This document shows positions 1 through 64,000 of a DNA stretch of 64,000 nucleotides, piece by piece. Positions within the stretch are counted from its first letter, which is position 1, and every line of letters starts with the position of its first letter. This stretch comes from Paenibacillus sp. FSL H8-0332. GTDB taxonomy: Bacteria; Bacillota; Bacilli; Paenibacillales; Paenibacillaceae. The translations under genes and the position numbers were made by a program. Location: NCBI RefSeq assembly GCF_037963835.1, contig NZ_CP150145.1, positions 1,178,001 through 1,242,000 of the forward strand. Reading direction: 5' to 3'. The notes beneath the pieces were generated by a model, which was given only the letters and a program-made list of their open reading frames with translations, did no database searches and was not told where the DNA came from.

Positions 1-297
1 GCTCCGAATGAAAAGATTGAGCGCGCATATAAGCTGGTCCGGGACATGTTTATTTTCACAGACAAGCGGCTGATTCTTGTAGACAAGCAGGGCATGACCG
101 GCAAGAAAACCGAATACCACTCCGTTCCTTACAAAAGCATCACTCATTATTCCGTGGAGACGGCGGGGCATTTCGACCTGGATGCGGAGCTGTGCCTGTA
201 TATCTCGGGCGCGGGGCTTCCGCTGAAGAAAACCTTCAACAAATCGGTCGATATCTATGAAGTGCAGGCTGTGCTGTCGCAATATATCCTGAAATAA
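1..297 (+). CDS. PH-domain protein, 5' end cut off by window
   Basis: The reading frame is open from base 1, so the gene starts before the window; the ATG at 46 is internal. The visible 98 residues read like the C-terminal half of a bacterial pleckstrin-homology domain protein (bPH family): alternating beta strands with the stretch FTDKRLILVDKQG, then a strand pair around SVPYKSITHYSVE and a final amphipathic helix. Such small proteins are usually cytoplasmic and of unknown role. It ends with TAA at 297 and is followed by a GC-rich palindrome. The family call is moderately sure; no function can be given. Confidence 0.7.
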   Translation, partial: APNEKIERAYKLVRDMFIFTDKRLILVDKQGMTGKKTEYHSVPYKSITHYSVETAGHFDLDAELCLYISGAGLPLKKTFNKSVDIYEVQAVLSQYILK

Positions 298-365
298 GGG
301 GGGCGCACAGACAGGGCGTACTATGGCTGTAGTCTGCTGCAGCTCTATATAACAGACGGATAGAA

Positions 366-391
366 GGAATGGCAGGCCCGGGCCTGCTTCC
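366..391 (+). terminator. GC-rich hairpin after the PH-domain gene
   Basis: The perfect palindrome GCAGGCCCGGGCCTGC (372-387) is flanked by GGAA and TTCC, which lengthen the stem. No T-run follows, so it may be a weak terminator or only a hairpin. Confidence 0.35.
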
Positions 392-455
392 ATCCTGAAA
401 TTTGTGCATGGCTCACAAAATAAGCGGCAGCAAATGTACGGTCCTGCGGAAGTCG

Positions 456-485
456 TTGACAGGGGTTCCGGGCCTGCTGTTAAAT
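456..485 (+). promoter_or_regulatory. possible sigma-A promoter of the GGT gene
   Basis: TTGACA (456-461) is a perfect -35 and is followed, after 18 bp, by TTAAAT (480-485), which matches 4 of 6 bases of the -10 consensus. It lies 36 bp upstream of the start codon at 521. The rest of the 298-520 gap holds no other signal I recognise. Confidence 0.35.
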
Positions 486-520
486 GACACTAACTTAAGC
501 GGCAGGGAGGGGGGCGGGAT

Positions 521-2098
521 ATGAGAAGAGGACCTGTAATCGGAACGAAAACGATGGTGGTCAGCCCGCACTATCTGGCCTCGGCAGCGGGCGCGCAAGT
601 TTTGGCCAAAGGCGGCAACGCCTATGATGCGGCCGTTGCAGTCAGCGCGGCGCTGGCTGTAGTCTACCCGCATATGACCGGGCTCGGCGGCGACGCCTTC
701 TGGCTGGGGTACAGCGCCAGCGAAGGGCGCGTGCGGGCTTACAACGGCAGCGGACGCTCGGGCTACGCCGTCCGCCGGGACTGTTATGCCGGAGAGGAGG
801 CCATCCCCCGGCGGGGTGTGCGCAGCGCCATTACGGTGCCCGGAATGGCGGATAGCTGGTCAGCCGTCCAGCGGGAGTATGGACGGCTGACCCTGGCCGA
901 GGTGCTGGAGCCGGCTATCGGCTACAGCGCCGGGGGCTTTCCGCTGTCGCCGGATCAGCATGGCGGCAGCGTTCTGGCTGGAGCCGCGCTGTCGCCTGAA
1001 GCGGCGGCGGTGTATCTTCCCGGCGGCCAAATTCCGGCGGCGGGAGAGCGGTTTGTGCAGCGGCAGCTGGCCGGGACGCTGCGGACGCTTGCGGCGGGAG
1101 GCCGGGATGCTTTTTATAAAGGGAGCATTGCGAAAGAAATCAGTGATTATATGCAGGCTTCCGGGGGTTATCTGACCCGCGATGATTTCGCGGACCATCA
1201 GGGGAGCTGGGAGGAGCCGCTTCAGACTGAATACCATGGGCATACCGTCTATCAGGTTCCGCCGAACTCGCAGGGCTTCACGGCGCTCATGGCGCTTAAT
1301 ATCCTGGAGCATTATAACTTCGCGGAGATCAGGCACGGCTCCTATGAGTATTATCATCTGCTGGTGGAGGCACTGAAGCTGAGTTTCCGTGACCGCGACC
1401 AGGTGCTCACCGACCCGTCCTTCCGCAGTATTCCGCTGGACCGTCTGCTGAGTAAGCCCTATGCGGCACAACTCGCGGCGGCGATTTCTCCCCGTAAGGC
1501 GCTTGCTCTCAGCAGCGAACCGGTTGGAAGGGATACAGCTTACGCAGCGGTGGTGGATGAAGAGGGCAACGCGGTGTCGTTCATCCAGAGTCTGTATTTC
1601 GAATTCGGGTCGGGGGTGGTGGCCGGGAATACGGGAATTCTGCTTCAGAACCGTGGCTCCTTCTTCTCGCTTGATCCCGCCCATGTCAATACGCTGGAGC
1701 CGCATAAGCGCACTTTCCACACGCTGATGCCGGCGATGGCCTGCCGGGACGGAAAGCCAGCCTATCTTTATGGCACACAGGGCGGTGAAGGACAGCCGCA
1801 GACGCAGACCCTGCTGCTCACGCGCATGCTTCACTATGGGATGGACCCGCAGACTGCGGTGAGTGAACCCCGCTTCGTCTGGGGCAGAACCTGGGGGGAG
1901 CCGACTCAGGAGCTGCGGATCGAGAACCGGGTGGCGGAAGCGGTGCGGGCGGAGCTGGCGGAGGCGGGGCATCTGGTCCGTGAGGCACAGAGCTATGACG
2001 GGGTGATGGGGCACGCCCATGCCATCTCGATTGACAGTAACGGCTACCGTAGCGGGGGGACGGACCCTCGCTCTGATGGAGCGGCTATCGGGTGGTAG
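521..2098 (+). CDS. gamma-glutamyltransferase-family hydrolase (YwrD-like)
   Basis: The 525-residue product has the full-length fold of the N-terminal-nucleophile gamma-glutamyltranspeptidase family. The autoprocessing and catalytic threonine is most likely Thr339 in GRDTAYAAVVD, which aligns with the first Thr of the TTH motif in classical enzymes. A C-terminal GGxxGxxQ-type glycine stretch (GTQGGEGQPQTQ) and SDPRS-like GGTDPRSDG are present. No signal peptide is seen, unlike secreted GGT, so it is probably cytoplasmic and closer to YwrD. The start has a strong GGGAGGGG site 8 bp upstream. It heads the purine region and lies before an amidase, so it may act on an amide or ureido intermediate rather than glutathione; that role is inference. 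Confidence 0.85.
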   Translation: MRRGPVIGTKTMVVSPHYLASAAGAQVLAKGGNAYDAAVAVSAALAVVYPHMTGLGGDAFWLGYSASEGRVRAYNGSGRSGYAVRRDCYAGEEAIPRRGVRSAITVPGMADSWSAVQREYGRLTLAEVLEPAIGYSAGGFPLSPDQHGGSVLAGAALSPEAAAVYLPGGQIPAAGERFVQRQLAGTLRTLAAGGRDAFYKGSIAKEISDYMQASGGYLTRDDFADHQGSWEEPLQTEYHGHTVYQVPPNSQGFTALMALNILEHYNFAEIRHGSYEYYHLLVEALKLSFRDRDQVLTDPSFRSIPLDRLLSKPYAAQLAAAISPRKALALSSEPVGRDTAYAAVVDEEGNAVSFIQSLYFEFGSGVVAGNTGILLQNRGSFFSLDPAHVNTLEPHKRTFHTLMPAMACRDGKPAYLYGTQGGEGQPQTQTLLLTRMLHYGMDPQTAVSEPRFVWGRTWGEPTQELRIENRVAEAVRAELAEAGHLVREAQSYDGVMGHAHAISIDSNGYRSGGTDPRSDGAAIGW

Positions 2099-2172
2099 AG
2101 GGAATGAATTCGTGGCAGGGAGATATGGAGTAGGGCGATAGGGAGACTGAGGGATAAGGGGATAAGGAAGTT

Positions 2173-2244
2173 GGGAGATGGGGAGATGGGGAGATAGGGA
2201 GATAGGGAGATAGGGAGATAGGGAGATAGGGAGATAGGGAGATA
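2173..2244 (+). repeat. 8-bp tandem repeat, nine units
   Basis: Nine head-to-tail units of GGGAGATR (two end in G, seven in A) run without interruption. Degenerate versions extend upstream to about 2130. The tract fills most of the gap between the GGT gene and the amidase gene and ends 35 bp before the amidase start. Long antisense frames across it are artefacts of the repeat. Confidence 0.95.
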
Positions 2245-2279
2245 GATCCGGTTTGTCCGGGAGGGAGAGGTGGAGCAGC

Positions 2280-3593
2280 ATGGTTCTTGATAATCGGTAC
2301 GGTGCATTCCGGGTCCCGGAGCTGGAGATTCCCGGCAGCGGACACGGGGCGTTGCTCGGTCTGACCTTCACGGTAAAAGATGTCTTCGCAGTGGCCGGGC
2401 ACCGCTCTTCCGCCGGTAACCCGGACTGGCTGCGCAGCCACGAACCGGCGGACTCCCATGCAGCTGCTGTACGCAGGTTGTTGGATGCCGGAGCTGCGCT
2501 GCGGGGGGCTGCCCATACGGATGAGCTGATGTACAGCCTTGGTGGAGAGAACTATCATTACGGTACGCCAGTGAATCCGCACGGGGAGAACCGGATTCCC
2601 GGCGGCTCGTCCAGCGGGTCAGCGGTGGCGGTGGCCTCGGGAAGTGTAGATTTTGCCCTCGGTACGGATACGGGCGGCTCTGTCCGGGTTCCATCCGCTT
2701 ATTGCGGTGTGTTTGGTTATCGTCCATCGCACGGGGCGGTATCCCTGGAGGGGGTTATTCCGCTGGCCCCGGCTTTTGACACGGTGGGCTGGATCGCTGG
2801 AAGCACGGAGCTGCTGTTGAAGACGGGGCGTATTCTGCTCGGGCCTGTGGACAGCGGCGGAGATGCGCAGGGCGGGGAGAATCGGAAGAAGGCGGGCGAT
2901 CTACTCGGGTCTATGGACAGAGGCGATATCGCCCAGGGCATGGAGAATAGTATGGAGCAGAGCAGTGGCGAGTCGGTTGAAGAGTCCGGCGCAGACCTCA
3001 GGCTGTCCCAGATGTTCTTCCCCCCGGAAGGCTGGGCGCTTGTGGAGCAGGACTGTGCAGACTACCTGAGGCGGGGGCTGGACAAGCTTCAAGCGGGCGC
3101 TTCGCTACAGGCTGCTGAAGCCGTGGTTGCCCCGGAAGGCTTGAAGACCTGGATGGACGCCTTCCGCGAACTGCAGGGTGCCGAGATCTGGGCATCCCAT
3201 GGGGAGTGGATCGGGCGGGAGCAGCCGGTCTTCGGGCCGGATATTGCCGCCCGGTTCGCTTGGGCGGCAGGGCTAGCCGGGGCGGATCACAGCCCGGCCG
3301 GTATGCTGCGCAGCCGGATCACTCAGCGGCTGAGGGTGCTGCTCGGGAAGGACGGCTGTCTCGTCCTTCCGACCGTGCCGGGTCCGGCCCCGCTGCGCGG
3401 CGCCGGACCCGGGCAGCTGGAGCGGAGCCGCAGCAGCGCCATGATGCTCAGCTGCCTGGCCGGACTGGCCGGGCTGCCGCAGGTTACGCTGCCAGTGCCC
3501 GGCCCCGGCGGACTGCCGCTGGGACTGTCCGTCATCGGCGGGCACGGACAAGATCTGAGGCTCCTGTCATGGATACAGGAGGTATGGAAGTAA
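2280..3593 (+). CDS. amidase-signature family hydrolase
   Basis: The 437-residue protein carries the amidase signature catalytic triad: Lys33 in FTVKDVF, cis-Ser110 in GGSSSGSA and nucleophile Ser134 in GTDTGGSVRVPS, with the 24-residue Ser-Ser spacing usual for the family. ATG 2280 was chosen over TTG 2253 because AGGTGG lies upstream at normal spacing and the family alignment begins soon after. It probably hydrolyses a small amide or ureido compound. In this purine context substrates such as allophanate, oxamate or ureidoglycolate are plausible, but the sequence does not decide. Residues about 180-225 form a low-complexity Gly/Glu/Ser insertion unlike compact relatives. It is followed by a strong terminator. 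Confidence 0.88.
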   Translation: MVLDNRYGAFRVPELEIPGSGHGALLGLTFTVKDVFAVAGHRSSAGNPDWLRSHEPADSHAAAVRRLLDAGAALRGAAHTDELMYSLGGENYHYGTPVNPHGENRIPGGSSSGSAVAVASGSVDFALGTDTGGSVRVPSAYCGVFGYRPSHGAVSLEGVIPLAPAFDTVGWIAGSTELLLKTGRILLGPVDSGGDAQGGENRKKAGDLLGSMDRGDIAQGMENSMEQSSGESVEESGADLRLSQMFFPPEGWALVEQDCADYLRRGLDKLQAGASLQAAEAVVAPEGLKTWMDAFRELQGAEIWASHGEWIGREQPVFGPDIAARFAWAAGLAGADHSPAGMLRSRITQRLRVLLGKDGCLVLPTVPGPAPLRGAGPGQLERSRSSAMMLSCLAGLAGLPQVTLPVPGPGGLPLGLSVIGGHGQDLRLLSWIQEVWK

Positions 3594-3601
3594 GAAGTCA
3601 T

Positions 3602-3639
3602 AGCCCTGGTTCTCTGAACGAAGAGAACCAGGGCTTTTT
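3602..3639 (+). terminator. rho-independent terminator after the amidase gene
   Basis: A perfect 14-bp stem (AGCCCTGGTTCTCT and its complement) with a 6-nt loop is followed by TTTT. It ends the GGT-amidase unit and separates it from pucR. Confidence 0.92.
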
Positions 3640-3686
3640 GCTGATCGTTAGGAGATCCGTCAGTTGGGCGAGGGTGCTCGGACCAT

Positions 3687-3975
3687 ATGTATGTGGAAAA
3701 CCGAATACATTGGGCTGGTACGGGGGGGAGCGGGCCGAATGCATGTGAAAAACAGCATACAATGGGCCGGTGGCGGGTGAGCGAGCCGAATGTATGCGGA
3801 AAACAGCATACAATGGGCCGGTGCGGGGATGAGCGCAGCGAATGTATGTGAAAAACAGCATACAATGGGCTGGTACGGGGGTGAACGTGCCAAATGGGCT
3901 GGTACGGGGGTGAGCGAGCCGAATGTATGTGAAAAACAGCATACATTTGGCCGGTGCGGGGATGAACAGGCCGAA
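3687..3975 (+). repeat. 52-bp tandem repeat array (five units plus a partial)
   Basis: Units begin near 3687, 3739, 3790, 3842 and 3923, with a partial unit of about 29 bp before the last. Each holds a small inverted repeat such as GTATGCGGAAAACAGCATAC followed by a GC-rich segment (GGGCCGGTGCGGGG). A diverged relative lies at about 24,878. Units vary by 51-52 bp and show no spacers, so this is not a CRISPR array. Frames on both strands across it are repeat translations, not genes. Confidence 0.9.
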
Positions 3976-4098
3976 TGCAGCTCCAAGGGACCGAATGAGG
4001 GTCGATGCTGCCGTTTGTTACTTATACGTAATAATATATAACATAAACTAATCCTATTTTAACTTTTCTCTTTCCAACAGCGGTCATTTTATCTATAA

Positions 4099-4115
4099 TG
4101 TTACATAAAGTAACA
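4099..4115 (+). promoter_or_regulatory. GlnR/TnrA-type operator upstream of pucR
   Basis: TGTTACATAAAGTAACA matches the GlnR/TnrA consensus TGTNAN7TNACA at every fixed position and is itself an inverted repeat. It overlaps the possible -35 (GTAACA, 4110-4115) of one promoter and the last base of the -10 (TATAAT, 4094-4099) of another. Nitrogen control of pucR is the direct reading; the direction of control is not decided by the sequence. Confidence 0.8.
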
Positions 4116-4138
4116 TATGAATCGAATGAACCTATAAT
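4110..4138 (+). promoter_or_regulatory. pucR promoter candidate
   Basis: GTAACA (4110-4115), 17 bp, then a perfect TATAAT (4133-4138). A second perfect TATAAT at 4094-4099 with TTTCCA 17 bp upstream (4071-4076) is an alternative start site. Confidence 0.55.
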
Positions 4139-4173
4139 GGACCTATTATGAAGGTAGAGAAGGAGGGGTGGCT

Positions 4174-5748
4174 ATGCATCTTACGGTGGAAGAAGCGTTG
4201 TCCATTTATCCTTTATCTGAAGCGAAGCTGATTGCCGGGGCCAAGGGGAAGCACAGGATTGTGAAATCGATCAATGTCATGGATGCTCCCGACATCTCGG
4301 ACTGGATCAAGGAAGGGGAAATGCTGCTGACCACAGCCTATCTGATCAAGGACAGCCCGGAGGATGCCTCGGCACTGCTGCAGATGCTGAACCGGCGCGG
4401 GTCAGCGGGGCTGGGCATTAAGCTGGGCCGGTTCTGGGAGGCTGTGCCGCCGCCCTTGATTGCGGAAGCGGAGCAGCTGAATTTCCCGCTGATCGAGCTG
4501 CCGTTCCAGTTCACTTTCTCCGACCAGATGAACGGCTTGTTCCGCGCGGAGCTGTCGCGCAGCGTGGGCACGCTGCAGAGCATGATGGAGAAGCAGCGGC
4601 TGCTAATGCGTCTTGCCTTACGTTCCGGTCGCAGCCGTCCGCTGCTGGACACCGTCTCCGAGATCATCGGTTATCCGCTGGCTGTAATCAGTAGCCGCGG
4701 GACGGTAGTATTCAACAACTCGGGGTATACCGAGAGTGAGCAGTTGGAAGGATGGCCTTGGCCGCCCCGCAATCAGCGCTTCCGGCTTGGAGGGGGCACT
4801 GGCTACCGGCTTCCGCTGCTACAGGCCGGAAAATGCCTCGGTTACCTTCATTATTGCGATATTGATCCCTTGCTGCTGCCCGTGGAGGAAAGTCTGTTCG
4901 TCCAGGGGGCTGAGCTGATTTCTTATCATATGCATACCGGGCTGGAGGATTATTTCGAGCAGGCCGGACACCGGGAATTCAGCGGGCTGCTGCGGCGGTT
5001 CCTGAATGACGGGCTGAAATACGCTGAGCTGGCGCAGGCAGCGCTCCGGCTGGAGATTACGCTGCTTCAGTCCCCGTTTCAACTGCTGCTTACCGATGTG
5101 GCTGCTGCGGGAGAAGCCCGGCAGGGAGAGCTGCTGCGTCTGAAGGAGGAGTATTCGGAGCATCCGGTGCTGCATAGCCTGCAGGCGGTTCACTTCCTTG
5201 TGGAGGAGGGACTGGTGTCGCTGTACCCGGCCGGGCCGCATCAGCCGGAGGAGTTCCGGGCGCTAATTCAGGAATGCTTTGACAGCCTGAAGTTCGATAA
5301 AGGGTATTATCCGCAGGCGGCTGTCAGCAGCGTGAAGCATAAGCCGGAGGGGCTGAAGGAAGCTTTTGCCGAGATTAAGGAATGTATGGGGATGGCCCGG
5401 CAATGGGGCGCGCACGGAAATGTGGTGCATTACCGCCAGCTGGAGCTTGATTTGCTGCTGAGCAAGATTCCGGCGGAGACCATGGAGCGTTACTACAGCG
5501 GCTGCCTGCGGGGGCTGCTTAGCCGGGAGCCTGAATATGTTAAGGAGATGCTCCACACGCTGGAGGTCTACCTGGAGAATGATGGCCATGTGAACGAGAC
5601 GGCCAAGAAGCTGTTCATTCACCGCAATACGGCCACTTACCGGATTGAGAAGCTCAGCGAGCTGCTGGATGTCGATTTCAAAAAAATCAATGATCTCATG
5701 AAGCTGAAGCTGGTCTTCCTGTTCCGCAGAATGCTGGAGCGCGAATAA
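4174..5748 (+). CDS. pucR: PucR-family transcriptional regulator of purine catabolism
   Basis: The 524-residue protein has the three-part PucR layout. An N-terminal PucR sensor domain begins at VEEALSIYPLSEAKLIAG. A middle GGDEF-like/CdaR region follows, and a C-terminal HTH_30 helix-turn-helix covers roughly residues 465-515 (HVNETAKKLFIHRNTATYR). ATG 4174 is preferred over GTG 4168 because AGGAGG (4161-4166) is 7 bp upstream of it. It lies immediately before the import and allantoin genes and behind a GlnR-type box. It most likely activates the puc genes in response to a purine breakdown product, as PucR does with allantoin-type signals in B. subtilis. Confidence 0.9.
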   Translation: MHLTVEEALSIYPLSEAKLIAGAKGKHRIVKSINVMDAPDISDWIKEGEMLLTTAYLIKDSPEDASALLQMLNRRGSAGLGIKLGRFWEAVPPPLIAEAEQLNFPLIELPFQFTFSDQMNGLFRAELSRSVGTLQSMMEKQRLLMRLALRSGRSRPLLDTVSEIIGYPLAVISSRGTVVFNNSGYTESEQLEGWPWPPRNQRFRLGGGTGYRLPLLQAGKCLGYLHYCDIDPLLLPVEESLFVQGAELISYHMHTGLEDYFEQAGHREFSGLLRRFLNDGLKYAELAQAALRLEITLLQSPFQLLLTDVAAAGEARQGELLRLKEEYSEHPVLHSLQAVHFLVEEGLVSLYPAGPHQPEEFRALIQECFDSLKFDKGYYPQAAVSSVKHKPEGLKEAFAEIKECMGMARQWGAHGNVVHYRQLELDLLLSKIPAETMERYYSGCLRGLLSREPEYVKEMLHTLEVYLENDGHVNETAKKLFIHRNTATYRIEKLSELLDVDFKKINDLMKLKLVFLFRRMLERE

Positions 5749-5792
5749 CAGCCGTCCATGAGCAGATTGCCCAAAAAAAGGAGTGAAGAACA

Positions 5793-6422
5793 ATGAAGGT
5801 GGCCGGAATCTTTTTGGCGGCAAGCCGCAGTAATGGAGCAGGGGCCTCTGAAGGTTCTCTGAACAGGGCGGGCACGGGTTCAGCCGGTGCGGCGATGCTT
5901 AGCGAGCTGGAGACCTGCGGGCTTGCGCCGCTGGTTGTGGTGGTTCGTGCGGATGATCCTTTGGGCTGGCTGCCACCGGCCGGGAAGGCGGAGAATATGC
6001 GGCGGATTGAGACTTGTCTGACGGCCCATCTGGGCCTGTCCTTTTCACTGCGCTGCGGCTTGAATGCTGTAGCTTTGCTTCAGCCGGATGCGGTGGTCAT
6101 TGCGGCGGCGGATCAGCCGTTTGTGGCAGCGGCTCAGATCCGCCGTTTCATCCAAGCGTATGAGCAGCATCCTGAGCTTGATTATGTCACAAGTGCACAG
6201 GAAGGGCTGCTGATGCCGCCAGCCCTGTTCGCCAGCACGCTGTTCAGCGGACTTCAGGAACTGGACGAGGAAGAGGGCATAGCCGCTATTATGCGGACCA
6301 AGGAGTATAAAGGGCTCATCCTGCCGCAAGAGCCTGTTCAGACGTTCGCAGAGGCCGGGCTGCCAGAGAGCTTCGGGGAATTCCGCAAAGAATGGAGCGT
6401 GCGGAGCGGCAATAGACAGTGA
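5793..6422 (+). CDS. pucB: PucB-like nucleotidyltransferase (molybdenum-cofactor maturation), degenerate P-loop
   Basis: The 209-residue protein belongs to the MobA/MocA-like NTP-transferase group to which PucB, the xanthine dehydrogenase cofactor accessory protein, belongs. It keeps AADQPFV (the metal-binding DQP motif) near residue 107 and the family C-terminal half. The usual N-terminal nucleotide loop LAAGxSxRMGxxK is replaced by LAASRSNGAG with no obvious RMG or lysine, which is unusual. It starts 44 bp after pucR with an AAAGGAGTGAAG site. No xanthine dehydrogenase subunit gene is in the window. It may have reduced transferase activity or serve a structural role. Confidence 0.72.
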   Translation: MKVAGIFLAASRSNGAGASEGSLNRAGTGSAGAAMLSELETCGLAPLVVVVRADDPLGWLPPAGKAENMRRIETCLTAHLGLSFSLRCGLNAVALLQPDAVVIAAADQPFVAAAQIRRFIQAYEQHPELDYVTSAQEGLLMPPALFASTLFSGLQELDEEEGIAAIMRTKEYKGLILPQEPVQTFAEAGLPESFGEFRKEWSVRSGNRQ

Positions 6423-6539
6423 ATTCGCTATTTTTCAAAGGCATGTAAGGTAATATCACTTAATTTAAGTTTAATTTGAGATGACTTCGTGCATGAAGCA
6501 CAAAAGCGGCCCCTCTTCTTATCCAAACACACAAAGCTA

Positions 6540-6556
6540 TGTTATATAAATTTACG
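6540..6556 (+). promoter_or_regulatory. near-consensus GlnR/TnrA box before the importer operon
   Basis: TGTTATATAAATTTACG matches TGTNAN7TNACA except for the last base. Its last six bases coincide with the putative -35 (6551-6556), as in the pucR box. Confidence 0.6.
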
Positions 6557-6579
6557 TAAGTGCTGCGCCTCAGTATAGT
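6551..6579 (+). promoter_or_regulatory. promoter of the BMP importer operon
   Basis: TTTACG (6551-6556), 17 bp, then TATAGT (6574-6579). It lies 56 bp before the start codon at 6635 and is overlapped by the GlnR-type box. Confidence 0.5.
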
Positions 6580-6634
6580 AGAGATAAATTAATGGCTGTA
6601 GCCATTAGGAGAGATATCCTGGAGGAGGAGAATT

Positions 6635-7810
6635 ATGAAACAAAGGGGTCTGGCATTCAAATTCAGCGTCATCACGATGTTCCTGCTGGCGGTGGTTCTG
6701 ACGGGTTGCACGAAGAATAATACGGCGTCTAATACGGGTGCGGCAGCAACGACAGAGCCTTCGGCGGCAAGTACACCGGCAGGCAGCGAGGCGCCGGCAG
6801 GAGCAGAGGCAGCGGCGAAGAAGCCGACGGTTGCTTTTGTCTATATCGGGCCTCCGGGTGACGGCGGGTATACGTATCAGCATGATCAGGGCCGCCTGTA
6901 TATGGAGAAGGAGCTTGGGATCAAGGCGGATTTCGTTGAAAATGTACCGGAAAGCGCCGATGCCGAGCGGATCATCACAGAGCTTGCACAGAACCATGAC
7001 ATCGTGTTCACCACAAGCTTCGGTTATATGGATTTCACCTTGAATGTAGCCGGTAAATTCCCTAACGTGAAATTCCTGCACGCTTCCGGCTACAAGACAG
7101 CAGAGAACATGGGGACGTACTTCGGCAAAAACTATCAGGCAAGCTATCTGTCGGGGATCGCGGCAGGCAAAATGACAAAGAAAAACCATCTCGGCTATGT
7201 GGGAGCCTTCCCGATCAGCGAGGTGATCTATAATCTGAACGCCTTCACGCTGGGCGCGCAGAGCGTCAACCCGGCGGTTAAGGTGGATGTGGTGTGGACG
7301 AATACCTGGTATGACCCTGCCACTGAACGTCAGGCGGCCATCAGCCTGCTCGACAAAGGGGCGGATGTCCTGCTGGCGTATCAGGATTCACCGGCTACCC
7401 TTCAGGCTGCGGCGGAACGGGGAGCTTTTGCCGGGGGGAATGACTCGGATATGAGCAAGTATGCACCGGACAACTACTTAACCAACCCTGTATGGAACTG
7501 GGGTCCTTATTATGTGAAAGCTGTACAGTCTGTGATGGACGGAACCTGGAAAAGTGAGCAGTATTCCGGCGATATGGCGGACGGCATGGTGGAGCTGGCG
7601 CCATTCGGCAACAAGGTTCCCGAGGATGTGAAGAAGCTGGTGGAGGACGCCAAGGCCAAAATCATCAGCGGCGAGCTGGAGGTCTTCACCGGACCAATCT
7701 CGGACAACAAGGGTAATGTAACCGTTAAGGACGGTCAGAAGCTGACCCTTGAAGAGGTGCTTGGCATGAACTGGCTGGTCAAGGGTGTCGAGGGCACGAT
7801 TCCGCAATAA
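6635..7810 (+). CDS. BMP-family lipoprotein, purine/nucleoside ABC importer binding protein
   Basis: The 391-residue precursor has a lipoprotein signal peptide with lipobox VLTGC (Cys25), then a low-complexity Thr/Ala/Ser/Gly linker (about 26-65) and a basic-membrane-protein/PnrA-type periplasmic binding domain (FVYIGPPGDGGYTYQHDQGR onwards). Such proteins capture nucleosides or purine bases outside the membrane and deliver them to the permeases. It has a strong GGAGGAGG site and is the first gene of a four-gene importer. The exact ligand (guanosine, xanthine, urate or allantoin) cannot be read from sequence; the surrounding genes favour a purine-derived compound. Confidence 0.9.
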   Translation: MKQRGLAFKFSVITMFLLAVVLTGCTKNNTASNTGAAATTEPSAASTPAGSEAPAGAEAAAKKPTVAFVYIGPPGDGGYTYQHDQGRLYMEKELGIKADFVENVPESADAERIITELAQNHDIVFTTSFGYMDFTLNVAGKFPNVKFLHASGYKTAENMGTYFGKNYQASYLSGIAAGKMTKKNHLGYVGAFPISEVIYNLNAFTLGAQSVNPAVKVDVVWTNTWYDPATERQAAISLLDKGADVLLAYQDSPATLQAAAERGAFAGGNDSDMSKYAPDNYLTNPVWNWGPYYVKAVQSVMDGTWKSEQYSGDMADGMVELAPFGNKVPEDVKKLVEDAKAKIISGELEVFTGPISDNKGNVTVKDGQKLTLEEVLGMNWLVKGVEGTIPQ

Positions 7811-7846
7811 CAGCTGCTACACATCTTCATACAGCACAGCCTTACG

Positions 7847-7883
7847 GGTGGGGCGGGTTCCGGATACCGGAGCCTTCCCCACC
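7847..7883 (+). other. intra-operon hairpin between binding protein and ATPase genes
   Basis: GGTGGGG (7847-7853) pairs with CCCCACC (7877-7883), and the inside continues as TTCCGG-ATA-CCGGA. No T-run follows. Its place after the binding-protein gene suggests an mRNA-stabilising or attenuating element that keeps binding-protein message higher than the membrane genes. Confidence 0.6.
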
Positions 7884-7917
7884 TGTACTATAACTACCCT
7901 GAAAGGAGCGTAGTACC

Positions 7918-9450
7918 ATGCAGGACCCTTCGGTTGAAATGCGCGGGATAGTGAAGACATTCGGTGCTGTAACGGCCAGCGATCAAGTTGATTTTTCGGC
8001 AAATGCGGGGGAGATTCACGCGCTGCTCGGGGAGAACGGGGCAGGGAAAAGCACAGTCATGAGTATGCTGTCAGGAGTGTACCGGGCGGACGCCGGGGAG
8101 ATTCTCATTCATGGCAAACCAGCCAGAATCCGTTCCCCGAAGGATGCGGCACTGCTTGGTGTAGGCATGGTCTTTCAGAACTTCAGACTGGTGCAGAGCC
8201 TTACAGCGGTGGAGAATATCGTGCTTGGCGAAAAGTCGTCTTTCTGGCGCGGCAGCAGATGGATTAAACGTAAGCATGAAGAGATAGAGGCGCTTGGAGA
8301 ACGCTTTGGCTTGAAATTTCCCGTCGACCAGCCGATCTGGCAGCTGTCTGTCGGCGAACAGCAGCGCGTTGAGATTGTCAAAACGCTGTACCGTAGGGCA
8401 GACATCATCATTCTGGATGAGCCGACCTCGGTGCTGACGCCGGGGGAGGCGGAGCAGCTGTTCGAGACGCTTCAGGTGATGAAGCAGGCGGGTAAGACGG
8501 TGATCATGACTACGCATAAAATGAAGGAGGTCATGGCCTCCTCGGACCGGATCTCCGTGATGCGCAAGGGGAAAATGATTGCTTCGCTGATGACGGGCGA
8601 GACGGATGAGCTGGAGCTGGCCCGGCTTATGGTGGGCCGGGAGGTTACGATCAGCCGTCAGGAGCGCGAAGCGACGGCCGGAGAGCCGCTGCTGATCGTC
8701 CGCGATCTGGAGGTGGCTGCGGATCATGGCCGCAAGGCGCTGGATGCCCTGTCGCTTACTGTTCATGAAGGCGAAATTGTGGGCGTGGCCGGAGTCGCGG
8801 GCAACGGGCAGAAGGAGCTGGCGGAGGTATTGACGGGGCTTAGAACATGGCGGGCGGGCGAGATCCGGTTTGACGGCAGTCCTGTAAAAACAGCTTCGGT
8901 AAGAGGAGCCATCGATTCGGGCATCTCGCATGTGCCGGAGAACCGGATGAAGAGCGGTCTGGCCGGACGGCTGGGGTCCGTTGACAACCTGCTGTTCAAG
9001 TCTTACCGCAGCGGGGAACATTCCAGGTTCGGCTTCCTGAAGGCGGCAAGGAACCGCTCCTGGTCACAGGAGCTGGTCCGCCGCTTCAATGTGAAGACGC
9101 CGGAGCTGGATACTCCCGTGCAGCAATTGTCCGGCGGGAATCAGCAGAAGCTGCTGTTCGCCCGCGAGGTCAGCCACCGACCGAAGCTGATGGTGGCCGT
9201 GCATCCAACACAAGGGCTGGATGTCGGCGCGGCGGCAGGGGTGCATGAGCTGCTGATGGAGCTGCGCAGCTCCGGCAGCGGGGTGCTGCTGATCTCAGAG
9301 GATCTGGATGAGCTGCTGCAGTTATCTGACCGTATTCTGGTGATCTACGGCGGTTCAATTATAGGCGAGAGCGATCATGATCAGGCGGACCGGGAACAAA
9401 TCGGTCTGATGATGGCCGGTATCCGGAGCAGGGAGGGAAGCGCCGTATGA
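7918..9450 (+). CDS. nucleoside-type ABC importer ATPase with two nucleotide-binding domains
   Basis: The 510-residue protein contains two tandem ABC ATPase domains, as in the RbsA/NupO type. The N-terminal half has Walker A GENGAGKS, signature LSVGEQQRVEIVK and Walker B IIILDEPTSVL. The C-terminal half has a glycine-rich GVAGNGQKELAE in place of a standard Walker A, signature LSGGNQQKL, and a poorly conserved Walker B (LMVAVHPTQGLD). An asymmetric second site is normal in this subfamily. It energises uptake through the two downstream permeases. The gene has an AAAGGAG site and its stop overlaps the next start by 4 bp (ATGA). Confidence 0.92.
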   Translation: MQDPSVEMRGIVKTFGAVTASDQVDFSANAGEIHALLGENGAGKSTVMSMLSGVYRADAGEILIHGKPARIRSPKDAALLGVGMVFQNFRLVQSLTAVENIVLGEKSSFWRGSRWIKRKHEEIEALGERFGLKFPVDQPIWQLSVGEQQRVEIVKTLYRRADIIILDEPTSVLTPGEAEQLFETLQVMKQAGKTVIMTTHKMKEVMASSDRISVMRKGKMIASLMTGETDELELARLMVGREVTISRQEREATAGEPLLIVRDLEVAADHGRKALDALSLTVHEGEIVGVAGVAGNGQKELAEVLTGLRTWRAGEIRFDGSPVKTASVRGAIDSGISHVPENRMKSGLAGRLGSVDNLLFKSYRSGEHSRFGFLKAARNRSWSQELVRRFNVKTPELDTPVQQLSGGNQQKLLFAREVSHRPKLMVAVHPTQGLDVGAAAGVHELLMELRSSGSGVLLISEDLDELLQLSDRILVIYGGSIIGESDHDQADREQIGLMMAGIRSREGSAV

Positions 9451-10562
9451 GTCCGAAGCCTGGAAATGAATCTGCAACGCTTACGCCGATGACGGGGCGC
9501 AGCGGGAGGTGGTACTCCCTCAGGCTGGAATATGATTCAAGCCGTACCCGTTCACCGTGGTGGACGCCAATCCTGTCGGTTGTTCTGGCGCTCTTGCTCT
9601 GTGCGGTGTTCATCGCCGCTAATGGAATGAGCCCGCTGGTCGTCTATGAGAAAATGTTCCGGGGAGCCTTCGGCACCTCCTACGGCTTCACAGAAACCAT
9701 GGTCAAGGCTATTCCGCTGCTGCTCTGTGGGCTAGGCATTGCTGTGGCTTACCGGATCTCCGTGTGGAATATCGGGGCGGAGGGCCAGTTGACGGTAGGT
9801 GCTATGGCGGCTACTGCAGTAACGATCTATTTTCCGGACCTGACTTCCTTCTGGTCCATTACGCTGATGCTGGTTTTCGGTACAGCAGCCGGAGCCTTGT
9901 GGGGCCTGATGACGGCGGTGCCGCGGACCCATTTCGGTGTCAATGAGCTGATTACCTCGCTGATGCTGAATTATGTGGCCCTGCTGGCTCTGGATTATGT
10001 AGTGTTCGGTCCCTGGAAGGACCCGAAGGGGTTCAACTTCCCGGGTTCACCGATGTTCACGGCCGCCCAGTCCCTGCCGGTGCTTGGCAGCACCCGGCTG
10101 CATATCGGGCTGGTCTTCGGCCTCGTAGCCGTGCTGATCTATTATCTGATGATCCGGTTCACCCGCTGGGGCTATGAGCTGCGCCTGATCGGTGCCAATC
10201 CCACAGCGGCCCGATATGCGGGCATTCATATTAAGAAGCATATTATCATCGTCATGCTGATCAGCGGCGGTCTTGCCGGGATTGCCGGCATGGCTGAAGT
10301 GTCGGGGGTTACGCATAAGCTAATGCAGGGGATCTCACCGGGCTATGGCTATACGGCCATCATCGTAGCTTGGCTTGCCAAGCTGAACCCGCTGGGCCTG
10401 ATTGTGACTTCGATTCTGTTCGGCGGCCTGATTGTGGGCGGCTACAGTGTTCAGACGATCGGACTGCCTTCGTCCATATCGGAAATGCTGCAGGGCGCGA
10501 TCCTGTTCTTCCTGATTGCCGGCGACATGATTCACCGGTTCCGCATCCGCCGGAGCGCATAA
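9447..10562 (+). CDS. ABC importer permease 1 (BMP/nucleoside type)
   Basis: The 371-residue membrane protein belongs to the BPD_transp_2 (LivH/RbsC-like) permease family, with a soluble N-terminal stretch of about 40 residues and then eight or more hydrophobic segments. The family glutamate/glycine motif NIGAEGQLTVGA follows the third segment. It overlaps the ATPase gene by 4 bp, which implies coupled translation and a fixed ratio. It would form half of the membrane channel of the importer. Confidence 0.9.
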   Translation: MSPKPGNESATLTPMTGRSGRWYSLRLEYDSSRTRSPWWTPILSVVLALLLCAVFIAANGMSPLVVYEKMFRGAFGTSYGFTETMVKAIPLLLCGLGIAVAYRISVWNIGAEGQLTVGAMAATAVTIYFPDLTSFWSITLMLVFGTAAGALWGLMTAVPRTHFGVNELITSLMLNYVALLALDYVVFGPWKDPKGFNFPGSPMFTAAQSLPVLGSTRLHIGLVFGLVAVLIYYLMIRFTRWGYELRLIGANPTAARYAGIHIKKHIIIVMLISGGLAGIAGMAEVSGVTHKLMQGISPGYGYTAIIVAWLAKLNPLGLIVTSILFGGLIVGGYSVQTIGLPSSISEMLQGAILFFLIAGDMIHRFRIRRSA

Positions 10563-10592
10563 CAGCATTCTCGTACAGGAGGGAGTTCACTC

Positions 10593-11522
10593 ATGGATTT
10601 CACTACACAGTTATTAATCGCCGCTATCTCCGCCGGAACACCGCTGCTGCTGGCTACGCTGGGAGGCATTCTGACCGAACGGGCCGGGATTATCCAGCTC
10701 GGTGCGGAGGGGCTGATGCTGATGGGGGCAGTGACGACTTGTATCGTCTACATCCGCAGCGGGAATCTGATCCTTGCGCTGCTCTCAGCGGTAGCCATTA
10801 CCGCCCTTCTGGGCATGGTTCATTCGTTCTTATGTGTCACGCTGAGGGCCAATCAGACGATGTCGGGCCTGGCGATGACGCTGTTCGGCAGCGGACTTAG
10901 CGCTTATGTGGGCAAGTCGATCAGCGGCATTCCGCTGCCCGGCAGTTTGCCCAAGCTGGATCTGGAGATACTGAAGCCGGTGCCGGTGCTCGGGGAGCTT
11001 TTTGGCAGGCTGGATATGCTGACCTGGTTCAGTCTTCTGCTCGTCCTTGTGCTGCATCTGCTGATTCACCATACCTCGTGGGGGCTGCATCTGCGGGCAG
11101 TCGGCGACAATCCGGCTACTGCGGACGTCATGGGCATTCGTGTGCAGCTGATACGCTACTGCTATGTTACTGCCGGAGCGGCGCTGATTGGTCTGGCCGG
11201 TGCGGATATGGTGCTGGCATATGCGCCGACCTGGAATGAAGGGCTGACCGCCGGGCGGGGCTGGATCGCCGTGGGTCTGGTGATTTTCGCCAGATGGAAT
11301 CCGCTGCGCGCTCTCTTCTGCGCCTACTTCTTCGGAGCGCTCGATTCGCTGGGGTTCCGTATTCAGCTGTTGGGGAGTGCGGTGCCGTCCTATTTTCTGA
11401 AAATGATTCCTTATGTCGTAACCATTCTCGTATTGATGTATCTGGGATACCGCAACCGCAACAAACCCTCCGGTACGCCGGAATCGCTGGGAACGCCTTA
11501 TATCCGGGAACAGCGGTTCTAG
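10593..11522 (+). CDS. ABC importer permease 2 (BMP/nucleoside type)
   Basis: This 309-residue protein is a paralogue of the preceding permease, with LTERAGIIQLGAEGLMLMGA as the counterpart of its NIGAEGQ motif and about eight hydrophobic segments. It starts 30 bp after the first permease with an AGGAGGGAG site. It completes the heterodimeric channel of the BMP-type importer. Confidence 0.9.
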   Translation: MDFTTQLLIAAISAGTPLLLATLGGILTERAGIIQLGAEGLMLMGAVTTCIVYIRSGNLILALLSAVAITALLGMVHSFLCVTLRANQTMSGLAMTLFGSGLSAYVGKSISGIPLPGSLPKLDLEILKPVPVLGELFGRLDMLTWFSLLLVLVLHLLIHHTSWGLHLRAVGDNPATADVMGIRVQLIRYCYVTAGAALIGLAGADMVLAYAPTWNEGLTAGRGWIAVGLVIFARWNPLRALFCAYFFGALDSLGFRIQLLGSAVPSYFLKMIPYVVTILVLMYLGYRNRNKPSGTPESLGTPYIREQRF

Positions 11523-11574
11523 ACCGGAAGGGCGCAGGCGGCAATATGCAAATTAGAGGGATGGAGGCTGGCCT

Positions 11575-12093
11575 ATGACTATACCGGCGGACCGGTTAAC
11601 TCTGAAACAGATTAATTCGATGGCGAAAACAGACTTCGTGGAGCAGCTCGGCGGCATCTTCGAGCATTCCCCTTGGGTAGCAGAGGGGGTGTACAGCGGG
11701 CGTCCGTTCGATTCGGTGCAGGACCTGCATGCTGCCATGATGGAGATAGCACGGCAGGCGGAGCCGGACCAGGTGCTGGCGCTGCTGAGAGCTCACCCGG
11801 ATCTGGCGACAAGACTTGCAGTCAGTCCGCTCTCAGCGGCTGAGCAGCAAAGGGCCGGACTGGACCGGCTGACACCGGAGGAATTCGCCAAGCTTACCGG
11901 GCAGAATGCCGCCTATACAGCGAAATTCCGCTTTCCGTTCATCTTCGCCGTAAGGGGCAAAACTAAAGAAGAGATTCTTAGCGCTATCTGTGAGCGGGTA
12001 GACCGTTCGGTGGAGGAGGAGCAAGAGCAGGCGTTGCTGGAGATTGGTGCGATTACTCGTTTTCGGCTGGAGGATCTGCTGGCGGCGGAATAG
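11575..12093 (+). CDS. uraD: OHCU decarboxylase (2-oxo-4-hydroxy-4-carboxy-5-ureidoimidazoline decarboxylase)
   Basis: The 172-residue, stand-alone protein is a typical UraD. The catalytic-histidine motif LLRAHPDLATRL lies at about residues 64-75, and the helical C-terminal half includes TGQNAAYTAKFRFPFIFAVRGK. The enzyme decarboxylates OHCU to (S)-allantoin, the third step of uricolysis. In B. subtilis this domain is fused to uricase in PucL; here it is separate and no uricase gene accompanies it. It starts with an AGGGATGG site 52 bp after the permease gene and precedes uraH, its pathway partner. Confidence 0.95.
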   Translation: MTIPADRLTLKQINSMAKTDFVEQLGGIFEHSPWVAEGVYSGRPFDSVQDLHAAMMEIARQAEPDQVLALLRAHPDLATRLAVSPLSAAEQQRAGLDRLTPEEFAKLTGQNAAYTAKFRFPFIFAVRGKTKEEILSAICERVDRSVEEEQEQALLEIGAITRFRLEDLLAAE

Positions 12094-12132
12094 AGGCTGG
12101 GCACTGCATATTATAGGAGGGAGGTGACGCAA

Positions 12133-12531
12133 ATGTCTGGAATGAACGGACGGCTGACAACTCATGTGCTGGATCTGTCACAGGGCAAGCCTGCTGCGGG
12201 CCTGTCGCTTCAGCTCTGGCGGCTGGATACCGGAGGACCTGTGCTGCTATGCCAAGCGGTGACGAATGAGGACGGCAGGCTGGACGCTCCGCTGCTGGCG
12301 GGAGAAGAAATGCAGGCCGGAAGCTATGAGCTGCTGTTTATGGCCGGTGATTATTTCCGGGGCGCTCAGGCTGGTGCCGGAGAACCGGAAGCTGAGGAGG
12401 AGGGAGCAGGCGCTGTAATCCCGTTCCTGGACCAGATTCCAATCCGATTCAATATACCAGACCCCTCCGCCCATTACCATGTACCGTTACTGGTTGCACC
12501 TGGAGGATACAGCACTTATCGCGGGAGTTAA
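12133..12531 (+). CDS. uraH: 5-hydroxyisourate hydrolase (transthyretin-like)
   Basis: The 132-residue product has both family signatures: N-terminal [14 protein letters not shown] and C-terminal [18 protein letters not shown], which end as expected at the terminal YRGS. The enzyme opens 5-hydroxyisourate to OHCU for UraD. ATG 12133 was chosen because GAGGTGA is 5 bp upstream; GTG 12124 is an alternative only three bases after AGGAGG. An acidic insertion near residues 80-95 ([12 protein letters not shown]) is longer than usual. B. subtilis calls this gene pucM. Confidence 0.95.
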
Positions 12532-12593
12532 CTCGGCAGTTAAGTGTACCGCTGCATCTAATCTTAAGCCAATAGACCGGAGGTGGGCCTATC

Positions 12594-13991
12594 ATGAAGG
12601 AAGAAGGTTACGAGCTTATCATCAGGAACGGACAGGTGGTCCTGCCCGGAGAAGTCCGCAGGCTTGAGATCGGGGTGAAGGATGGCAAAATCGCTGCGCT
12701 GGGTGAAGCCTTACAGACATCGTCCGGGACCAGAATTCTGGATGCGGAAGGACAATATGTGCTGCCCGGCATGATCGACATGCATGTTCACTTCAACGAG
12801 CCTTCGCTCGGTCACTGGGAGGGCTTCCGCAGCGGGTCGGCTGCGCTTGCGGCTGGCGGCTGCACCTGTTATGCGGATATGCCGCTGAACGGGAATCCGC
12901 CGACGGTGAGTCTGGAGGCGCTCCGGCTGAAGGCGGAGGCCGCAGCCGGGAACTCGGCGGTGGATTATGTGCTGTGGGGCGGACTGGTGCCCGGGAATCT
13001 GGAGGAGCTGGAGGGACTGGCGGCTGCAGGCGTTACCGGGTTCAAGGCGTTCATCTCGAATCCTGGCGGTGAAGGCGAGGGCCGGTTCCGTGAGGTGGAC
13101 GATGATACCCTGTATCAGGGAATGCTTCGGATCGCCGGAACCGGCGGGATTCTCGCACTGCATGCGGAGAGCGAAGCGATAACCTCGGCGTTGGGGGCGG
13201 CGGCACTCCGTGCCGGGCATAGCGGTGCGCGGGATTTTGCGGCTTCGCGTCCTCTGCAAGCGGAGCTGGAGGCTGTGTCCAGGGCGCTGCTGTATAGTGA
13301 GCGGACCGGCTGTAAGCTGCATTTCGTCCATATCAGCACAGCGGCAGCCCTGGAGCTGATTCATGAGGCCAAGCTGCGTGGCCTGGATGTGACCGCAGAG
13401 ACCTGTCCTCATTATCTCATCCTGGATGAAGACAGTATGGAGACCCTCGGAGCGCTGGCCAAATGCGCTCCACCCCTGCGCAGCAGCGGGGAACGGGACC
13501 GGCTGTGGGGAGCACTTGCTGCGGGCCGGGTCGATCTGGTCGCCTCCGATCATTCCCCCTGTCCGCCCGACCTGAAGCTGGCGCCCGGGCTGTCGTTCAT
13601 GGAAGCCTGGGGCGGGATATCGGGAGCCCAGAGCAGTCTGGAATTGATGTTCCATGAAGGCGTTCATGTACGCGGCCTGCCGGTTACGCAGATCTCGGCG
13701 CTGCTCTCCGGGCTTCCTGCCCGGCGGTTCGGGCTGGAGGGGCGCAAGGGCTCCATCGCGCTGGGGCTGGATGCCGATCTGGTACTGCTTGATCCAGGTG
13801 CAGCCTATACCCTGCGGGCAGGGGATCTGTTGTACCGCCACCGGCATAGTCCCTATGTCGGAATGACCTTATCCTGCAAGGTAACGGCGACGATCTGCCG
13901 GGGCAATAGGGTCTATACTGCCGCGGAAGGCATTGTTGCTGACAGTGGAGGAGAATGGCTGCGTATCAGACACAGCCAGCCGGGGCTATGA
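12594..13991 (+). CDS. allB: allantoinase
   Basis: The 465-residue protein belongs to the dihydroorotase/allantoinase amidohydrolases. The metal-binding pair is in DMHVHFNEP (His64, His66), the bridging carboxylated lysine is Lys151 in GVTGFKAF, and later metal ligands are in HFVHIS and SDHSPCPP. It opens the allantoin ring to allantoate. The start has a GGAGGTGGG site. The 3' end overlaps the allC frame by 37 bp if allC starts at 13,955, which indicates tight coupling. B. subtilis pucH is the counterpart. Confidence 0.95.
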   Translation: MKEEGYELIIRNGQVVLPGEVRRLEIGVKDGKIAALGEALQTSSGTRILDAEGQYVLPGMIDMHVHFNEPSLGHWEGFRSGSAALAAGGCTCYADMPLNGNPPTVSLEALRLKAEAAAGNSAVDYVLWGGLVPGNLEELEGLAAAGVTGFKAFISNPGGEGEGRFREVDDDTLYQGMLRIAGTGGILALHAESEAITSALGAAALRAGHSGARDFAASRPLQAELEAVSRALLYSERTGCKLHFVHISTAAALELIHEAKLRGLDVTAETCPHYLILDEDSMETLGALAKCAPPLRSSGERDRLWGALAAGRVDLVASDHSPCPPDLKLAPGLSFMEAWGGISGAQSSLELMFHEGVHVRGLPVTQISALLSGLPARRFGLEGRKGSIALGLDADLVLLDPGAAYTLRAGDLLYRHRHSPYVGMTLSCKVTATICRGNRVYTAAEGIVADSGGEWLRIRHSQPGL

Positions 13992-15286
13992 AGCCGCCGG
14001 TCCCGCATGTCCCGGCCGGGGAGATGCTGAAGCTGCTGGATGAACTCGCAGCCTATAGCGCCCAGGGTCCCGGAGTTACCCGGCTGCTGTATACGCCGGA
14101 GTGGCAAGGGGTTCAGCATTTTTTGCAGGAGAGAATGGCTGGACTCGGGCTTGAAGTCCGGATGGATCAGGTGGGGAATGTCTATGGCACATTGGCCGGT
14201 TCTCAGGTAAGCGATAAGGTCATCCTGACCGGCTCGCATATCGATACGGTGGTTAACGGCGGACGGTATGACGGGGCTTATGGAGTAGCGGCAGCTGTAA
14301 CTGCACTGCATTATCTTCTGGAGACCTTCGGTCCGCCGCTGCGGACACTTGCGGTGGTATCTTTCTGCGAGGAAGAGGGCAGCCGCTTTCCGCTGACGTT
14401 CTGGGGCTCGGGGAATGTAACCGGGTTGTATAACGGCAAGGAAAGTATAGACTGTGCAGATGTGAATGGGATCACGCTGGCGGCTGCGATGGCGGCCTGC
14501 GGCCTGACAGGGAATGAAGGGTTGGCCGCTGAAGCTGCGGCGGGTCTGGAGCAAAGCTTCTGGCGCAATAGTAGCCCTGTGCGCAGTGATATTGCCGCTT
14601 ATGTCGAGCTGCATATTGAACAGGGGATTATTCTGGAGCGGACGTCCCGGAAAATCGGGGTCGTGCAGGCTATCGCCGGACAGCGGCGGTATCTTGTCAA
14701 GGTCGGCGGGACGGCCAATCATGCAGGGACTACGCCGATGGGATTAAGACAGGATGCACTCGCCGGGAGTGCGGAGATGCTGCTGGCATTGGAGCGGTCC
14801 GCCCTGGCGGAGGGTGATCCGCTGGTAGCCACAACGGGGCGGCTAGAGGTCTATCCGGGGACATCCAATGTGATTCCCGGCGAAGTGCAGTTCACGCTGG
14901 ATATCCGGCATAGCGAAGCCGGAGTGCTGGAGCGCTTCTGCGCAGCGGTCCTGGCGGAGTTCGCTGAGCTTGGGCGCAGGCGCGGCCTGACGCTTGAGGT
15001 ACAGATGCTGCTGGAGACAGCCCCTGCTCCTATGGACCAGGAGCTGCGCGCGGCTCTTGAAGAGATCTGTCTCCAGCAGGAGAAGCCTTATCTGAGCATG
15101 GTCAGCGGTGCGGGGCATGACGCCCAGCTGTTCGCCCCGCGCTGCCCGGCTGCGATGATCTTCGTGCCGAGCCGGGGCGGGATCAGCCATTCTCCCGGGG
15201 AGTATACCTCACCGGAGGATCTCGCTGCTGGACTGGAAGTGCTGACAGCCATATTATATAGATTAGCTTATGCTGAGGATACGTAA
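13955..15286 (+). CDS. allC: allantoate amidohydrolase
   Basis: The 443-residue enzyme is an M20-family Zn/Mn hydrolase of the AllC/hydantoinase-carbamoylase branch, with GSHIDTVVNGGRYDGAYG, EEEGSRF and HIEQG metal and active-site motifs. It releases ammonia and CO2 from allantoate to give (S)-ureidoglycine. GTGGAGGA lies just before ATG 13,955. A second in-frame ATG at 13,988 overlaps the allB stop as ATGA but has no clear ribosome site, so I prefer the upstream start. B. subtilis pucF is the counterpart. Confidence 0.93.
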   Translation: MAAYQTQPAGAMKPPVPHVPAGEMLKLLDELAAYSAQGPGVTRLLYTPEWQGVQHFLQERMAGLGLEVRMDQVGNVYGTLAGSQVSDKVILTGSHIDTVVNGGRYDGAYGVAAAVTALHYLLETFGPPLRTLAVVSFCEEEGSRFPLTFWGSGNVTGLYNGKESIDCADVNGITLAAAMAACGLTGNEGLAAEAAAGLEQSFWRNSSPVRSDIAAYVELHIEQGIILERTSRKIGVVQAIAGQRRYLVKVGGTANHAGTTPMGLRQDALAGSAEMLLALERSALAEGDPLVATTGRLEVYPGTSNVIPGEVQFTLDIRHSEAGVLERFCAAVLAEFAELGRRRGLTLEVQMLLETAPAPMDQELRAALEEICLQQEKPYLSMVSGAGHDAQLFAPRCPAAMIFVPSRGGISHSPGEYTSPEDLAAGLEVLTAILYRLAYAEDT

Positions 15287-15324
15287 AATCCCGGGAGACC
15301 GGGTTTGAGGGAGGGGAGAGAATC

Positions 15325-16557
15325 ATGAAGCGGTACGAAGATTTGTCGCCGTCCTTGCGATGCATTATGACCCCCGGCCCCGTGGAGGTTGATCCGCGTG
15401 TACTGCGGGCGATGTCTTATCCGGTGCTGGGACAATTCGATCCAGAATTCACAGAGATCATGAATGAGACGATGGAGATGCTGCGTGAGCTGTTCGCCAC
15501 CAAGAATCAGTGGGCGTATCCGGTAGACGGGACTTCGCGTTCCGGCATTGAGGCGGTGATGGTCAGCCTGATTGCACCGGGGGACCGGGTGCTGGTCCCG
15601 GTCTTTGGCCGTTTCGGTCATTTGCTCCATGAGATTGCTGAACGCTGCGGGGCTGAGGTACTCACGATAGAACAGACCTGGGGCCGTGTTTTTCCTGCGG
15701 AGGAGGTAATTGCAGCTATTCGTAGCTTCAAGCCGGATGTGGTGGCGATGGTTCACGGCGAGACCTCTACAGGCCGTGTGCAGCCGCTGGCCGAGATCGG
15801 GCGTGCCTGCCGGGAGCAGGATGCGCTGCTGATTGTGGACGCCGTGGCGACGATCGGCGGGGTGCCGGTAGAGACAGATGCCTGGATGCTGGATGCCGTG
15901 GTCGGCGGAACGCAGAAGTGCCTGTCCATCCCTTCAGGTATGGCCCCGGTAACGTATAATGACCGGGCTGAGGCCAAGCTGCTGAAGCGCAAGCAGGTAG
16001 AACGTGGACTTAGAACTGACACTGCTGCTGTCAGCGAGCTGCCCGTGGTGCGCAGTAATTACCTCGACCTGAGTATGCTGCAGGATTACTGGAGTCCCCG
16101 GCGGCTCAATCACCATACGGAGATGACCTCCATGCTCTACGCTCTGCGTGAAGGCCTGCGGCTGGTCCTGGAGGAAGGGCTGGAAGCGCGGTATGCCCGG
16201 CACAAATTCCATGAGCAAGCCCTGATTGCCGGACTGTCAGCTATGGGGCTGGAGCTGTACGGGGAGGCGGAGAGCAAGCTGACGGTAGTCACCTGTGTGC
16301 TCATTCCGGCGGGCATAGACGGGGAATCCGTCCGTTCCATGCTGCTGCACCGTTTCGGCATTGAGATCGCCAGCTCCTTCGGGCCCTTACAAGGCCAGAT
16401 TTGGCGGATTGGTACCATGGGCTTCAGCTGCCGGGAGAATAATGTGCTGCGTCTGCTTGGCGCGCTGGAGGCCGTGCTTGTCCGCCATGGGTACGCGGTA
16501 CCTGCCAGTCAGGGCGTTCAGGCGGCACTTGACGTATATGATTCAAAAGTAAGATAA
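15325..16557 (+). CDS. pucG: (S)-ureidoglycine-glyoxylate aminotransferase
   Basis: The 410-residue class V aminotransferase has the PLP lysine Lys198 in GGTQKCLSIPSG, a PVDGTSRSGIEAVMVSL cofactor-binding loop and the N-terminal TPGPVEVDPRVL motif of the alanine-glyoxylate aminotransferase group. Position right after allC makes it PucG, which transfers the amino group of ureidoglycine to glyoxylate and yields glycine and oxalurate. It has a GAGGGGAG site and is followed by a terminator, so it ends the puc unit. Confidence 0.92.
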   Translation: MKRYEDLSPSLRCIMTPGPVEVDPRVLRAMSYPVLGQFDPEFTEIMNETMEMLRELFATKNQWAYPVDGTSRSGIEAVMVSLIAPGDRVLVPVFGRFGHLLHEIAERCGAEVLTIEQTWGRVFPAEEVIAAIRSFKPDVVAMVHGETSTGRVQPLAEIGRACREQDALLIVDAVATIGGVPVETDAWMLDAVVGGTQKCLSIPSGMAPVTYNDRAEAKLLKRKQVERGLRTDTAAVSELPVVRSNYLDLSMLQDYWSPRRLNHHTEMTSMLYALREGLRLVLEEGLEARYARHKFHEQALIAGLSAMGLELYGEAESKLTVVTCVLIPAGIDGESVRSMLLHRFGIEIASSFGPLQGQIWRIGTMGFSCRENNVLRLLGALEAVLVRHGYAVPASQGVQAALDVYDSKVR

Positions 16558-16582
16558 TCATACAATGCGATTTGTTTAAGTG

Positions 16583-16621
16583 ACGGCTTGCGCCCCTTGA
16601 GGGGTGTCAGGGCCGTTTTTT
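16583..16621 (+). terminator. terminator after pucG
   Basis: An outer ACGGC/GCCGT stem encloses an inner CCCCT-TG-AGGGG stem and is followed by six T. Confidence 0.8.
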
Positions 16622-16649
16622 CTAAATAGATAACCGGAAGGGAGTGCAC

Positions 16650-18461
16650 ATGATGACTTATACACGACAACCATTGGCCGACTGCGTGCCTGAGTTGGTA
16701 GCTACAGCCCGGGGAGATCAGAAGGCTACACTGGTAATTACAGGCGGCAAGCTGGTCAATGTATGCTCCGGTGAGATTCTGGACGGCATGTCCGTCGCTG
16801 TACAGGGCGGGCGCATTGCTTACGTCGGCAAGGACGTCTCCCATACGATTGGGGAGAGAACGCAGGTTATTGATGCGGCGGGCAGATACATTGCTCCCGG
16901 CCTGATTGATGGACACTGCCACATTGAGAGCACTCAATTGACGGTGACTGAATTCGCCCGCGCTGTACTGCCGCTGGGGACGACCGGAGGCTTCTTCGAT
17001 GCCCATGAGATTGCCAACGTATTCGGGCTTAAGGGAATTAAGCTGATGCTTGACGAGATGCGGGGAACGCCGCTGGCTGCCTATATGCAGGTGGCTTCCT
17101 GTGTCCCTTCTGCGGGTGCGGAATTTGAGACAACCGGCGCGTCCATCGGACCGGAGGAAGTAGCGGAAGCCTACACCTGGGGCGAGGATGTGATCGCACT
17201 CGGCGAAGTCATGAACTTCCCGGGGGTAGTCTATGGCGATGAGAAGATGATTGGGGAGATTCAGGCCACGCTGCGTGCGGGACGGTATGTCGACGGGCAT
17301 TTCACCTGGCCGGCGAGTGACTGGAGACTTCCGGTCTATGCCGCAGCAGGGGTGACCGGGGATCATGAGTGTGTGACAGCGGAGGATGTGATCGAACGCG
17401 TACGTCTGGGGATGTATGCCAAAATGCGCCGCGGCTCTGCCTGGCATGATGTCGCCAAAACTATCACGGCGCATACCGAGCATGGGCTGGACCCGCGCCG
17501 GATGATGCTGGTGACGGATGACCGCAGCTCCGAATCGCTGCGCGATGAGGGGCATATGGATTTTGTCGTACGCCATGCGATCTCCCAGGGAGTGAAGCCG
17601 GTCACGGCTTTTCAGATGGCAACGATCAACACAGCCGAGCGCTTCGGCGTAGCCCGCGATATCGGCTCCATTACGCCGGGCTCCTGCGCGGATATCATTC
17701 TGCTGGACGGGAATCTGGCTGATGTTCATGTGGTCATGACAATTGCGGCTGGCGTTGTTGTGGCTGAGAACGGAAGCATGACGGCTGAACTGAGTCCGTA
17801 CACTTACCCGGATGAAGTGCTGGCCTCCGTGCATCTGCAGCAGCCTCCGGTTCCCGCAGACTTCGTGATTCACGCGCCCATTGAGGAAGGTGTGCTGGCC
17901 ACGCGGGTTATCCAGGTCATTGAGAATCATGTGGAGACCGACGAGCTGATCATGAACCTGCCAGTGGCTGGATCGGAGCTGGTTGTGCAGGGCGGCCTGT
18001 GCAAAATCGCTGTTTTGGAGCGGCACAAGGGAACCGGCAACAAATCTGTCGGGGTCGTGCAGGGCATCGGCTTCCGCGAGCCTGCGGCCATAGCGATGAC
18101 TGTAGCTCATGACAGCCATAATGTGCTGGTCATCGGCAACGATGATGGCCTAATGGCGCAGGCAGCAGCTGCCGTGGCGGAAGCGCAGGGCGGTGTTGCG
18201 GTGATTACCGCTGCCGGGACCACCTTGTTCCCGCTGGCGATTGCCGGACTGATGTCCGCAGAGCCATTCGAGATTGCCGCTGCGCAATCTGCTGCCATCA
18301 GCAAAGCGTTATATGATGCGGGCTGTACGCTGAACTATGCTTTTATGACCCTGTCTCTGCTGGCCCTGGCGGTTATCCCCACACTGCGGATCTCCGATAA
18401 AGGCTTGGTGCGGATCTCCCCCGAAGAGGGAATTCAACTGGTACCGTTGTTCGTCAGCTAA
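16650..18461 (+). CDS. ade: adenine deaminase
   Basis: The 603-residue protein is a bacterial AdeC-type adenine deaminase. The N-terminal metal site is LIDGHCHIEST, the middle has HFTWPASDWRLP and DHECVT, and a late LVTDDRSSE supplies further ligands, with the long C-terminal domain typical of the family. It converts adenine to hypoxanthine and feeds the same purine route. ATG 16,650 is favoured over GTG 16,644 because GGAAGGGAG lies about 6 bp upstream. It is flanked by terminators on both sides and so is probably its own transcription unit. Confidence 0.94.
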   Translation: MMTYTRQPLADCVPELVATARGDQKATLVITGGKLVNVCSGEILDGMSVAVQGGRIAYVGKDVSHTIGERTQVIDAAGRYIAPGLIDGHCHIESTQLTVTEFARAVLPLGTTGGFFDAHEIANVFGLKGIKLMLDEMRGTPLAAYMQVASCVPSAGAEFETTGASIGPEEVAEAYTWGEDVIALGEVMNFPGVVYGDEKMIGEIQATLRAGRYVDGHFTWPASDWRLPVYAAAGVTGDHECVTAEDVIERVRLGMYAKMRRGSAWHDVAKTITAHTEHGLDPRRMMLVTDDRSSESLRDEGHMDFVVRHAISQGVKPVTAFQMATINTAERFGVARDIGSITPGSCADIILLDGNLADVHVVMTIAAGVVVAENGSMTAELSPYTYPDEVLASVHLQQPPVPADFVIHAPIEEGVLATRVIQVIENHVETDELIMNLPVAGSELVVQGGLCKIAVLERHKGTGNKSVGVVQGIGFREPAAIAMTVAHDSHNVLVIGNDDGLMAQAAAAVAEAQGGVAVITAAGTTLFPLAIAGLMSAEPFEIAAAQSAAISKALYDAGCTLNYAFMTLSLLALAVIPTLRISDKGLVRISPEEGIQLVPLFVS

Positions 18462-18509
18462 GGCTGCGGGACTTCCTGCCGGGGAAGATATACTAGTATT
18501 CTAATCTTG

Positions 18510-18545
18510 AGCCATTCAGTCTTTCACAGACTGGGTGGCTTTTTG
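18510..18545 (+). terminator. terminator after ade
   Basis: AGCCATTCAGTCT pairs with AGACTGGGTGGCT (two wobble pairs), loop TTCAC, then five T. Confidence 0.9.
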
Positions 18546-18589
18546 TTTGTTGTTTAGGAAATTATAGTTCCCGTCTATGGCTCCATGCT

Positions 18590-18800
18590 CCACAGCCAAT
18601 AACATTTATAAAGAAATCCTGCAAGAAGTGCAACAATACTGCCCCATAGAAGCTGCTAATGCTGAAATCTTGCAAAAAATGCAACAAATTCAGCGCTATC
18701 TTGCTCTAAACACCGGAATTTGTGCCAATAATGCAACATTGTACCGCAGCCAGTAACATTTGTAGAGAATTCCTGCCAGATGTGCAACAATGCTATCCAT
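18590..18800 (+). repeat. dispersed TCCTGCA-TGCAACAA repeats
   Basis: Two copies of a roughly 50-bp sequence, starting at about 18,592 (CAGCCAATAACATTTATAAA) and 18,749 (CAGCCAGTAACATTTGTAGA), each end in a TCCTGC...TGCAACAAT motif. A third copy of only the motif (TCTTGCAAAAAATGCAACAA) lies between them. Related motifs recur near 28,075-28,160. The remainder of the 18,462-19,263 gap has AGCGGAGCG-type short repeats near 18,985 and 19,010 but no gene that I can support. Confidence 0.75.
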
Positions 18801-19263
18801 ACAATCGGTCGGTGAGAGAAAACGCTTAGAATTGGCAAGAGATAGGCGGAGCAACGCCAGGAAAGGAAGAGACAACATTGGATTCCACGTATAGTTCACC
18901 TAAACTCTCCGGAGGTGGGCGAACGTAAATGGAGAGCAGCAGTGCACTTGTATTAGGGTTTGATACTCCCACTCTTAAACAGCGGAGCGGGCGGAATGAT
19001 TGTGGAAAAGCGGAGCGTGCTCCTAAGCGCCGCCGTAATTCAAACTCCATATCCTGCACCGCTTTGTCCTTCGTCTGTGGGCATAAAAAAGATATTAATT
19101 AACCGATTTTTCGCAGCGTGAAACAGAAAATTTTAAGTTTTTAATGAAAAAGCATTAACAATAGGGGCGGAAAAGACGATAATACTTTTAAATTAGTTAA
19201 AATTATTGTCGAATCATGAAAATTCAGCATATACAGATAGTCCAAACCTGAGGAACGGGGTGC

Positions 19264-19725
19264 ATGAGAATGATGAGATTAGAAACACAGGACATCTTGA
19301 ATATCACCAGGAAGCAAATTACCGGTATTTTTAAAATGGAGCCGGTTGAACTGAAATTTGTCAATGATTATCAGGGTGAGCAGTATCTGCTGACCAATGA
19401 TAAACTGCATCTCAGCAACCAGCATTATTGGGCTAAGGTCATGGAATGTGTGTTCGAGAACCATGTCAGACCTGTTCTGATGTGCGAGGTGCTCTACTTC
19501 CTGCGCAATGAGTTTCTGGAAAGTGACATCAAGCTGATGTTCTCCTATGATTTTGCGGAGGGCTCGGAGGGGGAAGCGGCGGCTTCGGCCGAGATCAGCT
19601 TCAAGGATTCGCCGGATCTGCAGCCTGATGAAATTGCCGAATTGATTGATTTTGCGCTGACTTTGCAGGATAAGCAGTGGTTCGAGGAACTGACTGCCAA
19701 ATATAAACAGCTCACTCTTCAGTAA
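19264..19725 (+). CDS. IDEAL-domain protein (YpiB/UPF0302-like)
   Basis: The 153-residue cytoplasmic protein ends in an IDEAL motif, ELIDFALTLQDKQWFEELTA, which names a short Bacillales helix domain. The N-terminal two thirds (YQGEQYLLTNDKLHLSNQHY and CEVLYFLRNEFLE) resembles YpiB-type proteins, which are linked to adaptor or membrane roles in B. subtilis. The start is ATG 19,264, with GAGGAACGGGG upstream; a nearby ATG at 19,270 could also serve. It stands alone before a bidirectional terminator. Function unknown. Confidence 0.78.
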   Translation: MRMMRLETQDILNITRKQITGIFKMEPVELKFVNDYQGEQYLLTNDKLHLSNQHYWAKVMECVFENHVRPVLMCEVLYFLRNEFLESDIKLMFSYDFAEGSEGEAAASAEISFKDSPDLQPDEIAELIDFALTLQDKQWFEELTAKYKQLTLQ

Positions 19726-19735
19726 TCATAACTCT

Positions 19736-19787
19736 AATAAGCCGCCCGTTCACAGGATCAAGGTACCTGTAGACCGGGCGGCTTATT
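19736..19787. terminator. bidirectional terminator between IDEAL gene and hemH
   Basis: AATAAGCCGCCCG (19,736-19,748) pairs with CGGGCGGCTTATT (19,775-19,787), with an inner ACAGG/CCTGT stem. A and T tracts on both sides fit termination in both directions for these convergent genes. Confidence 0.88.
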
Positions 19788-19803
19788 GTTTAAAATATAG
19801 AAT

Positions 19804-20826
19804 TTATATAGCGGGGTGCCACCCCTGGGCTGTGCCGCTTACCAGTTCCGCGAGGAAGCTAATCCACTCTTCCGTGTCGTTCAGACAAGGGGCCACCTCC
19901 AGCATCTCGGCGTTTCCGCCGCCCATGGCGAAGAGCTCCCGGCCTTCTACTCCCAGCTCATGCAGCGTTTCGAGGCAGTCAGTGACAAGTCCGGGTGAGA
20001 AAATCAGCGGCCGCCGGATTCCGCGTCCGCTTAGCTCTTTCAGGGTATCGGCGGTAGACGGGCCTACCCAGGTCTCCGGGCCGAAGCGGGACTGGAAGGA
20101 GAGCTGCCAGCGTTCCGGGGTCCAGCCCATCGCTTCTGCGAGCAGTCGGCCTGTCTCCTGGCACTGCTGCGGATAGGGATCTCCGGTCTCGGCATAACGG
20201 CGGGGAATGCCGTGGAAGGACAGGACATAATAATCAGGCTCTTCACTCATGGCGCGGATCTGCCGCAGCAATAAGGATCTCATCGCTGCGATGTAGCCGG
20301 GCGCATCATGGTAGGCTTCTACATACCGCAGCGCCGGTACGAACCGCTTGGATACCTGACCGGAACGGCTGTGCCGTCCCAGGGCGGCGAAGCTTGCAGC
20401 TTCATAGACAGAAGCAGTTGTAGTAGAGGAATACTGCGGGAATAAAGGAAGTACAATGATCCGGGTAATGCCCGAAGCTTCCAGCTTGCGGAAGGCTTCA
20501 GCCATGCCGGGGGTGCTGTAAGCAAGCCCCAGCTCAACTTGATAGCTGCTGCCCAGCAGTGCCTGGAGCGCTGCCTGCTGTGATCTGGAGTGGACGAGCA
20601 GAGGCGAGCCCTCTTCCATCCAGATCTCCTGATACAGCTTCGCGGACCGGCGCGGACGGGTGCGCAGAATAATACCGCGCAGCAGCGGCTGCCAGAGCAG
20701 CGGATGATAATCAATGATTCTGCGGTCAGACAGAAACCGCTTCAGATAGGGGCGGACCGCCTTGGCGCTCGGGGCGTCAGGAGTTCCGATCTGAGCAAGA
20801 ATAACGCCTATACACGACTGATTCAT
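19804..20826 (-). CDS. hemH: ferrochelatase / coproporphyrin ferrochelatase
   Basis: The 340-residue protein is a HemH-family chelatase. IGVILAQIGTPDAP is at the N-terminus, the ring-binding LPLFPQYSSTTTAS motif is in the middle, the metal-site His is in VLSFHGIPRRY, and SFQSRFGPETWVGPST and a late FSPGLVTDCLETLHE with the catalytic Glu follow. It inserts iron into a porphyrin for heme; in most Bacillota the substrate is coproporphyrin III. The ATG at 20,826 (minus strand) is used because the frame extension upstream has no conserved content. Its AGGAG site is 12 bp away, on the long side. It stands apart from other hem genes. Confidence 0.93.
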   Translation of the reverse strand: MNQSCIGVILAQIGTPDAPSAKAVRPYLKRFLSDRRIIDYHPLLWQPLLRGIILRTRPRRSAKLYQEIWMEEGSPLLVHSRSQQAALQALLGSSYQVELGLAYSTPGMAEAFRKLEASGITRIIVLPLFPQYSSTTTASVYEAASFAALGRHSRSGQVSKRFVPALRYVEAYHDAPGYIAAMRSLLLRQIRAMSEEPDYYVLSFHGIPRRYAETGDPYPQQCQETGRLLAEAMGWTPERWQLSFQSRFGPETWVGPSTADTLKELSGRGIRRPLIFSPGLVTDCLETLHELGVEGRELFAMGGGNAEMLEVAPCLNDTEEWISFLAELVSGTAQGWHPAI

Positions 20827-21005
20827 GAGCGGCTGTTGCTCCTTTCCATGAACATGACATCGTTTAAAAATATCATATTCAAGCACAAGCACACAATATA
20901 ATATATCGCACGGCTATCATATGAAGGAGGATATGGGAGATTATGAGAGGCGGAAGAAATATATATTTTATGTTATTGCAAAAAAGTGATGTTTCTTATA
21001 GGGTG

Positions 21006-21021
21006 TGTGATTTTCTACACA
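21006..21021 (+). promoter_or_regulatory. Fnr/Crp-like box A
   Basis: TGTGATTTTCTACACA fits TGTGA-N6-TCACA with one mismatch. It is the first and weakest of three such sites before the flavoprotein gene. Confidence 0.4.
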
Positions 21022-21088
21022 GAGAAAAGAGTTTCAATTTTGTTACCATCAAGCCAGAAATATTCACCAGCAGCTTGAAGTCCACTTA

Positions 21089-21104
21089 TGTGAATTAATT
21101 CACT
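21089..21104 (+). promoter_or_regulatory. Fnr/Crp-like box B
   Basis: TGTGAATTAATTCACT fits TGTGA-N6-TCACA except for the last base and contains the perfect 14-bp palindrome GTGAATTAATTCAC. Confidence 0.6.
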
Positions 21105-21110
21105 GCAATA

Positions 21111-21126
21111 TGTGATTTTTTTCACC
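21111..21126 (+). promoter_or_regulatory. Fnr/Crp-like box C
   Basis: TGTGATTTTTTTCACC fits TGTGA-N6-TCACA except for the last base. Its centre is 22 bp (two helical turns) from box B and it precedes a TATATA -10-like stretch at about 21,140. Confidence 0.55.
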
Positions 21127-21203
21127 TTTTGAAAGATTGTATATATAGATGAATCTTTTCTTACACGGGCTGGGCCGAGCAGGATTGAAGGAAGGAGTGG
21201 GTG

Positions 21204-21248
21204 ATGTTCAGGAAGAGTTGGCTGCTCTTCGTAATCAGAAAGAAATGA
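21204..21248 (+). CDS. 14-residue leader peptide candidate
   Basis: ATG 21,204 has a strong GAAGGAGTGGG site and encodes MFRKSWLLFVIRKK, a basic hydrophobic peptide, before TGA at 21,248. It lies in the 5' leader of the flavoprotein gene and could couple or attenuate translation. It may also be fortuitous. Confidence 0.35.
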   Translation: MFRKSWLLFVIRKK

Positions 21249-21310
21249 ATGGACCAAAACGGTTTGAAAACGCTACATACTACTGGGGAATAATAAAGGA
21301 GCATACGCAT

Positions 21311-23614
21311 TTGAAAAAACTAATTTCTTTGACTGTAAGCGCAGCCTTGCTGCTCGCGCCACTAGCCTACACGATTAACGCACCGGCCTTGAATCTGAAG
21401 GTGGATGCGGTTTCAGCAGCCTCGGAAGAAGCGCCGGCAGCGACTGCTAAACCCGCTCCGAAGGCAACGGCCAGACCAGTAGCCACTCCGAAGGCAACAG
21501 CCAAACCGGCAGCCACTCCGAAGGCAACAGCCAAACCGGCAGCCACTCCGAAGGCGACAGCCAAACCGGCGGCAACCCCGAAGGCGACAGCCAAACCGGC
21601 AGCCACTCCGAAAGCGACAGCTACACCAGCAGCAACAGCTAAAGCAACCACTGCACCGGCAGCATCCGCCAAGGCTTCTGCGAAGCCAGCGGCAACTGCG
21701 AAGCCTGTAGCAACAGCAGCACCAGTTACTGTGCACGAGGATGTATATCAGGACGGAGTATATGTGGCCTATGGAGATGCGTATTCCAAGGGTACAGAGG
21801 GTGCGAAGGTAACGATTAAAGACGGCAAGATCTCCGATATCGAGCTGCTCAGAACCAGCCCGAAGATCATCGACCGCAATGCCCGTGAGAATTACAGCGG
21901 CGTATGGGTAGCCTACGGTCTGATGAAAGACAGACTGATGGGCAAAACCAGAGACGGCGCGGCTGCGGTTGACGCTGTATCCGGCGCAACCCGTACCAGC
22001 AACGGCTGGAAGCTGTCTGTAGACAGAGCTTTTGAGAGATCGCTTGCGCACCAAGCGGCTGATGCCACTTATTTTGGCGGAGTCCACATGGGTGTAGACC
22101 CTGAGGCTAAATACGCAGTCTTTGCTACCTATGAAGCAAACAAGCTGACTGCGGTTAAATTGTATCCGCTGAGTGCTACCGGAGATTTCGTGGATGAGAA
22201 GACTTATACTGCTGAACAGACAGCGGCAATTGCAGCTATTACACCTGCATTGCTGGCCAAAGGTTCTGCTGCACAGCCGGTAGCCGGTTTCGAGGCCGAA
22301 TCCACAGCCGCAGTTAATGCCTTCTGGGATGCAGAGCAGAATGCGAGCGTTCATAACGCGGCTGCTTATATCGATGGATTCTACTCTTCCTACGGTACAG
22401 CAAGAAGTGTAGGCGTGGAAAGAGCGGATGTTGTGATCCGCAACGGCAAGCTGGTGGATGTGAAGCTGTTCAGATTGGGCAACAACTTGATAGACAGAGG
22501 CGCAACCGCTTATGCGGAGGTTGTGAAGGCGAATGCTCCGATGACAGCCAAGCTGCTGGCTAACGGCTCTTATTTTGCCAAATATGACGAGAAGGTAGAC
22601 GGGATTTCGGGCGCTACCGAGAGCAGCCACGGCTGGAACCAGGCGGTAGAGCGTGCTTTTGAGAAAGCCTTGAAGGTTCCGGGTGAAGGTCAGTATTTCG
22701 ACGGTAAATTTGCCGGTGTGGATAATCAGTCCAAGGTTATGCTGCTGGTTGATATCGATGCGGATCAGGTAACGGGCATCAAGCTGAGCCTGTTTGGTAC
22801 AGACGGCAAGCTGATTGCTGACGACAAGCGTACTGAAGCACAGAAATCCCTTGTAGACCAGCTGACTGCCGGTTTGCTTGCAAAAGGCGTAGACACTGCT
22901 GATATTGCCGGTCAAGAAGCTGTATCTGCCGCAGCAAAAGCAGCTCTGACTGATGCTTTGACCAATGCGTCCAAAGTACAAGGCACTTATAAAGACGGCA
23001 CCTTCACCGCTTATGGTGATGCTTATGACAAAGGCACGAACAAAGCAGACGTTACACTGCGTAACGGCAAGATTGTAAATGTTGCTCTTTCCCGTGTTGG
23101 CATGAACATGGTGGATCTGGGTAAAGCCGCTTATGCTGAGGTGCAAAAAGCCATTCCGGTTCTGACCGCCAGCTTCCTGGCCGCAGGCACAAGAGAAGGT
23201 GCCCAAGGGGTCGATGCGGTATCCGGCGCTACCAGCAGCAGCAATGCGCTGAAGGCAGCCGTTGACAGAGCTTATGGTAAAGCGGAAATTACGGAAACGG
23301 ATAAGGCCGCTTACTTCGACGGGATTTTCATCGGTGCAAGTGTGGATAAGACTGTAAATGTCATGGTTACTACTAAGTATAATGTGCCTGTAACTATGGC
23401 TGTGTACTACCTGGATGATAAAGGTAAAGTAAGATATAATCTGACGGATGATGAGCTGCTGGTGAAATACGAGATCGAGAATACCTCGAACGGCAAGGGA
23501 CTGCATAAGTACGGGTACCGTGCAGCAGCCTTCGGAGCGAATGATGCCCAGAAAGCCATCTCCGCCAAAGCGGTAGAAGCGATCAAAGCAGCGCTCGAAT
23601 CTGCCGGCAAATAA
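21311..23614 (+). CDS. exported protein with three FMN-binding (predicted flavinylated) domains
   Basis: TTG 21,311 follows AAAGGAG and gives a 767-residue protein that opens with a signal peptide (KKLISLTVSAALLLAPLAY). An Ala/Pro/Thr/Lys-rich linker made of ATPKATAKPA repeats covers about residues 50-130. Three FMN_bind-type repeats follow, each pairing DGxYxxYG...(V/I)xxGKI with a C-terminal D-x-x-S-G-A-T motif: DAVSGATRTS (Thr227), DGISGATESS (Thr436) and DAVSGATSSS (Thr641). In this family ApbE attaches FMN to that threonine. Degenerate half-repeats lie between them. Outside the membrane, such multi-flavin proteins shuttle electrons, often in extracellular electron transfer or anaerobic respiration. 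No C-terminal anchor is seen. Fnr-like boxes lie upstream. Confidence 0.85.
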   Translation: MKKLISLTVSAALLLAPLAYTINAPALNLKVDAVSAASEEAPAATAKPAPKATARPVATPKATAKPAATPKATAKPAATPKATAKPAATPKATAKPAATPKATATPAATAKATTAPAASAKASAKPAATAKPVATAAPVTVHEDVYQDGVYVAYGDAYSKGTEGAKVTIKDGKISDIELLRTSPKIIDRNARENYSGVWVAYGLMKDRLMGKTRDGAAAVDAVSGATRTSNGWKLSVDRAFERSLAHQAADATYFGGVHMGVDPEAKYAVFATYEANKLTAVKLYPLSATGDFVDEKTYTAEQTAAIAAITPALLAKGSAAQPVAGFEAESTAAVNAFWDAEQNASVHNAAAYIDGFYSSYGTARSVGVERADVVIRNGKLVDVKLFRLGNNLIDRGATAYAEVVKANAPMTAKLLANGSYFAKYDEKVDGISGATESSHGWNQAVERAFEKALKVPGEGQYFDGKFAGVDNQSKVMLLVDIDADQVTGIKLSLFGTDGKLIADDKRTEAQKSLVDQLTAGLLAKGVDTADIAGQEAVSAAAKAALTDALTNASKVQGTYKDGTFTAYGDAYDKGTNKADVTLRNGKIVNVALSRVGMNMVDLGKAAYAEVQKAIPVLTASFLAAGTREGAQGVDAVSGATSSSNALKAAVDRAYGKAEITETDKAAYFDGIFIGASVDKTVNVMVTTKYNVPVTMAVYYLDDKGKVRYNLTDDELLVKYEIENTSNGKGLHKYGYRAAAFGANDAQKAISAKAVEAIKAALESAGK
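21481..21630 (+). repeat. 30-bp coding tandem repeat
   Basis: Five nearly identical 30-bp units encode ATPKATAKPA (the last ends in TATPA), with degenerate units on both sides. They form the flexible linker of the flavoprotein, and copy number could vary in frame. Confidence 0.93.
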
Positions 23615-23630
23615 CAGAATCCATTCACTG

Positions 23631-23678
23631 AGGGTTGTCCTTGGCCATGTAAATGGCCGGGACAGCCCTTTTTGCAGG
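23631..23678 (+). terminator. terminator after the flavoprotein gene
   Basis: AGGGTTGTCCTTGGCCAT pairs with ATGGCCGGGACAGCCCT around a GTAA loop, followed by TTTTT. Confidence 0.9.
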
Positions 23679-23806
23679 TGTGGACATAAATAGGAATGCC
23701 AATCGTATAGTAATTTAAAGGGATTTGGGAAGGGAGTGTCAAACCTCTAATATACACACTAATATACCCAGCAGGCCCAGGCCTGTAAGTAATAGGAGGC
23801 TTCACA

Positions 23807-24763
23807 ATGACATTAATCAAACAGCTAGCCCCGCAGGATGAATTCACCGGCTTCTATCTGCTTAGAGAACTGGTGCTGAAACAGACGAACGGGACTCCTC
23901 CCAAGGATTACTTCGATATTGTACTAGGTGATTCCAGCGGTCAGATTTCGGCTAAATATTGGGACGTCAGTGTGACGGATAAGGAGACTTTTTTTCCGAT
24001 GGCACTGGTGAAGGTCCGCGGAATTGCCCATACCTACCGGGAGAAGCTCCAGGTCAAGGTCACCAAGGTCAGACTGGTGGATGAATCCGACGGAGTGTCG
24101 CTTACGGACTTCATCCGCTCGGCTCCTGTGCGTCCCGTGGACCTGGTCCATACGATCAAAAACGCGATGGCGAGCATTGCCGACCCGGAAATTGCGTCAG
24201 TTGTTAACTTCTGTGTCGGTAAGGTAGAGGAGAAGCTGATGCATTATCCGGCGGCCAAAACCCATCATCATGCTTATTTTGCCGGACTGGCTTATCACAT
24301 GGTCCGTATGCTGGAGATTGGAGATTTCCTGTGCAAGCAGCGTCCGTTCCTGAATCCTGATCTGATGAGAGCGGGCATCATCCTCCATGATATCGCCAAG
24401 CCGGAAGAGATGATCTCGCAGTACGGCATTGTGTCGGATTACAGTGTGAAGGGCAAGCTGATCGGGCATATTTCCATGGCCTCCAGCTGGATTACGGAAG
24501 CGGCAATTCGCACCGGCATTGATCTGGATTCTGAGAAAATCCTGGCGCTTCAGCATCTGGTATTATCCCATCATAATCTGGGCGAGTGGGGAAGCCCGGT
24601 CCAGCCGCAGACGGCTGAAGCGGTTGCCCTGCATCATATCGATGCGATGGATGCCAAGCTGCAGATGGTGGAGGATGCCCTCGACACCACTCCGGAGACG
24701 GAGGAATGGACGCCGTTCATTAGAGGTCTGGAGAATAAGGCCGTCTACCGGCTGAAGCTATAA
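23807..24763 (+). CDS. yhaM: YhaM-type 3'-5' exoribonuclease (OB-fold plus HD domain)
   Basis: The 318-residue protein matches YhaM in length and order. An N-terminal OB-fold is at about residues 15-95 (DIVLGDSSGQISAKYWD). A C-terminal HD domain follows, with THHHAYFAGLAYH, the metal motif HDIAKPEEM and a late LQHLVLSHH. It would trim RNA or single-stranded DNA from the 3' end in the cytoplasm. An AATAGGAGG site precedes ATG 23,807. It is bounded by terminators and appears monocistronic. Confidence 0.88.
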   Translation: MTLIKQLAPQDEFTGFYLLRELVLKQTNGTPPKDYFDIVLGDSSGQISAKYWDVSVTDKETFFPMALVKVRGIAHTYREKLQVKVTKVRLVDESDGVSLTDFIRSAPVRPVDLVHTIKNAMASIADPEIASVVNFCVGKVEEKLMHYPAAKTHHHAYFAGLAYHMVRMLEIGDFLCKQRPFLNPDLMRAGIILHDIAKPEEMISQYGIVSDYSVKGKLIGHISMASSWITEAAIRTGIDLDSEKILALQHLVLSHHNLGEWGSPVQPQTAEAVALHHIDAMDAKLQMVEDALDTTPETEEWTPFIRGLENKAVYRLKL

Positions 24764-24786
24764 CGATTGAGACTCTTATATCGCTG

Positions 24787-24840
24787 AAAAAAAGCAATTC
24801 CCCCATCCCGTAGTTGCGGTTTGGGGGGATTGCTTTTTTT
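24787..24840. terminator. bidirectional terminator
   Basis: AAAAAAAGCAATTCCCCC pairs with GGGGGGATTGCTTTTTTT. It serves yhaM and the convergent exonuclease-TerD gene. Confidence 0.9.
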
Positions 24841-24877
24841 AGGATTAGGATATTATGTTTCAGCGGACGCAAGCTCA

Positions 24878-24925
24878 ATGTATGCGAAAAACCGAACACA
24901 ATAGGCACCGGCGAAGGTGCATGAG
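24878..24925 (+). repeat. diverged single copy of the 52-bp repeat
   Basis: AATGTATGCGAAAAACCGAA followed by CACAATAGGCACCGGCGA is a single diverged relative of the tandem units at 3,687-3,975. Confidence 0.6.
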
Positions 24926-24950
24926 CTAGATGTTCAGGCGGACATCAGCA

Positions 24951-26339
24951 TCATTCACCCGTTAGGCGCTTATGCTCAGGACCTTCAGCCTCCGCTGCTG
25001 CGGCGGACTCTGCCTGTGCCTTCGTGGCGCTGCCCGCTTCCAGGCCGTAATGGCTGCACAGGGCTGGAAGGCTGCCCGGCAGCCACTCTCCGACAGCAGC
25101 GAATCTCCATTTGTCCTTATAGCGGTAGAACTCTCCGATAACAACAGACATGCCTGGCATAACACTCCGGCCGAAGGGGAATAAAGCCAGCCTGACTCCC
25201 GTCCGGGAATCAATCAGTGATACAGAAGCGTTCCAGACCGGGCCCGGATTCCGGTCACCGCTGAACTCCGCAACCGTGAAGGCCAGCGCAATCCGCGTGA
25301 TGGCTGCCGGCAGGCTGGTCAGCTGAAGATACAGATGTCCCATGTGCGCAGAGGGCTTAGAGCAGAAGACGGAGCCGCTGGGGTCTTCCATATTCTCATG
25401 GAAGATAAGCTCCTGCTCCTGCTCACAGCGTCCGCTCTCCCGGAGCAGGAAGGCGGCGGTCTCCGGCTGGACCGCTGCCGGGTGCGAAGCCGGAGCGTCC
25501 CACTCCACAGCGGCAAGGAGTCTGGTGGCGCTGAGCTTGTCACCGATATCCACGCGCTGGCCGCGAACCAGTATGGGGACAGCCGCAGCACCGGCGGCTG
25601 GCGGTGCTGCGGCCGGAAGCTGGTCAAGTGAAGCTGCTGGCGCTTCAACTTGTGCCTGTTCAGCTACCGTTCCGCTAACCGGCAATCCCGGGCTTGCAGC
25701 AACTGTGGGCTTAGCTGCTGCCTTCTTCCCGGCAGCCGGCTTTTTCGCGGTCTTCTTGGGTGCTGCCTTGAACGGCGTATATCCGCCGTCATATATCGTC
25801 CCGGCCTTGTAGCCCTGGCTGCCGGCTAACAGTAGCGGATCGAACTGCTGCCACTGCTCCATCAATTTCAGGAGAATCAGTGCCGAAGCTCTGGCATCCT
25901 CCAGGGCATCATGGTGCTTCAGCCGGATGCCGAAATGCGCTGAGATGACATTCAGCTTATGGGAGGGGAGGTCCTGGAGCATTTTTTTGCCGAGCAGGTA
26001 GGTACATAAATATTGAAAGCCGGGATAGCAGAGAGAGTAGTCGTCCAGGCAGTACCGCAGCACACTCATATCGAAGGCGGCATTATGCGCGATCACAATC
26101 TCGCCTTGCAGCAGCGGCTCTACCGTGGGCCACAGCTCAGCGAAGGTAGGCTGGCCTCTGATCATTGAGGGCGTAATGCCATGAATGGCAATATTCATCC
26201 CGTCGAACGGTTGCTGCGGGTCAATCAGCCAGTTGTGTTCTGCTGTAACGATACCATCGCGGACCTGAACAAGCCCCAGGGCACAGGCGCTGGAGCGGCC
26301 GGAATTGGCAGTCTCAAAATCTATCGCAGTGAAATTCAT
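24951..26339 (-). CDS. DEDDh exonuclease fused to a TerD domain
   Basis: The 462-residue protein joins two families. Residues 1 to about 165 form a DnaQ-type 3'-5' exonuclease with the full catalytic set: Asp7 and Glu9 in IDFETAN, Asp90 in HNAAFD, His143 and Asp148 in HDALEDARA. An Ala/Pro/Lys-rich linker (about 185-250) connects to a TerD-like domain (about 255-440) with VEWDAPAS, ETAAFLLRESGRCEQEQELIFH and a final GEFYRYKDKWRFAAVGEW. The Ca-binding DxD of classical TerD is reduced here (QPETAAF). AGGGG lies 9 bp before ATG. It faces a TerD-vWA gene across a shared promoter region. Role unknown; DNA or RNA stress processing is an inference. Confidence 0.88.
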   Translation of the reverse strand: MNFTAIDFETANSGRSSACALGLVQVRDGIVTAEHNWLIDPQQPFDGMNIAIHGITPSMIRGQPTFAELWPTVEPLLQGEIVIAHNAAFDMSVLRYCLDDYSLCYPGFQYLCTYLLGKKMLQDLPSHKLNVISAHFGIRLKHHDALEDARASALILLKLMEQWQQFDPLLLAGSQGYKAGTIYDGGYTPFKAAPKKTAKKPAAGKKAAAKPTVAASPGLPVSGTVAEQAQVEAPAASLDQLPAAAPPAAGAAAVPILVRGQRVDIGDKLSATRLLAAVEWDAPASHPAAVQPETAAFLLRESGRCEQEQELIFHENMEDPSGSVFCSKPSAHMGHLYLQLTSLPAAITRIALAFTVAEFSGDRNPGPVWNASVSLIDSRTGVRLALFPFGRSVMPGMSVVIGEFYRYKDKWRFAAVGEWLPGSLPALCSHYGLEAGSATKAQAESAAAAEAEGPEHKRLTGE

Positions 26340-26492
26340 CAGGTAAAGCCCCTATCTATCATCTAATACCTTTCATATTAAAGGAGCAAAGCTGGAAATA
26401 CAATCTGTTCAGGTTGTGCAAGGCTGCCTCAATAGGGTATACCTTATCTATGAACTTCTGGAATAGACTGCTATGAAGAGGAGATGAGAGAC

Positions 26493-27803
26493 TTGCAGCT
26501 GTCAAAGGGTCAAAAGGCAGATATCACCAAAGGAAGAGAGGCTCACGAGATATCCATTCAGCTCCGCTGGAACACGCAGCATAGCGGAGTGGGCGTCGAT
26601 GCGGCAGCCTTTCTGTTGTCGGATCAGAACCGGTGTGAACGGGATGAGGATTTTATATTTTACGGGAATCCGGTGTCGAGGGAGGGGGGAGTAGCTCATT
26701 CTGCGGAGGGGGAGAACGGGGCGAGCCTGTCCATTTCGTTATCGAAAATACCTCAGCATTATGCCCGCATTGCGGTAACCTTGACGATCTATGAGGGCGA
26801 GCAGCGCAACCAGCGGATGAAGGATCTGTCCGGCTTGCAGCTAACGCTGACAGACCGCAGGACTGGGGAAGAGTTGTACCGCTTCGAGTATGGGGCGGAT
26901 CTGTCAGAGGAGACAGCTGTCGTAGCCGGGGAGCTGTACCGCCATCAGGGGGAGTGGAAGTTCAGCGCAATCGGAAGCGGGTATAACGGAGGACTGGCTG
27001 CACTCTGCAAGAGCTACGGGCTTGAGGTTGAGGAAGAGACCGGGAGTGAGGTGGCAGCAACGGCAGAAGTGGCGGAGAGGGTGGAACGTGTAGAGCCTGC
27101 CCGGCCGCAGGCGGAAGACAGCGCACCGGTTAATGTGCTGTCTTCTATCGACTTACGCAAAAAAATAGTAGAGCTTACCCTCATCAAAAAACAGTTAACG
27201 GATGTAACGGCCAGAGTGGGGATCGTGCTGGACATTACCGGCTCCATGAGAAGCCTGTATGCCAGAGGGGTTGTCCAGGAAGTGGTGGAACGTATTCTCG
27301 CTGTCGCCAGCAAGTTCGATGACAACGGCTCATTGGATGTGTGGGTCTATGATACAGAATTCAGCAGATTGCCGCCGGTTACGGAACAGGAGCTTGGCAG
27401 CTATGTTGTCACTCATATCATGAATAACGATTCGATCCATAAATTCGGCCGCAATAACGAACCGCCGGTCATGCAGGATGTGATCCGGAAATACACCCGG
27501 GAGGAGAAGGATTCAACCCCGGTATTCATTATATTTATTAACGACGGAGGTGTAGTTAAGCCTACCAAAAAAGTAATTATGGCCTCCTCCGCCCTGCCGG
27601 TCTTCTGGCAGTTTGTAGGGATCGGTGACTCCGACTTCGAGGTGCTGAAGCAGCTTGATACGATGAGCGGCAGACTGGTGGATAACGCAAGCTTCATTCA
27701 TCTGGACCGTATCGAGGAAGTATCCGATGAGGAGCTGTATGATCAGCTGTTGAATGAATTCCCGCAGTGGCTGAAGGCGGCGAAGGCGAAGCGGATTCTG
27801 TAG
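26493..27803 (+). CDS. TerD-vWA (TerF-like) protein
   Basis: TTG 26,493 gives MQLSKGQKADITKG, the standard TerD N-terminus, with AGAGGAG 9 bp upstream; ATG 26,484 directly abuts that site and is less likely. The 436-residue protein has an N-terminal TerD domain (1 to about 180; GVDAAAFLLSDQNRC, DEDFIFYGN) and a C-terminal von Willebrand A domain of the TerF type (about 230-430) with a MIDAS-like DITGSM and FIIFINDGG. TerD/TerF proteins belong to tellurite-resistance and stress systems that bind metal and assemble on membranes. It is divergent from the exonuclease-TerD gene, with a 153-bp gap, suggesting joint control and possibly contact through the TerD domains. Confidence 0.88.
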   Translation: MQLSKGQKADITKGREAHEISIQLRWNTQHSGVGVDAAAFLLSDQNRCERDEDFIFYGNPVSREGGVAHSAEGENGASLSISLSKIPQHYARIAVTLTIYEGEQRNQRMKDLSGLQLTLTDRRTGEELYRFEYGADLSEETAVVAGELYRHQGEWKFSAIGSGYNGGLAALCKSYGLEVEEETGSEVAATAEVAERVERVEPARPQAEDSAPVNVLSSIDLRKKIVELTLIKKQLTDVTARVGIVLDITGSMRSLYARGVVQEVVERILAVASKFDDNGSLDVWVYDTEFSRLPPVTEQELGSYVVTHIMNNDSIHKFGRNNEPPVMQDVIRKYTREEKDSTPVFIIFINDGGVVKPTKKVIMASSALPVFWQFVGIGDSDFEVLKQLDTMSGRLVDNASFIHLDRIEEVSDEELYDQLLNEFPQWLKAAKAKRIL

Positions 27804-28019
27804 CGGCAGGGAGAAGAGCGAAGGGAGGAAATGGAGGGAAGGAAACGGTGGAAAGATAATAGTCTGGGTATTGACGAGACACCGGGGATTGTTGGGCCCT
27901 CTGGCCGCTGTCCGTCTGAGATTTCTTGATTTAACCAGTAATTTTGCGTAGTATGTTCACGTTCACCCCTATCTATTGTGCTTACGTTCGCAGTATATAG
28001 GCATTTTCAAAGTATATAG

Positions 28020-28165
28020 ACATGAATGTTGCACTATTTGCAGCTTGGATTCCTAGTTACCCGGGTGTAGGGAGGAATGTTGCAGGAAATGCAGGAATTG
28101 TGCTGCTAAGCCGTCCGTAGGGGGAAGATATCCTGCTTTTTATGCAACAATGTTGGATTCTGGCT
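28020..28165. repeat. dispersed TGCAACA-type repeats in a gene-free gap
   Basis: The gap 27,804-28,362 has no supportable gene. It holds GTTGCAGGAAATGCAGGAAT (about 28,079, inverted) and TCCTGCTTTTTATGCAACAA (about 28,130), relatives of the motifs near 18,618, followed by a GC-rich stretch (28,210-28,300). Confidence 0.6.
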
Positions 28166-28304
28166 GGGATGTTGAGGGGAATGTTGTATTTTGGGCAGGA
28201 TTTTGCAAAAGCTCGCGGCCGAAGCGGGGCTTTAGGGCGGCTCGCCGGAGCGCCGCCGCCGGAAGGTCGCTGCCGCACGCTGCAGCGCCCCACCCGCCCG
28301 GCCG

Positions 28305-28344
28305 AACGGCTAGACCGCCCATGATAGGGCGGTCTAGCCGTTTT
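28305..28344. terminator. long hairpin between TerD-vWA gene and GNAT gene
   Basis: AACGGCTAGACCGCCC pairs perfectly with GGGCGGTCTAGCCGTT, followed by TTTT on the plus strand. It sits at a convergent junction. Confidence 0.8.
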
Positions 28345-28362
28345 CGCTCAGACTGCGGATGT

Positions 28363-28902
28363 TCATTTCGTCTGCAGACTGGCGGAGACCGGCAGCGTCA
28401 GGCGGTAGCCCTTGACCAGAGTATCCCCGTTCTTCAGATCTGTCTCATAAGCCCGCTTGAAGCCTAAGCCTTCATACAGCCTGACCGCAGACGCCATCAT
28501 ATCCGAAGTATGAAGATTCAAGCTGGCTGCCCCAAGCGCAAGGGACCTTCCTGCGGCTTCATGGATCAGAAGCCTGGCCACCCCGCGTCCCCGGACAGCC
28601 GGAGAGACAGCGAGCAGACGGATGATCGGCGTATGGATTCCCAGCTCGGGCCTGCCGTAAGCGGCCTCGGAAGAGGTGAACAGCAGCACGCTCCCTACAA
28701 TTTGTCCATCCAGTTCGGCTACAATCCGGGAGACTGGTGCATCGCCATGGACGGAATCAAGAATGGAATCGCGGTAATCCGCCCACGAAGGCGCGGGCAG
28801 CACGGCTGAATATTCGCTGTAGGCTTCGAGTAATACTCCGGCAATGGCTTCACGGTCTGCGTCTGCGGCTTCACGGATTACAATCTCTGCGGAAATGTTC
28901 AT
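28363..28902 (-). CDS. GNAT-family N-acetyltransferase
   Basis: The 179-residue protein has the GNAT fold: IREAADADREAIAGVL at the start, acetyl-CoA loop LLAVSPAVRGRGVARLLI (the R-G-x-G-x-A variant of Q/RxxGxG/A) in the middle, and a C-terminal RLYEGLGFKRAYETD. An AGGAGGAG site precedes ATG 28,902 (minus strand). It is divergent from the LysR gene of the sulfur-compound locus. In B. subtilis the related locus contains the acetyltransferase YtmI, so this enzyme might N-acetylate S-alkylcysteines. That substrate is an inference from position only. Confidence 0.85.
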   Translation of the reverse strand: MNISAEIVIREAADADREAIAGVLLEAYSEYSAVLPAPSWADYRDSILDSVHGDAPVSRIVAELDGQIVGSVLLFTSSEAAYGRPELGIHTPIIRLLAVSPAVRGRGVARLLIHEAAGRSLALGAASLNLHTSDMMASAVRLYEGLGFKRAYETDLKNGDTLVKGYRLTLPVSASLQTK

Positions 28903-28992
28903 CTGGCTCCTCCTGTTCGGAAATGGGTATGCCGCTCATTATAATCCATAAATCCGATGAGTATAAGGGGAGTTTAACAATTTCGATTAACG

Positions 28993-29009
28993 GATAGAAA
29001 AGTTCTATC
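28993..29009. promoter_or_regulatory. inverted repeat between GNAT and LysR genes
   Basis: GATAGAA-AAG-TTCTATC is a perfect 7-bp inverted repeat in the divergent region and could be an operator, perhaps for the LysR protein. Confidence 0.4.
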
Positions 29010-29061
29010 TGCAATTGTGATCCATGTAATGGTATTGGCTGTATATTAGAGGATAAGTCTG

Positions 29062-29090
29062 TTGACAAAAAAAGGGCCGGTGACTAAGAT
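29062..29090 (+). promoter_or_regulatory. promoter of the LysR gene
   Basis: TTGACA (29,062-29,067), 17 bp, then TAAGAT (29,085-29,090). An AGGGCCG/CGGCCCT hairpin spans it (29,071-29,121). Confidence 0.5.
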
Positions 29091-29177
29091 ATAAACAAAT
29101 TCTATAGACAAGTGCGGCCCTAATTCATTGTTAGTCGATTGGAATAGTAAATTATAAACTGTGGAGGGGGACTACAC

Positions 29178-30071
29178 TTGAACATCGAGAATATTGAGGC
29201 CTTTGTCTACATCAACCACTACGGCAGCTTCAACAAAGCGGCAGATGTACTCTATATCTCGCAGCCGACAGTAACGGCCCGCATCCAGTCGCTTGAACGG
29301 GAGCTGGACTGCAAGGTATTCGACCGGCTGGGCAAACAGATTAACCTGACGGATAAAGGCCGTCAGTTCCTCCCTTACGCGCAGCAGATTCTGCAGGTCT
29401 ATCAGAACGGCAAACATCAGCTGCAATCCAAAGGTCAAATCCCGGGGGAACTGAGAGTCGGCAGTACGGTCTCGGTCTCCAATTATCTGATGCCGCATCT
29501 CCTGCTGCATTTGAAGCAGCGGTATCCCCACATCCGCATCAAGCTGACCACGGCTTCCACCGAACTATTGATTGAGAAGCTGAAGGTGAAGGAGATCGAT
29601 CTCGCTTTTATCCGCAAGGTGGTTAATCCGGCCATCCAGTCGTTTCCTTTCTGTGAAGATCCCATCTCGCTGTATGTCTACGCCGGTCATCCGCTGGCCC
29701 GCAAGGGCCGTGCTTCCATCGAGGAGATCTCTGACGAGACACTGGTATTCTTCGAATGCGGCTCGCTGGACTGGATGCGCCTGCACCGTGTGTTTGAGAG
29801 CATGGAGCAGCCGCCGGGCATTGTGTATCAGGTGGATAATCTGGAGACTGCCAAGAAGCTGGTGCTGAAGCAAGCGGGGATCTGTTTCCTTCCAGCCCTG
29901 AGTGTGCAGGAGGAAGTGGAGGCAGGAACACTGATCCGGGTAGATATCGCCGAGACGGAAGGGATCTCCCTGCGAACCAGCCTGATCTCCCTGAACGGAG
30001 AGAATGCGGAATTCATTGAAGCCCTGCTGGAGCTGGGAACCCCGGGCAAGCTGAATCGACTTCTTGTATAA
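29178..30071 (+). CDS. LysR-family transcriptional regulator
   Basis: The 297-residue protein has an N-terminal winged helix-turn-helix (FVYINHYGSFNKAADVLY, then ISQPTVTARIQSLE) and a LysR substrate-binding domain from about residue 90. It starts with GGAGGGGG about 9 bp upstream. It lies just before a cystine-type importer and monooxygenase genes, an arrangement like ytlI before the ytmI operon of B. subtilis. It probably activates the downstream operon in response to sulfur status. Inducer unknown. Confidence 0.88.
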   Translation: MNIENIEAFVYINHYGSFNKAADVLYISQPTVTARIQSLERELDCKVFDRLGKQINLTDKGRQFLPYAQQILQVYQNGKHQLQSKGQIPGELRVGSTVSVSNYLMPHLLLHLKQRYPHIRIKLTTASTELLIEKLKVKEIDLAFIRKVVNPAIQSFPFCEDPISLYVYAGHPLARKGRASIEEISDETLVFFECGSLDWMRLHRVFESMEQPPGIVYQVDNLETAKKLVLKQAGICFLPALSVQEEVEAGTLIRVDIAETEGISLRTSLISLNGENAEFIEALLELGTPGKLNRLLV

Positions 30072-30104
30072 CTGTATTAAAAAACTCTATTAGCGCATGG
30101 CAAC

Positions 30105-30133
30105 ATGCAGTGATAAAGTTAACTGCATATAAT
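30105..30133 (+). promoter_or_regulatory. candidate LysR operator and -10 element
   Basis: ATGCAGT (30,105-30,111) and ACTGCAT (30,122-30,128) form a perfect inverted repeat that ends at a TATAAT (30,128-30,133). No good -35 is present, which suits an activator-dependent promoter. Confidence 0.5.
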
Positions 30134-30180
30134 CACCACTAAACATATAGGGATTATCTAAATTGAAAGGGGACAGAGAG

Positions 30181-31062
30181 ATGAAAAAGACCATTTCCTT
30201 CGCATCAGCACTGGCATTAACCTTGGTGATTGCCGGATGCGGCAACAATAACAGCGCGAACAGCGGCAATGGCGGGAAAGTAGCAGAAGCAGCACCGCAG
30301 AACAGTGCGGAGTCAACAACTGCAGCCGCAGAACCGGCTGAGGTGACCAAGATTGTGGTCGGCACGGGCACCGCTTTTCCAAATGTCTGCTTCATTGATG
30401 AGAACGGCAAGCTGACCGGGTTCGACGTAGAGCTGCTGAAGGAAATTGACCAGCGTCTGCCGGAGTATGAGTTTGAATTCCAGACGATGGATTTCAGCAA
30501 TCTGTTGCTGAGTCTGGAGACGAAGAAGATTGACTTAGTGGCCCATGTTATGGAGAAGAACCCGGAGCGGGAGCTGAAGTATACCTTCAACAAAGAAGCC
30601 TATGCCCACTGGAGAAACCGCATTATTGTAGCCAAGGGTAATGATTCGATCCAGACGCTGGATGATCTGAAAGGCAAGAAGGTGCTGACTGGCGCAACCA
30701 GCGCACAAGCGCAAATCCTCGAGAATTACAACAAGGAGCATGGCGCGGATTCGATCAAAATTGTCTATCAGAACGGTGCGGCCAACGATACGGTGAGCCA
30801 GGTTGACTCGGGCCGTGTGGATGCCACGCTGGCTGCGGATTTCGTACTGCCGATTATTGATCCGCAGAGCAAGCTGCAGGCAGTCGGTCCTGAGCTGTCT
30901 TCCGCTGACATTCTGTATGTGTTCCGCAAGGATGATGCCCCCTCGCAGAAGCTGTCGGATGCCATTGACGGAGTGGTCAAGGAGCTTAAGACAGACGGTA
31001 CGCTTGGCAAAATAAGCACAGAGTGGCTGGGGGCAGACGTCACCACCTCATCGGTTCAATAA
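30181..31062 (+). CDS. amino-acid (cystine-type) ABC importer binding lipoprotein
   Basis: The 293-residue precursor has a lipoprotein signal with lipobox VIAGC, an Asn/Ser/Ala linker and a family 3 solute-binding domain (FIDENGKLTGFDVELLKEID, a hallmark of polar amino-acid binders). It resembles TcyJ/TcyK. ATG 30,181 is chosen over TTG 30,163 because GGGGACAGAG precedes it and the signal peptide begins there. With the downstream genes it would take up cystine or an S-substituted cysteine. Confidence 0.88.
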   Translation: MKKTISFASALALTLVIAGCGNNNSANSGNGGKVAEAAPQNSAESTTAAAEPAEVTKIVVGTGTAFPNVCFIDENGKLTGFDVELLKEIDQRLPEYEFEFQTMDFSNLLLSLETKKIDLVAHVMEKNPERELKYTFNKEAYAHWRNRIIVAKGNDSIQTLDDLKGKKVLTGATSAQAQILENYNKEHGADSIKIVYQNGAANDTVSQVDSGRVDATLAADFVLPIIDPQSKLQAVGPELSSADILYVFRKDDAPSQKLSDAIDGVVKELKTDGTLGKISTEWLGADVTTSSVQ

Positions 31063-31096
31063 TGCGTAGACCCCTACAGCGGAAAGGAGGTGCAGG

Positions 31097-31879
31097 ATGG
31101 GTGCGCCGTTTGATTTAGGTTTTGTGTTCTCGTTCCTGCCCAAGCTGCTGACTACGCTGAGCACCACGCTGCTGATCGTAGCCTGTTCGCTGCTGGCAGG
31201 GATGGTGGTTGGATTTATCATTGCCCTTCCCCGCCTGTATAAGGTGCCGGTCCTGAAGACCTGCGCGGAGGTGTACATTTCTTTTTTTCGGGGGACGCCG
31301 ATACTGATCCAATTATTCCTGTTCTATTACGGTCTGCCTGAGGTGCTGAAGCTGGTCAATCTCGATATGACGCGGACGCCGGTGCTGGTCTTCGTGATTC
31401 TGACTTACGGTCTGCATACGGGAGCTTTCATGTCGGAGATGATCCGCGCAGCGGTAACGGCAGTCGATAAAGGTCAGGTGGAAGCAGCGTACGCCACGGG
31501 AATGACCTCTTATCAGGCTTTTACCCGGATCGTATTGCCGCAGGCGTTGGGAATTGCGATTCCCGTATTCTCGAACCTGGTCATTGCGCTGCTGAAGGAT
31601 ACCTCGCTGGCGTTCACGCTGGGAGTAATGGAGATGACGGGCAAGGCACAGACACTGGGCAGCGCGACTCAGCATTTTATCGAAACCTATATTGCCCTTG
31701 CACTTATCTATCTCGTAATCAGCTTATGCGTGGAGAAGCTGCTGCTGGTGGCGGAACGCCGGTTACTGCGGCATGAAGACCAGGGCAGCCCGGTGAAGAA
31801 GAGGTTCACTCTGCACAAAAAATCGTCCTTCCGCACTATCGTCGCAGAACTAGGATCAGGCAAAGGAGGCGGCGCGTAA
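31097..31879 (+). CDS. amino-acid ABC permease 1
   Basis: The 260-residue protein is a HisM/GlnP-type permease with about five hydrophobic segments, the FFRGTPILIQLFLFYYGLP motif near residue 70 and the cytoplasmic EAA loop (QVEAAYATGMTSYQAFTRIV). It has an AAAGGAGGTG site. Its TAATG junction overlaps the next permease by 1 bp. TcyL is the likely counterpart. Confidence 0.9.
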   Translation: MGAPFDLGFVFSFLPKLLTTLSTTLLIVACSLLAGMVVGFIIALPRLYKVPVLKTCAEVYISFFRGTPILIQLFLFYYGLPEVLKLVNLDMTRTPVLVFVILTYGLHTGAFMSEMIRAAVTAVDKGQVEAAYATGMTSYQAFTRIVLPQALGIAIPVFSNLVIALLKDTSLAFTLGVMEMTGKAQTLGSATQHFIETYIALALIYLVISLCVEKLLLVAERRLLRHEDQGSPVKKRFTLHKKSSFRTIVAELGSGKGGGA

Positions 31880-32589
31880 TGAAGCTGGACCCATCATTTA
31901 TCTGGACGGCGTTCGTGCAAATTCTGAGTGCTATCCCTACGACGCTGTATATCACGGTAGTCTCGGTATTGGCAGGATTCGTAATAGGCATTGTGGTAGC
32001 GCTGATCCGCATATATAGAACACCCGGGCTGTATCCGCTGGCGGTGGGGTATGTCACCTTCATCCGCGGCACCCCGATGCTGACCCATCTGCTGCTGATT
32101 TATTTCGGGCTGCCGATGATCATCGACGGGCTTGCCGTACAGTTCGGCTGGAGCTTCCGCTCGGTATCCATTCCGATGATCGGCTTCGCCTATATCGCTT
32201 TCTCGATCACGGCTGGGGCGTATATGTCCGAAGTGGTCCGTTCCGGCCTGCTGGCGGTGGACCGCGGTCAGATTGAAGCTGCGCATTCCATAGGGATGAG
32301 TACGCCCCAGGCGCTCCGGCGGATTGTGTTCCCCCAGGCGCTGGCGGCGAGCCTGCCCAACCTGTCGAATTCGGTGATCGGGATGCTGCACGGGTCTACG
32401 CTGGCTTTTACCGTGTCGGTTGTGGATATCAATGCCCAGGCGCAGATTGTGGCTTCAACGAACTGGAAATTCTTCGAGGCTTACTTAGCGGCGGCGCTGA
32501 TCTTCTGGGGGTTGACCTTCCTCATTGAACGGGCCACCGCCTTGATCGAGAAACGGATAAATCTGTATAACCGGGGGGGAGTCGCATGA
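31879..32589 (+). CDS. amino-acid ABC permease 2
   Basis: The 236-residue protein is a paralogue of the preceding permease, with [20 protein letters not shown] and EAA loop [20 protein letters not shown]. It overlaps neighbours by 1 bp upstream and 4 bp downstream, so the three membrane-complex genes are translationally coupled. TcyM is the likely counterpart. Confidence 0.9.
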
Positions 32590-33338
32590 TTAAGCTGGAG
32601 CGTATATCGAAGTCCTTCGGGCGCCATCAGGTGCTGAACAATATTGATCTCAAGGTATCCAAAGGGGAAGTGGTCGTCATTCTCGGCCCCAGCGGTTCCG
32701 GCAAAACGACTCTGCTGCGCTGCGTGAATTATCTGGAGAAGCCCAGCGGCGGGGAAATCTCGATCGGTGAGTTCAAGCTGGACTGCCGCCATGCCCGCAA
32801 GAAGGATATTCACCAGCTGCGGCAAAAGACGGCTATGGTCTTCCAGCAGTATAATCTGTTCCGGCACAAAACAGCGCTCGAGAACGTGATGGAGGGTCTG
32901 CTGATCGTCAAGAAGCTCCCGAAGGAAGGGGCCAGGGAGAAGAGTATTGCCCTGCTGGAAAAGGTCGGACTCGGCGCCAAGCTGGATGCCTATCCGAGCC
33001 AGCTCTCCGGCGGCCAGCAGCAGCGGGTCGGTATTGCCAGAGCACTTGCCCTGGAGCCAGAGGTCATTCTCTTCGATGAGCCTACCTCGGCACTGGACCC
33101 GGAGCTGGTGGGCGAAGTGCTTGAGGTGATCCGCAAAATCGCCAAGGAAGGAATCACGATGATTGTGGTGACGCATGAGATGGGCTTCGCCCGCGATGTG
33201 GCGAACCATGTGGTATTCATGGATGGCGGGGTGATTGTCGAGGAAGGGACACCAAGCGAGGTATTCAACCATCCACGCGAAGAACGCACGAAGCAGTTCC
33301 TGAAGCGGATCACGCCGGAGCTGAACTATTCCATCTAG
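32586..33338 (+). CDS. amino-acid ABC importer ATPase
   Basis: The 250-residue ATPase has Walker [10 protein letters not shown], a Q-loop (FQQYNLF), signature LSGGQQQRV, Walker [13 protein letters not shown] and switch His in VVTHEMGF. This is the GlnQ/TcyN type. It energises the two permeases just upstream. Confidence 0.93.
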
Positions 33339-33349
33339 GAGGCATATCT

Positions 33350-34372
33350 ATGGCAATTACAATCAGCGTATTGGACCAAAGCCCGATCTATCCCGGGGAG
33401 ACGCCGGAAGAGGCTTTTCAGCATACGATCGAGCTGGCGCAGCTATCTGAGCGGCTGGGCTTCCGCCGGTTCTGGGTATCCGAGCATCATGATTCCGAGC
33501 AGGTGGCGGGTTCCTCTCCCGAGGTGCTGATCTCGCATCTGCTCGCCAGGACAGAGCGCATCCGCATCGGCTCCGGCGGAATTATGCTTCAGCATTATAG
33601 CCCTTATAAGGTGGCAGAGAACTTCAATGTGCTGGCTTCGCTGGCCCCGGGACGGGTGGACTTAGGCGTCGGCCGCGCTCCCGGCGGCCTGCCGCGCAGC
33701 ACACAGGCCTTGCAGCAGGGAGGCGGTGAAGCCTCTTCGCTGACGGACAAGATTGTGGAGCTGGACCAATATGTCCATAACCGGCTGGAGGCGGATCATC
33801 CGCTCACCGGGCTGAAGGCAGGCCCGCTGCCGGGAACGCCGCCGCAGCTGTATGTGCTTGGCGCGAGTGTCGCCAGCGCCGGGATTGCGGCGGAACTGGG
33901 ACTGCCATATGTATTCTCTTTGTTCATCGGCGGCGATCCGGCCGTTGCCCTGGACGCGGTGCGGACGTACCGCAGCGCCTTCGATACCAGTAGCGGGAAG
34001 GAGCCGCAGGTCATTATCGCGCTGGCTGTAATCGTGGCGGATACGGAGGAGGAGGCCGGGGAGCTTGCGGGAGCGCAGAAGCTGATCCGTATCCGCTTCG
34101 CCAGCGGCAAGACGCTGACACTGGCCAGCCGGGAACAGGCGGAGGAGTTCACCCGCCAGAGTGAAGAATCCTACACGCTGGAGGAGCGGGAGCCTGAGAT
34201 TACCAAGGGAACGAAGGAGAGCGTCCGTGAGCAGCTGCTGGCATTAGCCGAAGCCTCCGGGGTGGAGGAGTTCATCGTCACGACCAATGTGCAGCCCTTC
34301 GGCAAGCGGCAGCGTTCCTTCGAGCTGCTCAGCGAGGCACTGGCTGAAGTGCCGGCGGAGGCATCCCGCTAA
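33350..34372 (+). CDS. LLM-class flavin monooxygenase (YtmO/CmoO-like)
   Basis: The 340-residue protein is a luciferase-like monooxygenase of the MsnO8 group: SVLDQSPIYPGETPEEAF at the start, the FMN-site motif RFWVSEHHD and GGIMLQHYSPYKVAENF. It uses reduced flavin from a partner reductase, which is not visible here. In the related B. subtilis locus such enzymes help degrade S-alkylcysteines. It begins with AGGAGG 12 bp after the ATPase gene. Confidence 0.88.
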   Translation: MAITISVLDQSPIYPGETPEEAFQHTIELAQLSERLGFRRFWVSEHHDSEQVAGSSPEVLISHLLARTERIRIGSGGIMLQHYSPYKVAENFNVLASLAPGRVDLGVGRAPGGLPRSTQALQQGGGEASSLTDKIVELDQYVHNRLEADHPLTGLKAGPLPGTPPQLYVLGASVASAGIAAELGLPYVFSLFIGGDPAVALDAVRTYRSAFDTSSGKEPQVIIALAVIVADTEEEAGELAGAQKLIRIRFASGKTLTLASREQAEEFTRQSEESYTLEEREPEITKGTKESVREQLLALAEASGVEEFIVTTNVQPFGKRQRSFELLSEALAEVPAEASR

Positions 34373-35571
34373 TGACAAATTCAGCCACGGAATCTGCGGC
34401 GCAGGAAGTACAAGCGTTATCGTTCAAGGAGCGGCTGGTTGCGATCCGCCGTCATCTGCACCGGCATCCTGAACTCTCCAATGAAGAAGTTGAAACTAGC
34501 GAATATATCACCTCACTGCTCAAGCAGGCAGAGGTGAAGATAGTGGATTACGGGTTGAAGACGGGAGTGATTGCCGAGATCGGCGGCTTGCAGGGCGGTC
34601 CGGTGATTGCCCTGCGGGCTGACATTGATGCTCTGCCGATTCAGGAAGAGACCGGACTGCCTTATGCTTCGCAGGCTCCCGGCAGAAGCCATGCCTGCGG
34701 GCATGACTTCCATACGGCGGCGCTGCTTGGGGCTGTCTATCAGTTGAAGGAGCAGGAAGACAATCTCAAGGGGACGGTCCGCTTCTTGTTCCAGCCTGCC
34801 GAGGAGAAGGCGCAAGGCGCGCAGCAGATTATCGCTGCCGGAGGACTGGAGAAGGTCCGCGCCGTTATCGGGATGCACAATAAGCCCGATCTGCCGGTAG
34901 GGACCATCGGCATTAAGGAAGGTCCGCTGATGGCAGCCGCTGACGGATTCAGAGTGGGGATCCGCGGCTTCGGAACCCATGCGGCGGTGCCGGAAGCCGG
35001 GATAGATCCTATCGTGGCAGCCTCGCATATCGTAACGGCGCTGCAATCCATCGTCAGCCGCAATGTGGGCAGCCTAAGCAGCGCTGTCATCAGTGTTACG
35101 CAGATTCACAGCGGGAACTCGTGGAATATCATCCCGGAGACGGCGGTGCTGGAAGGGACGATCCGTTCATTCGATGAAGCGGTACGCGCCAAGGTGCTGA
35201 GGCGGTTCGAAGAAGTGGTGCTGGGTGTTGCAGCCGCCTTGGGGGCCGAGGCCAGCGTGCGCTGGATTAGCGGACCTCCGCCGGTCATCAATGATCCGCT
35301 GCTGGCCCGGCTGGGAGAAGAAACGGCTGCGAATCTGGGGTATACCTCCGTGAAGCCGGTGCCCTCACCAGCCGGGGAGGATTTCGCCTTCTACCAGCAG
35401 GAGGTTCCCGGTTTGTTTGTCTTCACCGGCACAGCGGGGAGACAGGAATGGCATCACCCGGCGTTTGATCTGGACGAAGCGGCGCTGCCTGTAGGCGCCG
35501 GGTTCTTCAGCGATCTGGCGGTACGTGTACTTGAGCATCTCTCGGCTGAAGGGGGTGCAGATTATCGCTGA
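34372..35571 (+). CDS. M20-family amidohydrolase (N-acyl amino-acid deacylase)
   Basis: The 399-residue protein is an M20D metal hydrolase: HRHPELSNEE, RADIDALPIQEETGLPY, the metal motif HACGHDFHTA, EEKAQGAQ and a late GEDFAFYQQ. It starts at the A of the upstream stop (TAATG overlap). YtnL/YxeP-type deacetylases remove the acetyl group at the end of S-alkylcysteine salvage, a role that fits the cluster. It could also be an IAA-amino-acid-type hydrolase. Confidence 0.88.
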   Translation: MTNSATESAAQEVQALSFKERLVAIRRHLHRHPELSNEEVETSEYITSLLKQAEVKIVDYGLKTGVIAEIGGLQGGPVIALRADIDALPIQEETGLPYASQAPGRSHACGHDFHTAALLGAVYQLKEQEDNLKGTVRFLFQPAEEKAQGAQQIIAAGGLEKVRAVIGMHNKPDLPVGTIGIKEGPLMAAADGFRVGIRGFGTHAAVPEAGIDPIVAASHIVTALQSIVSRNVGSLSSAVISVTQIHSGNSWNIIPETAVLEGTIRSFDEAVRAKVLRRFEEVVLGVAAALGAEASVRWISGPPPVINDPLLARLGEETAANLGYTSVKPVPSPAGEDFAFYQQEVPGLFVFTGTAGRQEWHHPAFDLDEAALPVGAGFFSDLAVRVLEHLSAEGGADYR

Positions 35572-36709
35572 ATCTCCCGTATATGATGTGATTATTGTCG
35601 GCGCAGGCTCAATGGGGATGAGCACAGGCTACCATCTGGCCCGGCGCGGTGTGAAGACGCTGCTGATCGATGCCTTCGATCCGCCGCATACCGAAGGAAG
35701 CCATCACGGGGATACCCGGCTGATCCGGCATGCCTACAGCGGTGACCCGGCCTATATTGACCTGGCGCTCCGTGCCCAGGTGCTGTGGGAAGAAGTCGAA
35801 GCGGAGAGCGGCCTGGAGCTGCTTGTCCCTTCGGGCGTGCTCAATCTGGCAGACAGCGGCGTGTATTCCTTCTCCGGCCGCCTGGCGGAAGCGCACAAGC
35901 GGAAGGTCCGGGCCGAGCAATTGGATGCGGAGGAGATCCGCCGCCGCTGGCCGGCCCTGAACCTTCCGGAATCCTTCGAAGCTATGTATGAGCCGGATGC
36001 CGGTTACCTCTACAGCGAGCGCTGCGTTACCACCTACCGGCAGCTTGCCCTGGCTCACGGTGCGGAGCTGCTGACGAATACACCCGTGCTGCATGTGACC
36101 GCCCGCGAAGGAAGTGTCACCGTTCACACGAAGCACGGCGATTATCACGGAGCGGCTGCTGTTCTCAGCGCCGGTGCCTGGTTCCATTCATTGTCCCCCT
36201 TCATCAGCCTGCCGATTAAGGCGGTCCGCAAGGTAGTGGGCTGGTTTGGGAGTACGCCGGACTTCGAGGCCGGGAGGTTCCCCGGCTTCACGCTCGGTTC
36301 AGAGGAAGGCGGGTTCTACGGGTTCCCGGGCATCGGCGGGGCAGGGCTGAAGATCGGCCGCCATGACACAGGCGAGGAATGGAAGCCCGGTGAACCGCTG
36401 GCACCGTTCGGCAGTCTGGAGAGTGACGAACGCGACCTCCGCCGCGTGCTGGAAGCCTATATGCCCGGAGCAGCCGGGCGGCTGCTGAAGGGCTCCGTCT
36501 GCAAATATGAACATACGCCGGATGAAGATTTCATTATTGACCGCCACCCGGATTACCGCCACGTGCTGCTGGCCGGAGGCTTCTCGGGACATGGCTTCAA
36601 ATTCTGCAGTGTAGTCGGAGAGATCCTTGCGGATCTGGCTGTGCAGGGACATACCAGGCAGAACATAGCTCCGTTTGCGTTGTCACGCTTCAATAAAAGG
36701 CCTGAGTAG
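35555..36709 (+). CDS. FAD amine oxidase (sarcosine / N-methyltryptophan oxidase family)
   Basis: The roughly 384-residue protein has an N-terminal dinucleotide fold VYDVIIVGAGSMGMSTGYHL, the family's RxIRHAYS-like stretch, and a cysteine in VCKYEHTPDEDFIID that aligns with the covalent-FAD cysteine of monomeric sarcosine oxidase, followed by GFSGHGFKF. It would oxidise an N-methyl or secondary amine to give peroxide. The start is unclear: GTG 35,555 lies directly on the AAGGGGG site, ATT 35,561 would have ideal spacing, and GTG 35,525 has no good site. The frame overlaps the M20 gene. It is not part of the B. subtilis ytm locus. Confidence 0.83.
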   Translation: MQIIAESPVYDVIIVGAGSMGMSTGYHLARRGVKTLLIDAFDPPHTEGSHHGDTRLIRHAYSGDPAYIDLALRAQVLWEEVEAESGLELLVPSGVLNLADSGVYSFSGRLAEAHKRKVRAEQLDAEEIRRRWPALNLPESFEAMYEPDAGYLYSERCVTTYRQLALAHGAELLTNTPVLHVTAREGSVTVHTKHGDYHGAAAVLSAGAWFHSLSPFISLPIKAVRKVVGWFGSTPDFEAGRFPGFTLGSEEGGFYGFPGIGGAGLKIGRHDTGEEWKPGEPLAPFGSLESDERDLRRVLEAYMPGAAGRLLKGSVCKYEHTPDEDFIIDRHPDYRHVLLAGGFSGHGFKFCSVVGEILADLAVQGHTRQNIAPFALSRFNKRPE

Positions 36710-36751
36710 GCTTGGCCAGCCGCAACCGAAACTTACATTGGAGGAGATCGA

Positions 36752-37243
36752 ATGAGCAGTGTGGAGCTAACGGAGTACTTGAATACGCACGGGCAATTAG
36801 TGCAGGCGCTGGAAGGCTTATCCGATGAGCAGCTGAAGTGGAAGGCGGAGCCGTCAAGCTGGAGCGTAACCGAGGTGCTGGCGCACCTGGCGGATCACAG
36901 CATCGTGGTATCCTTCCGCATCCGTGACATTCTGGCGGATACGAAGGTTCAGCTCCCGGCGTTCCAGCAGGATGCGTGGGTCAGCGGACAGCATAGTAAT
37001 CAGGGGAAGGCTGCAGACATCCTGGAGCTGTTCCGCAGCCTGCTGCATTACAACAGTCTCGTGCTTGGAAGGTTGAGCGATGCAGAATGGGAGAAAAGCG
37101 GGATCAACCCTAAGGGGGAGAGTGTGCGGATTGCCGATATCGTCCGCGGCTTCACCGCCCATGTGCAGAACCATCTGGCTCAGATTGAACGGATCAAGCG
37201 CGGAGCCGAGGCCGGTGTAACTACGCAGCAAGCAGCACTATGA
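36752..37243 (+). CDS. DinB-family protein
   Basis: The 163-residue protein has the four-helix DinB/YfiT fold with possible metal ligands in VLAHLADHS (about residues 48-56) and HVQNHLAQIERIK near the C-terminus. Members include thiol-dependent transferases that use bacillithiol or mycothiol. In a sulfur-compound locus a bacillithiol-dependent step is conceivable but not shown. A GGAGGAG site precedes ATG. Confidence 0.78.
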   Translation: MSSVELTEYLNTHGQLVQALEGLSDEQLKWKAEPSSWSVTEVLAHLADHSIVVSFRIRDILADTKVQLPAFQQDAWVSGQHSNQGKAADILELFRSLLHYNSLVLGRLSDAEWEKSGINPKGESVRIADIVRGFTAHVQNHLAQIERIKRGAEAGVTTQQAAL

Positions 37244-37321
37244 ACTGTCTGTAACCTGCTATAAGGCTGCTCTGAACGGCCGCAAGCGAACGATAATACA
37301 CCATCTTGAGGAGGAATGAAC

Positions 37322-38662
37322 ATGACTACACCGAGACAATTGAAGCTGGGAGCACTGCTGCACGGCGTGGGGGGAAGCACCTCCATGTGGCGTCATCCCG
37401 ATGCGCAGCCTGATGCCAGTGTGAATTTTGAGTTATACAAGGAATGGGTACGCAAGGCGGAGGAAGGGAAGCTGGATCTGATCTTCATTGCAGATGGTCT
37501 GTTCATTAATGAGAAATCCATTCCTCATTTCCTGAACCGCTTCGAGCCGCTGACGATTCTTAGTGCGCTGGCAGCTGTCAGCAGCCGGATCGGTCTGGTC
37601 GGCACCTTGTCCACTTCCTACAGTGAGCCGTTCACAGTGGCCCGGCAATTCGGCTCGCTGGATGTCATCAGCGGCGGACGGGCCGGCTGGAATGTGGTAA
37701 CCTCACCGCTTGAAGGCTCTGCGCTCAATTACAGCAAGCAGGAGCACCCGGACCATGGCAAGCGTTACCGCATCGCCGCTGAATATCTGGAGGTGGCACG
37801 CGGGCTGTGGGATTCCTGGGAGGACGATGCCTTTGTCCGCAATAAGGAGACGGGCGTCTTCTTCGATCCGCAGAAAATGCACACGCTGGATCACAAGGGA
37901 GAATTCTTCTCGGTGAAGGGTCCGCTGAATATCGCCCGCTCGAAGCAGGGGCAGCCGGTTATTTTCCAGGCAGGCTCCTCCGAGGTCGGCAAGGATTATG
38001 CTTCAAGCGTGGCGGACGCCATCTTCACGGGTCATGACTCGCTGGAATCTGCCCAGGCGTTCTATAAGGATGTGAAGACCCGGGTAGCTTCATTCGGGCG
38101 CAATCCCGAAGAAGTGCTGATCTTTCCGGGCATCGCACCGATACTGGGGGCTACCCCGGAGGAGGCAGAACGCAAATACCAGGAGGTTGCCGGGCTGGTA
38201 ACGATAGAGAATGCGCTGAACTATCTGGGCCGTTTCTTCGAGCATCATGATTTCTCGCAGTATCCGCTGGATGAGCCATTCCCGGATGTCGGCGACCTGG
38301 GCCGAAACAGCTTCCAGAGCGGCACGGACAAAATCAAAAAGGATGCCAAAGAGCAGGGCCTGACCCTGCGGCAGGTTGCCCTGCAATCGGCAACGCCGCG
38401 CAGCAGCTTCATCGGGTCGCCGGAGCAGGTGGCCGATCAGCTTCAGGCTTGGTTCGAGGGCGGAGCTGCCGACGGCTTCATGCTGGCCGCCGCCGTACCG
38501 GACGGGCTGGAGGATTTCGTGGATCAGGTCGTTCCGATTCTGCAGGAGCGCGGGCTGTTCCGCACCGAATACGAAAGTGATACCCTGCGGGGGAACCTTG
38601 GACTCCCGGTACCGGAGAACCGATATTCCAAGGCTTCTGAACCGGCCGGGCAACACCTGTAA
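37322..38662 (+). CDS. NtaA/SnaA/DszA-family FMN monooxygenase (YtnJ/CmoJ-like)
   Basis: The 446-residue enzyme belongs to the bacterial luciferase-like NtaA/SnaA/DszA group: [35 protein letters not shown] and [13 protein letters not shown] are hallmark segments. ATG 37,322 is 7 bp from AGGAGG, better than ATG 37,316. In B. subtilis the related YtnJ (CmoJ) dealkylates N-acetyl-S-alkylcysteine with reduced FMN. Here it closes the operon. Confidence 0.88.
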
Positions 38663-38711
38663 AACTTATTTCGGGTAGACTGGGAGATTGGGGAATCCGC
38701 CCGATCGTAAA

Positions 38712-38755
38712 GGGAATAAGTTCTTTGCATTATATACGGCAAAGAACTTGTTTCC
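38712..38755. terminator. hairpin at convergent junction after the monooxygenase gene
   Basis: GGGAATAAGTTCTTTGC pairs with GCAAAGAACTTGTTTCC. There is no clear T-run on either side. Confidence 0.6.
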
Positions 38756-38768
38756 GATTCTAGTAAAA

Positions 38769-39311
38769 TTATTTGAACTCTCCTGTCTCAGGCATCGCAG
38801 GATCGTAAGGGATGGTAATAGAGCCTTTAAGAATTCGTTCATCCCAAGGTCGGGTTGGACACTCCGTATTTAACGGGGTAAGTTCGTAGACGAAATTACC
38901 TAGTGGGAACTGCTGGTACAGGCATAGCTTGACTAAGGATTTCCCGGATGGTAATGTTCCTGCGGGTACACCGTCAGGGGAAAGACTCAGGGAGTCAGAG
39001 ATTGGCGAATGGCATACATACATCGTGATATAAGCCAAGTCGACGGTGATTTGCTGATAATAGAATCTGCCGCTCCAATCCTGGAACAAGGCACAGCCGG
39101 TTAAGGTGTTTCGTTTACCTTGAATGACTCGCTGAACATAAACCCAGAGATTCCCCACATTGGTATTTGTCCAGATATACACCCAGGTGTTTGTACACAA
39201 GGTTTCGGGAGTCGGGGGAATCGGGATGATTGGCGGGCTGGGATTGGACTGCGGCGGTAGGCCAATAGTCTCTGCATTGCAGACTTGCAGGGATAACATT
39301 TGATTTTCCAA
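38769..39311 (-). CDS. hypothetical protein, Pro- and aromatic-rich
   Basis: TTG at 39,311 (minus strand) follows AAGGAGC and gives a 180-residue protein I do not recognise. It begins MENQMLSLQVCNAETIGLPP, has a proline run (PSPPIIPIPPTPE), then a Trp/Tyr-rich beta-like body (NTWVYIWTNTNVGNLWVYV) with several cysteines, and ends in an acidic tail. There is no signal peptide or membrane segment. It may be a surface or spore-associated structural protein, but nothing shows this. Confidence 0.6.
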   Translation of the reverse strand: MENQMLSLQVCNAETIGLPPQSNPSPPIIPIPPTPETLCTNTWVYIWTNTNVGNLWVYVQRVIQGKRNTLTGCALFQDWSGRFYYQQITVDLAYITMYVCHSPISDSLSLSPDGVPAGTLPSGKSLVKLCLYQQFPLGNFVYELTPLNTECPTRPWDERILKGSITIPYDPAMPETGEFK

Positions 39312-39411
39312 CAGAATCGCTCCTTGGCATTGAAATAGTTGTAGAATATATCTATGCCAATGCCCAGAGATAGTTCCAAATAATGGTAAAATAGAGCAAG
39401 CAATAGTACAG

Positions 39412-39456
39412 AAAAAGGTTGTTCCTTCTGCCATTATGGCGGGGGAACAACCTTTT
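39412..39456 (-). terminator. terminator of the pspA unit
   Basis: AAAAAGGTTGTTCC and GGAACAACCTTTT flank an inner GCCAT/ATGGC stem. On the minus strand a run of five T follows. Confidence 0.8.
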
Positions 39457-39518
39457 ATTATTATTGAATAAGAATCGTTAGGCATCCTTGTTGTTATTGC
39501 TGGATTCACGCCGTCAGC

Positions 39519-40187
39519 TTATTTGCGGTTGCGGAGGCGTTCCAGCTCGGCTTCAACCGCGCTATTCAGCGGAGCGTCAGGCACGGCAGCGGCCGCCAGT
39601 CCGGATTGCTCGGCCAGTGCTTCCTGCATGGCGATTTTGTCTTCCATCCGTTCGAACCCGCGGGCTGCGGCACCTGCGTTCAGCACCTGACCGCCGTATC
39701 CGGCCGGGGAGCATGATGCGCTGGCTTGGGCAGCCTGCTTGATCTCCGCAGCTTTGCGGGCACGTTCAGCCAGCTCGGCTCTTTTGGCTTTGAGGCGCGT
39801 ATGTTCTTCCTTAACACCGGCAAGCTGTACCTCCAGCGAGGCAAGTGCTGCCTGCGTCTCTTGAAGTCCGGCGGTGCATTCCTGTCCGCTCTCTGTGTAG
39901 CGGAGCTTAGCCATAACCGCAGTGCGGGCAGCAGCTTCATTGCCCTCGCTCATGAACTGGACCGCTTCCGCTTCACTGCGCTCTGCAAGCACCTGATATT
40001 CATAGATGCGGCGCTCCAGTACGCTGGCTGCGGCTTTGAATTCACGCTGTTTGCCTTCGGCATTAGCGATCTTGTCCTCCAGATCCCGCAGGTATTGACC
40101 GGTTAGCAGGATCGGATCTTCCAGTTTGTTCAGTCCTTCATGAATAGCAGCCTTGGTTAGTGTAGTGATTCTTTGGAATATGCTCAT
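39519..40187 (-). CDS. pspA: PspA/IM30 membrane-stress protein
   Basis: The 222-residue protein starts MSIFQRITTLTKAAIHEGLN, the usual amphipathic helix of PspA/Vipp1, followed by long coiled-coil helices (about 25-185) rich in Glu/Lys/Ala. The start at 40,187 has AAAGGAG 9 bp upstream; longer frames upstream lack conservation. It would bind and seal stressed membranes. It lies downstream of a PspC gene on the same strand, separated by 62 bp, so the two probably share a transcript. Confidence 0.88.
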   Translation of the reverse strand: MSIFQRITTLTKAAIHEGLNKLEDPILLTGQYLRDLEDKIANAEGKQREFKAAASVLERRIYEYQVLAERSEAEAVQFMSEGNEAAARTAVMAKLRYTESGQECTAGLQETQAALASLEVQLAGVKEEHTRLKAKRAELAERARKAAEIKQAAQASASCSPAGYGGQVLNAGAAARGFERMEDKIAMQEALAEQSGLAAAAVPDAPLNSAVEAELERLRNRK

Positions 40188-40249
40188 AATAATGATCTCC
40201 TTTTTATGTGGGTTGGTTAAGGTATGACGCAAGTATTTAATAGAAGGAA

Positions 40250-40468
40250 TTAGTAGTTGAAGCCATCATCGAAGCCGCCGTAGGATTCCTGGGGAACAAT
40301 TAGGCTACCGATAATATACAGAAAGACTACAGTGCCGAAGCTGAATATCGTAGCGATAGCAACAATCAATCTTACAAGGGTTGCATCAACTTTGAAATAG
40401 CGGGCCAGTCCTCCGCATAAACCTGTGAGCTTCTTGTCTGTTACGGAGCGGGTTAATTTTTTTGTCAT
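40250..40468 (-). CDS. PspC-domain small membrane protein
   Basis: The 72-residue protein is almost entirely a PspC domain: KLTGLCGGLARYFKVDATLV followed by one transmembrane helix (RLIVAIATIFSFGTVVFLYI). PspC anchors or signals to PspA at the membrane. An AGAGAGGAAG site precedes the start. The 40,469-40,765 region upstream holds no gene I can support. Confidence 0.88.
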   Translation of the reverse strand: MTKKLTRSVTDKKLTGLCGGLARYFKVDATLVRLIVAIATIFSFGTVVFLYIIGSLIVPQESYGGFDDGFNY

Positions 40469-40765
40469 AGTGATATCTTCCTCTCTTATATGGTGATCGC
40501 CGGTTCGGCGTGTTCACTGCGTTGTCTATGTATGTATTGTACGAATATTTCCGGTTTGGCAAAACGGCCTGCAGACTGTTCTTTGTTCCCGACCTTAGTC
40601 GGGGATGCGGACCGCAATAGGGCGGGGAGAGGCTGGGAAATAACTTTAGATGCGCGCAGCCGTGCGCATTTTACACAATGGTGTGCTGCGGTTCATCCGG
40701 GGAAAACACTGGAGGATTACACTCTAATCTAGAGCATATCCAAACATACGGGAGGACAAGGCCTC

Positions 40766-41395
40766 ATGGGAATTCACAAGTATTTTCGCTCGCTGAATGA
40801 GCTGGAACGCATTATCCGTTGTCCGGGCAAATTCAAATTCGAGGAGCATAGCGTAGCGGCCCATTCCTGGAAGGTCGTACAGTATGCCAAAACGCTGGCG
40901 GACATTGAAGAGAAGCACGGCGCGGTGATCGACTGGAAGAAGCTGTACGAGATTACGAGCAGCCATGATTATGGAGAGATTTTTATCGGGGATATCAAAA
41001 CGCCGGTGAAGCACTCCTCGCTCCAGCTACGATCGCTCATTCAGCAGGTGGAGGAGGGCATGATCGACAACTTCATCAAGGAGCATATCCCGGACGAGTT
41101 CAAAAGCATCTTCTACCAGCAGCTGCGCGAGGGTAAGGATGAGTCGATCGAAGGCTTGATTCTGGAGGTTGCCGATAAGATGGATCAGGTGTACGAAGCT
41201 TTTGCCGAGCTGCAAAGGGGGAATACAGAGAAGGAATTTGTGGTGATGTACCGCAATGCCCTGATCAAGATCAAGAATATTGACCTGAACTGTGTGGATT
41301 ACTTCCTGGCAGAGATTCTGCCGGATATGGTGAACGAGGAGACGTTGTCTCCGATTGATATCAGACAGATTACGGAAGAGGCGCTGGCTCTGTAG
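40766..41395 (+). CDS. HD-domain phosphohydrolase (YfbR-like)
   Basis: The 209-residue protein has an HD-superfamily site: HSVAAHSWKVVQYA, HDYGEIF and, late, EVADKMDQVYEA. This spacing matches YfbR-type 5'-deoxynucleotidases and related HD proteins. It would dephosphorylate a nucleotide in the cytoplasm; the substrate is not known. An ACGGGAGGAC site lies about 10 bp before ATG. Confidence 0.8.
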   Translation: MGIHKYFRSLNELERIIRCPGKFKFEEHSVAAHSWKVVQYAKTLADIEEKHGAVIDWKKLYEITSSHDYGEIFIGDIKTPVKHSSLQLRSLIQQVEEGMIDNFIKEHIPDEFKSIFYQQLREGKDESIEGLILEVADKMDQVYEAFAELQRGNTEKEFVVMYRNALIKIKNIDLNCVDYFLAEILPDMVNEETLSPIDIRQITEEALAL

Positions 41396-41396
41396 A

Positions 41397-41416
41397 TGAG
41401 CTGTGGCTCTTTTTTC
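41397..41416 (+). terminator. short terminator after the HD gene
   Basis: GAGC-TGTG-GCTC followed by six T. The stem is only four base pairs, so this is tentative. Confidence 0.35.
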
Positions 41417-41435
41417 ATACATATATAGTTATACG

Positions 41436-42068
41436 TCAGGCCTGTAGGTGCTTGCTTGCAGAGGCCCGGGCATACAGCACGGCTGATCCGTTAAAAGCGA
41501 TATGGAGTGGAATCGTCAGCAGGATGGAACCGGTAACCTGTGCGATCAGCCCAAAGAATATTCCTCCGCTAAAAGCAAACAGCATAAACCTGACGCTCTC
41601 GCGGTTCAGCCGGTAATACTGCAAATGGGACACCGCAAACAGCAGTGAGGTAAGGAGGATCGCCCCGCTGACATCAATGACCGAAGTTGAATGCAGCTGA
41701 CCGAGTACCGGATGGCTCGCAAGTATCGGCAGGATAAGTCCCCGGAAGGCGATCTCCTCAAAGACAGGGAAGGCAAGCACGAAGTTGACCGTATTATAAG
41801 TTCCCGCAGGATTATAGCCGGAGGATCTGGAGATGATCAGGTTCACAAGCAGAATAATAAGGAATAGCGGGAGCACCCTCATCACATGCTGTGGAGCGTT
41901 GAACGTATAACTGTTGCTCCAGAGAAGACTCCCACCGATCATGGCGGCTCCCCAATAATAAATCGTGTACCGTTCTTGCGGTTTAGAGATAACCCCGAGT
42001 ATCCTCTCGAATATCCGGTATGAAAAAGAAAGCAGTACAGCGATAACGCATAATTTCAGCAACAGCAT
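41436..42068 (-). CDS. CPBP-family intramembrane metalloprotease
   Basis: The 210-residue membrane protein has about six hydrophobic segments and the three CPBP (Abi) motifs: FEEIAFRG (EExxxR), FAVSHLQ (FxxxH) and HIAFN (HxxxN). Members cleave CaaX-type or bacteriocin-related substrates within the membrane. The start at 42,068 has GGAGG upstream. There is no peptide or immunity gene beside it, so its substrate is unknown. Confidence 0.85.
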   Translation of the reverse strand: MLLLKLCVIAVLLSFSYRIFERILGVISKPQERYTIYYWGAAMIGGSLLWSNSYTFNAPQHVMRVLPLFLIILLVNLIISRSSGYNPAGTYNTVNFVLAFPVFEEIAFRGLILPILASHPVLGQLHSTSVIDVSGAILLTSLLFAVSHLQYYRLNRESVRFMLFAFSGGIFFGLIAQVTGSILLTIPLHIAFNGSAVLYARASASKHLQA

Positions 42069-42119
42069 GAGTGATTAGCCTCCATATATAATTGATGTGT
42101 GTGAAAATGAAGGAGATGA

Positions 42120-42752
42120 ATGTTACGGCGGGCAGACCGGCAGAAATGCTATGATAAAAGGAAAAATAAGGATGGTGCATTCCTGTTGCAGTATTTCAAT
42201 CCTATACCCATTTCCACTACGTTAGTCTGGTTCAGTGTTCTGCTACTGATCGTATGGATCGTAGACTTCTTACAGGCTGGGTTCCTGGAACAGCTTCAAG
42301 CGCGCAGTATCCGGGAGCGGACTAAATCTATCATGGCGGATATTCTGATCTTTGCGGCCTTGAACGGCTTGCTTATGTATGTTCTTCATCCGATGGATCA
42401 TCTGCTGCTGATTTCGCTGGCGGCTGCGGGACTGCTTGTAACATACTACTTGTCTTCAAAAGCGGACAGGAAGCGCTTACCTTTCCGGCCCTGGATCTTG
42501 TTGATCCACGTTTTGCTCGGCATAGGCTTCTACCTGCTGTTCGGGATGCTGCTAATGGGCAAGCTGATCATTACCTATAACCTTAACATGACGAATCAGT
42601 TTGATATACTCTTTTTTGTCTATAGCCAGAACCGGCCGGTGGTGTACGGGGTACTGCTGATCATGGCTGTGCTCTATTTCGTAATAGGGAAGCTACTGAT
42701 GCAGCCTCTATATCGCTGGTATGCAGCGATTTATTACAGAGGTTCCAAATAG
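42120..42752 (+). CDS. hypothetical multi-pass membrane protein
   Basis: The 210-residue frame has about five hydrophobic segments (for example LVWFSVLLLIVWIVDFLQAG and LLISLAAAGLLVTYYLS) and a basic C-terminus. I do not recognise the family. AAGGAG is only 4 bp before ATG 42,120; TTG 42,186 is an alternative that would remove a polar, basic N-terminal stretch of 22 residues. It is followed by a strong terminator. Confidence 0.65.
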   Translation: MLRRADRQKCYDKRKNKDGAFLLQYFNPIPISTTLVWFSVLLLIVWIVDFLQAGFLEQLQARSIRERTKSIMADILIFAALNGLLMYVLHPMDHLLLISLAAAGLLVTYYLSSKADRKRLPFRPWILLIHVLLGIGFYLLFGMLLMGKLIITYNLNMTNQFDILFFVYSQNRPVVYGVLLIMAVLYFVIGKLLMQPLYRWYAAIYYRGSK

Positions 42753-42789
42753 CCCCCGGACCATAGGGATGGCCGGGGGCTGCTTTTTT
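42751..42789. terminator. terminator at convergent junction
   Basis: AGCCCCCGGACC pairs with GGCCGGGGGCT and is followed by TTTTTT on the plus strand. It overlaps the last bases of the response-regulator gene. Confidence 0.9.
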
Positions 42790-43483
42790 ACACCTGAAAC
42801 CGGTACCCCGCTCCCCACACAGTCTGGATATATCGCGGGTTGCCGGGGTCCTGCTCGATCTTCTCCCGCAGCCTGTTGATATGGACAGCTACGGTAGCGT
42901 TATCGCCCATGGCATCGAAGCCCCAGATCCGTTCATACAGGGAATCCCGGCTGAAGACGATATCCGCATTGACAATCAGGAAGTGCAGCAGGTCGAATTC
43001 CTTCTTCTTCAGCTCCAGCTCCCGGCCGTGCAGATAGGCTCTGTGAGATAAGGTATGGATGATGAACGGACCGCTCTCGATCCGGCTGCTCTCTGCGCTG
43101 CTACCGCTCATGCCCTTAAGACGAGCATACTGAGCCAGATTGGATTTGACCCGGGCCACTAGTTCACCTGGTGAAAAAGGCTTGACAATATAATCATCGG
43201 CCCCAAGCCCCAGGCCCCGGATCTTGTCGATGTCCTCCTGCTTGGCCGTGACCATAAGGATAGGAATGTCGAGCTGGCTCCGCAGCTTGCGGCACACCGA
43301 GAAACCGTCTTCCCCAGGCAGCATCAGATCGAGCAGAATAAGCTGGAATTGTCCCGAGAGCGCCAGTTCAAGCCCGGTGATTCCATCCTCGGCAACCTCT
43401 ACCGTGAAATCATTAATTTCCAGATAATCCCGCTCGATCGCTGCAATTGCACTATCATCTTCAATGATTAATACTTTGGTCAT
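42788..43483 (-). CDS. OmpR-family response regulator
   Basis: The 231-residue protein has a receiver domain with acidic pocket IIEDD, phospho-acceptor Asp52 in LLDLMLPG and Lys in VKPFSPGEL, then a winged-helix DNA-binding domain ending in TVWGAGYRF. Its start overlaps the kinase gene stop by 4 bp. The pair is the last part of a minus-strand run with an ABC exporter, which it probably controls. Confidence 0.93.
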   Translation of the reverse strand: MTKVLIIEDDSAIAAIERDYLEINDFTVEVAEDGITGLELALSGQFQLILLDLMLPGEDGFSVCRKLRSQLDIPILMVTAKQEDIDKIRGLGLGADDYIVKPFSPGELVARVKSNLAQYARLKGMSGSSAESSRIESGPFIIHTLSHRAYLHGRELELKKKEFDLLHFLIVNADIVFSRDSLYERIWGFDAMGDNATVAVHINRLREKIEQDPGNPRYIQTVWGAGYRFQV

Positions 43484-44922
43484 AGCAAGGCCCCTTTAAC
43501 CAGCACTGGCAGTGTGATGATGATGCACAGGCCCCCTGCGGGGGAGGGCTGCGCCTGAATACTTCCGCCCATCCGGCTGACGGCTTTGGCTGTGATTGCC
43601 AGCCCCAAGCCGCTGCCCTTAGTCGGGTTATTGCGCGAAGGATCGCTGCGGTAGAACACATCAAACAGTTTATCCAGCGCGTTCTCCGGTACACCGGGTC
43701 CGTCATCCTCCAGATAGATGAACACATCGCTTCCTTGTACTTCGGTACGGATGGATACCTGGACACGCTCCTTGAGCTTGTATTTCCAGCTATTCTCCAG
43801 AATGTTGAAGACGATGCTGCTGAGCTGTGCCGGATCGGCGTAAATATACACATCCGCAGCCAGTGAGGCAATGACTACGTCCAGGCCCTTCTCCCTGTAT
43901 TCTTCAGCAGTGACCTTGATTAAGGAGAGGAGCTCCTGATCGACCTCCAGCACCTCTGGTTCATAGGGATAATCGCCCAGATCCATTTTGGAGAAAAGAA
44001 AGATTTTACCGACCATCCGGTCAATATCCTCCGCCTTGGTCTTGATCATATGTATATATTTCTTCTGGGATTCAGGGGTTGTAGCCACCCCATCAAGAAG
44101 CCCTTCTGAATACGCCCGGACCGAGGTCAGCGGGGAGCGGAGATCATGCGATATACCGGCAAGCAGTTCCCTGCGGCTCTCGTCCTGCTTCTGAATCATC
44201 CGCTGTGACTCTTTCAGGCGTATGGCCATGTCATTGAAATCTTCGCATACGGGAGCGAATTCATCCTTGTTCTCGTAGTGAATTCTGACATCCAGATTGC
44301 CGTCCCGGATCTGATGCACCCCGTCTGCCAGGGTATCCAGCGGCTGCTTAATCCGCTTGAACACAAACCGGGTAAGAAATTGATTCGTTATAAATACCGC
44401 AGAGATGATCCCCAGCGTGATCAGAATCAGGAAGGTAACCATCGCCGGAGTGACTCGTCCGTCTGTATAGTCCGAGGCCCTGCCGATAATGCTGACAGTA
44501 TAAGTGCTGCCCTTAACCCGGATCTGTTCAGCATAGACCTCCTTGTTCGAGGTAGAAGCGAACCCTTGTCCATCCATGGCGCTGACGGTCCGCAGCAGCT
44601 GCTCTGTCTCCGGGGTCTCCTTAAAATTGAAGCTGATCAGCCTTGTCGCGGAATCGTAAACGGCCAGACTCATGTCCTCCGGCTTCAATATTTCTTCGAT
44701 CTGGCGGCGGAGCTCATCCTGTTCCTGCTTCTCCCCGTTCTTCAACAGCCCGGCAGACAACTGAATCAGATCGTCGTATCCGGTATAGAACGGGCTCTGC
44801 TTATCATGCTTCGATACCTTGAACAGGAGGGACACGCTAACAAAAGCAATGAACAAGGAAATACATACGGGGATTACAATCATCAGGATATTTGAGATAA
44901 ATAAGCGCCGCTTAATGGTCAT
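43480..44922 (-). CDS. sensor histidine kinase
   Basis: The 480-residue protein has two membrane helices (about 10-35 and 160-182) enclosing an extracellular sensor of about 125 residues. A HAMP domain follows, then a HisKA domain with phospho-His259 in GISHDLRSPLTS, then the ATPase domain (NILENSWKYK, DDGPGV, GSGLGLAI). AGGAAGGA lies 7 bp before the start. It follows the permease gene by 69 bp on the same strand, so it may be cotranscribed with the exporter. Confidence 0.93.
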   Translation of the reverse strand: MTIKRRLFISNILMIVIPVCISLFIAFVSVSLLFKVSKHDKQSPFYTGYDDLIQLSAGLLKNGEKQEQDELRRQIEEILKPEDMSLAVYDSATRLISFNFKETPETEQLLRTVSAMDGQGFASTSNKEVYAEQIRVKGSTYTVSIIGRASDYTDGRVTPAMVTFLILITLGIISAVFITNQFLTRFVFKRIKQPLDTLADGVHQIRDGNLDVRIHYENKDEFAPVCEDFNDMAIRLKESQRMIQKQDESRRELLAGISHDLRSPLTSVRAYSEGLLDGVATTPESQKKYIHMIKTKAEDIDRMVGKIFLFSKMDLGDYPYEPEVLEVDQELLSLIKVTAEEYREKGLDVVIASLAADVYIYADPAQLSSIVFNILENSWKYKLKERVQVSIRTEVQGSDVFIYLEDDGPGVPENALDKLFDVFYRSDPSRNNPTKGSGLGLAITAKAVSRMGGSIQAQPSPAGGLCIIITLPVLVKGALL

Positions 44923-44991
44923 ACCCGGTTCCTTCCTGAAGACAATTTATCGTACCGTTTCTTCCATCATAACATCCCTGCTGCAGCACGG

Positions 44992-46164
44992 CTAATCGGT
45001 ACGCAGAGCTTGAATCGGCCGGAGTCTCGCGGCTTTGCTGGCGGGCAGGATGCCGAAGAACACACCGATAAAGAGCGAGAAGAGGAATGAAATGTTCACC
45101 ATGTTCCAGGCATAGCCAACCTGAAGGGCGGTCAACTGGCCGACCAGCCAGGTTAGTCCTAAGCCCGCGCCGATTCCGAGGATTCCGCCCAGCGTGCTGA
45201 GCACCATCGACTCAATGATGAATTGCAGCAGAATATCTATTTTTTTGGCGCCAATGGCTTTGCGTATGCCGATCTCCCGGGTGCGTTCGTTCACCGAAAT
45301 AATCATAATGTTCATAATGCCGATTCCGCCAACGAAGAGCGAGATTCCGGCGATTCCAGCGAGGGCAAGGGACAGGGTACCGGAGGTTTTCTTCAGCGTA
45401 TCCAGCATCTGTTTGGAATCGAACACACTGTAGGCATCCTTGGCACGGAGGAACTTGCGGTCCAGAATCTGTCCGATAGCTGTCTTCACAGACGCTACAT
45501 CCTTGTCGCTCAAGGCAGTGACGGTAAAAGTCTGAATTCCCTTGCTCTGAAGCAGCCGCTCGGAGGTGGATAAGGGGATGAGAATCTTCTTATCGTTTGA
45601 TCCGCTGAGTGAGGTTCCCTTCGCCTGGAGCAAGCCTACAATCTGGAAGGAGCTACCGTTCAGCTGAATTTCACGGCCCACCGGGTTGTCGGCGCCAAAC
45701 AGCTTCTTCGCCGTCTCGGTTCCGATCAGGGCAGCCTTCTGCCGGTATTCATTGTCGATATCGAGCAGGAAGCGGCCGGACTGCACATGAAAGTTCTGTA
45801 CCTTCTCATAGCTTGGGGTGATGCCTTCAAGCGAGACATTAGTATGAACGTTACGATATTTGGCGGTTACATTGCTGCTGATCGTTGGCGATACCTGATC
45901 TACACCGGGAACCCGGCTGAATGCGGCAACCTCCTCAGCCGTGAGGGAAGTGACTGCCCCCCGTCCTGTAATCATGACGGTCAGCTGATTCGTGCCCAGG
46001 TCACTGAACTGACTGGTGATCTGACCCGTAACTCCCTGCCCCACCGAGACCAGCAGGATGACCGAGGATACTCCGATGACAATGCCCAGCATGGTGAGGA
46101 AGGAACGGACCTTATTGCCGACGATGCTCATTACCGCCATTCGGATACTCTGCGCAAGAATCAT
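44992..46164 (-). CDS. MacB/FtsX-type ABC exporter permease
   Basis: The 390-residue protein has the MacB layout: an N-terminal membrane helix (KVRSFLTMLGIVIGVSSVILL), a large extracytoplasmic domain (about 45-265), and three C-terminal helices with the NERTREIGIRKAIGAKK segment. It overlaps the ATPase gene by 4 bp. YknZ in B. subtilis is a similar permease. Confidence 0.9.
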   Translation of the reverse strand: MILAQSIRMAVMSIVGNKVRSFLTMLGIVIGVSSVILLVSVGQGVTGQITSQFSDLGTNQLTVMITGRGAVTSLTAEEVAAFSRVPGVDQVSPTISSNVTAKYRNVHTNVSLEGITPSYEKVQNFHVQSGRFLLDIDNEYRQKAALIGTETAKKLFGADNPVGREIQLNGSSFQIVGLLQAKGTSLSGSNDKKILIPLSTSERLLQSKGIQTFTVTALSDKDVASVKTAIGQILDRKFLRAKDAYSVFDSKQMLDTLKKTSGTLSLALAGIAGISLFVGGIGIMNIMIISVNERTREIGIRKAIGAKKIDILLQFIIESMVLSTLGGILGIGAGLGLTWLVGQLTALQVGYAWNMVNISFLFSLFIGVFFGILPASKAARLRPIQALRTD

Positions 46165-46856
46165 TGGTCATTTCTCCGATCTTCGACCAGGTGGCCATCC
46201 TGAATCCGGATGACCCGCTTCGCTTGTTCCGCAATGCTGAGGTCATGTGTGATGACAATAATGGTATGTCCCTGATCATTCAGTCTTTTGATCATGTGCA
46301 TGACCTCTTCTCCAGTCTTGGAATCGAGTGCGCCGGTAGGCTCATCTGCCAGTAGAATGGGAGGATTGCCGGCAAGTGCTCTGGCGATGGCAACCCGCTG
46401 CTGCTGGCCCCCGGACAGCTCGCTCGGACGGTGGTGCATCCGCTCATGCAGGCCAACCTTCTCTAGGGCAGCAGCGGCCAGCGTTCTTCGCTCCCGTTGT
46501 GACAAGCCCCGGTAGACCAGGGGCAGTTCGACATTCTGGACAGCAGATAACTTAGCGAGCAGGTTGAAGTTCTGGAAGATGAAGCCTATTTTCTCATTGC
46601 GGATCCGGGCCAGCTGGTTATCGGATAATCTGCGGACATCCTGTCCATCCAGAGAATAGCTCCCTTCATTCGGGATATCCAGGCAGCCGATCATGTTCAT
46701 CAAGGTGGATTTGCCAGATCCGGACGGGCCGATAATGGCAACGAATTCGCCGCGATGGATCTCAAAAGAGATATCCTTCAGCACCGTCATCTGTTCCTTA
46801 GCCATCATGTATCCGTGGACCATATGCTCAATCCGGATCAGGGGCTCTGTATTCAT
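46161..46856 (-). CDS. MacB/LolD-type ABC exporter ATPase
   Basis: The 231-residue ATPase has Walker [25 protein letters not shown], Walker [13 protein letters not shown] and the H-loop VITHD. It couples by 4-bp overlaps to both the adaptor and the permease genes. Confidence 0.94.
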
Positions 46857-48052
46857 TGTGGCCCTCCTCCGGCACCGCCGCCATCGCTGCCGTCAAAGCC
46901 GCCCTCGTCACCGCCCATATCGAACATACCCGGGGCTGCGGGAGCAGGCGTACTGACAGCAATAATGGTCGGGAGAATGACCTGTTCCCCTTCGCGCAGA
47001 CCACTGACGATTTCGATCCGGCTCTCATCATGTACACCTACAGTGACAGGCTTCAGCTGAACGGGCGGAGGTGTGGCAGGGCTTCCTGTGCCGGAGCTGC
47101 CCTTGGGCGAGGGGGTCTGCTCCGGCACGGAGTCCTGCACTTGAACATAATATTTTTTATCCTTTTGGGTCACAGACTCGACGGGAAGCAGCAGAACCTG
47201 GTTCTTCTCTTCAATAGTAACGACTCCTTGTGCTGACATACCGGCTCTGGCTCCGGTGGAGTCCGTGAGCAGAAGGGTCACTTCAAAGACGGAGACACCA
47301 TTCGTCACCGTTCCTTCATCCGCAATCCGCGTGACCTTGGCCGGATAGGCCTTAGCGGGCAGGGCATCCATTTTAATGGCTGCGGACATACCCGGCTTAA
47401 TCTTGGGGATGTCCAGCTCGTCAATTTTAATCGTAGCGCTCAGATGCTTGTAGTCCGTTATGGAGAAGACCTCGGCTCCTTTAGTCACCATCCCGCCTGA
47501 GGAGCCGCTGACCTTGGTAACCGTTCCATCCATCGGCGCTGTCAGGGAAGCGGGAGGGATATGATCTTTCTTCAGTGCTTCCAGTTCGGTTAATGTGGCT
47601 GTAATGGTATCCTTGGTTCTCTCGATGGCCAGCTTAGCCGCATCAATGTCGGTTAAGGCAGCACCATCCATGATTAGCTTCTTGTACTGGTCTTGTTTCT
47701 CCAGCAGGTCATTCTGCGACTGCTTGAGCGTATTCTGCTGGATTCTGACATTGCTGGCTACATTGGCTCCCTCATAGGTCAGCAGGACCTGACCCTTCTT
47801 GACTTGTTCATTCTCCTTAACGAGAACCTTGGCAACATTCCCCGTATCCTTGGCATAGACGATCGTGGTATTCGTGGCCTTCACGGTGCCGGAGCCTTTG
47901 ACGGTGACAGATATATCGCCCTTGGTCACTACAGTAGTCTGAGCAGCAGGAGGGCTGTCCTGCGTGCTCTTATCTGGCCATAAGCTATATACAACAATTC
48001 CAGCAGAGACAATGACTGCGGCAGACAGCCCTAAGGTTTTTTTGACGTTCAT
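46853..48052 (-). CDS. membrane-fusion (HlyD/YknX-like) adaptor protein
   Basis: The 399-residue protein has one N-terminal membrane helix (LGLSAAVIVSAGIVVYSLWP), a biotinyl-lipoyl-like domain split by a coiled-coil hairpin (about 95-165), and beta-barrel and membrane-proximal domains. The C-terminus is a glycine-rich tail (GGDEGGFDGSDGGGAGGGP). It would link the MacB-type exporter to the cell surface. Confidence 0.9.
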   Translation of the reverse strand: MNVKKTLGLSAAVIVSAGIVVYSLWPDKSTQDSPPAAQTTVVTKGDISVTVKGSGTVKATNTTIVYAKDTGNVAKVLVKENEQVKKGQVLLTYEGANVASNVRIQQNTLKQSQNDLLEKQDQYKKLIMDGAALTDIDAAKLAIERTKDTITATLTELEALKKDHIPPASLTAPMDGTVTKVSGSSGGMVTKGAEVFSITDYKHLSATIKIDELDIPKIKPGMSAAIKMDALPAKAYPAKVTRIADEGTVTNGVSVFEVTLLLTDSTGARAGMSAQGVVTIEEKNQVLLLPVESVTQKDKKYYVQVQDSVPEQTPSPKGSSGTGSPATPPPVQLKPVTVGVHDESRIEIVSGLREGEQVILPTIIAVSTPAPAAPGMFDMGGDEGGFDGSDGGGAGGGPQ

Positions 48053-50619
48053 AGCGATCCTCCGGGATCTGGATTTGCCGCGTTTTTCGGGGCAGTGGTT
48101 ATCTCTGGGGCTTTGGCCGCAGGGGTGTAGGTTAAGCTGTAGCTCTGGCTGCCCAGGAGAATCCGTTCTCCCTGGAACTCGTCATAGAGAGTTACGAGGA
48201 ATTTGCCGCTGCGGAGCGTTTTATAGGCATTGCTTGTAAGGGTCATGGAATAGCTCAGGAATTTCCCAGTCACCAGATCCGTCCCGGGCACCAGCGTTCT
48301 CTCCTGTGTCTGTCCGAGAGGATCGGTAAGCTGTACGACCAGCTTATGCGCATTAGCACCCATATCATACTGGTTGTCCTTGGCAAGCGTGTAGGTCAGA
48401 TTGACACTCAGCGTATCCTGGCCCTCAGACACAGCACCTGTGGCCTGAGTAACTGTAAATGTATAAGGGAACAATGGCACCCCGCTACCAAGAGTGACTA
48501 GTGCAGCCGGAGTCTGAATATGAAGGGTGAGTGCTTTAGGATTAATATAAGCGGTTGGCGTTCCGTCCGGCGTTGTCAGCTTGTTCTCGCTAACCCCTTC
48601 TCCCGCGAAAAGCGTCAGCTGCGAGGCATCGATGCTTGCAGGCAGCTTGCTCCATACACTCACCAGACTCTTGCCCTTAGGCCCGGCCGCCAGTGCAGAT
48701 TGACTGACTTCTGCTTCATAATAGGTATTGTCCGGTGTCTTATAATAAGCCACAAGTTTGGACAGCTCTGCCCTCCGGGCTTCAAGACTGCTCACCTCAA
48801 GCTCAGTATATAGAATGTTCTGGCTTGCTCCGGGATAGAGGAGGGTCCGGCGCTCTTTAACCTCTGCCCGCTTGCCTGCAGTATCGATCTTGAAGGTGGT
48901 GTTATCACCTGTGGCAGACATGCCCGGAACAACTTGCTGTGTTTTGAGGGAGAGGAACGGCTCTGTGGTGTCGCCTGTCCCGCTATTTAGTCCGATACGG
49001 AGCTGGTCCAGAGATTGCTCATAGGGGAGCTTGCCGATCACATAATACACAGCGCTTGCTCCTGCGGCTAGCTGCTGGCTGGAGGCGGCTGCAACGACTT
49101 GAACCGGAGCGTCCAAGGCGGTCTGCCCTGCATGGATGGTCCCTGTAAAGGCAGGGAGGGTTACTGCCGCATCCCTGACATTACGGATACGAATGGTGCC
49201 GACAAGCAAATCCTCAGTTGTCCAAGGCATACGCTGCACTGACTCCAGTACGGCACCGAAGGTTCCGAAGCTGCTATCCAGGATGTACTCCGAAGCAATG
49301 GAGTTGGTCATCTCTAAGGAATAGGGAATCTTGTACATAGCTGTAGGGAAGATTGTCTTGCCTTCTGCGGCCGGCTCCACCATCTGGAGCTTCAGCGTAC
49401 TCTGGTTCACATTCAGCGGCACTTCGGCAGAGAATTGCAGGATCTTCTCCTCAAGCGGCTTCAAGGTGAGGCTGGCCAGTGCTTTGCTGTTGACCGGGAA
49501 GGAGTAGCCTTCCTTGGCGGTTACAGATAATTCATAGGCTGGCAGAGTAACCGCCTTGTTGCCGGCATTTCTGATCCGCAGCTTAAGTGTCCACAGTGCC
49601 TTCTCGCCTGTTGAGGATACGGATGCCTGCTTCAGCTGGGTCTCAATGGTATTGCTGCTCACCCCGAATTTCTTCACCGCGTAAGCATTCACCTCAAGAC
49701 TTGGATAGCTTGCTTCCGGGAGACGGAAGGAGACTACCGGAAGATCCGCCTTCAGCTCTGCATTCTCCCGGGTGATAATCAGCGACATGCGGGTGGTCGG
49801 TATGTAAGCCGGGAGCTCTGCCAGATAAAATATCTTCTTATTCTCACCGGACTGTACCTTGTAATCGCGGCTGGCACTGTCAAGCATCAGCTCAAACGCG
49901 GAGCCGCCGGAGGATTCGAGGAATACCCGGTGGCCGGGTGTAGCGAGTACCTTGGCTCCTTGATTCGTCAGGCTCAGAGCAACCTTGGCATAGATTTTAT
50001 TATTGAAGCTGAAGATTTGCAGACTCTCGGGCTTCAGGCTAACCGGAAGGTTGCTGATCGTAATCTGCTTGCTAAGACCCTGCTGCACATAAGGGGTATA
50101 AGCGGCCGGGACCGTGAAGCTGCCCAGCTTCTTCTGGTAATCAGAGCCGCTGAAGTCGAAGCCGAACAGCGAGATGGAGAGGCCTTGGAGTGAAGCCGTC
50201 TTGCTGACGTTCACATAGTAGGTGATAGCTAGCTGCTCCTTGGGGGGAACCTCCAGTTTGGTTTTATCCTCGGGAATGGGGCTGCTCTTCAGTGATGCTC
50301 CCGCCGGAGTTGTAATCTTGGAAAAGACGTTGAACAGCTTATAGGTGCTGCTGCTTGTATTGCTGTACAACAGGGTATAGGTCAGGCTGTTGCCGCCATC
50401 GCCCTTGGCTAATTGCACATTGGCCAGTCTTACGCTGATTCCGGCCTGGATAGCCACAGCGGGCAATTGCGATAAGACGTTGACTTGATTCTGCTGCATA
50501 GGGTTCGCCGTCTTGTTTGCCGTAACGCTGCCGGGCGCCGCAGATGCGGATAACGCCAGGTGCTGACTGGCAATAATCGCCCCTAATACCAGAGCGGCAC
50601 AGGTACGGTAATTCTTCAT
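48049..50619 (-). CDS. large secreted protein of an ABC exporter operon, unknown function
   Basis: ATG at 50,619 (minus strand) lies 6 bp after GGGAGGG and begins a signal peptide (KNYRTCAALVLGAIIASQHL, cut near SASAAPG). The 856-residue protein is mostly beta-rich, with repeated segments reminiscent of Ig-like or COG1361-type domains (for instance RIRNAGNKAVTLPAYELSV and later RIRNVRDAAVTLPAFTGTI). No enzyme motif is seen. Its 3' end overlaps the adaptor gene by 4 bp. It may be a surface receptor or substrate-binding part of the exporter, as its gene leads the operon. Confidence 0.75.
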   Translation of the reverse strand: MKNYRTCAALVLGAIIASQHLALSASAAPGSVTANKTANPMQQNQVNVLSQLPAVAIQAGISVRLANVQLAKGDGGNSLTYTLLYSNTSSSTYKLFNVFSKITTPAGASLKSSPIPEDKTKLEVPPKEQLAITYYVNVSKTASLQGLSISLFGFDFSGSDYQKKLGSFTVPAAYTPYVQQGLSKQITISNLPVSLKPESLQIFSFNNKIYAKVALSLTNQGAKVLATPGHRVFLESSGGSAFELMLDSASRDYKVQSGENKKIFYLAELPAYIPTTRMSLIITRENAELKADLPVVSFRLPEASYPSLEVNAYAVKKFGVSSNTIETQLKQASVSSTGEKALWTLKLRIRNAGNKAVTLPAYELSVTAKEGYSFPVNSKALASLTLKPLEEKILQFSAEVPLNVNQSTLKLQMVEPAAEGKTIFPTAMYKIPYSLEMTNSIASEYILDSSFGTFGAVLESVQRMPWTTEDLLVGTIRIRNVRDAAVTLPAFTGTIHAGQTALDAPVQVVAAASSQQLAAGASAVYYVIGKLPYEQSLDQLRIGLNSGTGDTTEPFLSLKTQQVVPGMSATGDNTTFKIDTAGKRAEVKERRTLLYPGASQNILYTELEVSSLEARRAELSKLVAYYKTPDNTYYEAEVSQSALAAGPKGKSLVSVWSKLPASIDASQLTLFAGEGVSENKLTTPDGTPTAYINPKALTLHIQTPAALVTLGSGVPLFPYTFTVTQATGAVSEGQDTLSVNLTYTLAKDNQYDMGANAHKLVVQLTDPLGQTQERTLVPGTDLVTGKFLSYSMTLTSNAYKTLRSGKFLVTLYDEFQGERILLGSQSYSLTYTPAAKAPEITTAPKNAANPDPGGSL

Positions 50620-50892
50620 TTCATTCCCTCCCAACATTCATCATCCGATTGACGGCTTAAGGCAGCCGCTAGAAGATGTTTCCTATCTTACGGGAAAGGC
50701 TTAACACAGGGATAAATAAAAGGGGGAAGAACCCGGGGAAAAGATAAATAGGAGTTAAACTTTTTATAAACTGAAAGTCCTCCATGCCGCTGAGTCATCC
50801 TTCCGCCGGGAGACAGGCATACAGTCTTGCTATTCCCCTGGTTCGGGCTGTAGAATAGAAGCATTTACTCAAACCGCAGGGGGAGCTAACAA

Positions 50893-51444
50893 GTGTCTGA
50901 AGAGGATATCCGCATCACCAAGAGCAGGGAAGCGATTGTTAAGGCGATGGAGACTTTACTTGAACAGAAGCCTTTCCGCAAAATCACCGTAAATGATCTA
51001 TGCCGGACAGCCGTCGTAGGTCGCACCACATTCTATGCCCATTTTGAGGATAAATATAAGCTCATCTCCTATATTCTGCAGCAGGAGCAGCAGGGACTGG
51101 AAACCATCCTCCTGAGTGACTCGCCCCCGGAGGAGCTGATTCTGGAGGTCCTGCTGGATATTCGCGGCAACAAGAAGCTGTATCATAATCTCTTCGTCGC
51201 CGAAGCCTCAGATGAGTTAGAGAAGCTGCTCCAGGATACGTTCACCAGTTTTTTTACCAATATACTCACAGTCTGCCAGGCAGAAGGTGTGCAACTCGCC
51301 AGTAGTTCACTGCCGCCTCTGCTCGCTTTTTATTCTTCCGGCGTGGTCGGCATGATCATGTGGTGGATGGAGACCGATTTCTCCATGCCGCCGGAGGAAG
51401 TCACCTCATGTCTGTCCAATCTGTTCGGCTTCCTATGGAAATAG
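50893..51444 (+). CDS. TetR-family transcriptional regulator
   Basis: The 183-residue protein has a TetR helix-turn-helix (FRKITVNDLCRTAVVGRTTF then YAHFEDKYKL) and a helical C-terminal ligand domain. GTG 50,893 has GGGGGAG 7 bp upstream. It is divergent from the secreted-protein/exporter operon across a 273-bp gap, which makes it a candidate repressor of that operon. I found no clear palindromic operator in the gap. Confidence 0.9.
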   Translation: MSEEDIRITKSREAIVKAMETLLEQKPFRKITVNDLCRTAVVGRTTFYAHFEDKYKLISYILQQEQQGLETILLSDSPPEELILEVLLDIRGNKKLYHNLFVAEASDELEKLLQDTFTSFFTNILTVCQAEGVQLASSSLPPLLAFYSSGVVGMIMWWMETDFSMPPEEVTSCLSNLFGFLWK

Positions 51445-51456
51445 GCCGGCTACACT

Positions 51457-51508
51457 ATCCGTTAACGGACACTTTGCCCTGCATTGTTCGTTAACGGATA
51501 TTTTGCTT
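51457..51508. repeat. two GTTAACGGA repeats
   Basis: TCCGTTAACGGACACTTTGC and TTCGTTAACGGATATTTTGC lie 29 bp apart. The first contains the perfect 12-bp palindrome TCCGTTAACGGA. They could be an operator pair or a dispersed intergenic repeat. Confidence 0.6.
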
Positions 51509-51579
51509 ACGATTGTGTATTATCAGGGGTCTGCGGGATAGATAGAATTTAAATAAAAAGAACCCAGGAGGGAACCCGC

Positions 51580-52230
51580 ATGATCACGTACAGAAGACCA
51601 AGACCCGAAGAATTGTCCGCAGTAGCCCGCCTCAATGCCCTGTCTTTTGCAGATTATCCGTTATGCCGTGAGATCCGCAGCGAATTCAGAACCGGGGAGA
51701 GGTTTGTAGAGTTCCTGACCGAGGTTTTCAAGGTATACATTGGGGCCTATTATAAGAAGAGTATCGTCTTCGTAGGAGAAGAGAATCAGCAGATTAAAAG
51801 CTGCGCAATCATCGAACGCCCATACAGTAAGGGAATTGGGATATGGGACTATCTTCATGCCGGTGCACTCGGGTTATTCAGAACCGTCAGTATCCCAAAG
51901 GTGCTTAGATTCCTGAAGACTCTCAATGAAGGCCATGAACCCAGCAAGGCGCTCAAAAAGCAGTCCTGGTTCCTGGAATCCCTGGCTGTAGACCACTCCT
52001 CCAGAGGCCAGCAGCTCGGGAGCAGAATGCTTCGGGACTGCGTGATCCCCTATATTCAAGAGCAGACCAAAGGGAAACCGCCTGAATCATTTGTCACCTT
52101 CACGAACAGTGAAATCAACAGAAGATTCTATACCAAAAACGGATTTACAGAGTTTGACTATACCTCCATTAAACGAAAAGGAATCACCATTGGTAACTGG
52201 AGCTTCAAGATGTCGGTGGTAACGGGGTAA
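51580..52230 (+). CDS. GNAT-family acetyltransferase
   Basis: The 216-residue protein has a GNAT-like acetyl-CoA site (SLAVDHSSRGQQLGSRMLRD, a Q/RxxGxG/A variant) and a C-terminal NRRFYTKNGFTEFDY that is typical of the fold. A CAGGAGGGA site precedes ATG. The substrate is unknown. A terminator follows, so it is likely a single-gene unit. Confidence 0.8.
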   Translation: MITYRRPRPEELSAVARLNALSFADYPLCREIRSEFRTGERFVEFLTEVFKVYIGAYYKKSIVFVGEENQQIKSCAIIERPYSKGIGIWDYLHAGALGLFRTVSIPKVLRFLKTLNEGHEPSKALKKQSWFLESLAVDHSSRGQQLGSRMLRDCVIPYIQEQTKGKPPESFVTFTNSEINRRFYTKNGFTEFDYTSIKRKGITIGNWSFKMSVVTG

Positions 52231-52269
52231 GTCCCATTTAGATGTATAATAAATATGGAAATGTGAAAA

Positions 52270-52311
52270 AGCAGCAGGAGCAATTGAAAAAATTGCTTCT
52301 GCTGTTTTTTT
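52270..52311 (+). terminator. terminator after the GNAT gene
   Basis: AGCAGCAGGAGCAATT pairs with AATTGCTTCTGCT (one bulge), then seven T. Confidence 0.9.
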
Positions 52312-52370
52312 GATGGGGAATGAGTATAGTAGATACATAGAATCCGGCAAGCCGGGACAGGGAGATCAGC

Positions 52371-53180
52371 ATGGAGCATGAAGTACATACGTTCAGCTGG
52401 GTGGGCAGCGAGGAGAGGTATCTGGATCATCCAACTACATATGCGCATGAGAGGATGGTTATCGGCCGGTACGGCGGGAACACGGCGGCGAACGCTAATA
52501 AAAACGAAGATGGAGCCTATGTGTTAAGTGAGCCGGACGGTGGCTGGGAGTTCGCAATGCTCTTGGATGCGCACCATACGGCGGAAAGTGCCGAACTGCT
52601 GGTCCGCACAATCGACAATGAAGCTGATGAGATCATCAGGCTGCTGTCGCTGCCGGTTCAGCAGGCGTTCCGGGAAGTGGAGGCTTTTCTGCTGGCGATT
52701 TTCCAATCAGAGTCGTTCCTGAATCAGTGCAAGCAGGTAACAGGGGAGACCGCATGTCTGATCTGTGTTCGGATGGAGAATTATCTCTGGTGGTTCTCGG
52801 TAGGAGATAACTCGCTCTATGTACTCCATCCTGAGCTGGCTGCCCGCGGGCAATATCTGCTGAATCAGCGTAATTACTACGAATGGATCGGCTTCGTCAA
52901 CACCTTCGCGCAGCCTGTTGCCTGTTATTCCTCGGGCATCCGTGAGCTGCGGCAGGGGAATAACATCATCGTGATGACCACGGACGGTCTTTTGGAGGTT
53001 GGAGCAAGGGTAATGGAGGACCCGCGCAGGCTGTATGAAGCTTTTACGGGTAGAGAGGATCTGGAGGAATGTGTGGACAAGGTATTAGCGGGTGTACATG
53101 AGCAGTTAGGCCGGGACAGTGCTACGGTTGTTGCCTGGAGCTATTATAATAGTAGAGAAGCGGCGATGCCGAGTGATTAG
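52371..53180 (+). CDS. PP2C-like serine/threonine phosphatase
   Basis: The 269-residue protein has the PP2C motif series in order: NKNEDGAYVL, LLDAHHTAES (the VxDGHG motif with Ala for Gly and an added His), GETACLICV, FSVGDNSLYVL, VMTTDGLLEV and DSATVV. Key aspartates are present. It would dephosphorylate a protein in the cytoplasm or act on stress signalling. It precedes the SNF2 gene by 44 bp on the same strand and may share its message. Confidence 0.85.
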   Translation: MEHEVHTFSWVGSEERYLDHPTTYAHERMVIGRYGGNTAANANKNEDGAYVLSEPDGGWEFAMLLDAHHTAESAELLVRTIDNEADEIIRLLSLPVQQAFREVEAFLLAIFQSESFLNQCKQVTGETACLICVRMENYLWWFSVGDNSLYVLHPELAARGQYLLNQRNYYEWIGFVNTFAQPVACYSSGIRELRQGNNIIVMTTDGLLEVGARVMEDPRRLYEAFTGREDLEECVDKVLAGVHEQLGRDSATVVAWSYYNSREAAMPSD

Positions 53181-53224
53181 ATATAAATGATGAAGATGAA
53201 TTTTATATTGAGAAGGTGCTTAAT

Positions 53225-56200
53225 ATGAAGATTACAATGAGAGCAATTAGAGACTTCTGCGGAACTGAATTTTATAACCGGGGGAAGTCTTATTATGAAC
53301 AGGGGTGTGTCCGCAGCCTTACCTTCTATCCGGATGATAGCAGCTATGGTGCACAGGTGAAGGGAAGGAAAGTATATGAGGTGAATATTGATATTTATGA
53401 CCGTACCGATACCTTCAAAGCAGACTGTTCTTGTCCTGCCTTTGAGAACTATAGTAACTGTAAACATGTGGCGGCAACACTTATTGCTATACACATGCAG
53501 CAGATTAAGGAGCCTACCGATGCACAAGCTGCTCCATCCAGACGCGTAAACAAGTCTAAATACAACCAGATGGAGCAGCTTATTTCTTCTTTTCAGAAAT
53601 CAGTTCTTACCAGAGAGAGTGAGCCTGTGCTATTCGGTCATGCAGATTCGCTGCAGTTTGAGTTCACGCTTAACGTTCATGGTGGTTACAATAGCAATCC
53701 GCACTTCTCCGTTGAAATGCGTGTGGGAATCAAACGTCTGTATGTAGTGTCCAAAATAAACGAGTTTCTGGAGCATTTCGAGCAGCGTAAGCCGCTATAC
53801 TTTAAGAGTATATTTACCTTCGATTCTGAAAACCAGCATATTAATCCTACGGATATGAAATTCCTTGAACTGCTGCTTCTAATGAAAAACACTGAGAAAA
53901 TTTATAGAAATGATCTCCCCAGCTATCATAATAGCTCCTTAAAGGACGGGAAAACAATTGTCGTCACCCCGCTGGCCTGGGACAAGCTTAAACTGCTTTT
54001 TTCAGAGGTGAATGTCATTATGGGGCGATCGGGGAACCCGGGAATTCGGGCTGAGCTTGCAGGAAAGGCACCTCCGCTTGAATTTACGATTGGACCAGGG
54101 CAGAAGAAGGACTACGTTCTGTCAGCTTCAGCACTGGATAAGCTGATGTTGTTTCCAGACTACTCCACTATGATCATGAACGGGAAGATATATTCAATAA
54201 ACAGTGATGTTATAAGCATGATTTCACTATTAAGGCAGCAGTTTGCGGCATCGCAGAACATTGAGATTGCTCCCGCACAAATCGAATCGGTCGTACAGCA
54301 GGTGCTCCCAGCCTTAAGAAAGCTAGGGAAAGTAAGTGTGGAACAGGCAGTAAGCGAGCGAATTGTGGAACCTGAACTGCAGGCTAAGCTGTATCTGGAT
54401 TATGCGGACGGTACCTTAACGTTCCGGCTGGAATTTCATTATGAGGAGATTGTGATCAATCCGCTGGAAGAGAACAGTGTAGATGCAGCACGCAAGCAGA
54501 AGATCCTGATCCGGAATGTGCAGCAGGAGAACAAGATCATTGCTATTCTGGACCATTCTCCACTCAGGCGGGAACAGCAGCACTGGGCTTCAGTTAGTGA
54601 GCCGGTCATCTACGAGGCGTTATATGAGCTTGTGCCGGTTTTGGAAGAGGTTGCTGAGCTGTTTGTCACCCCTGCTGTTCAGAGACTTGTACAAGAGCGT
54701 AAAGCATTTCCCAAAGTGAAAGCGGAGCTGAGCGAAGGTCTGGATTGGCTGGATATCTCTTTTGAGCTGGAGGGCTTGAATGAGGAGGAGACCGTTCGGG
54801 TCATGCAGGCGATTGTGGAGAAAAGGAAGTATGTCCGCCTGCGCAGCGGGGCTTTTCTGCCTATTGCCGTGGACAGCTTCAGCGAATTCGGCACCGTTGC
54901 CGAACGGCTGAATCTCAGGCAAAGGGATCTTAAACACTCGGTAATCCGCCTGCCCTCCGTACAAGCTCTTCAGCTTCCAGAGCGGGGCCATGGCTTCAAG
55001 CATACGAAGTGGGGCAAGTCCTTACGGGAATTCCTGGACCAGCTGCGGGAGCCGGACAGTCTGGAATTCGAGCTGCCCGCTGAGCTGAAGCCGGTTCTCC
55101 GCGATTATCAGGCCCGAGGCTTCCAGTGGATGAAGACATTGTCGAAGTTCAGGTTCGGCGGAATTCTGGCGGATGACATGGGGCTGGGTAAAACCATCCA
55201 GAGTATTGCTTATATCTGCTCCGAGCTGGCTGAGATGCCGTCCAAGGTACAGGGGAGAGCTCCAGTGCTGATTCTGTGTCCGGCTTCCTTAACCTATAAC
55301 TGGAGCCATGAGTTCGCCCGGTTTGCACCAGCAGTTAACGTATTAGTGGCGGCAGGGCAGAAGGAGGAGCGCAGCGGACTGCTGGAGAGTAAGGCTATGG
55401 AAGAAGCGGATGTGATCATTACCTCGTACCCTCTTCTCCGCAGGGATATTGATCTGTATTCCGGCACAACCTTTCATGCGTTAATTTTGGATGAAGCCCA
55501 GGCGATCAAAAACTCGGCCTCCCAAACCGCCCAAGCGGTTAAATCGCTTAAGGCTGCACGGAAATTTGCGTTGACGGGCACGCCGATCGAGAATTCGGTG
55601 GATGAGCTGGAAGCTATTTTCAGCACCGTCTTCCCGGCGCTGTTCACCGGACGATTGACCTTCAAGGAGCTGCCTGCCGGACGTATCGCCAGCATCGTGT
55701 CTCCCTTTATAATGCGGCGGCTCAAAAAAGAGGTTCTGGAGGAGCTGCCAGACCGCATTGATACTGAACAGCGTACGGAGCTGCTGGACGAACAGAAGCA
55801 GGTGTATCTTGCTTACTTAGCGAGGCTCCGTGACGATACCGAACAGGATTTGCTTACGGACGGATTCCACAAGAGCCGGATGAAGATACTGGCGGGAATC
55901 ACCCGTCTGCGGCAAATCTGCTGCCATCCTTCCCTGTTCCTCGAAAATTATACAGGCGGCTCCGGCAAGCTGGAGCAATTGCTGGAGACCGTGCAGGAAT
56001 GCCGCGATTCGGGCCGGAGAATGCTGGTGTTCTCGCAATTCTCCAGTATGTTGGCGTTGATCCGGCAAAGCTTAGACGATGCGGGGGTCCAGCCCTTTTA
56101 TCTGGATGGCTCGACTCCGGCCAGAGAGCGGGTGGAGCTGTGCAGGCGTTTTAACGAAGGAGAAGGAGAAGTCTTCCTGATCTCGCTCAAAGCAGGCGGA

Positions 56201-56473
56201 ACGGGTCTTAATCTGACCGGTGCCGACACCGTTATTTTATACGACCTGTGGTGGAATCCGGCAGTAGAAGAGCAAGCCATTGGAAGAGCGCACCGGATGG
56301 GGCAACGGAATGTGGTGCAGGTGATCCGGCTGATCACAGAAGGCTCTATCGAGGAGAAGATTCTGGAGCTGCAGCAGCGCAAAAAGGATCTCATCGAAGA
56401 GGTCATCGAAGCTGGCGAGAACAAGACCACCCGGCTGTCGGAGGAGGATATCCGTGAGCTGCTCCGGGTGTAG
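53225..56473 (+). CDS. SWIM-finger SNF2-family helicase
   Basis: The 1,082-residue protein begins with a SWIM zinc finger, CxCx8CxH (Cys68, Cys70, Cys79, His81), followed by a long bacterial-SNF2-specific middle region (about 100-600) and the two-lobed motor. Motifs are Walker A DDMGLGKT (Asp650 onward), ILDEAQAIKN, ALTGTPIENS, and in the second lobe VFSQFSSML, FLISLKAGGTGLNLTGAD and QAIGRAHRMGQ. It would remodel or translocate on DNA. ATG 53,225 has AGAAGGTG 8 bp upstream. SWIM-SNF2 proteins are common in Bacillota and poorly understood. Confidence 0.93.
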   Translation: MKITMRAIRDFCGTEFYNRGKSYYEQGCVRSLTFYPDDSSYGAQVKGRKVYEVNIDIYDRTDTFKADCSCPAFENYSNCKHVAATLIAIHMQQIKEPTDAQAAPSRRVNKSKYNQMEQLISSFQKSVLTRESEPVLFGHADSLQFEFTLNVHGGYNSNPHFSVEMRVGIKRLYVVSKINEFLEHFEQRKPLYFKSIFTFDSENQHINPTDMKFLELLLLMKNTEKIYRNDLPSYHNSSLKDGKTIVVTPLAWDKLKLLFSEVNVIMGRSGNPGIRAELAGKAPPLEFTIGPGQKKDYVLSASALDKLMLFPDYSTMIMNGKIYSINSDVISMISLLRQQFAASQNIEIAPAQIESVVQQVLPALRKLGKVSVEQAVSERIVEPELQAKLYLDYADGTLTFRLEFHYEEIVINPLEENSVDAARKQKILIRNVQQENKIIAILDHSPLRREQQHWASVSEPVIYEALYELVPVLEEVAELFVTPAVQRLVQERKAFPKVKAELSEGLDWLDISFELEGLNEEETVRVMQAIVEKRKYVRLRSGAFLPIAVDSFSEFGTVAERLNLRQRDLKHSVIRLPSVQALQLPERGHGFKHTKWGKSLREFLDQLREPDSLEFELPAELKPVLRDYQARGFQWMKTLSKFRFGGILADDMGLGKTIQSIAYICSELAEMPSKVQGRAPVLILCPASLTYNWSHEFARFAPAVNVLVAAGQKEERSGLLESKAMEEADVIITSYPLLRRDIDLYSGTTFHALILDEAQAIKNSASQTAQAVKSLKAARKFALTGTPIENSVDELEAIFSTVFPALFTGRLTFKELPAGRIASIVSPFIMRRLKKEVLEELPDRIDTEQRTELLDEQKQVYLAYLARLRDDTEQDLLTDGFHKSRMKILAGITRLRQICCHPSLFLENYTGGSGKLEQLLETVQECRDSGRRMLVFSQFSSMLALIRQSLDDAGVQPFYLDGSTPARERVELCRRFNEGEGEVFLISLKAGGTGLNLTGADTVILYDLWWNPAVEEQAIGRAHRMGQRNVVQVIRLITEGSIEEKILELQQRKKDLIEEVIEAGENKTTRLSEEDIRELLRV

Positions 56474-56522
56474 GAAGCCCGTACCTATTTTCCCCGTACA
56501 TGCACTTCTAGGCACCTACCCA

Positions 56523-56530
56523 CATACAAT
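56523..56530 (+). promoter_or_regulatory. possible sigma-E -10 element before sigK
   Basis: CATACAAT is identical to the sigma-E -10 consensus and sigK is a known sigma-E gene. No convincing -35 is visible 13-15 bp upstream, so this is tentative. Confidence 0.35.
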
Positions 56531-56601
56531 AAAAGGACCATGAACCCGTTGTTCTCCTTGCTGACCGGTTTCATTGTACATGTGCGGGAGGTGTCGCCAA
56601 G

Positions 56602-57303
56602 TTGCCTGGAATCATAAGCACGATTGCGCTGCTGATCAAAGAACTGACGCTGCTGGTATCTTACGTAAGGAACAACGCTTTTCCCCAACCTCTATCGGAG
56701 CAGGATGAGAGCAAATACTTAGGGATGATGGCCGAAGGAGATGCCAAAGCGCGAAACCTGCTGATTGAGCATAACCTGCGGCTGGTTGCCCATATAGTGA
56801 AGAAATTCGACAACACAGGCGAAGATATGGAGGACCTGATCTCCATCGGCACCATCGGCCTGATCAAGGCCATTGAGAGCTACCGCCCGAACAAGGGCAC
56901 GAAGCTGGCTACTTTTGCGGCTAGATGTATAGAGAACGAAATCCTGATGCACTTACGCTCGCTGAAAAAGACCCGCAAAGACGTATCCCTCCACGATCCA
57001 ATCGGAACGGATAAGGAAGGTAACGAGATCACCCTGATCGATATCCTCGGTTCAGAGGCCGATGATGTGATCAAGGAAGTTGATCTTAAAATCGAGAAGA
57101 GCAAGATTTATCGGAACCTGGATATATTGGATGAACGCGAGAAGGAAGTCGTGGTAGGGCGATTTGGTTTGGATACAGGCGGAGAAGAGCGGACGCAGCG
57201 GGAGATTGCGAAGGACTTAGGAATCTCCCGGAGTTATGTGTCGCGGATTGAGAAGAGGGCGCTGATGAAGCTGTATCATGAGTTTTATAAGGTGAAGCGA
57301 TGA
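56602..57303 (+). CDS. sigK: sporulation sigma factor K precursor (pro-sigma-K)
   Basis: The 233-residue protein is full-length sigma-K: an N-terminal pro-sequence (SIITALLIK-like hydrophobic stretch, residues 3-20), region 2 with [14 protein letters not shown] and [17 protein letters not shown], and region 4 ending in [23 protein letters not shown] 56,602 is used because GGGAGGTG lies 8 bp upstream. It directs late mother-cell gene expression after pro-sequence cleavage. Unlike the B. subtilis gene it is not split by a skin element, but a second 3' copy lies 560 bp downstream. Confidence 0.95.
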
Positions 57304-57315
57304 GGTAGGAAATTG

Positions 57316-57372
57316 CCTGTAGGAATGAGATGTTAGATGTCTCGATCCTGCAGGTTATTTGTGTTTTTTTTT
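57316..57372 (+). terminator. terminator after sigK
   Basis: GCCTGTAGGAATGAGA pairs imperfectly with TCTCGATCCTGCAGG, followed within 15 bp by a run of about ten T. Confidence 0.75.
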
Positions 57373-57474
57373 ATAAAAAATTCCAAAATCACTGAATTAT
57401 CTGTGTAGCTTGAAGCAGATATAAATTGCACTGCACCGTGGTATACTCGAACTATAAGTGGAAATGAGGTCAGT

Positions 57475-57798
57475 GTGAACATTGATCCTGATGCACTAGC
57501 CCGCAAAATCAATAATGGGAATCCTGAAAGAAGTAAAGTATCTGCAGGAAAAGAAGCTATAAGAATAGCCAGGGAATGCATCCGAAATAAGTGGGACTTC
57601 ACCGTGGAAACTACTTTAGTTGGTGGTAACGTTTTAAGGCAGATGAGGGACGCAAAGGAGCAGGGCTATAAAATCATTATGTTTTATGTGGGACTAGGTG
57701 ATGTTCGGCTAAACGGGATAAAGTATCATTTAAATGAAATTCCCGAATGGACACAATTAATTGATAGACAATTACAAATTAAATATAAAGAAGCATAA
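57475..57798 (+). pseudogene. fragment of a zeta-toxin-like kinase
   Basis: The 107-residue frame (GTG start, GAGGT site) reads like the middle of a zeta-toxin/predicted ABC-type ATPase protein: NIDPDALARKIN, SAGKEAIRIARECI, FTVETTLVGG and GYKIIMFYVGLGD are typical of that family. The N-terminal P-loop (GxxGxGKST) that should lie about 30 residues earlier is absent, and the C-terminal part is replaced by an unrelated tail ending KYKEA. It therefore cannot be a working kinase. It lies between the two sigK copies and looks like the remnant of a mobile or accessory segment. Confidence 0.7.
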
Positions 57799-57840
57799 AA
57801 ACCAATTCGATCGGAAAGGATCGTAATTGGTTTATTTTTT
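57799..57840 (+). terminator. terminator after the zeta fragment
   Basis: AAACCAATT (57,799-57,807) pairs with AATTGGTTT (57,825-57,833), with an inner GATC stem, followed by TTTTTT. Confidence 0.85.
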
Positions 57841-57865
57841 GACATCGTATCGTGTCCATAACCTC

Positions 57866-58369
57866 AAGAAATTCGACAACACCGGCGAAGACATGGAGGA
57901 CCTGATCTCCATCGGCACGATTGGGCTGATCAAGGCCATCGAGAGCTACCGCCCGAACAAGGGAACGAAGCTGGCTACTTTTGCGGCTCGTTGTATAGAG
58001 AATGAGATATTGATGCATCTCCGTTCGCTGAAAAAAACCCGCAAGGACGTATCCCTCCACGATCCGATTGGGACAGATAAGGAAGGCAATGAGATCACGC
58101 TGATCGATATCCTCGGCTCCTAGGCAGATGATGTGATCAAGGAAGTGGATTTGAAAATTGAGAAAAGTAAGATCTATCGTAACCTCGATATTCTGGATGA
58201 GCGGGAGAAGGAGGTCGTCGTGGGCCGCTTCGGCTTGGACACGGGAGGAGAAGAGCGGACGCAGCGGGAGATTGCGAAGGACCTGGGGATCTCGCGGAGC
58301 TATGTGTCGCGGATTGAGAAGAGGGCGCTCATGAAGCTGTATCATGAGTTTTATAAGGTGAAAAGGTGA
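57866..58369 (+). pseudogene. 3' copy of sigK with amber stop
   Basis: This 504-bp stretch matches sigK from codon 67 (56,800-57,303) with no insertion or deletion up to the TGA. By eye some 60-70 bases differ, all silent except one: GAG (Glu152) has become TAG at 58,121-58,123. It has no 5' part, so it cannot give a sigma factor even with read-through. The silent pattern shows that it descends from a functional sigK of a related strain or species, not from recent tandem duplication. It lies exactly at the border to the AT-rich island. Confidence 0.93.
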
Positions 58370-58408
58370 AACGCAAATCAATTAGTTTTGCTAACAATAG
58401 AGTTTTAA

Positions 58409-58444
58409 AAAGCAACTTATCGGTGGATGAGTTGCTTTCGTTTT
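58409..58444 (+). terminator. terminator after the sigK copy
   Basis: AAAGCAACT pairs with AGTTGCTTT, followed by CGTTTT. Similar in place to what a sigK terminator would be. Confidence 0.7.
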
Positions 58445-58586
58445 GTTGTGGGATGATGGATTCGGTTGTTGTGTAAAATTAATGCCGTTTCTACATTCTC
58501 AGAGGCAGAAAGAAGATCCTGTAGAAATTGGATTAACGCTGCTGTATCTACCCTTTTCTAACTCTTAATAATTTGATTTTTTTTCA

Positions 58587-58615
58587 TTGACATATAAAAA
58601 GGGTAATAGTAATAT
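58587..58615 (+). promoter_or_regulatory. promoter of the AT-rich island operon
   Basis: TTGACA (58,587-58,592), 17 bp, then TAATAT (58,610-58,615). It precedes the first island gene by about 95 bp and is the only clear promoter before seven same-strand genes. Confidence 0.6.
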
Positions 58616-58708
58616 TATGACATGTAAATAAAAGTTAATATAATGAAAAATAGATATCATAAGTATTTATTTGGATCATATGTTTCTTTAAACAAGGAGT
58701 TGTTTAAT

Positions 58709-59194
58709 TTGGTTTATTTTTTAAGTTTTTTTGGTGCTCTAATAACATTGTTTTTATTGATATATATAAAATGGGATTTTGGCCGCCTCTCTATAAGGAG
58801 AAAGGCATCCGTTCGAAATAAGCAATATGAGCTTGAGAGAGGTCAGAATTTCCCTATTGTTTTAACCTCTAATAAGGATGCTGTAGCATTATTTTTATCG
58901 GCTAGTTGTTTGACCTGTCATGAAGTTATGGAAAATTTCAATGCTTTAAGACAAAAATGGTGTGATATGGAGTTTGAGTTGTTCATTCGCGGAAGTGAGG
59001 AGGAGATTTTATATCTGATAGACAAACACAAAATTTCTACTCACTTCGTTAAACTTAATGAAACAGACAAGAAAGTATACGGTGTAAGGGTATTGCCCTA
59101 TATGTACTATATTTGCAGAAATAATAAGGTCTTATCGGGAGGGATTATAAATGAAATAAAAGATATAGAAAAGATTATTTCTCTTGGTACATAG
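58709..59194 (+). CDS. membrane-anchored thioredoxin-fold protein 1 (CLTC)
   Basis: TTG 58,709 lies 9 bp after AAGGAG and gives a 161-residue protein: one N-terminal membrane helix (VYFLSFFGALITLFLLIYI), a basic stretch, then a thioredoxin-like domain with ALFLSASCLTCHEV carrying a CxxC. A cis-Pro-type GVRVLPYMYYICR follows. ATG 58,643 upstream has no good ribosome site and adds only polar residues. It resembles MauD/TlpA-type redoxins. It heads an operon-like run with three further redoxins, so thiol or disulfide chemistry is the likely task. Base composition is far more AT-rich than the genes before 58,370. Confidence 0.8.
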   Translation: MVYFLSFFGALITLFLLIYIKWDFGRLSIRRKASVRNKQYELERGQNFPIVLTSNKDAVALFLSASCLTCHEVMENFNALRQKWCDMEFELFIRGSEEEILYLIDKHKISTHFVKLNETDKKVYGVRVLPYMYYICRNNKVLSGGIINEIKDIEKIISLGT

Positions 59195-59244
59195 ACGTTG
59201 AAATAGTAGTTTTTAAAAGCTTTTGTGAGGAGGATGAAATAAGG

Positions 59245-59670
59245 ATGTTTGAAGATAACTTAAGAATTAAGAAGTTAGTTCCGCAGAAACAGTTTTTAAA
59301 TGATAAAAACAAAAAAAAAAACATATTTAATAGTAAGAAAGAAACTTTGTTAATCTTTCTTTCTACATACTGTATTCGTTGCCTTAACCTTCTGCCTAAT
59401 ATAAATAAGCTAAAGTCACTACCTAATGTATCCGTGCTTCTCTTCACTGACGGAGATAAAAGCGATCATTCTGATATAAAAAAGATGTATTCTATAAAAT
59501 TTGACATGATTTGTATTGATGAGGATCAGTTAAGTGAAGATTTTCATGTTAATATCCATCCATTTTTTATGTTAGTTGATACGAAGGGAGAGATTTATCA
59601 TAAAGGTGAGTTGAAAACTATAGAAGACTTAATAGATCAGATCAGTACATTGAATCAGTTCACTGACTAG
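59245..59670 (+). CDS. thioredoxin-fold protein 2 (CIRC), no membrane anchor
   Basis: The 141-residue protein has a thioredoxin-like core, LLIFLSTYCIRCLNLLPNIN, with a CxxC, and a late VNIHPFFMLVDTKGEI that matches the cis-Pro segment and last strands. There is no signal peptide or membrane helix. A GAGGAGGATG site lies upstream. It follows redoxin 1 by 50 bp. It may be the cytoplasmic partner of the anchored redoxins or act with the cysteine desulfurase that follows. Confidence 0.75.
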   Translation: MFEDNLRIKKLVPQKQFLNDKNKKKNIFNSKKETLLIFLSTYCIRCLNLLPNINKLKSLPNVSVLLFTDGDKSDHSDIKKMYSIKFDMICIDEDQLSEDFHVNIHPFFMLVDTKGEIYHKGELKTIEDLIDQISTLNQFTD

Positions 59671-59714
59671 TTAGTTTTTAATAGCAAATTTTTTAAAGAG
59701 AGAAGAGGAAAAAA

Positions 59715-60890
59715 ATGAGGCTTCTTTATCTGGATTACTGTGCTTCTGCTCCTATCCACCCAAAGGTATACGAGCATTACATAAAAGCATCCAAAGAATT
59801 GTATGCAAATCCTTCTTCGGCACATCAGTTAGGATTTGAATCTAACGGAATCGTAGAAGAGGCGAGAGAGGATATAGCAAGTATTCTAGAAATTTCACCG
59901 AGAGAAGTTATCTTTACTTCTGGAGCAACAGAAAGCAACAATTTAGCGATTATAGGAGTCGCTAGAGCAGCGAGAAAGAGTTCAACTGAGAAAGTACATA
60001 TTATTACTTCAGTGATTGAGCATTCCTCTGTCTTCAATTGTTGCAAATATCTAGAGGAGGAAGGTTTTGAGATTACTTATGTGCCTGTTGATATGGATGG
60101 TAGGGTCAGCGTTGAGACAATAAAAAATTCAATTAAAAGCAATACTATTTTGGTTAGCATTATGCATGTCAATAATGAAACTGGTACAATCCAACCCATA
60201 GACGAAATTTCCAAAATGATAAAGGGTAAGGGGAATATTTTCTTTCATGTCGATGGGGTTCAAGGATTCACTAAAGCTGCAATAGATTTAAGTGACATAG
60301 ATCTTTACACGCTTTCAGGTCATAAAATAGGGGCTGCGAAAGGAGTAGGTGTTCTAATCGTTAAAGAAAATATTAAGTTGAAACCTATGATATTTGGAGG
60401 TGGGCAGGAAGCTGGGCTGAGGTCTGGAACAACTAATGTTCCAGGTGTTATTTCATTAGCAGAAGCGATAAAAATAGGGATTTTGGAGAAAAACGAAAAA
60501 ATGGAATATATAAAAAAATTAAATGCGTTTATAGTTGATGGATTAAAAAGTATACCTGGTATTGTAATTAATAGCCCGGGAGGAGAAATTTCATCACCCC
60601 ATATCTTGAACATCTCTTCTACAGAACCAGGGTTAAATTCAGCGATCATATTAAATCTACTTTCAAAGAAAGGCATTATTGCCTCATCTCAGTCGGCTTG
60701 CTCATCGAAATCCAATAAGCAAAGCAGAATTTTGATGGAGATGACAAACGATACTCTCATCTCTTCAAATAGCGTTAGATTTAGTTTCAATGAATCAGTA
60801 AACCGGGAAGATGCAGAGTACTTACTTGACTCGCTTGAAAAAATTATTATTCAGGTTAGAAAAAATGGAAGGTTTGCTGTTTCTATCTAG
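59715..60890 (+). CDS. NifS/IscS-like cysteine desulfurase
   Basis: The 391-residue PLP enzyme has the complete family pattern: YLDYCASAPIHPKV, SGATESNNLAI, His103 in VIEHSSV, Asp180 and Gln183 in HVDGVQGF, Schiff-base Lys204 in TLSGHKIGAAKG, RSGTTNVPG, and the active-site Cys329 in SQSACSSKSNK. It removes sulfur from cysteine as an enzyme-bound persulfide. No IscU, ThiI or MnmA gene is near, and the genes around it encode redoxins and an exporter. This suggests a dedicated role, for example sulfur delivery to a peptide or control of cysteine, rather than general Fe-S assembly. AT-rich codon use marks it as acquired. Confidence 0.9.
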   Translation: MRLLYLDYCASAPIHPKVYEHYIKASKELYANPSSAHQLGFESNGIVEEAREDIASILEISPREVIFTSGATESNNLAIIGVARAARKSSTEKVHIITSVIEHSSVFNCCKYLEEEGFEITYVPVDMDGRVSVETIKNSIKSNTILVSIMHVNNETGTIQPIDEISKMIKGKGNIFFHVDGVQGFTKAAIDLSDIDLYTLSGHKIGAAKGVGVLIVKENIKLKPMIFGGGQEAGLRSGTTNVPGVISLAEAIKIGILEKNEKMEYIKKLNAFIVDGLKSIPGIVINSPGGEISSPHILNISSTEPGLNSAIILNLLSKKGIIASSQSACSSKSNKQSRILMEMTNDTLISSNSVRFSFNESVNREDAEYLLDSLEKIIIQVRKNGRFAVSI

Positions 60891-60905
60891 AAAAATGATG
60901 GGATT

Positions 60906-61418
60906 GTGAGCTTATTGCTAATGATTTTTTTTCTTTCAATTGTTCTGTTGTTGGCTTTGATTTTTATTATCCTTGTGTCTAGGAAGATAAGTTACGTTCT
61001 TCCTATGGTAGAGGAAAAGAAAAAATTTCAAAAGCCTCTGGATAATACCTTAAGTCAGTATAAAGTGCATGACTTGATTGACTTGCCGGATGACTATCGT
61101 AACTTTCCATACATAGTATTGATATTAAGTGCTACTTGTGGTGAATGTGCTTTAGCGATAGATGAGTTATTAGATGGAAATAAGGAGATAAAGGCCAAAC
61201 TTATTGCTTTTCTGCTAGATGATGGAAGTAGTAAAGCGATGAAAGATTTTCATGATTTATTTGATAAGCAAATTACGATCATTGATATTAGCCTTGAAAC
61301 ATTTTATAAACTGAACTTAAGCACAATTCCAAGCTTTTTGATTATTGATGGAACTGGTCAAATTGTTTCGAAGAAAATCACTATGAAGGCTACAGTGATA
61401 AGATGGAAGGAATTATGA
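60906..61418 (+). CDS. membrane-anchored thioredoxin-fold protein 3 (CGEC)
   Basis: GTG 60,906 gives a 170-residue protein with a long N-terminal membrane helix (LLLMIFFLSIVLLLALIFII), then a basic linker and a thioredoxin-like domain: VLILSATCGECALAIDEL (CxxC) and LNLSTIPSFLIIDGTGQIV with the cis-Pro. The ribosome site (ATGGGATT) is weak, and the 15-bp gap to the desulfurase suggests coupled translation. Confidence 0.78.
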   Translation: MSLLLMIFFLSIVLLLALIFIILVSRKISYVLPMVEEKKKFQKPLDNTLSQYKVHDLIDLPDDYRNFPYIVLILSATCGECALAIDELLDGNKEIKAKLIAFLLDDGSSKAMKDFHDLFDKQITIIDISLETFYKLNLSTIPSFLIIDGTGQIVSKKITMKATVIRWKEL

Positions 61419-61462
61419 CATGAAGTTGAATTGGTATCCAGTGTTGTTGAGGGGAGAAAGCG

Positions 61463-63244
61463 ATGGATTTCAAGACTATCATACGTAGCAGTAGATACGT
61501 ATGGATGAAACGGAAAAGTTTAATTTATACTTCTGTTCTTTTTAGTCTCATATTTGGAGTGCTACCTTATTTCAATTTACTAACAACAAAACATTTACTT
61601 AATGAAATAACTGAATTGTTTACAAATGGTAACCATGTTTTTTCCACAATTATTCTATTGTTATGTGCTCAGTTTATTTTGCAAGTGGTGAGTTTCGCAT
61701 GTAGTTACATTCAACAGTATTTGGAAAAAAAAAATATTACTCTGCTTGAACATAGCTTAAGACTTGATGTTTTCAATAAATTAAATGAGATGCCTTTATG
61801 TATGTATGATGATCCTGAATTCCATAATCACTTAAATAGAATAAACAGCAACCTAGGAACCAGATTCTGGGAACCGCTGAAGAATTTCTCGGGTATGATT
61901 AGTGTTGTAATTACATTATCTTCTTATGCTGTGATTTTATTTTCAGTTCATTGGTCGTTAATTATTCTTTGTATTGTGGCCTCTATTCCTTCTTTTATTT
62001 TGTATTCTTTTCTTGAAAAGAAGAGGTACAAATTTAACGTCAAGAATGTTCTTTTGAGCAGGGAAATCAATTTTATTAATGGTATTTTAACTGAACGGGA
62101 TAATGTCAAAGAATTAAAAGTCTTTGCGTTAGGAAGATACTTTCAGGAAAGGTGGAGTCAGAAATATTTAGAATATACTAAAGGGATAAATAATTTGGAC
62201 AAGGAACAAAGTAGATCGAGAATGATCTTAGATACAATTAATTCAGTTTTTTACATATTATTCGCGGTTTTTCTTGTTTATATAATAAAAAGAAACAAAA
62301 ATATGCTTATCGGTAATTTTGTAATAGCTAATCAAGCTCTCATTAATACTCAAACTTCTTTAAGGCAATTGTCAAATTTTTTTTCTGAAACAAAAGGAAA
62401 TGTACTATTTTTGAATGACTATTTTGAATTTTTGAATATTCCTATTAATGAGAAGAATATTATCGCTGACGAAAAGGTTGAATACAGGCAAGAAGCACCC
62501 TATATCTGTTTCAAAAATGTTTATTTTAAATATAAGAATCAAGGCACATATACATTAAGAGACATCAATCTTTCAATTAATCAAGGTGAGAAGATTGCTA
62601 TAATTGGCGAGAATGGTTCTGGAAAAAGTACTCTTCTCAAATGTTTAGCTGGTCTATACACGGAGACTGAAGGAGATATTCTTCTGGAGGGTAGAAAGAT
62701 CCGTGAAATGCCTGAAGATGAGATTCAGGATAAATTCTCAGTTATTTTCCAGGATTTTATTAAGTACCCTTATTCTATAAAAGAAAATATTATGTTTGGA
62801 AATATACAGAACTCAAATGATAGCGACATTATAGAGGCTGCTCAACACTCCAATATACATAGCTTCATTAATGGTTTACCTGATGGCTACGATACGTATT
62901 TAGGTAACTATTTAAAGATTGGAATTGATTTTTCAGGGGGGCAATGGCAAAAATTAGCTATTTCACGTGCGTTGTTCAAGAATTCAGATATATTAATTCT
63001 TGATGAACCAACCTCATCATTAGATTCAAAATCGGAAATTGATATTTATAACCATTTATTCAATGTGATAGAAAATAAAACTATCATATTTGTCTCGCAC
63101 AGAATAGCTGCGGCCAGAAATGCGGATAAAATAATTATGATTAAAGACGGTGTAATTCTAGAAGAAGGCAATCATGAAGCACTATTAAATGCAAGAGGAG
63201 AGTACTATAAGCTTTATCATATGCAATTAAAGTACATCAACTAA
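61463..63244 (+). CDS. ABC exporter, fused membrane and ATPase domains
   Basis: The 593-residue protein is a half-size type I ABC exporter: six membrane helices over about 15-310, then an ATPase with Walker A GENGSGKST, a Q-loop (IFQDFIKYPYS), signature FSGGQWQKLAISRAL, Walker B ILILDEPTSSLD and VSHR. There is no N-terminal C39 peptidase domain, so any leader peptide must be cut by another protease. It would work as a homodimer. The position between redoxins and a small Cys-rich peptide suggests that it exports that peptide or provides self-protection. A GAGGGGAG site precedes ATG. Confidence 0.9.
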   Translation: MDFKTIIRSSRYVWMKRKSLIYTSVLFSLIFGVLPYFNLLTTKHLLNEITELFTNGNHVFSTIILLLCAQFILQVVSFACSYIQQYLEKKNITLLEHSLRLDVFNKLNEMPLCMYDDPEFHNHLNRINSNLGTRFWEPLKNFSGMISVVITLSSYAVILFSVHWSLIILCIVASIPSFILYSFLEKKRYKFNVKNVLLSREINFINGILTERDNVKELKVFALGRYFQERWSQKYLEYTKGINNLDKEQSRSRMILDTINSVFYILFAVFLVYIIKRNKNMLIGNFVIANQALINTQTSLRQLSNFFSETKGNVLFLNDYFEFLNIPINEKNIIADEKVEYRQEAPYICFKNVYFKYKNQGTYTLRDINLSINQGEKIAIIGENGSGKSTLLKCLAGLYTETEGDILLEGRKIREMPEDEIQDKFSVIFQDFIKYPYSIKENIMFGNIQNSNDSDIIEAAQHSNIHSFINGLPDGYDTYLGNYLKIGIDFSGGQWQKLAISRALFKNSDILILDEPTSSLDSKSEIDIYNHLFNVIENKTIIFVSHRIAAARNADKIIMIKDGVILEEGNHEALLNARGEYYKLYHMQLKYIN

Positions 63245-63268
63245 TGTCATTTTTTCAAGGAGAAAACC

Positions 63269-63787
63269 ATGAATAATTTTTTGTTGATCTCTAACATAAT
63301 TCTATGGGTTGTTGTGTTGATTGTAATCATATTGATGTATTTCTTAATAAGAACGATAGCTTCATTTGTGGACAAGTTTACGGATAAAATCCCTTCTACA
63401 TCCGATTTAGCCGGAATAAAAACGGGGGACTTAATTCCAAAGTTTAAAGCTAAAAATCAAAGAAATGAAATTATTCTATCCAGCAATTATTACGGTAAAA
63501 AATTGGTGTTTTTAAGCGACGAATGTGGAACATGTGTAGAAGTCTTGAAACGTATGAGTTTGTATACCAATCTCAATGATTTCCTTGTTATCAAATCAAT
63601 TTCATTTGGAGATAGTTTAAGTGATATAGAATATCCAATTTCAATTATCAGATCTAAAAAGATTATTAAATTATTTGGTGTAGTAAAAGTGCCTACAATT
63701 ATGACTGTAAATGATGCCGGAAGAGTAAGTGGCATTGATGAACTAACACACATGGATAATTTAGTATCTCTTCTTAGGTTCTCATAA
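63269..63787 (+). CDS. membrane-anchored thioredoxin-fold protein 4 (CGTC, MauD-like)
   Basis: The 172-residue protein has an N-terminal membrane helix (ISNIILWVVVLIVIILMYFL), a linker, then a redoxin domain beginning TGDLIPKFKAKNQRNEI as in MauD/TlpA proteins, with LVFLSDECGTCVEVL (CxxC) and VVKVPTIMTVNDAGRVSG. It starts 25 bp after the exporter gene with a CAAGGAG site. MauD relatives help to form disulfides in small cysteine-rich subunits outside the membrane, a useful model for a Cys-rich peptide substrate. Confidence 0.82.
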   Translation: MNNFLLISNIILWVVVLIVIILMYFLIRTIASFVDKFTDKIPSTSDLAGIKTGDLIPKFKAKNQRNEIILSSNYYGKKLVFLSDECGTCVEVLKRMSLYTNLNDFLVIKSISFGDSLSDIEYPISIIRSKKIIKLFGVVKVPTIMTVNDAGRVSGIDELTHMDNLVSLLRFS

Positions 63788-63818
63788 TTTAATATGCTGA
63801 AAGGAGGTGAAGAAACGT

Positions 63819-63845
63819 ATGGATAAGAAACTTTGGATTACATAA
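63819..63845 (+). CDS. 8-residue open frame with a perfect Shine-Dalgarno
   Basis: AAGGAGGTGA (63,801-63,810), an exact anti-16S match, precedes ATG 63,819, which encodes only MDKKLWIT before TAA. Such a strong site on so short a frame suggests a decayed peptide gene or a translated leader for the next gene. Confidence 0.4.
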   Translation: MDKKLWIT

Positions 63846-63896
63846 ATTTGTGAATTGAAGATATTAAGTAGTTAAAAAAACTTAAAAAAGGATGAG

Positions 63897-64000
63897 ATGA
63901 TTATTATGAGTATGTTATCCAAAGCTTTGGGAATTCAACCGAGGGTAGCAATTTGTTCTTGTACTGTTACAAAAAATCTCTGTAAAACAAGTTATTTGAC
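63897..64000 (+). CDS. start of a Cys/Ser/Thr-rich small peptide (RiPP precursor candidate), cut by window end
   Basis: ATG 63,897 (or in-frame ATG 63,906 or 63,912), after AAAAAAGGATGAG, opens a frame that is still open at the window edge. Thirty-four codons are visible. A leader-like start MSMLSKALGIQPRVA is followed by ICSCTVTKNLCKTSYL, in which three Cys and five Ser/Thr occur within 15 residues. This layout suits a ribosomal peptide that is modified or disulfide-bonded after synthesis (lantibiotic-, sactipeptide- or disulfide-type). No modification enzyme is visible; it would lie further downstream. The peptide class cannot be fixed without the rest. Confidence 0.6.
   Translation, partial: MIIMSMLSKALGIQPRVAICSCTVTKNLCKTSYL

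Follow-up and report, generated by a model that had tools for sequence, protein, structure and literature searches.

A cysteine desulfurase in place of MauE in a predicted laterosporulin-type bacteriocin cassette of Paenibacillus sp. FSL H8-0332

Results

Gene content of the island

We analysed a window of 64,000 nucleotides of Paenibacillus sp. FSL H8-0332 (contig NZ_CP150145.1, positions 1,178,001 to 1,242,000, forward strand) and the sequence adjoining its right edge, for which we give window-equivalent positions. GC content per kb is 0.43–0.63 across 1–58,000, intermediate (0.38) at 58,001–59,000 and 0.30–0.35 across 59,001–64,000, in agreement with the AT-rich island of the initial annotation: seven genes, all on the plus strand, encode four redoxins with CxxC motifs (Rdx1–Rdx4), a NifS-like cysteine desulfurase, an ABC exporter and a peptide with eight cysteines (PEP). 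Past the peptide gene, Pfam and NCBIfam place a LolD-like ATPase (window-equivalent 64168–64929) and then an FtsX-M1 peptidase fusion (window-equivalent 64923–68957), giving nine island proteins in all. Upstream of the island stands an intact sigK-like gene of 233 amino acids (56602–57303, plus strand; from the list of open reading frames, named by eye). Taken as the blastn reference in a search of the own genome, it reveals a partial copy that forms the left border (57836–58383, plus strand) and a right-hand partial copy, 89% identical, at window-equivalent 68988–69530. A putative promoter-like site, TTGACA-17-TAATAT, can be read ahead of the operon (58587–58615, plus strand).

All four redoxins keep the CxxC motif and the cis-Pro position in our alignment, which upholds their initial description as distinct proteins with CLTC, CIRC, CGEC and CGTC sites. 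The anchored Rdx1 (58709–59194, CLTC) has a TTG start at 58709 preceded by AAGGAG, the frame also being open from an ATG at 58643; it matches no Pfam model, and its structure model (pLDDT 84.4) adopts a thioredoxin fold with ResA as the best PDB match (E = 2.2e-7). Rdx2 (59245–59670, CIRC), the partner of NifS in relatives, has no membrane anchor and matches Pfam Thioredoxin (26.0 bits, cut-off 23.5). Rdx3 (60906–61418, CGEC), recognised by sequence comparison, and the MauD-like Rdx4 (63269–63787, CGTC), placed by NCBIfam and alignment, are anchored. Against the MauD model TIGR02661, Rdx2 and Rdx4 score 36.8 and 18.9 bits, below the cut-off of 188.6 bits.

Group I cysteine desulfurases carry a PLP lysine and a catalytic cysteine in the loop after SSxSAC. 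In the NifS-like enzyme (59715–60890; PF00266, E = 6.9e-73) both are present as Lys204 and Cys329, invariant across the three desulfurases first aligned, and the enzyme is intact as originally described. It shares family, PLP lysine and catalytic cysteine with NifS, DndA and IscS, the best-scoring NCBIfam models among the matches listed, but stays below their equivalog cut-offs (NifS, 335.8 of 530.75 bits; DndA, 325.9 of 480; IscS, 302.6 of 643.2) and differs from them in forming a separate clade on a long branch, in having a thioredoxin-fold protein as its partner and in having no scaffold, IscU, NifU and SufU all being missing from the matches listed for the nine island proteins. Four other matches to the enzyme occur in its own genome.

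The exporter (61463–63244; Pfam, NCBIfam and tree) joins a permease to an ATPase (ABC_membrane and ABC_tran), and Pfam agrees with the earlier reading that it carries no peptidase, none being found among 14 listed families, nor therefore the C39 domain of peptidase-containing bacteriocin exporters. The FtsX-M1 fusion has 1344 residues and combines FtsX with Peptidase_M1, the latter at 27.5 bits, just below the cut-off of 27.7. The peptide gene, identified from its reading frame and by searches, spans 63897–64000 and continues to window-equivalent 64103, where a stop 103 bp beyond the window completes it; the short Cys-rich frame seen at the edge thus stays short, at 68 amino acids and eight cysteines, and is no long ordinary protein. 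Depending on the start, 16–19 residues precede the first cysteine; they are partly conserved among relatives and modelled with low confidence, and the whole structure model is poor (pLDDT 61.7). A single-sequence search of about 5.8 billion proteins returned only PEP itself, a profile search returned 12 further unnamed or hypothetical proteins, some of which may be members of the profile, and the profile gave nothing credible against the PDB (best E = 0.74). PEP matches no NCBIfam family at E 0.1, and neither PEP nor G000 matches the laterosporulin family NF033806 (40-bit cut-off).

The extension past the window, which had been proposed at the outset, added the LolD-like and FtsX-M1 genes and no RiPP-class enzyme: no lanthionine synthetase, radical SAM, YcaO or glycosyltransferase is found among the listed Pfam and NCBIfam matches of the nine island proteins, and with them the defining enzymes of lanthipeptides, sactipeptides, YcaO-type and glycosylated RiPPs are missing from those matches. 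Lanthipeptide and thioamide readings were dropped, the enzymes they require not having been found.

Predicted topology of the redoxins and MauE

Topology was assigned by the charge rule alone. The flank on the domain side is the more positive one (C-in) in 45 of 49 anchored redoxin rows, two others being reversed and two neutral, and ResA-type controls are reversed in 7 of 7. Rdx1 of G000 was scored C-in with its TTG start, and 3 of the 49 rows called not anchored (L208_9, L211_11 and L216_14) look anchored or miscalled; the extra redoxins of L025-type loci have no membrane anchor. The redoxin domains are predicted to sit in the cytosol, and these counts, together with the unanchored CIRC redoxin, speak against the initial suggestion that they act outside the membrane. 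The CxC motif of MauE probably faces the cytosol as well, placed less firmly than the redoxin domains: its loop, whose borders were chosen by eye from a single sequence, carries a net positive charge in only 22 of 43 MauE sequences.

Exchange of MauE for NifS in related loci

Small open reading frames with at least six cysteines lie near the centre of 25 of 40 fetched loci versus 2 of 68 control loci, and at the outer ends of none of the 40; in relatives they are accompanied by the exporter, redoxins and MauE. In 12 of the 40 loci the cassette has no called Cys-rich frame in its vicinity, and genes may have been missed there. The association of a Cys-rich peptide with this exporter and these redoxins is borne out in relatives.

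Eleven distinct loci pair NifS with an Rdx2-type redoxin (CxRC or CxKC in 10). MauE is absent from four of them by a six-frame check (L003, L187, L191 and L200), has lost both motif cysteines in three (L025, L044 and L045) or one in two (L026 and L183), and is intact in two that are near copies of each other (L185 and L186), compared with an intact CxC in 42 of the 42 NifS-less loci that have MauE (batches of 35, 3, 3 and 1). The island's own 20-kb locus holds no MauE in any frame at E 0.1, and G000 gave no MauE match at E 1e-5 in a first look in which 9 of 25 candidates were scored. Fisher tests of MauE against NifS gave 2.8e-5, 1.7e-5 and 1.2e-5 with 34, 38 and 41 NifS-less rows, values that are indicative only, as the tests take no account of relatedness between strains, several of which are near copies. 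L043 agrees with L025 in its peptide and genes, and L045 likewise with L184; each pair was counted once in the 11, and L184 was kept in the topology and Cys-rich frame counts and among the 43 MauE sequences. The MauE count excludes L189, which has an Rdx2-like gene and no MauE, NifS or exporter in view. At the level of sequence, the replacement of MauE by NifS is well supported.

The redoxin varies along with this exchange. The third CxxC residue of Rdx2 is arginine or lysine in 10 of 11 NifS loci versus 1 of 16 NifS-less loci (Fisher, 1.4e-5, indicative only, with related strains taken as independent), and histidine takes this position in 8 of the 16. In a tree of 84 rows, from which 4 of 77 non-cassette loci were left out because the hit was too short, the cassette NifS is monophyletic (support 100/100); since it forms one clade, the residue co-variation partly reflects shared descent. 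A genome scan with two exact patterns yielded at least 80 NifS loci, three of them cassette loci (L043, L044 and L045; 52–54% identity), and the other 77 (identity at most 44%) have no redoxin or MauE match within about 8 kb. L217, with a NifS of 38% identity about 7 kb off its cassette, was left uncounted.

On the exporter tree, which covers 50 of 53 loci (L189, L200 and L220 have no exporter above 100 bits; L186 and L191 are partial), the NifS label needs four changes, at least three of them forced, and one change suffices in 0% of bootstrap trees. These changes, which may be gains or losses, are best read as separate entries of NifS into different cassettes, in two cases with a shared 8-Cys peptide framework. 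Among the NifS loci, the L191 exporter frame has only 269 amino acids and is apparently truncated, and L200 pairs NifS with a CMGC redoxin and has no exporter and only two chance-looking frames with at least five cysteines in the fetched 20 kb. PEP is 50% identical to the L213 peptide, with the same eight cysteines, and the L187 and L214 peptides are 64% identical; in each pair one cassette has NifS and the other MauE.

Relation to known systems

The laterosporulin gene sits in such a cassette in all three genomes found, and the L228 peptide matches the solved chains 4ozk and 6lwy. The region of laterosporulin, a class IId, defensin-like bacteriocin of Brevibacillus, shares with the island the combination of a Cys-rich peptide, CxxC redoxins and an ABC exporter that lacks a peptidase domain. 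There, MauE (CSCFG) adjoins an Rdx2-like protein, whereas the island has no MauE and instead NifS adjoining Rdx2, four redoxins and the LolD/FtsX-M1 pair; the laterosporulin reading frame in L227 and L228 encodes 50 amino acids with six cysteines and no leader, unlike PEP with its eight cysteines and leader-like N terminus. By homology, the gene set represents a NifS-bearing form of the MauE/redoxin bacteriocin cassette. The initial annotation could name no described system for it; the cassette around laterosporulin is such a relative and, with the homologous loci, supports the accompanying view of a peptide locus centred on sulfur or disulfide chemistry.

In the available sections of two laterosporulin papers (PMC3293901, PMC6510442), the neighbouring genes are named hypothetical, transporter, dehydrogenase or regulator, and ‘thioredoxin’ and ‘methylamine’ have no occurrence in the main texts. 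Absent redoxin genes as the cause of failed expression of the laterosporulin cluster were considered and dropped, as the 6.7-kb fragments used may well have included them. The accessible portion of the decRiPPter study (PMC7794033) describes candidate RiPP families of Streptomyces with MauE, in one case also MauD, beside precursors with at least eight cysteines; NifS goes unmentioned there, and the island differs from these families in having no MauE. Our search of the literature, mostly open-access, found no cysteine desulfurase described in a bacteriocin cassette.

Discussion

We propose that the cassette would yield a single peptide with eight cysteines, whose short N terminus resembles a leader, that the thioredoxin-fold proteins would mature its cysteines in the cytosol, and that the mature peptide would leave through the peptidase-less ABC exporter, and that the LolD/FtsX-M1 pair may serve to trim the leader or to confer immunity. 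Related cassettes accompany their redoxins with MauE, a membrane protein with CxC, whose position is filled here by a dedicated NifS and its CxRC redoxin Rdx2. NifS would transfer sulfur from free cysteine to Rdx2 as a persulfide, formally S0 and an oxidant; the second CxxC cysteine of Rdx2 would free H2S, and the resulting oxidised Rdx2 would form the peptide disulfides, with Rdx1, Rdx3 and Rdx4 relaying or proof-reading. We infer this persulfide relay and its direction of electron flow, as well as a disulfide-bonded end product with antibacterial activity. There is, in our judgement, an even chance that this is a laterosporulin-type bacteriocin cassette in which NifS persulfide, via Rdx2, replaces MauE as the folding oxidant before export.

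A precedent is described in the available part of a review (PMC11763069), in which the persulfide of the desulfurase ABA3 passes to STR18 and on to roGFP2. More tentatively, and with our expectation leaning against it, the island may exemplify cytosolic disulfide formation by a PLP enzyme, in which a desulfurase persulfide and a CxRC relay release H2S independently of quinone and oxygen and replace MauE, in a module mobile between cassettes. If true, this would join sulfur mobilisation and oxidative protein folding, usually separate fields, and the natural pairs that share a peptide framework but differ in carrying MauE or NifS make it testable.

Instead of driving folding, NifS in this same cassette could add sulfur to the product as a persulfide, trisulfide or other group, the loss of MauE then signifying that no simple disulfide exchange takes place. 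This would suit the presence of a desulfurase with catalytic lysine and cysteine beside a CxxC protein in 11 of 11 loci, with an altered active site in 10, and the unanchored extra redoxins of the L025 type. The same eight cysteines are nevertheless kept between NifS and MauE cassettes in both pairs compared, and no other tailoring enzyme matched among the nine island proteins; we hold sulfur addition to be unlikely. Electrons might also flow in the reducing direction: the redoxins, predicted on the cytosolic side, would together with sulfide from NifS maintain the peptide in a reduced, harmless state in the cytosol until export, and it would oxidise spontaneously outside. However, the CxHC of half the NifS-less Rdx2-like proteins resembles CPHC, the motif of the oxidising DsbA, and a persulfide, being an oxidant, would be odd in a reducing relay, which makes this direction rather improbable.

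Fe-S cluster building is the usual role of NifS and IscS, which with DndA give the top NCBIfam models for the desulfurase, and sulfide from NifS might serve a metal-sulfur or Fe-S group on the Cys-rich peptide or a cassette protein. We give this little credence: the scaffold proteins did not appear among the listed matches, the loss of MauE would stay unexplained, and the available sections of PMC6510442 describe laterosporulin, the gene of which neighbours MauE, as a three-disulfide peptide. That NifS sits in the island by chance, as a passenger or as a gene for housekeeping, would fit its four other matches in the genome and the intact MauE beside it in L185 and L186, but is very improbable for a single clade that spans several cassette types, always with an Rdx2-type redoxin, and in 9 of whose 11 loci MauE is missing or has lost motif cysteines.

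Whichever chemistry applies, the cassette signature should reveal many unannotated Cys-rich peptides. By eye and in its number of cysteines, PEP also resembles fulvocin C, a myxobacterial peptide with eight cysteines. In the gap between Rdx4 and the peptide gene, the sequence reads as an 8-codon open reading frame (63819–63845, plus strand) after a strong Shine-Dalgarno-like sequence.

The AT-rich island and its proteins

The window (G000:C1:1178001-1242000, within a 7.54-Mb single-contig genome) has a GC content of 0.53 at 56-57 kb that drops to 0.30-0.35 over 59-64 kb; from the window end to ~69 kb, GC per kb is 0.38-0.41 (positions past 64,000 continue the window numbering). The seven genes reported there by the initial annotation are real, tightly spaced and all on one strand, and its short cysteine-rich frame stays short when the contig is extended: the peptide, PEP, is complete at 68 amino acids with 8 Cys and a stop at 64,103. 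Directly downstream lie genes for a LolD-like ATPase (64168-64929) and a 1344-aa FtsX-M1 peptidase fusion (64923-68957; L003:7923-11957), the latter with an FtsX permease match above cut-off in a domain search, a Peptidase_M1 match of 27.5 bits against a cut-off of 27.7, and the motif HELAHQWFYG, which we take to be a zinc site. This pair, present at the island's own locus (L003) and at L191, L213 and L027, may act in leader trimming or immunity. A TTGACA-17-TAATAT site lies 5' of the gene for Rdx1, whose start is probably a TTG preceded by AAGGAG. Between Rdx4 and the peptide gene, an 8-codon ORF (63819-63845) with a strong Shine-Dalgarno-like sequence is possibly a regulatory leader.

The NifS-like protein matches PF00266 at 6.9e-73, is close to solved desulfurases and scores under the NCBIfam cut-offs for NifS, IscS and DndA; alignment bears out that both Lys204 and Cys329 are intact. 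The source genome holds four further matches to it, the nearest at 39% identity. The four redoxins (Rdx1, CLTC; Rdx2, CIRC; Rdx3, CGEC; Rdx4, CGTC) have CxxC and a cis-Pro position in common when aligned; Rdx2 scores above the Pfam Thioredoxin cut-off, and Rdx1, Rdx3 and Rdx4 above no Pfam cut-off. Against the PDB, group profiles matched thioredoxin-fold chains (YkuV at E 0.003 for Rdx1; StoA and another at E 0.0027 for Rdx3). The Rdx1 structure model has an N-terminal helix followed by a thioredoxin fold, and that of PEP has three strands at low confidence (pLDDT 61.7).

Related cassettes encode cysteine-rich peptides

An Rdx4 search matched 21 of 197 family genomes, the source genome among them, and 18 loci were fetched. 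Two (L025, L026) encode NifS, redoxins, an exporter, the membrane protein MauE and an 8-Cys peptide of 42-43 aa; L027 has LolD, FtsX-M1, the exporter, MauE, a MauD-like redoxin and a 6-Cys peptide; and L028-L032 and L035 combine exporter, MauE and redoxins, with a PEP-like 6-Cys peptide of 63-65 aa in L028-L030. By eye, the other nine (L033, L034, L036-L042) showed no cassette of this type. Rdx2 and MauE searches matched 86 of 394 family genomes (E 1e-5) and 50 of 392 order genomes, respectively, and their best matches supplied a further 40 loci. A Cys-rich small ORF was called near the cassette in 26 of these 40 (28 on adding a further examination); under a fixed rule (shorter than 80 aa, 6 or more Cys making up 9% or more of the residues, within 5 kb of the centre), one was present in 25 of the 40, versus 2/68 other NifS-bearing loci and 0/40 when the outer ends of these 40 loci were scored instead. 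Among 398 genomes of the class, Rdx2 was matched at >120 bits in one, the source genome, a limit that misses some, as the divergent Rdx2 of NifS loci L191 and L200 score below it.

Two MauE-type cassettes carry repeated Cys-rich peptide genes: four identical 64-aa copies in tandem (L199:9129-10007) and two identical 67-aa copies (L188:12682-13175). Adjoining MauE in L190, L195, L198 and L226-L228 are a protein of 138-160 aa, whose N terminus looks membrane-like and in which no CxxC was seen, and another of 129-202 aa and no assigned kind. L025, L026, L044 and L200 are surrounded, by eye, by extracellular solute-binding protein-like genes.

By gene content, the general cassette is of a known kind: laterosporulin loci share it, and Streptomyces has MauE/MauD candidate RiPP families, whose precursors have at least 8 Cys in the portion of PMC7794033 consulted. 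The laterosporulin model NF033806 scored above cut-off in 3/398 class genomes, all of one genus, and all three loci encode the peptide, a redoxin (CxFC), an exporter, an Rdx2-like protein (CSYC), MauE (CSCFG) and two more small proteins; the L228 peptide matches chains 4ozk and 6lwy (Laterosporulin3). An excerpt of PMC6510442 gives laterosporulin three disulfide bonds, and the parts of the laterosporulin literature available to us leave the redoxin part of the cassette without description.

NifS and Rdx2 in place of MauE

Comparative evidence at the sequence level is strong that NifS, with an Rdx2-type redoxin, replaces intact MauE. Cassette NifS occurs at 11 distinct loci, and its sequences group as a single clade (support 100/100) in an 84-row tree. 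Four of these loci lack MauE (L003, L187, L191 and L200, with nothing in any frame at E 0.1). In L025, L044 and L045 its CxC motif has lost both cysteines, in L026 and L183 only one, and in L185 and L186, near copies of one another, it is intact; the CxC is intact in 42/42 NifS-less loci that have MauE. Genome-wide, the source genome gave no MauE match (9 of 25 first-look candidates scored). The third CxxC residue of Rdx2 is R or K in 10/11 NifS loci; in the 16 NifS-less Rdx2-like proteins >60 bits, three of them from laterosporulin loci, it is H in eight, Y in five and otherwise F, T or R. The frequent CxHC resembles the CPHC active site of DsbA and thus fits an oxidising role.

Two pairs approach natural swaps: PEP and the peptide of the L213 MauE cassette share 50% identity and all 8 Cys, and the L187 peptide is 64% identical to that of L214. 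L213 resembles the source cassette with MauE replacing NifS, Rdx1 and Rdx2, and retains an Rdx3-like and a CGTC redoxin. The nearest NifS relative, L191 of the same genus, has two PEP-like genes (40% and 45%) and an exporter ORF (11733-12542) of only 269 aa, its membrane part apparently missing.

On an exporter tree of 50 rows, the NifS label needs four changes, three forced by supported branches, and 0/200 bootstrap trees had a single change. These changes may be gains or losses; because every NifS group has NifS-less neighbours in this tree, we read them as a NifS module entering separately.

A thiol relay predicted to face the cytosol

The more positive flank lies on the redoxin side in 45/49 anchored redoxin rows (one locus entered twice, as L045 and L184), with two neutral and two reversed (Rdx3-like, from L027 and L032); Rdx1 of the source genome was counted from its TTG start; a start at the upstream ATG would give it a basic N flank too and blur the call. 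Seven of seven controls of the ResA/TlpA type, drawn from other loci, had the opposite orientation. By this test another 49 rows had no anchor (three look miscalled), a group that includes the Rdx2 proteins of all NifS loci and the redoxin pair of each of the two laterosporulin loci examined. Across 43 MauE proteins, mean K+R was 4.33 in the first loop, 2.56 in the CxC loop and 3.09 at the C terminus (0.58 and 0.67 in the other two loops), and net charge was positive in 41, 22 and 35, respectively (13 and 2).

Under the positive-inside rule, a guide to topology, this charge distribution places the thiol relay on the cytosolic side of the membrane; the placement is firm for the redoxins and weaker for MauE, and it fits NifS as a cytosolic enzyme and the export of a peptide that would already be folded. 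The core of the initial annotation, a peptide-biosynthesis locus centred on sulfur or disulfide chemistry, stands; its placement of redoxins outside the membrane is probably wrong.

Cassette identity and the swap are demonstrated by comparison of loci; for NifS and Rdx2 we hypothesize persulfide chemistry. A persulfide from NifS would be handed to Rdx2, whose second Cys would expel H2S, leaving an Rdx2 disulfide that would oxidise the peptide; the exporter would then move the already folded product. A precedent comes from the part seen of the review PMC11763069: STR18 relays persulfide from ABA3, a desulfurase, to roGFP2 in vitro, and roGFP2 is also oxidised by human MST, a proposed persulfidase. 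Rival readings are that sulfur may be retained in the product, that a metal-sulfur centre may be involved or that the relay may be reducing.

Partial sigK copies bound the island

The island is bounded by two partial sigK-like copies, 89% identical (57836-58383, behind an intact sigK-like gene at 56602-57303, and 68988-69530 in continued numbering), which share ~17 bp beyond the sigK-like part. The region matched in 41/41 genomes of a genus sample, with at least two matches in 37, some perhaps other sigma-factor genes. Two strains among relatives L240-L244, read in part, held 10 partial copies ~2-20 kb apart with accessory genes between; 7/10 start at sigK base 199 and 9/10 end at base 681-702 of 702. 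The pattern looks like repeated island insertion at sigK. One sigK-bounded stretch in another strain (L240:14014-19137) carries the Wadjet defence genes JetA3, JetB3 and JetC3 (PADLOC). Just before the partial copy in the window, a P-loop, zeta-toxin-like ORF or fragment, named by eye, spans 57475-57798, and this ORF and partial sigK recur as a pair in another strain (L240:2135-2734 and 12871-13470).
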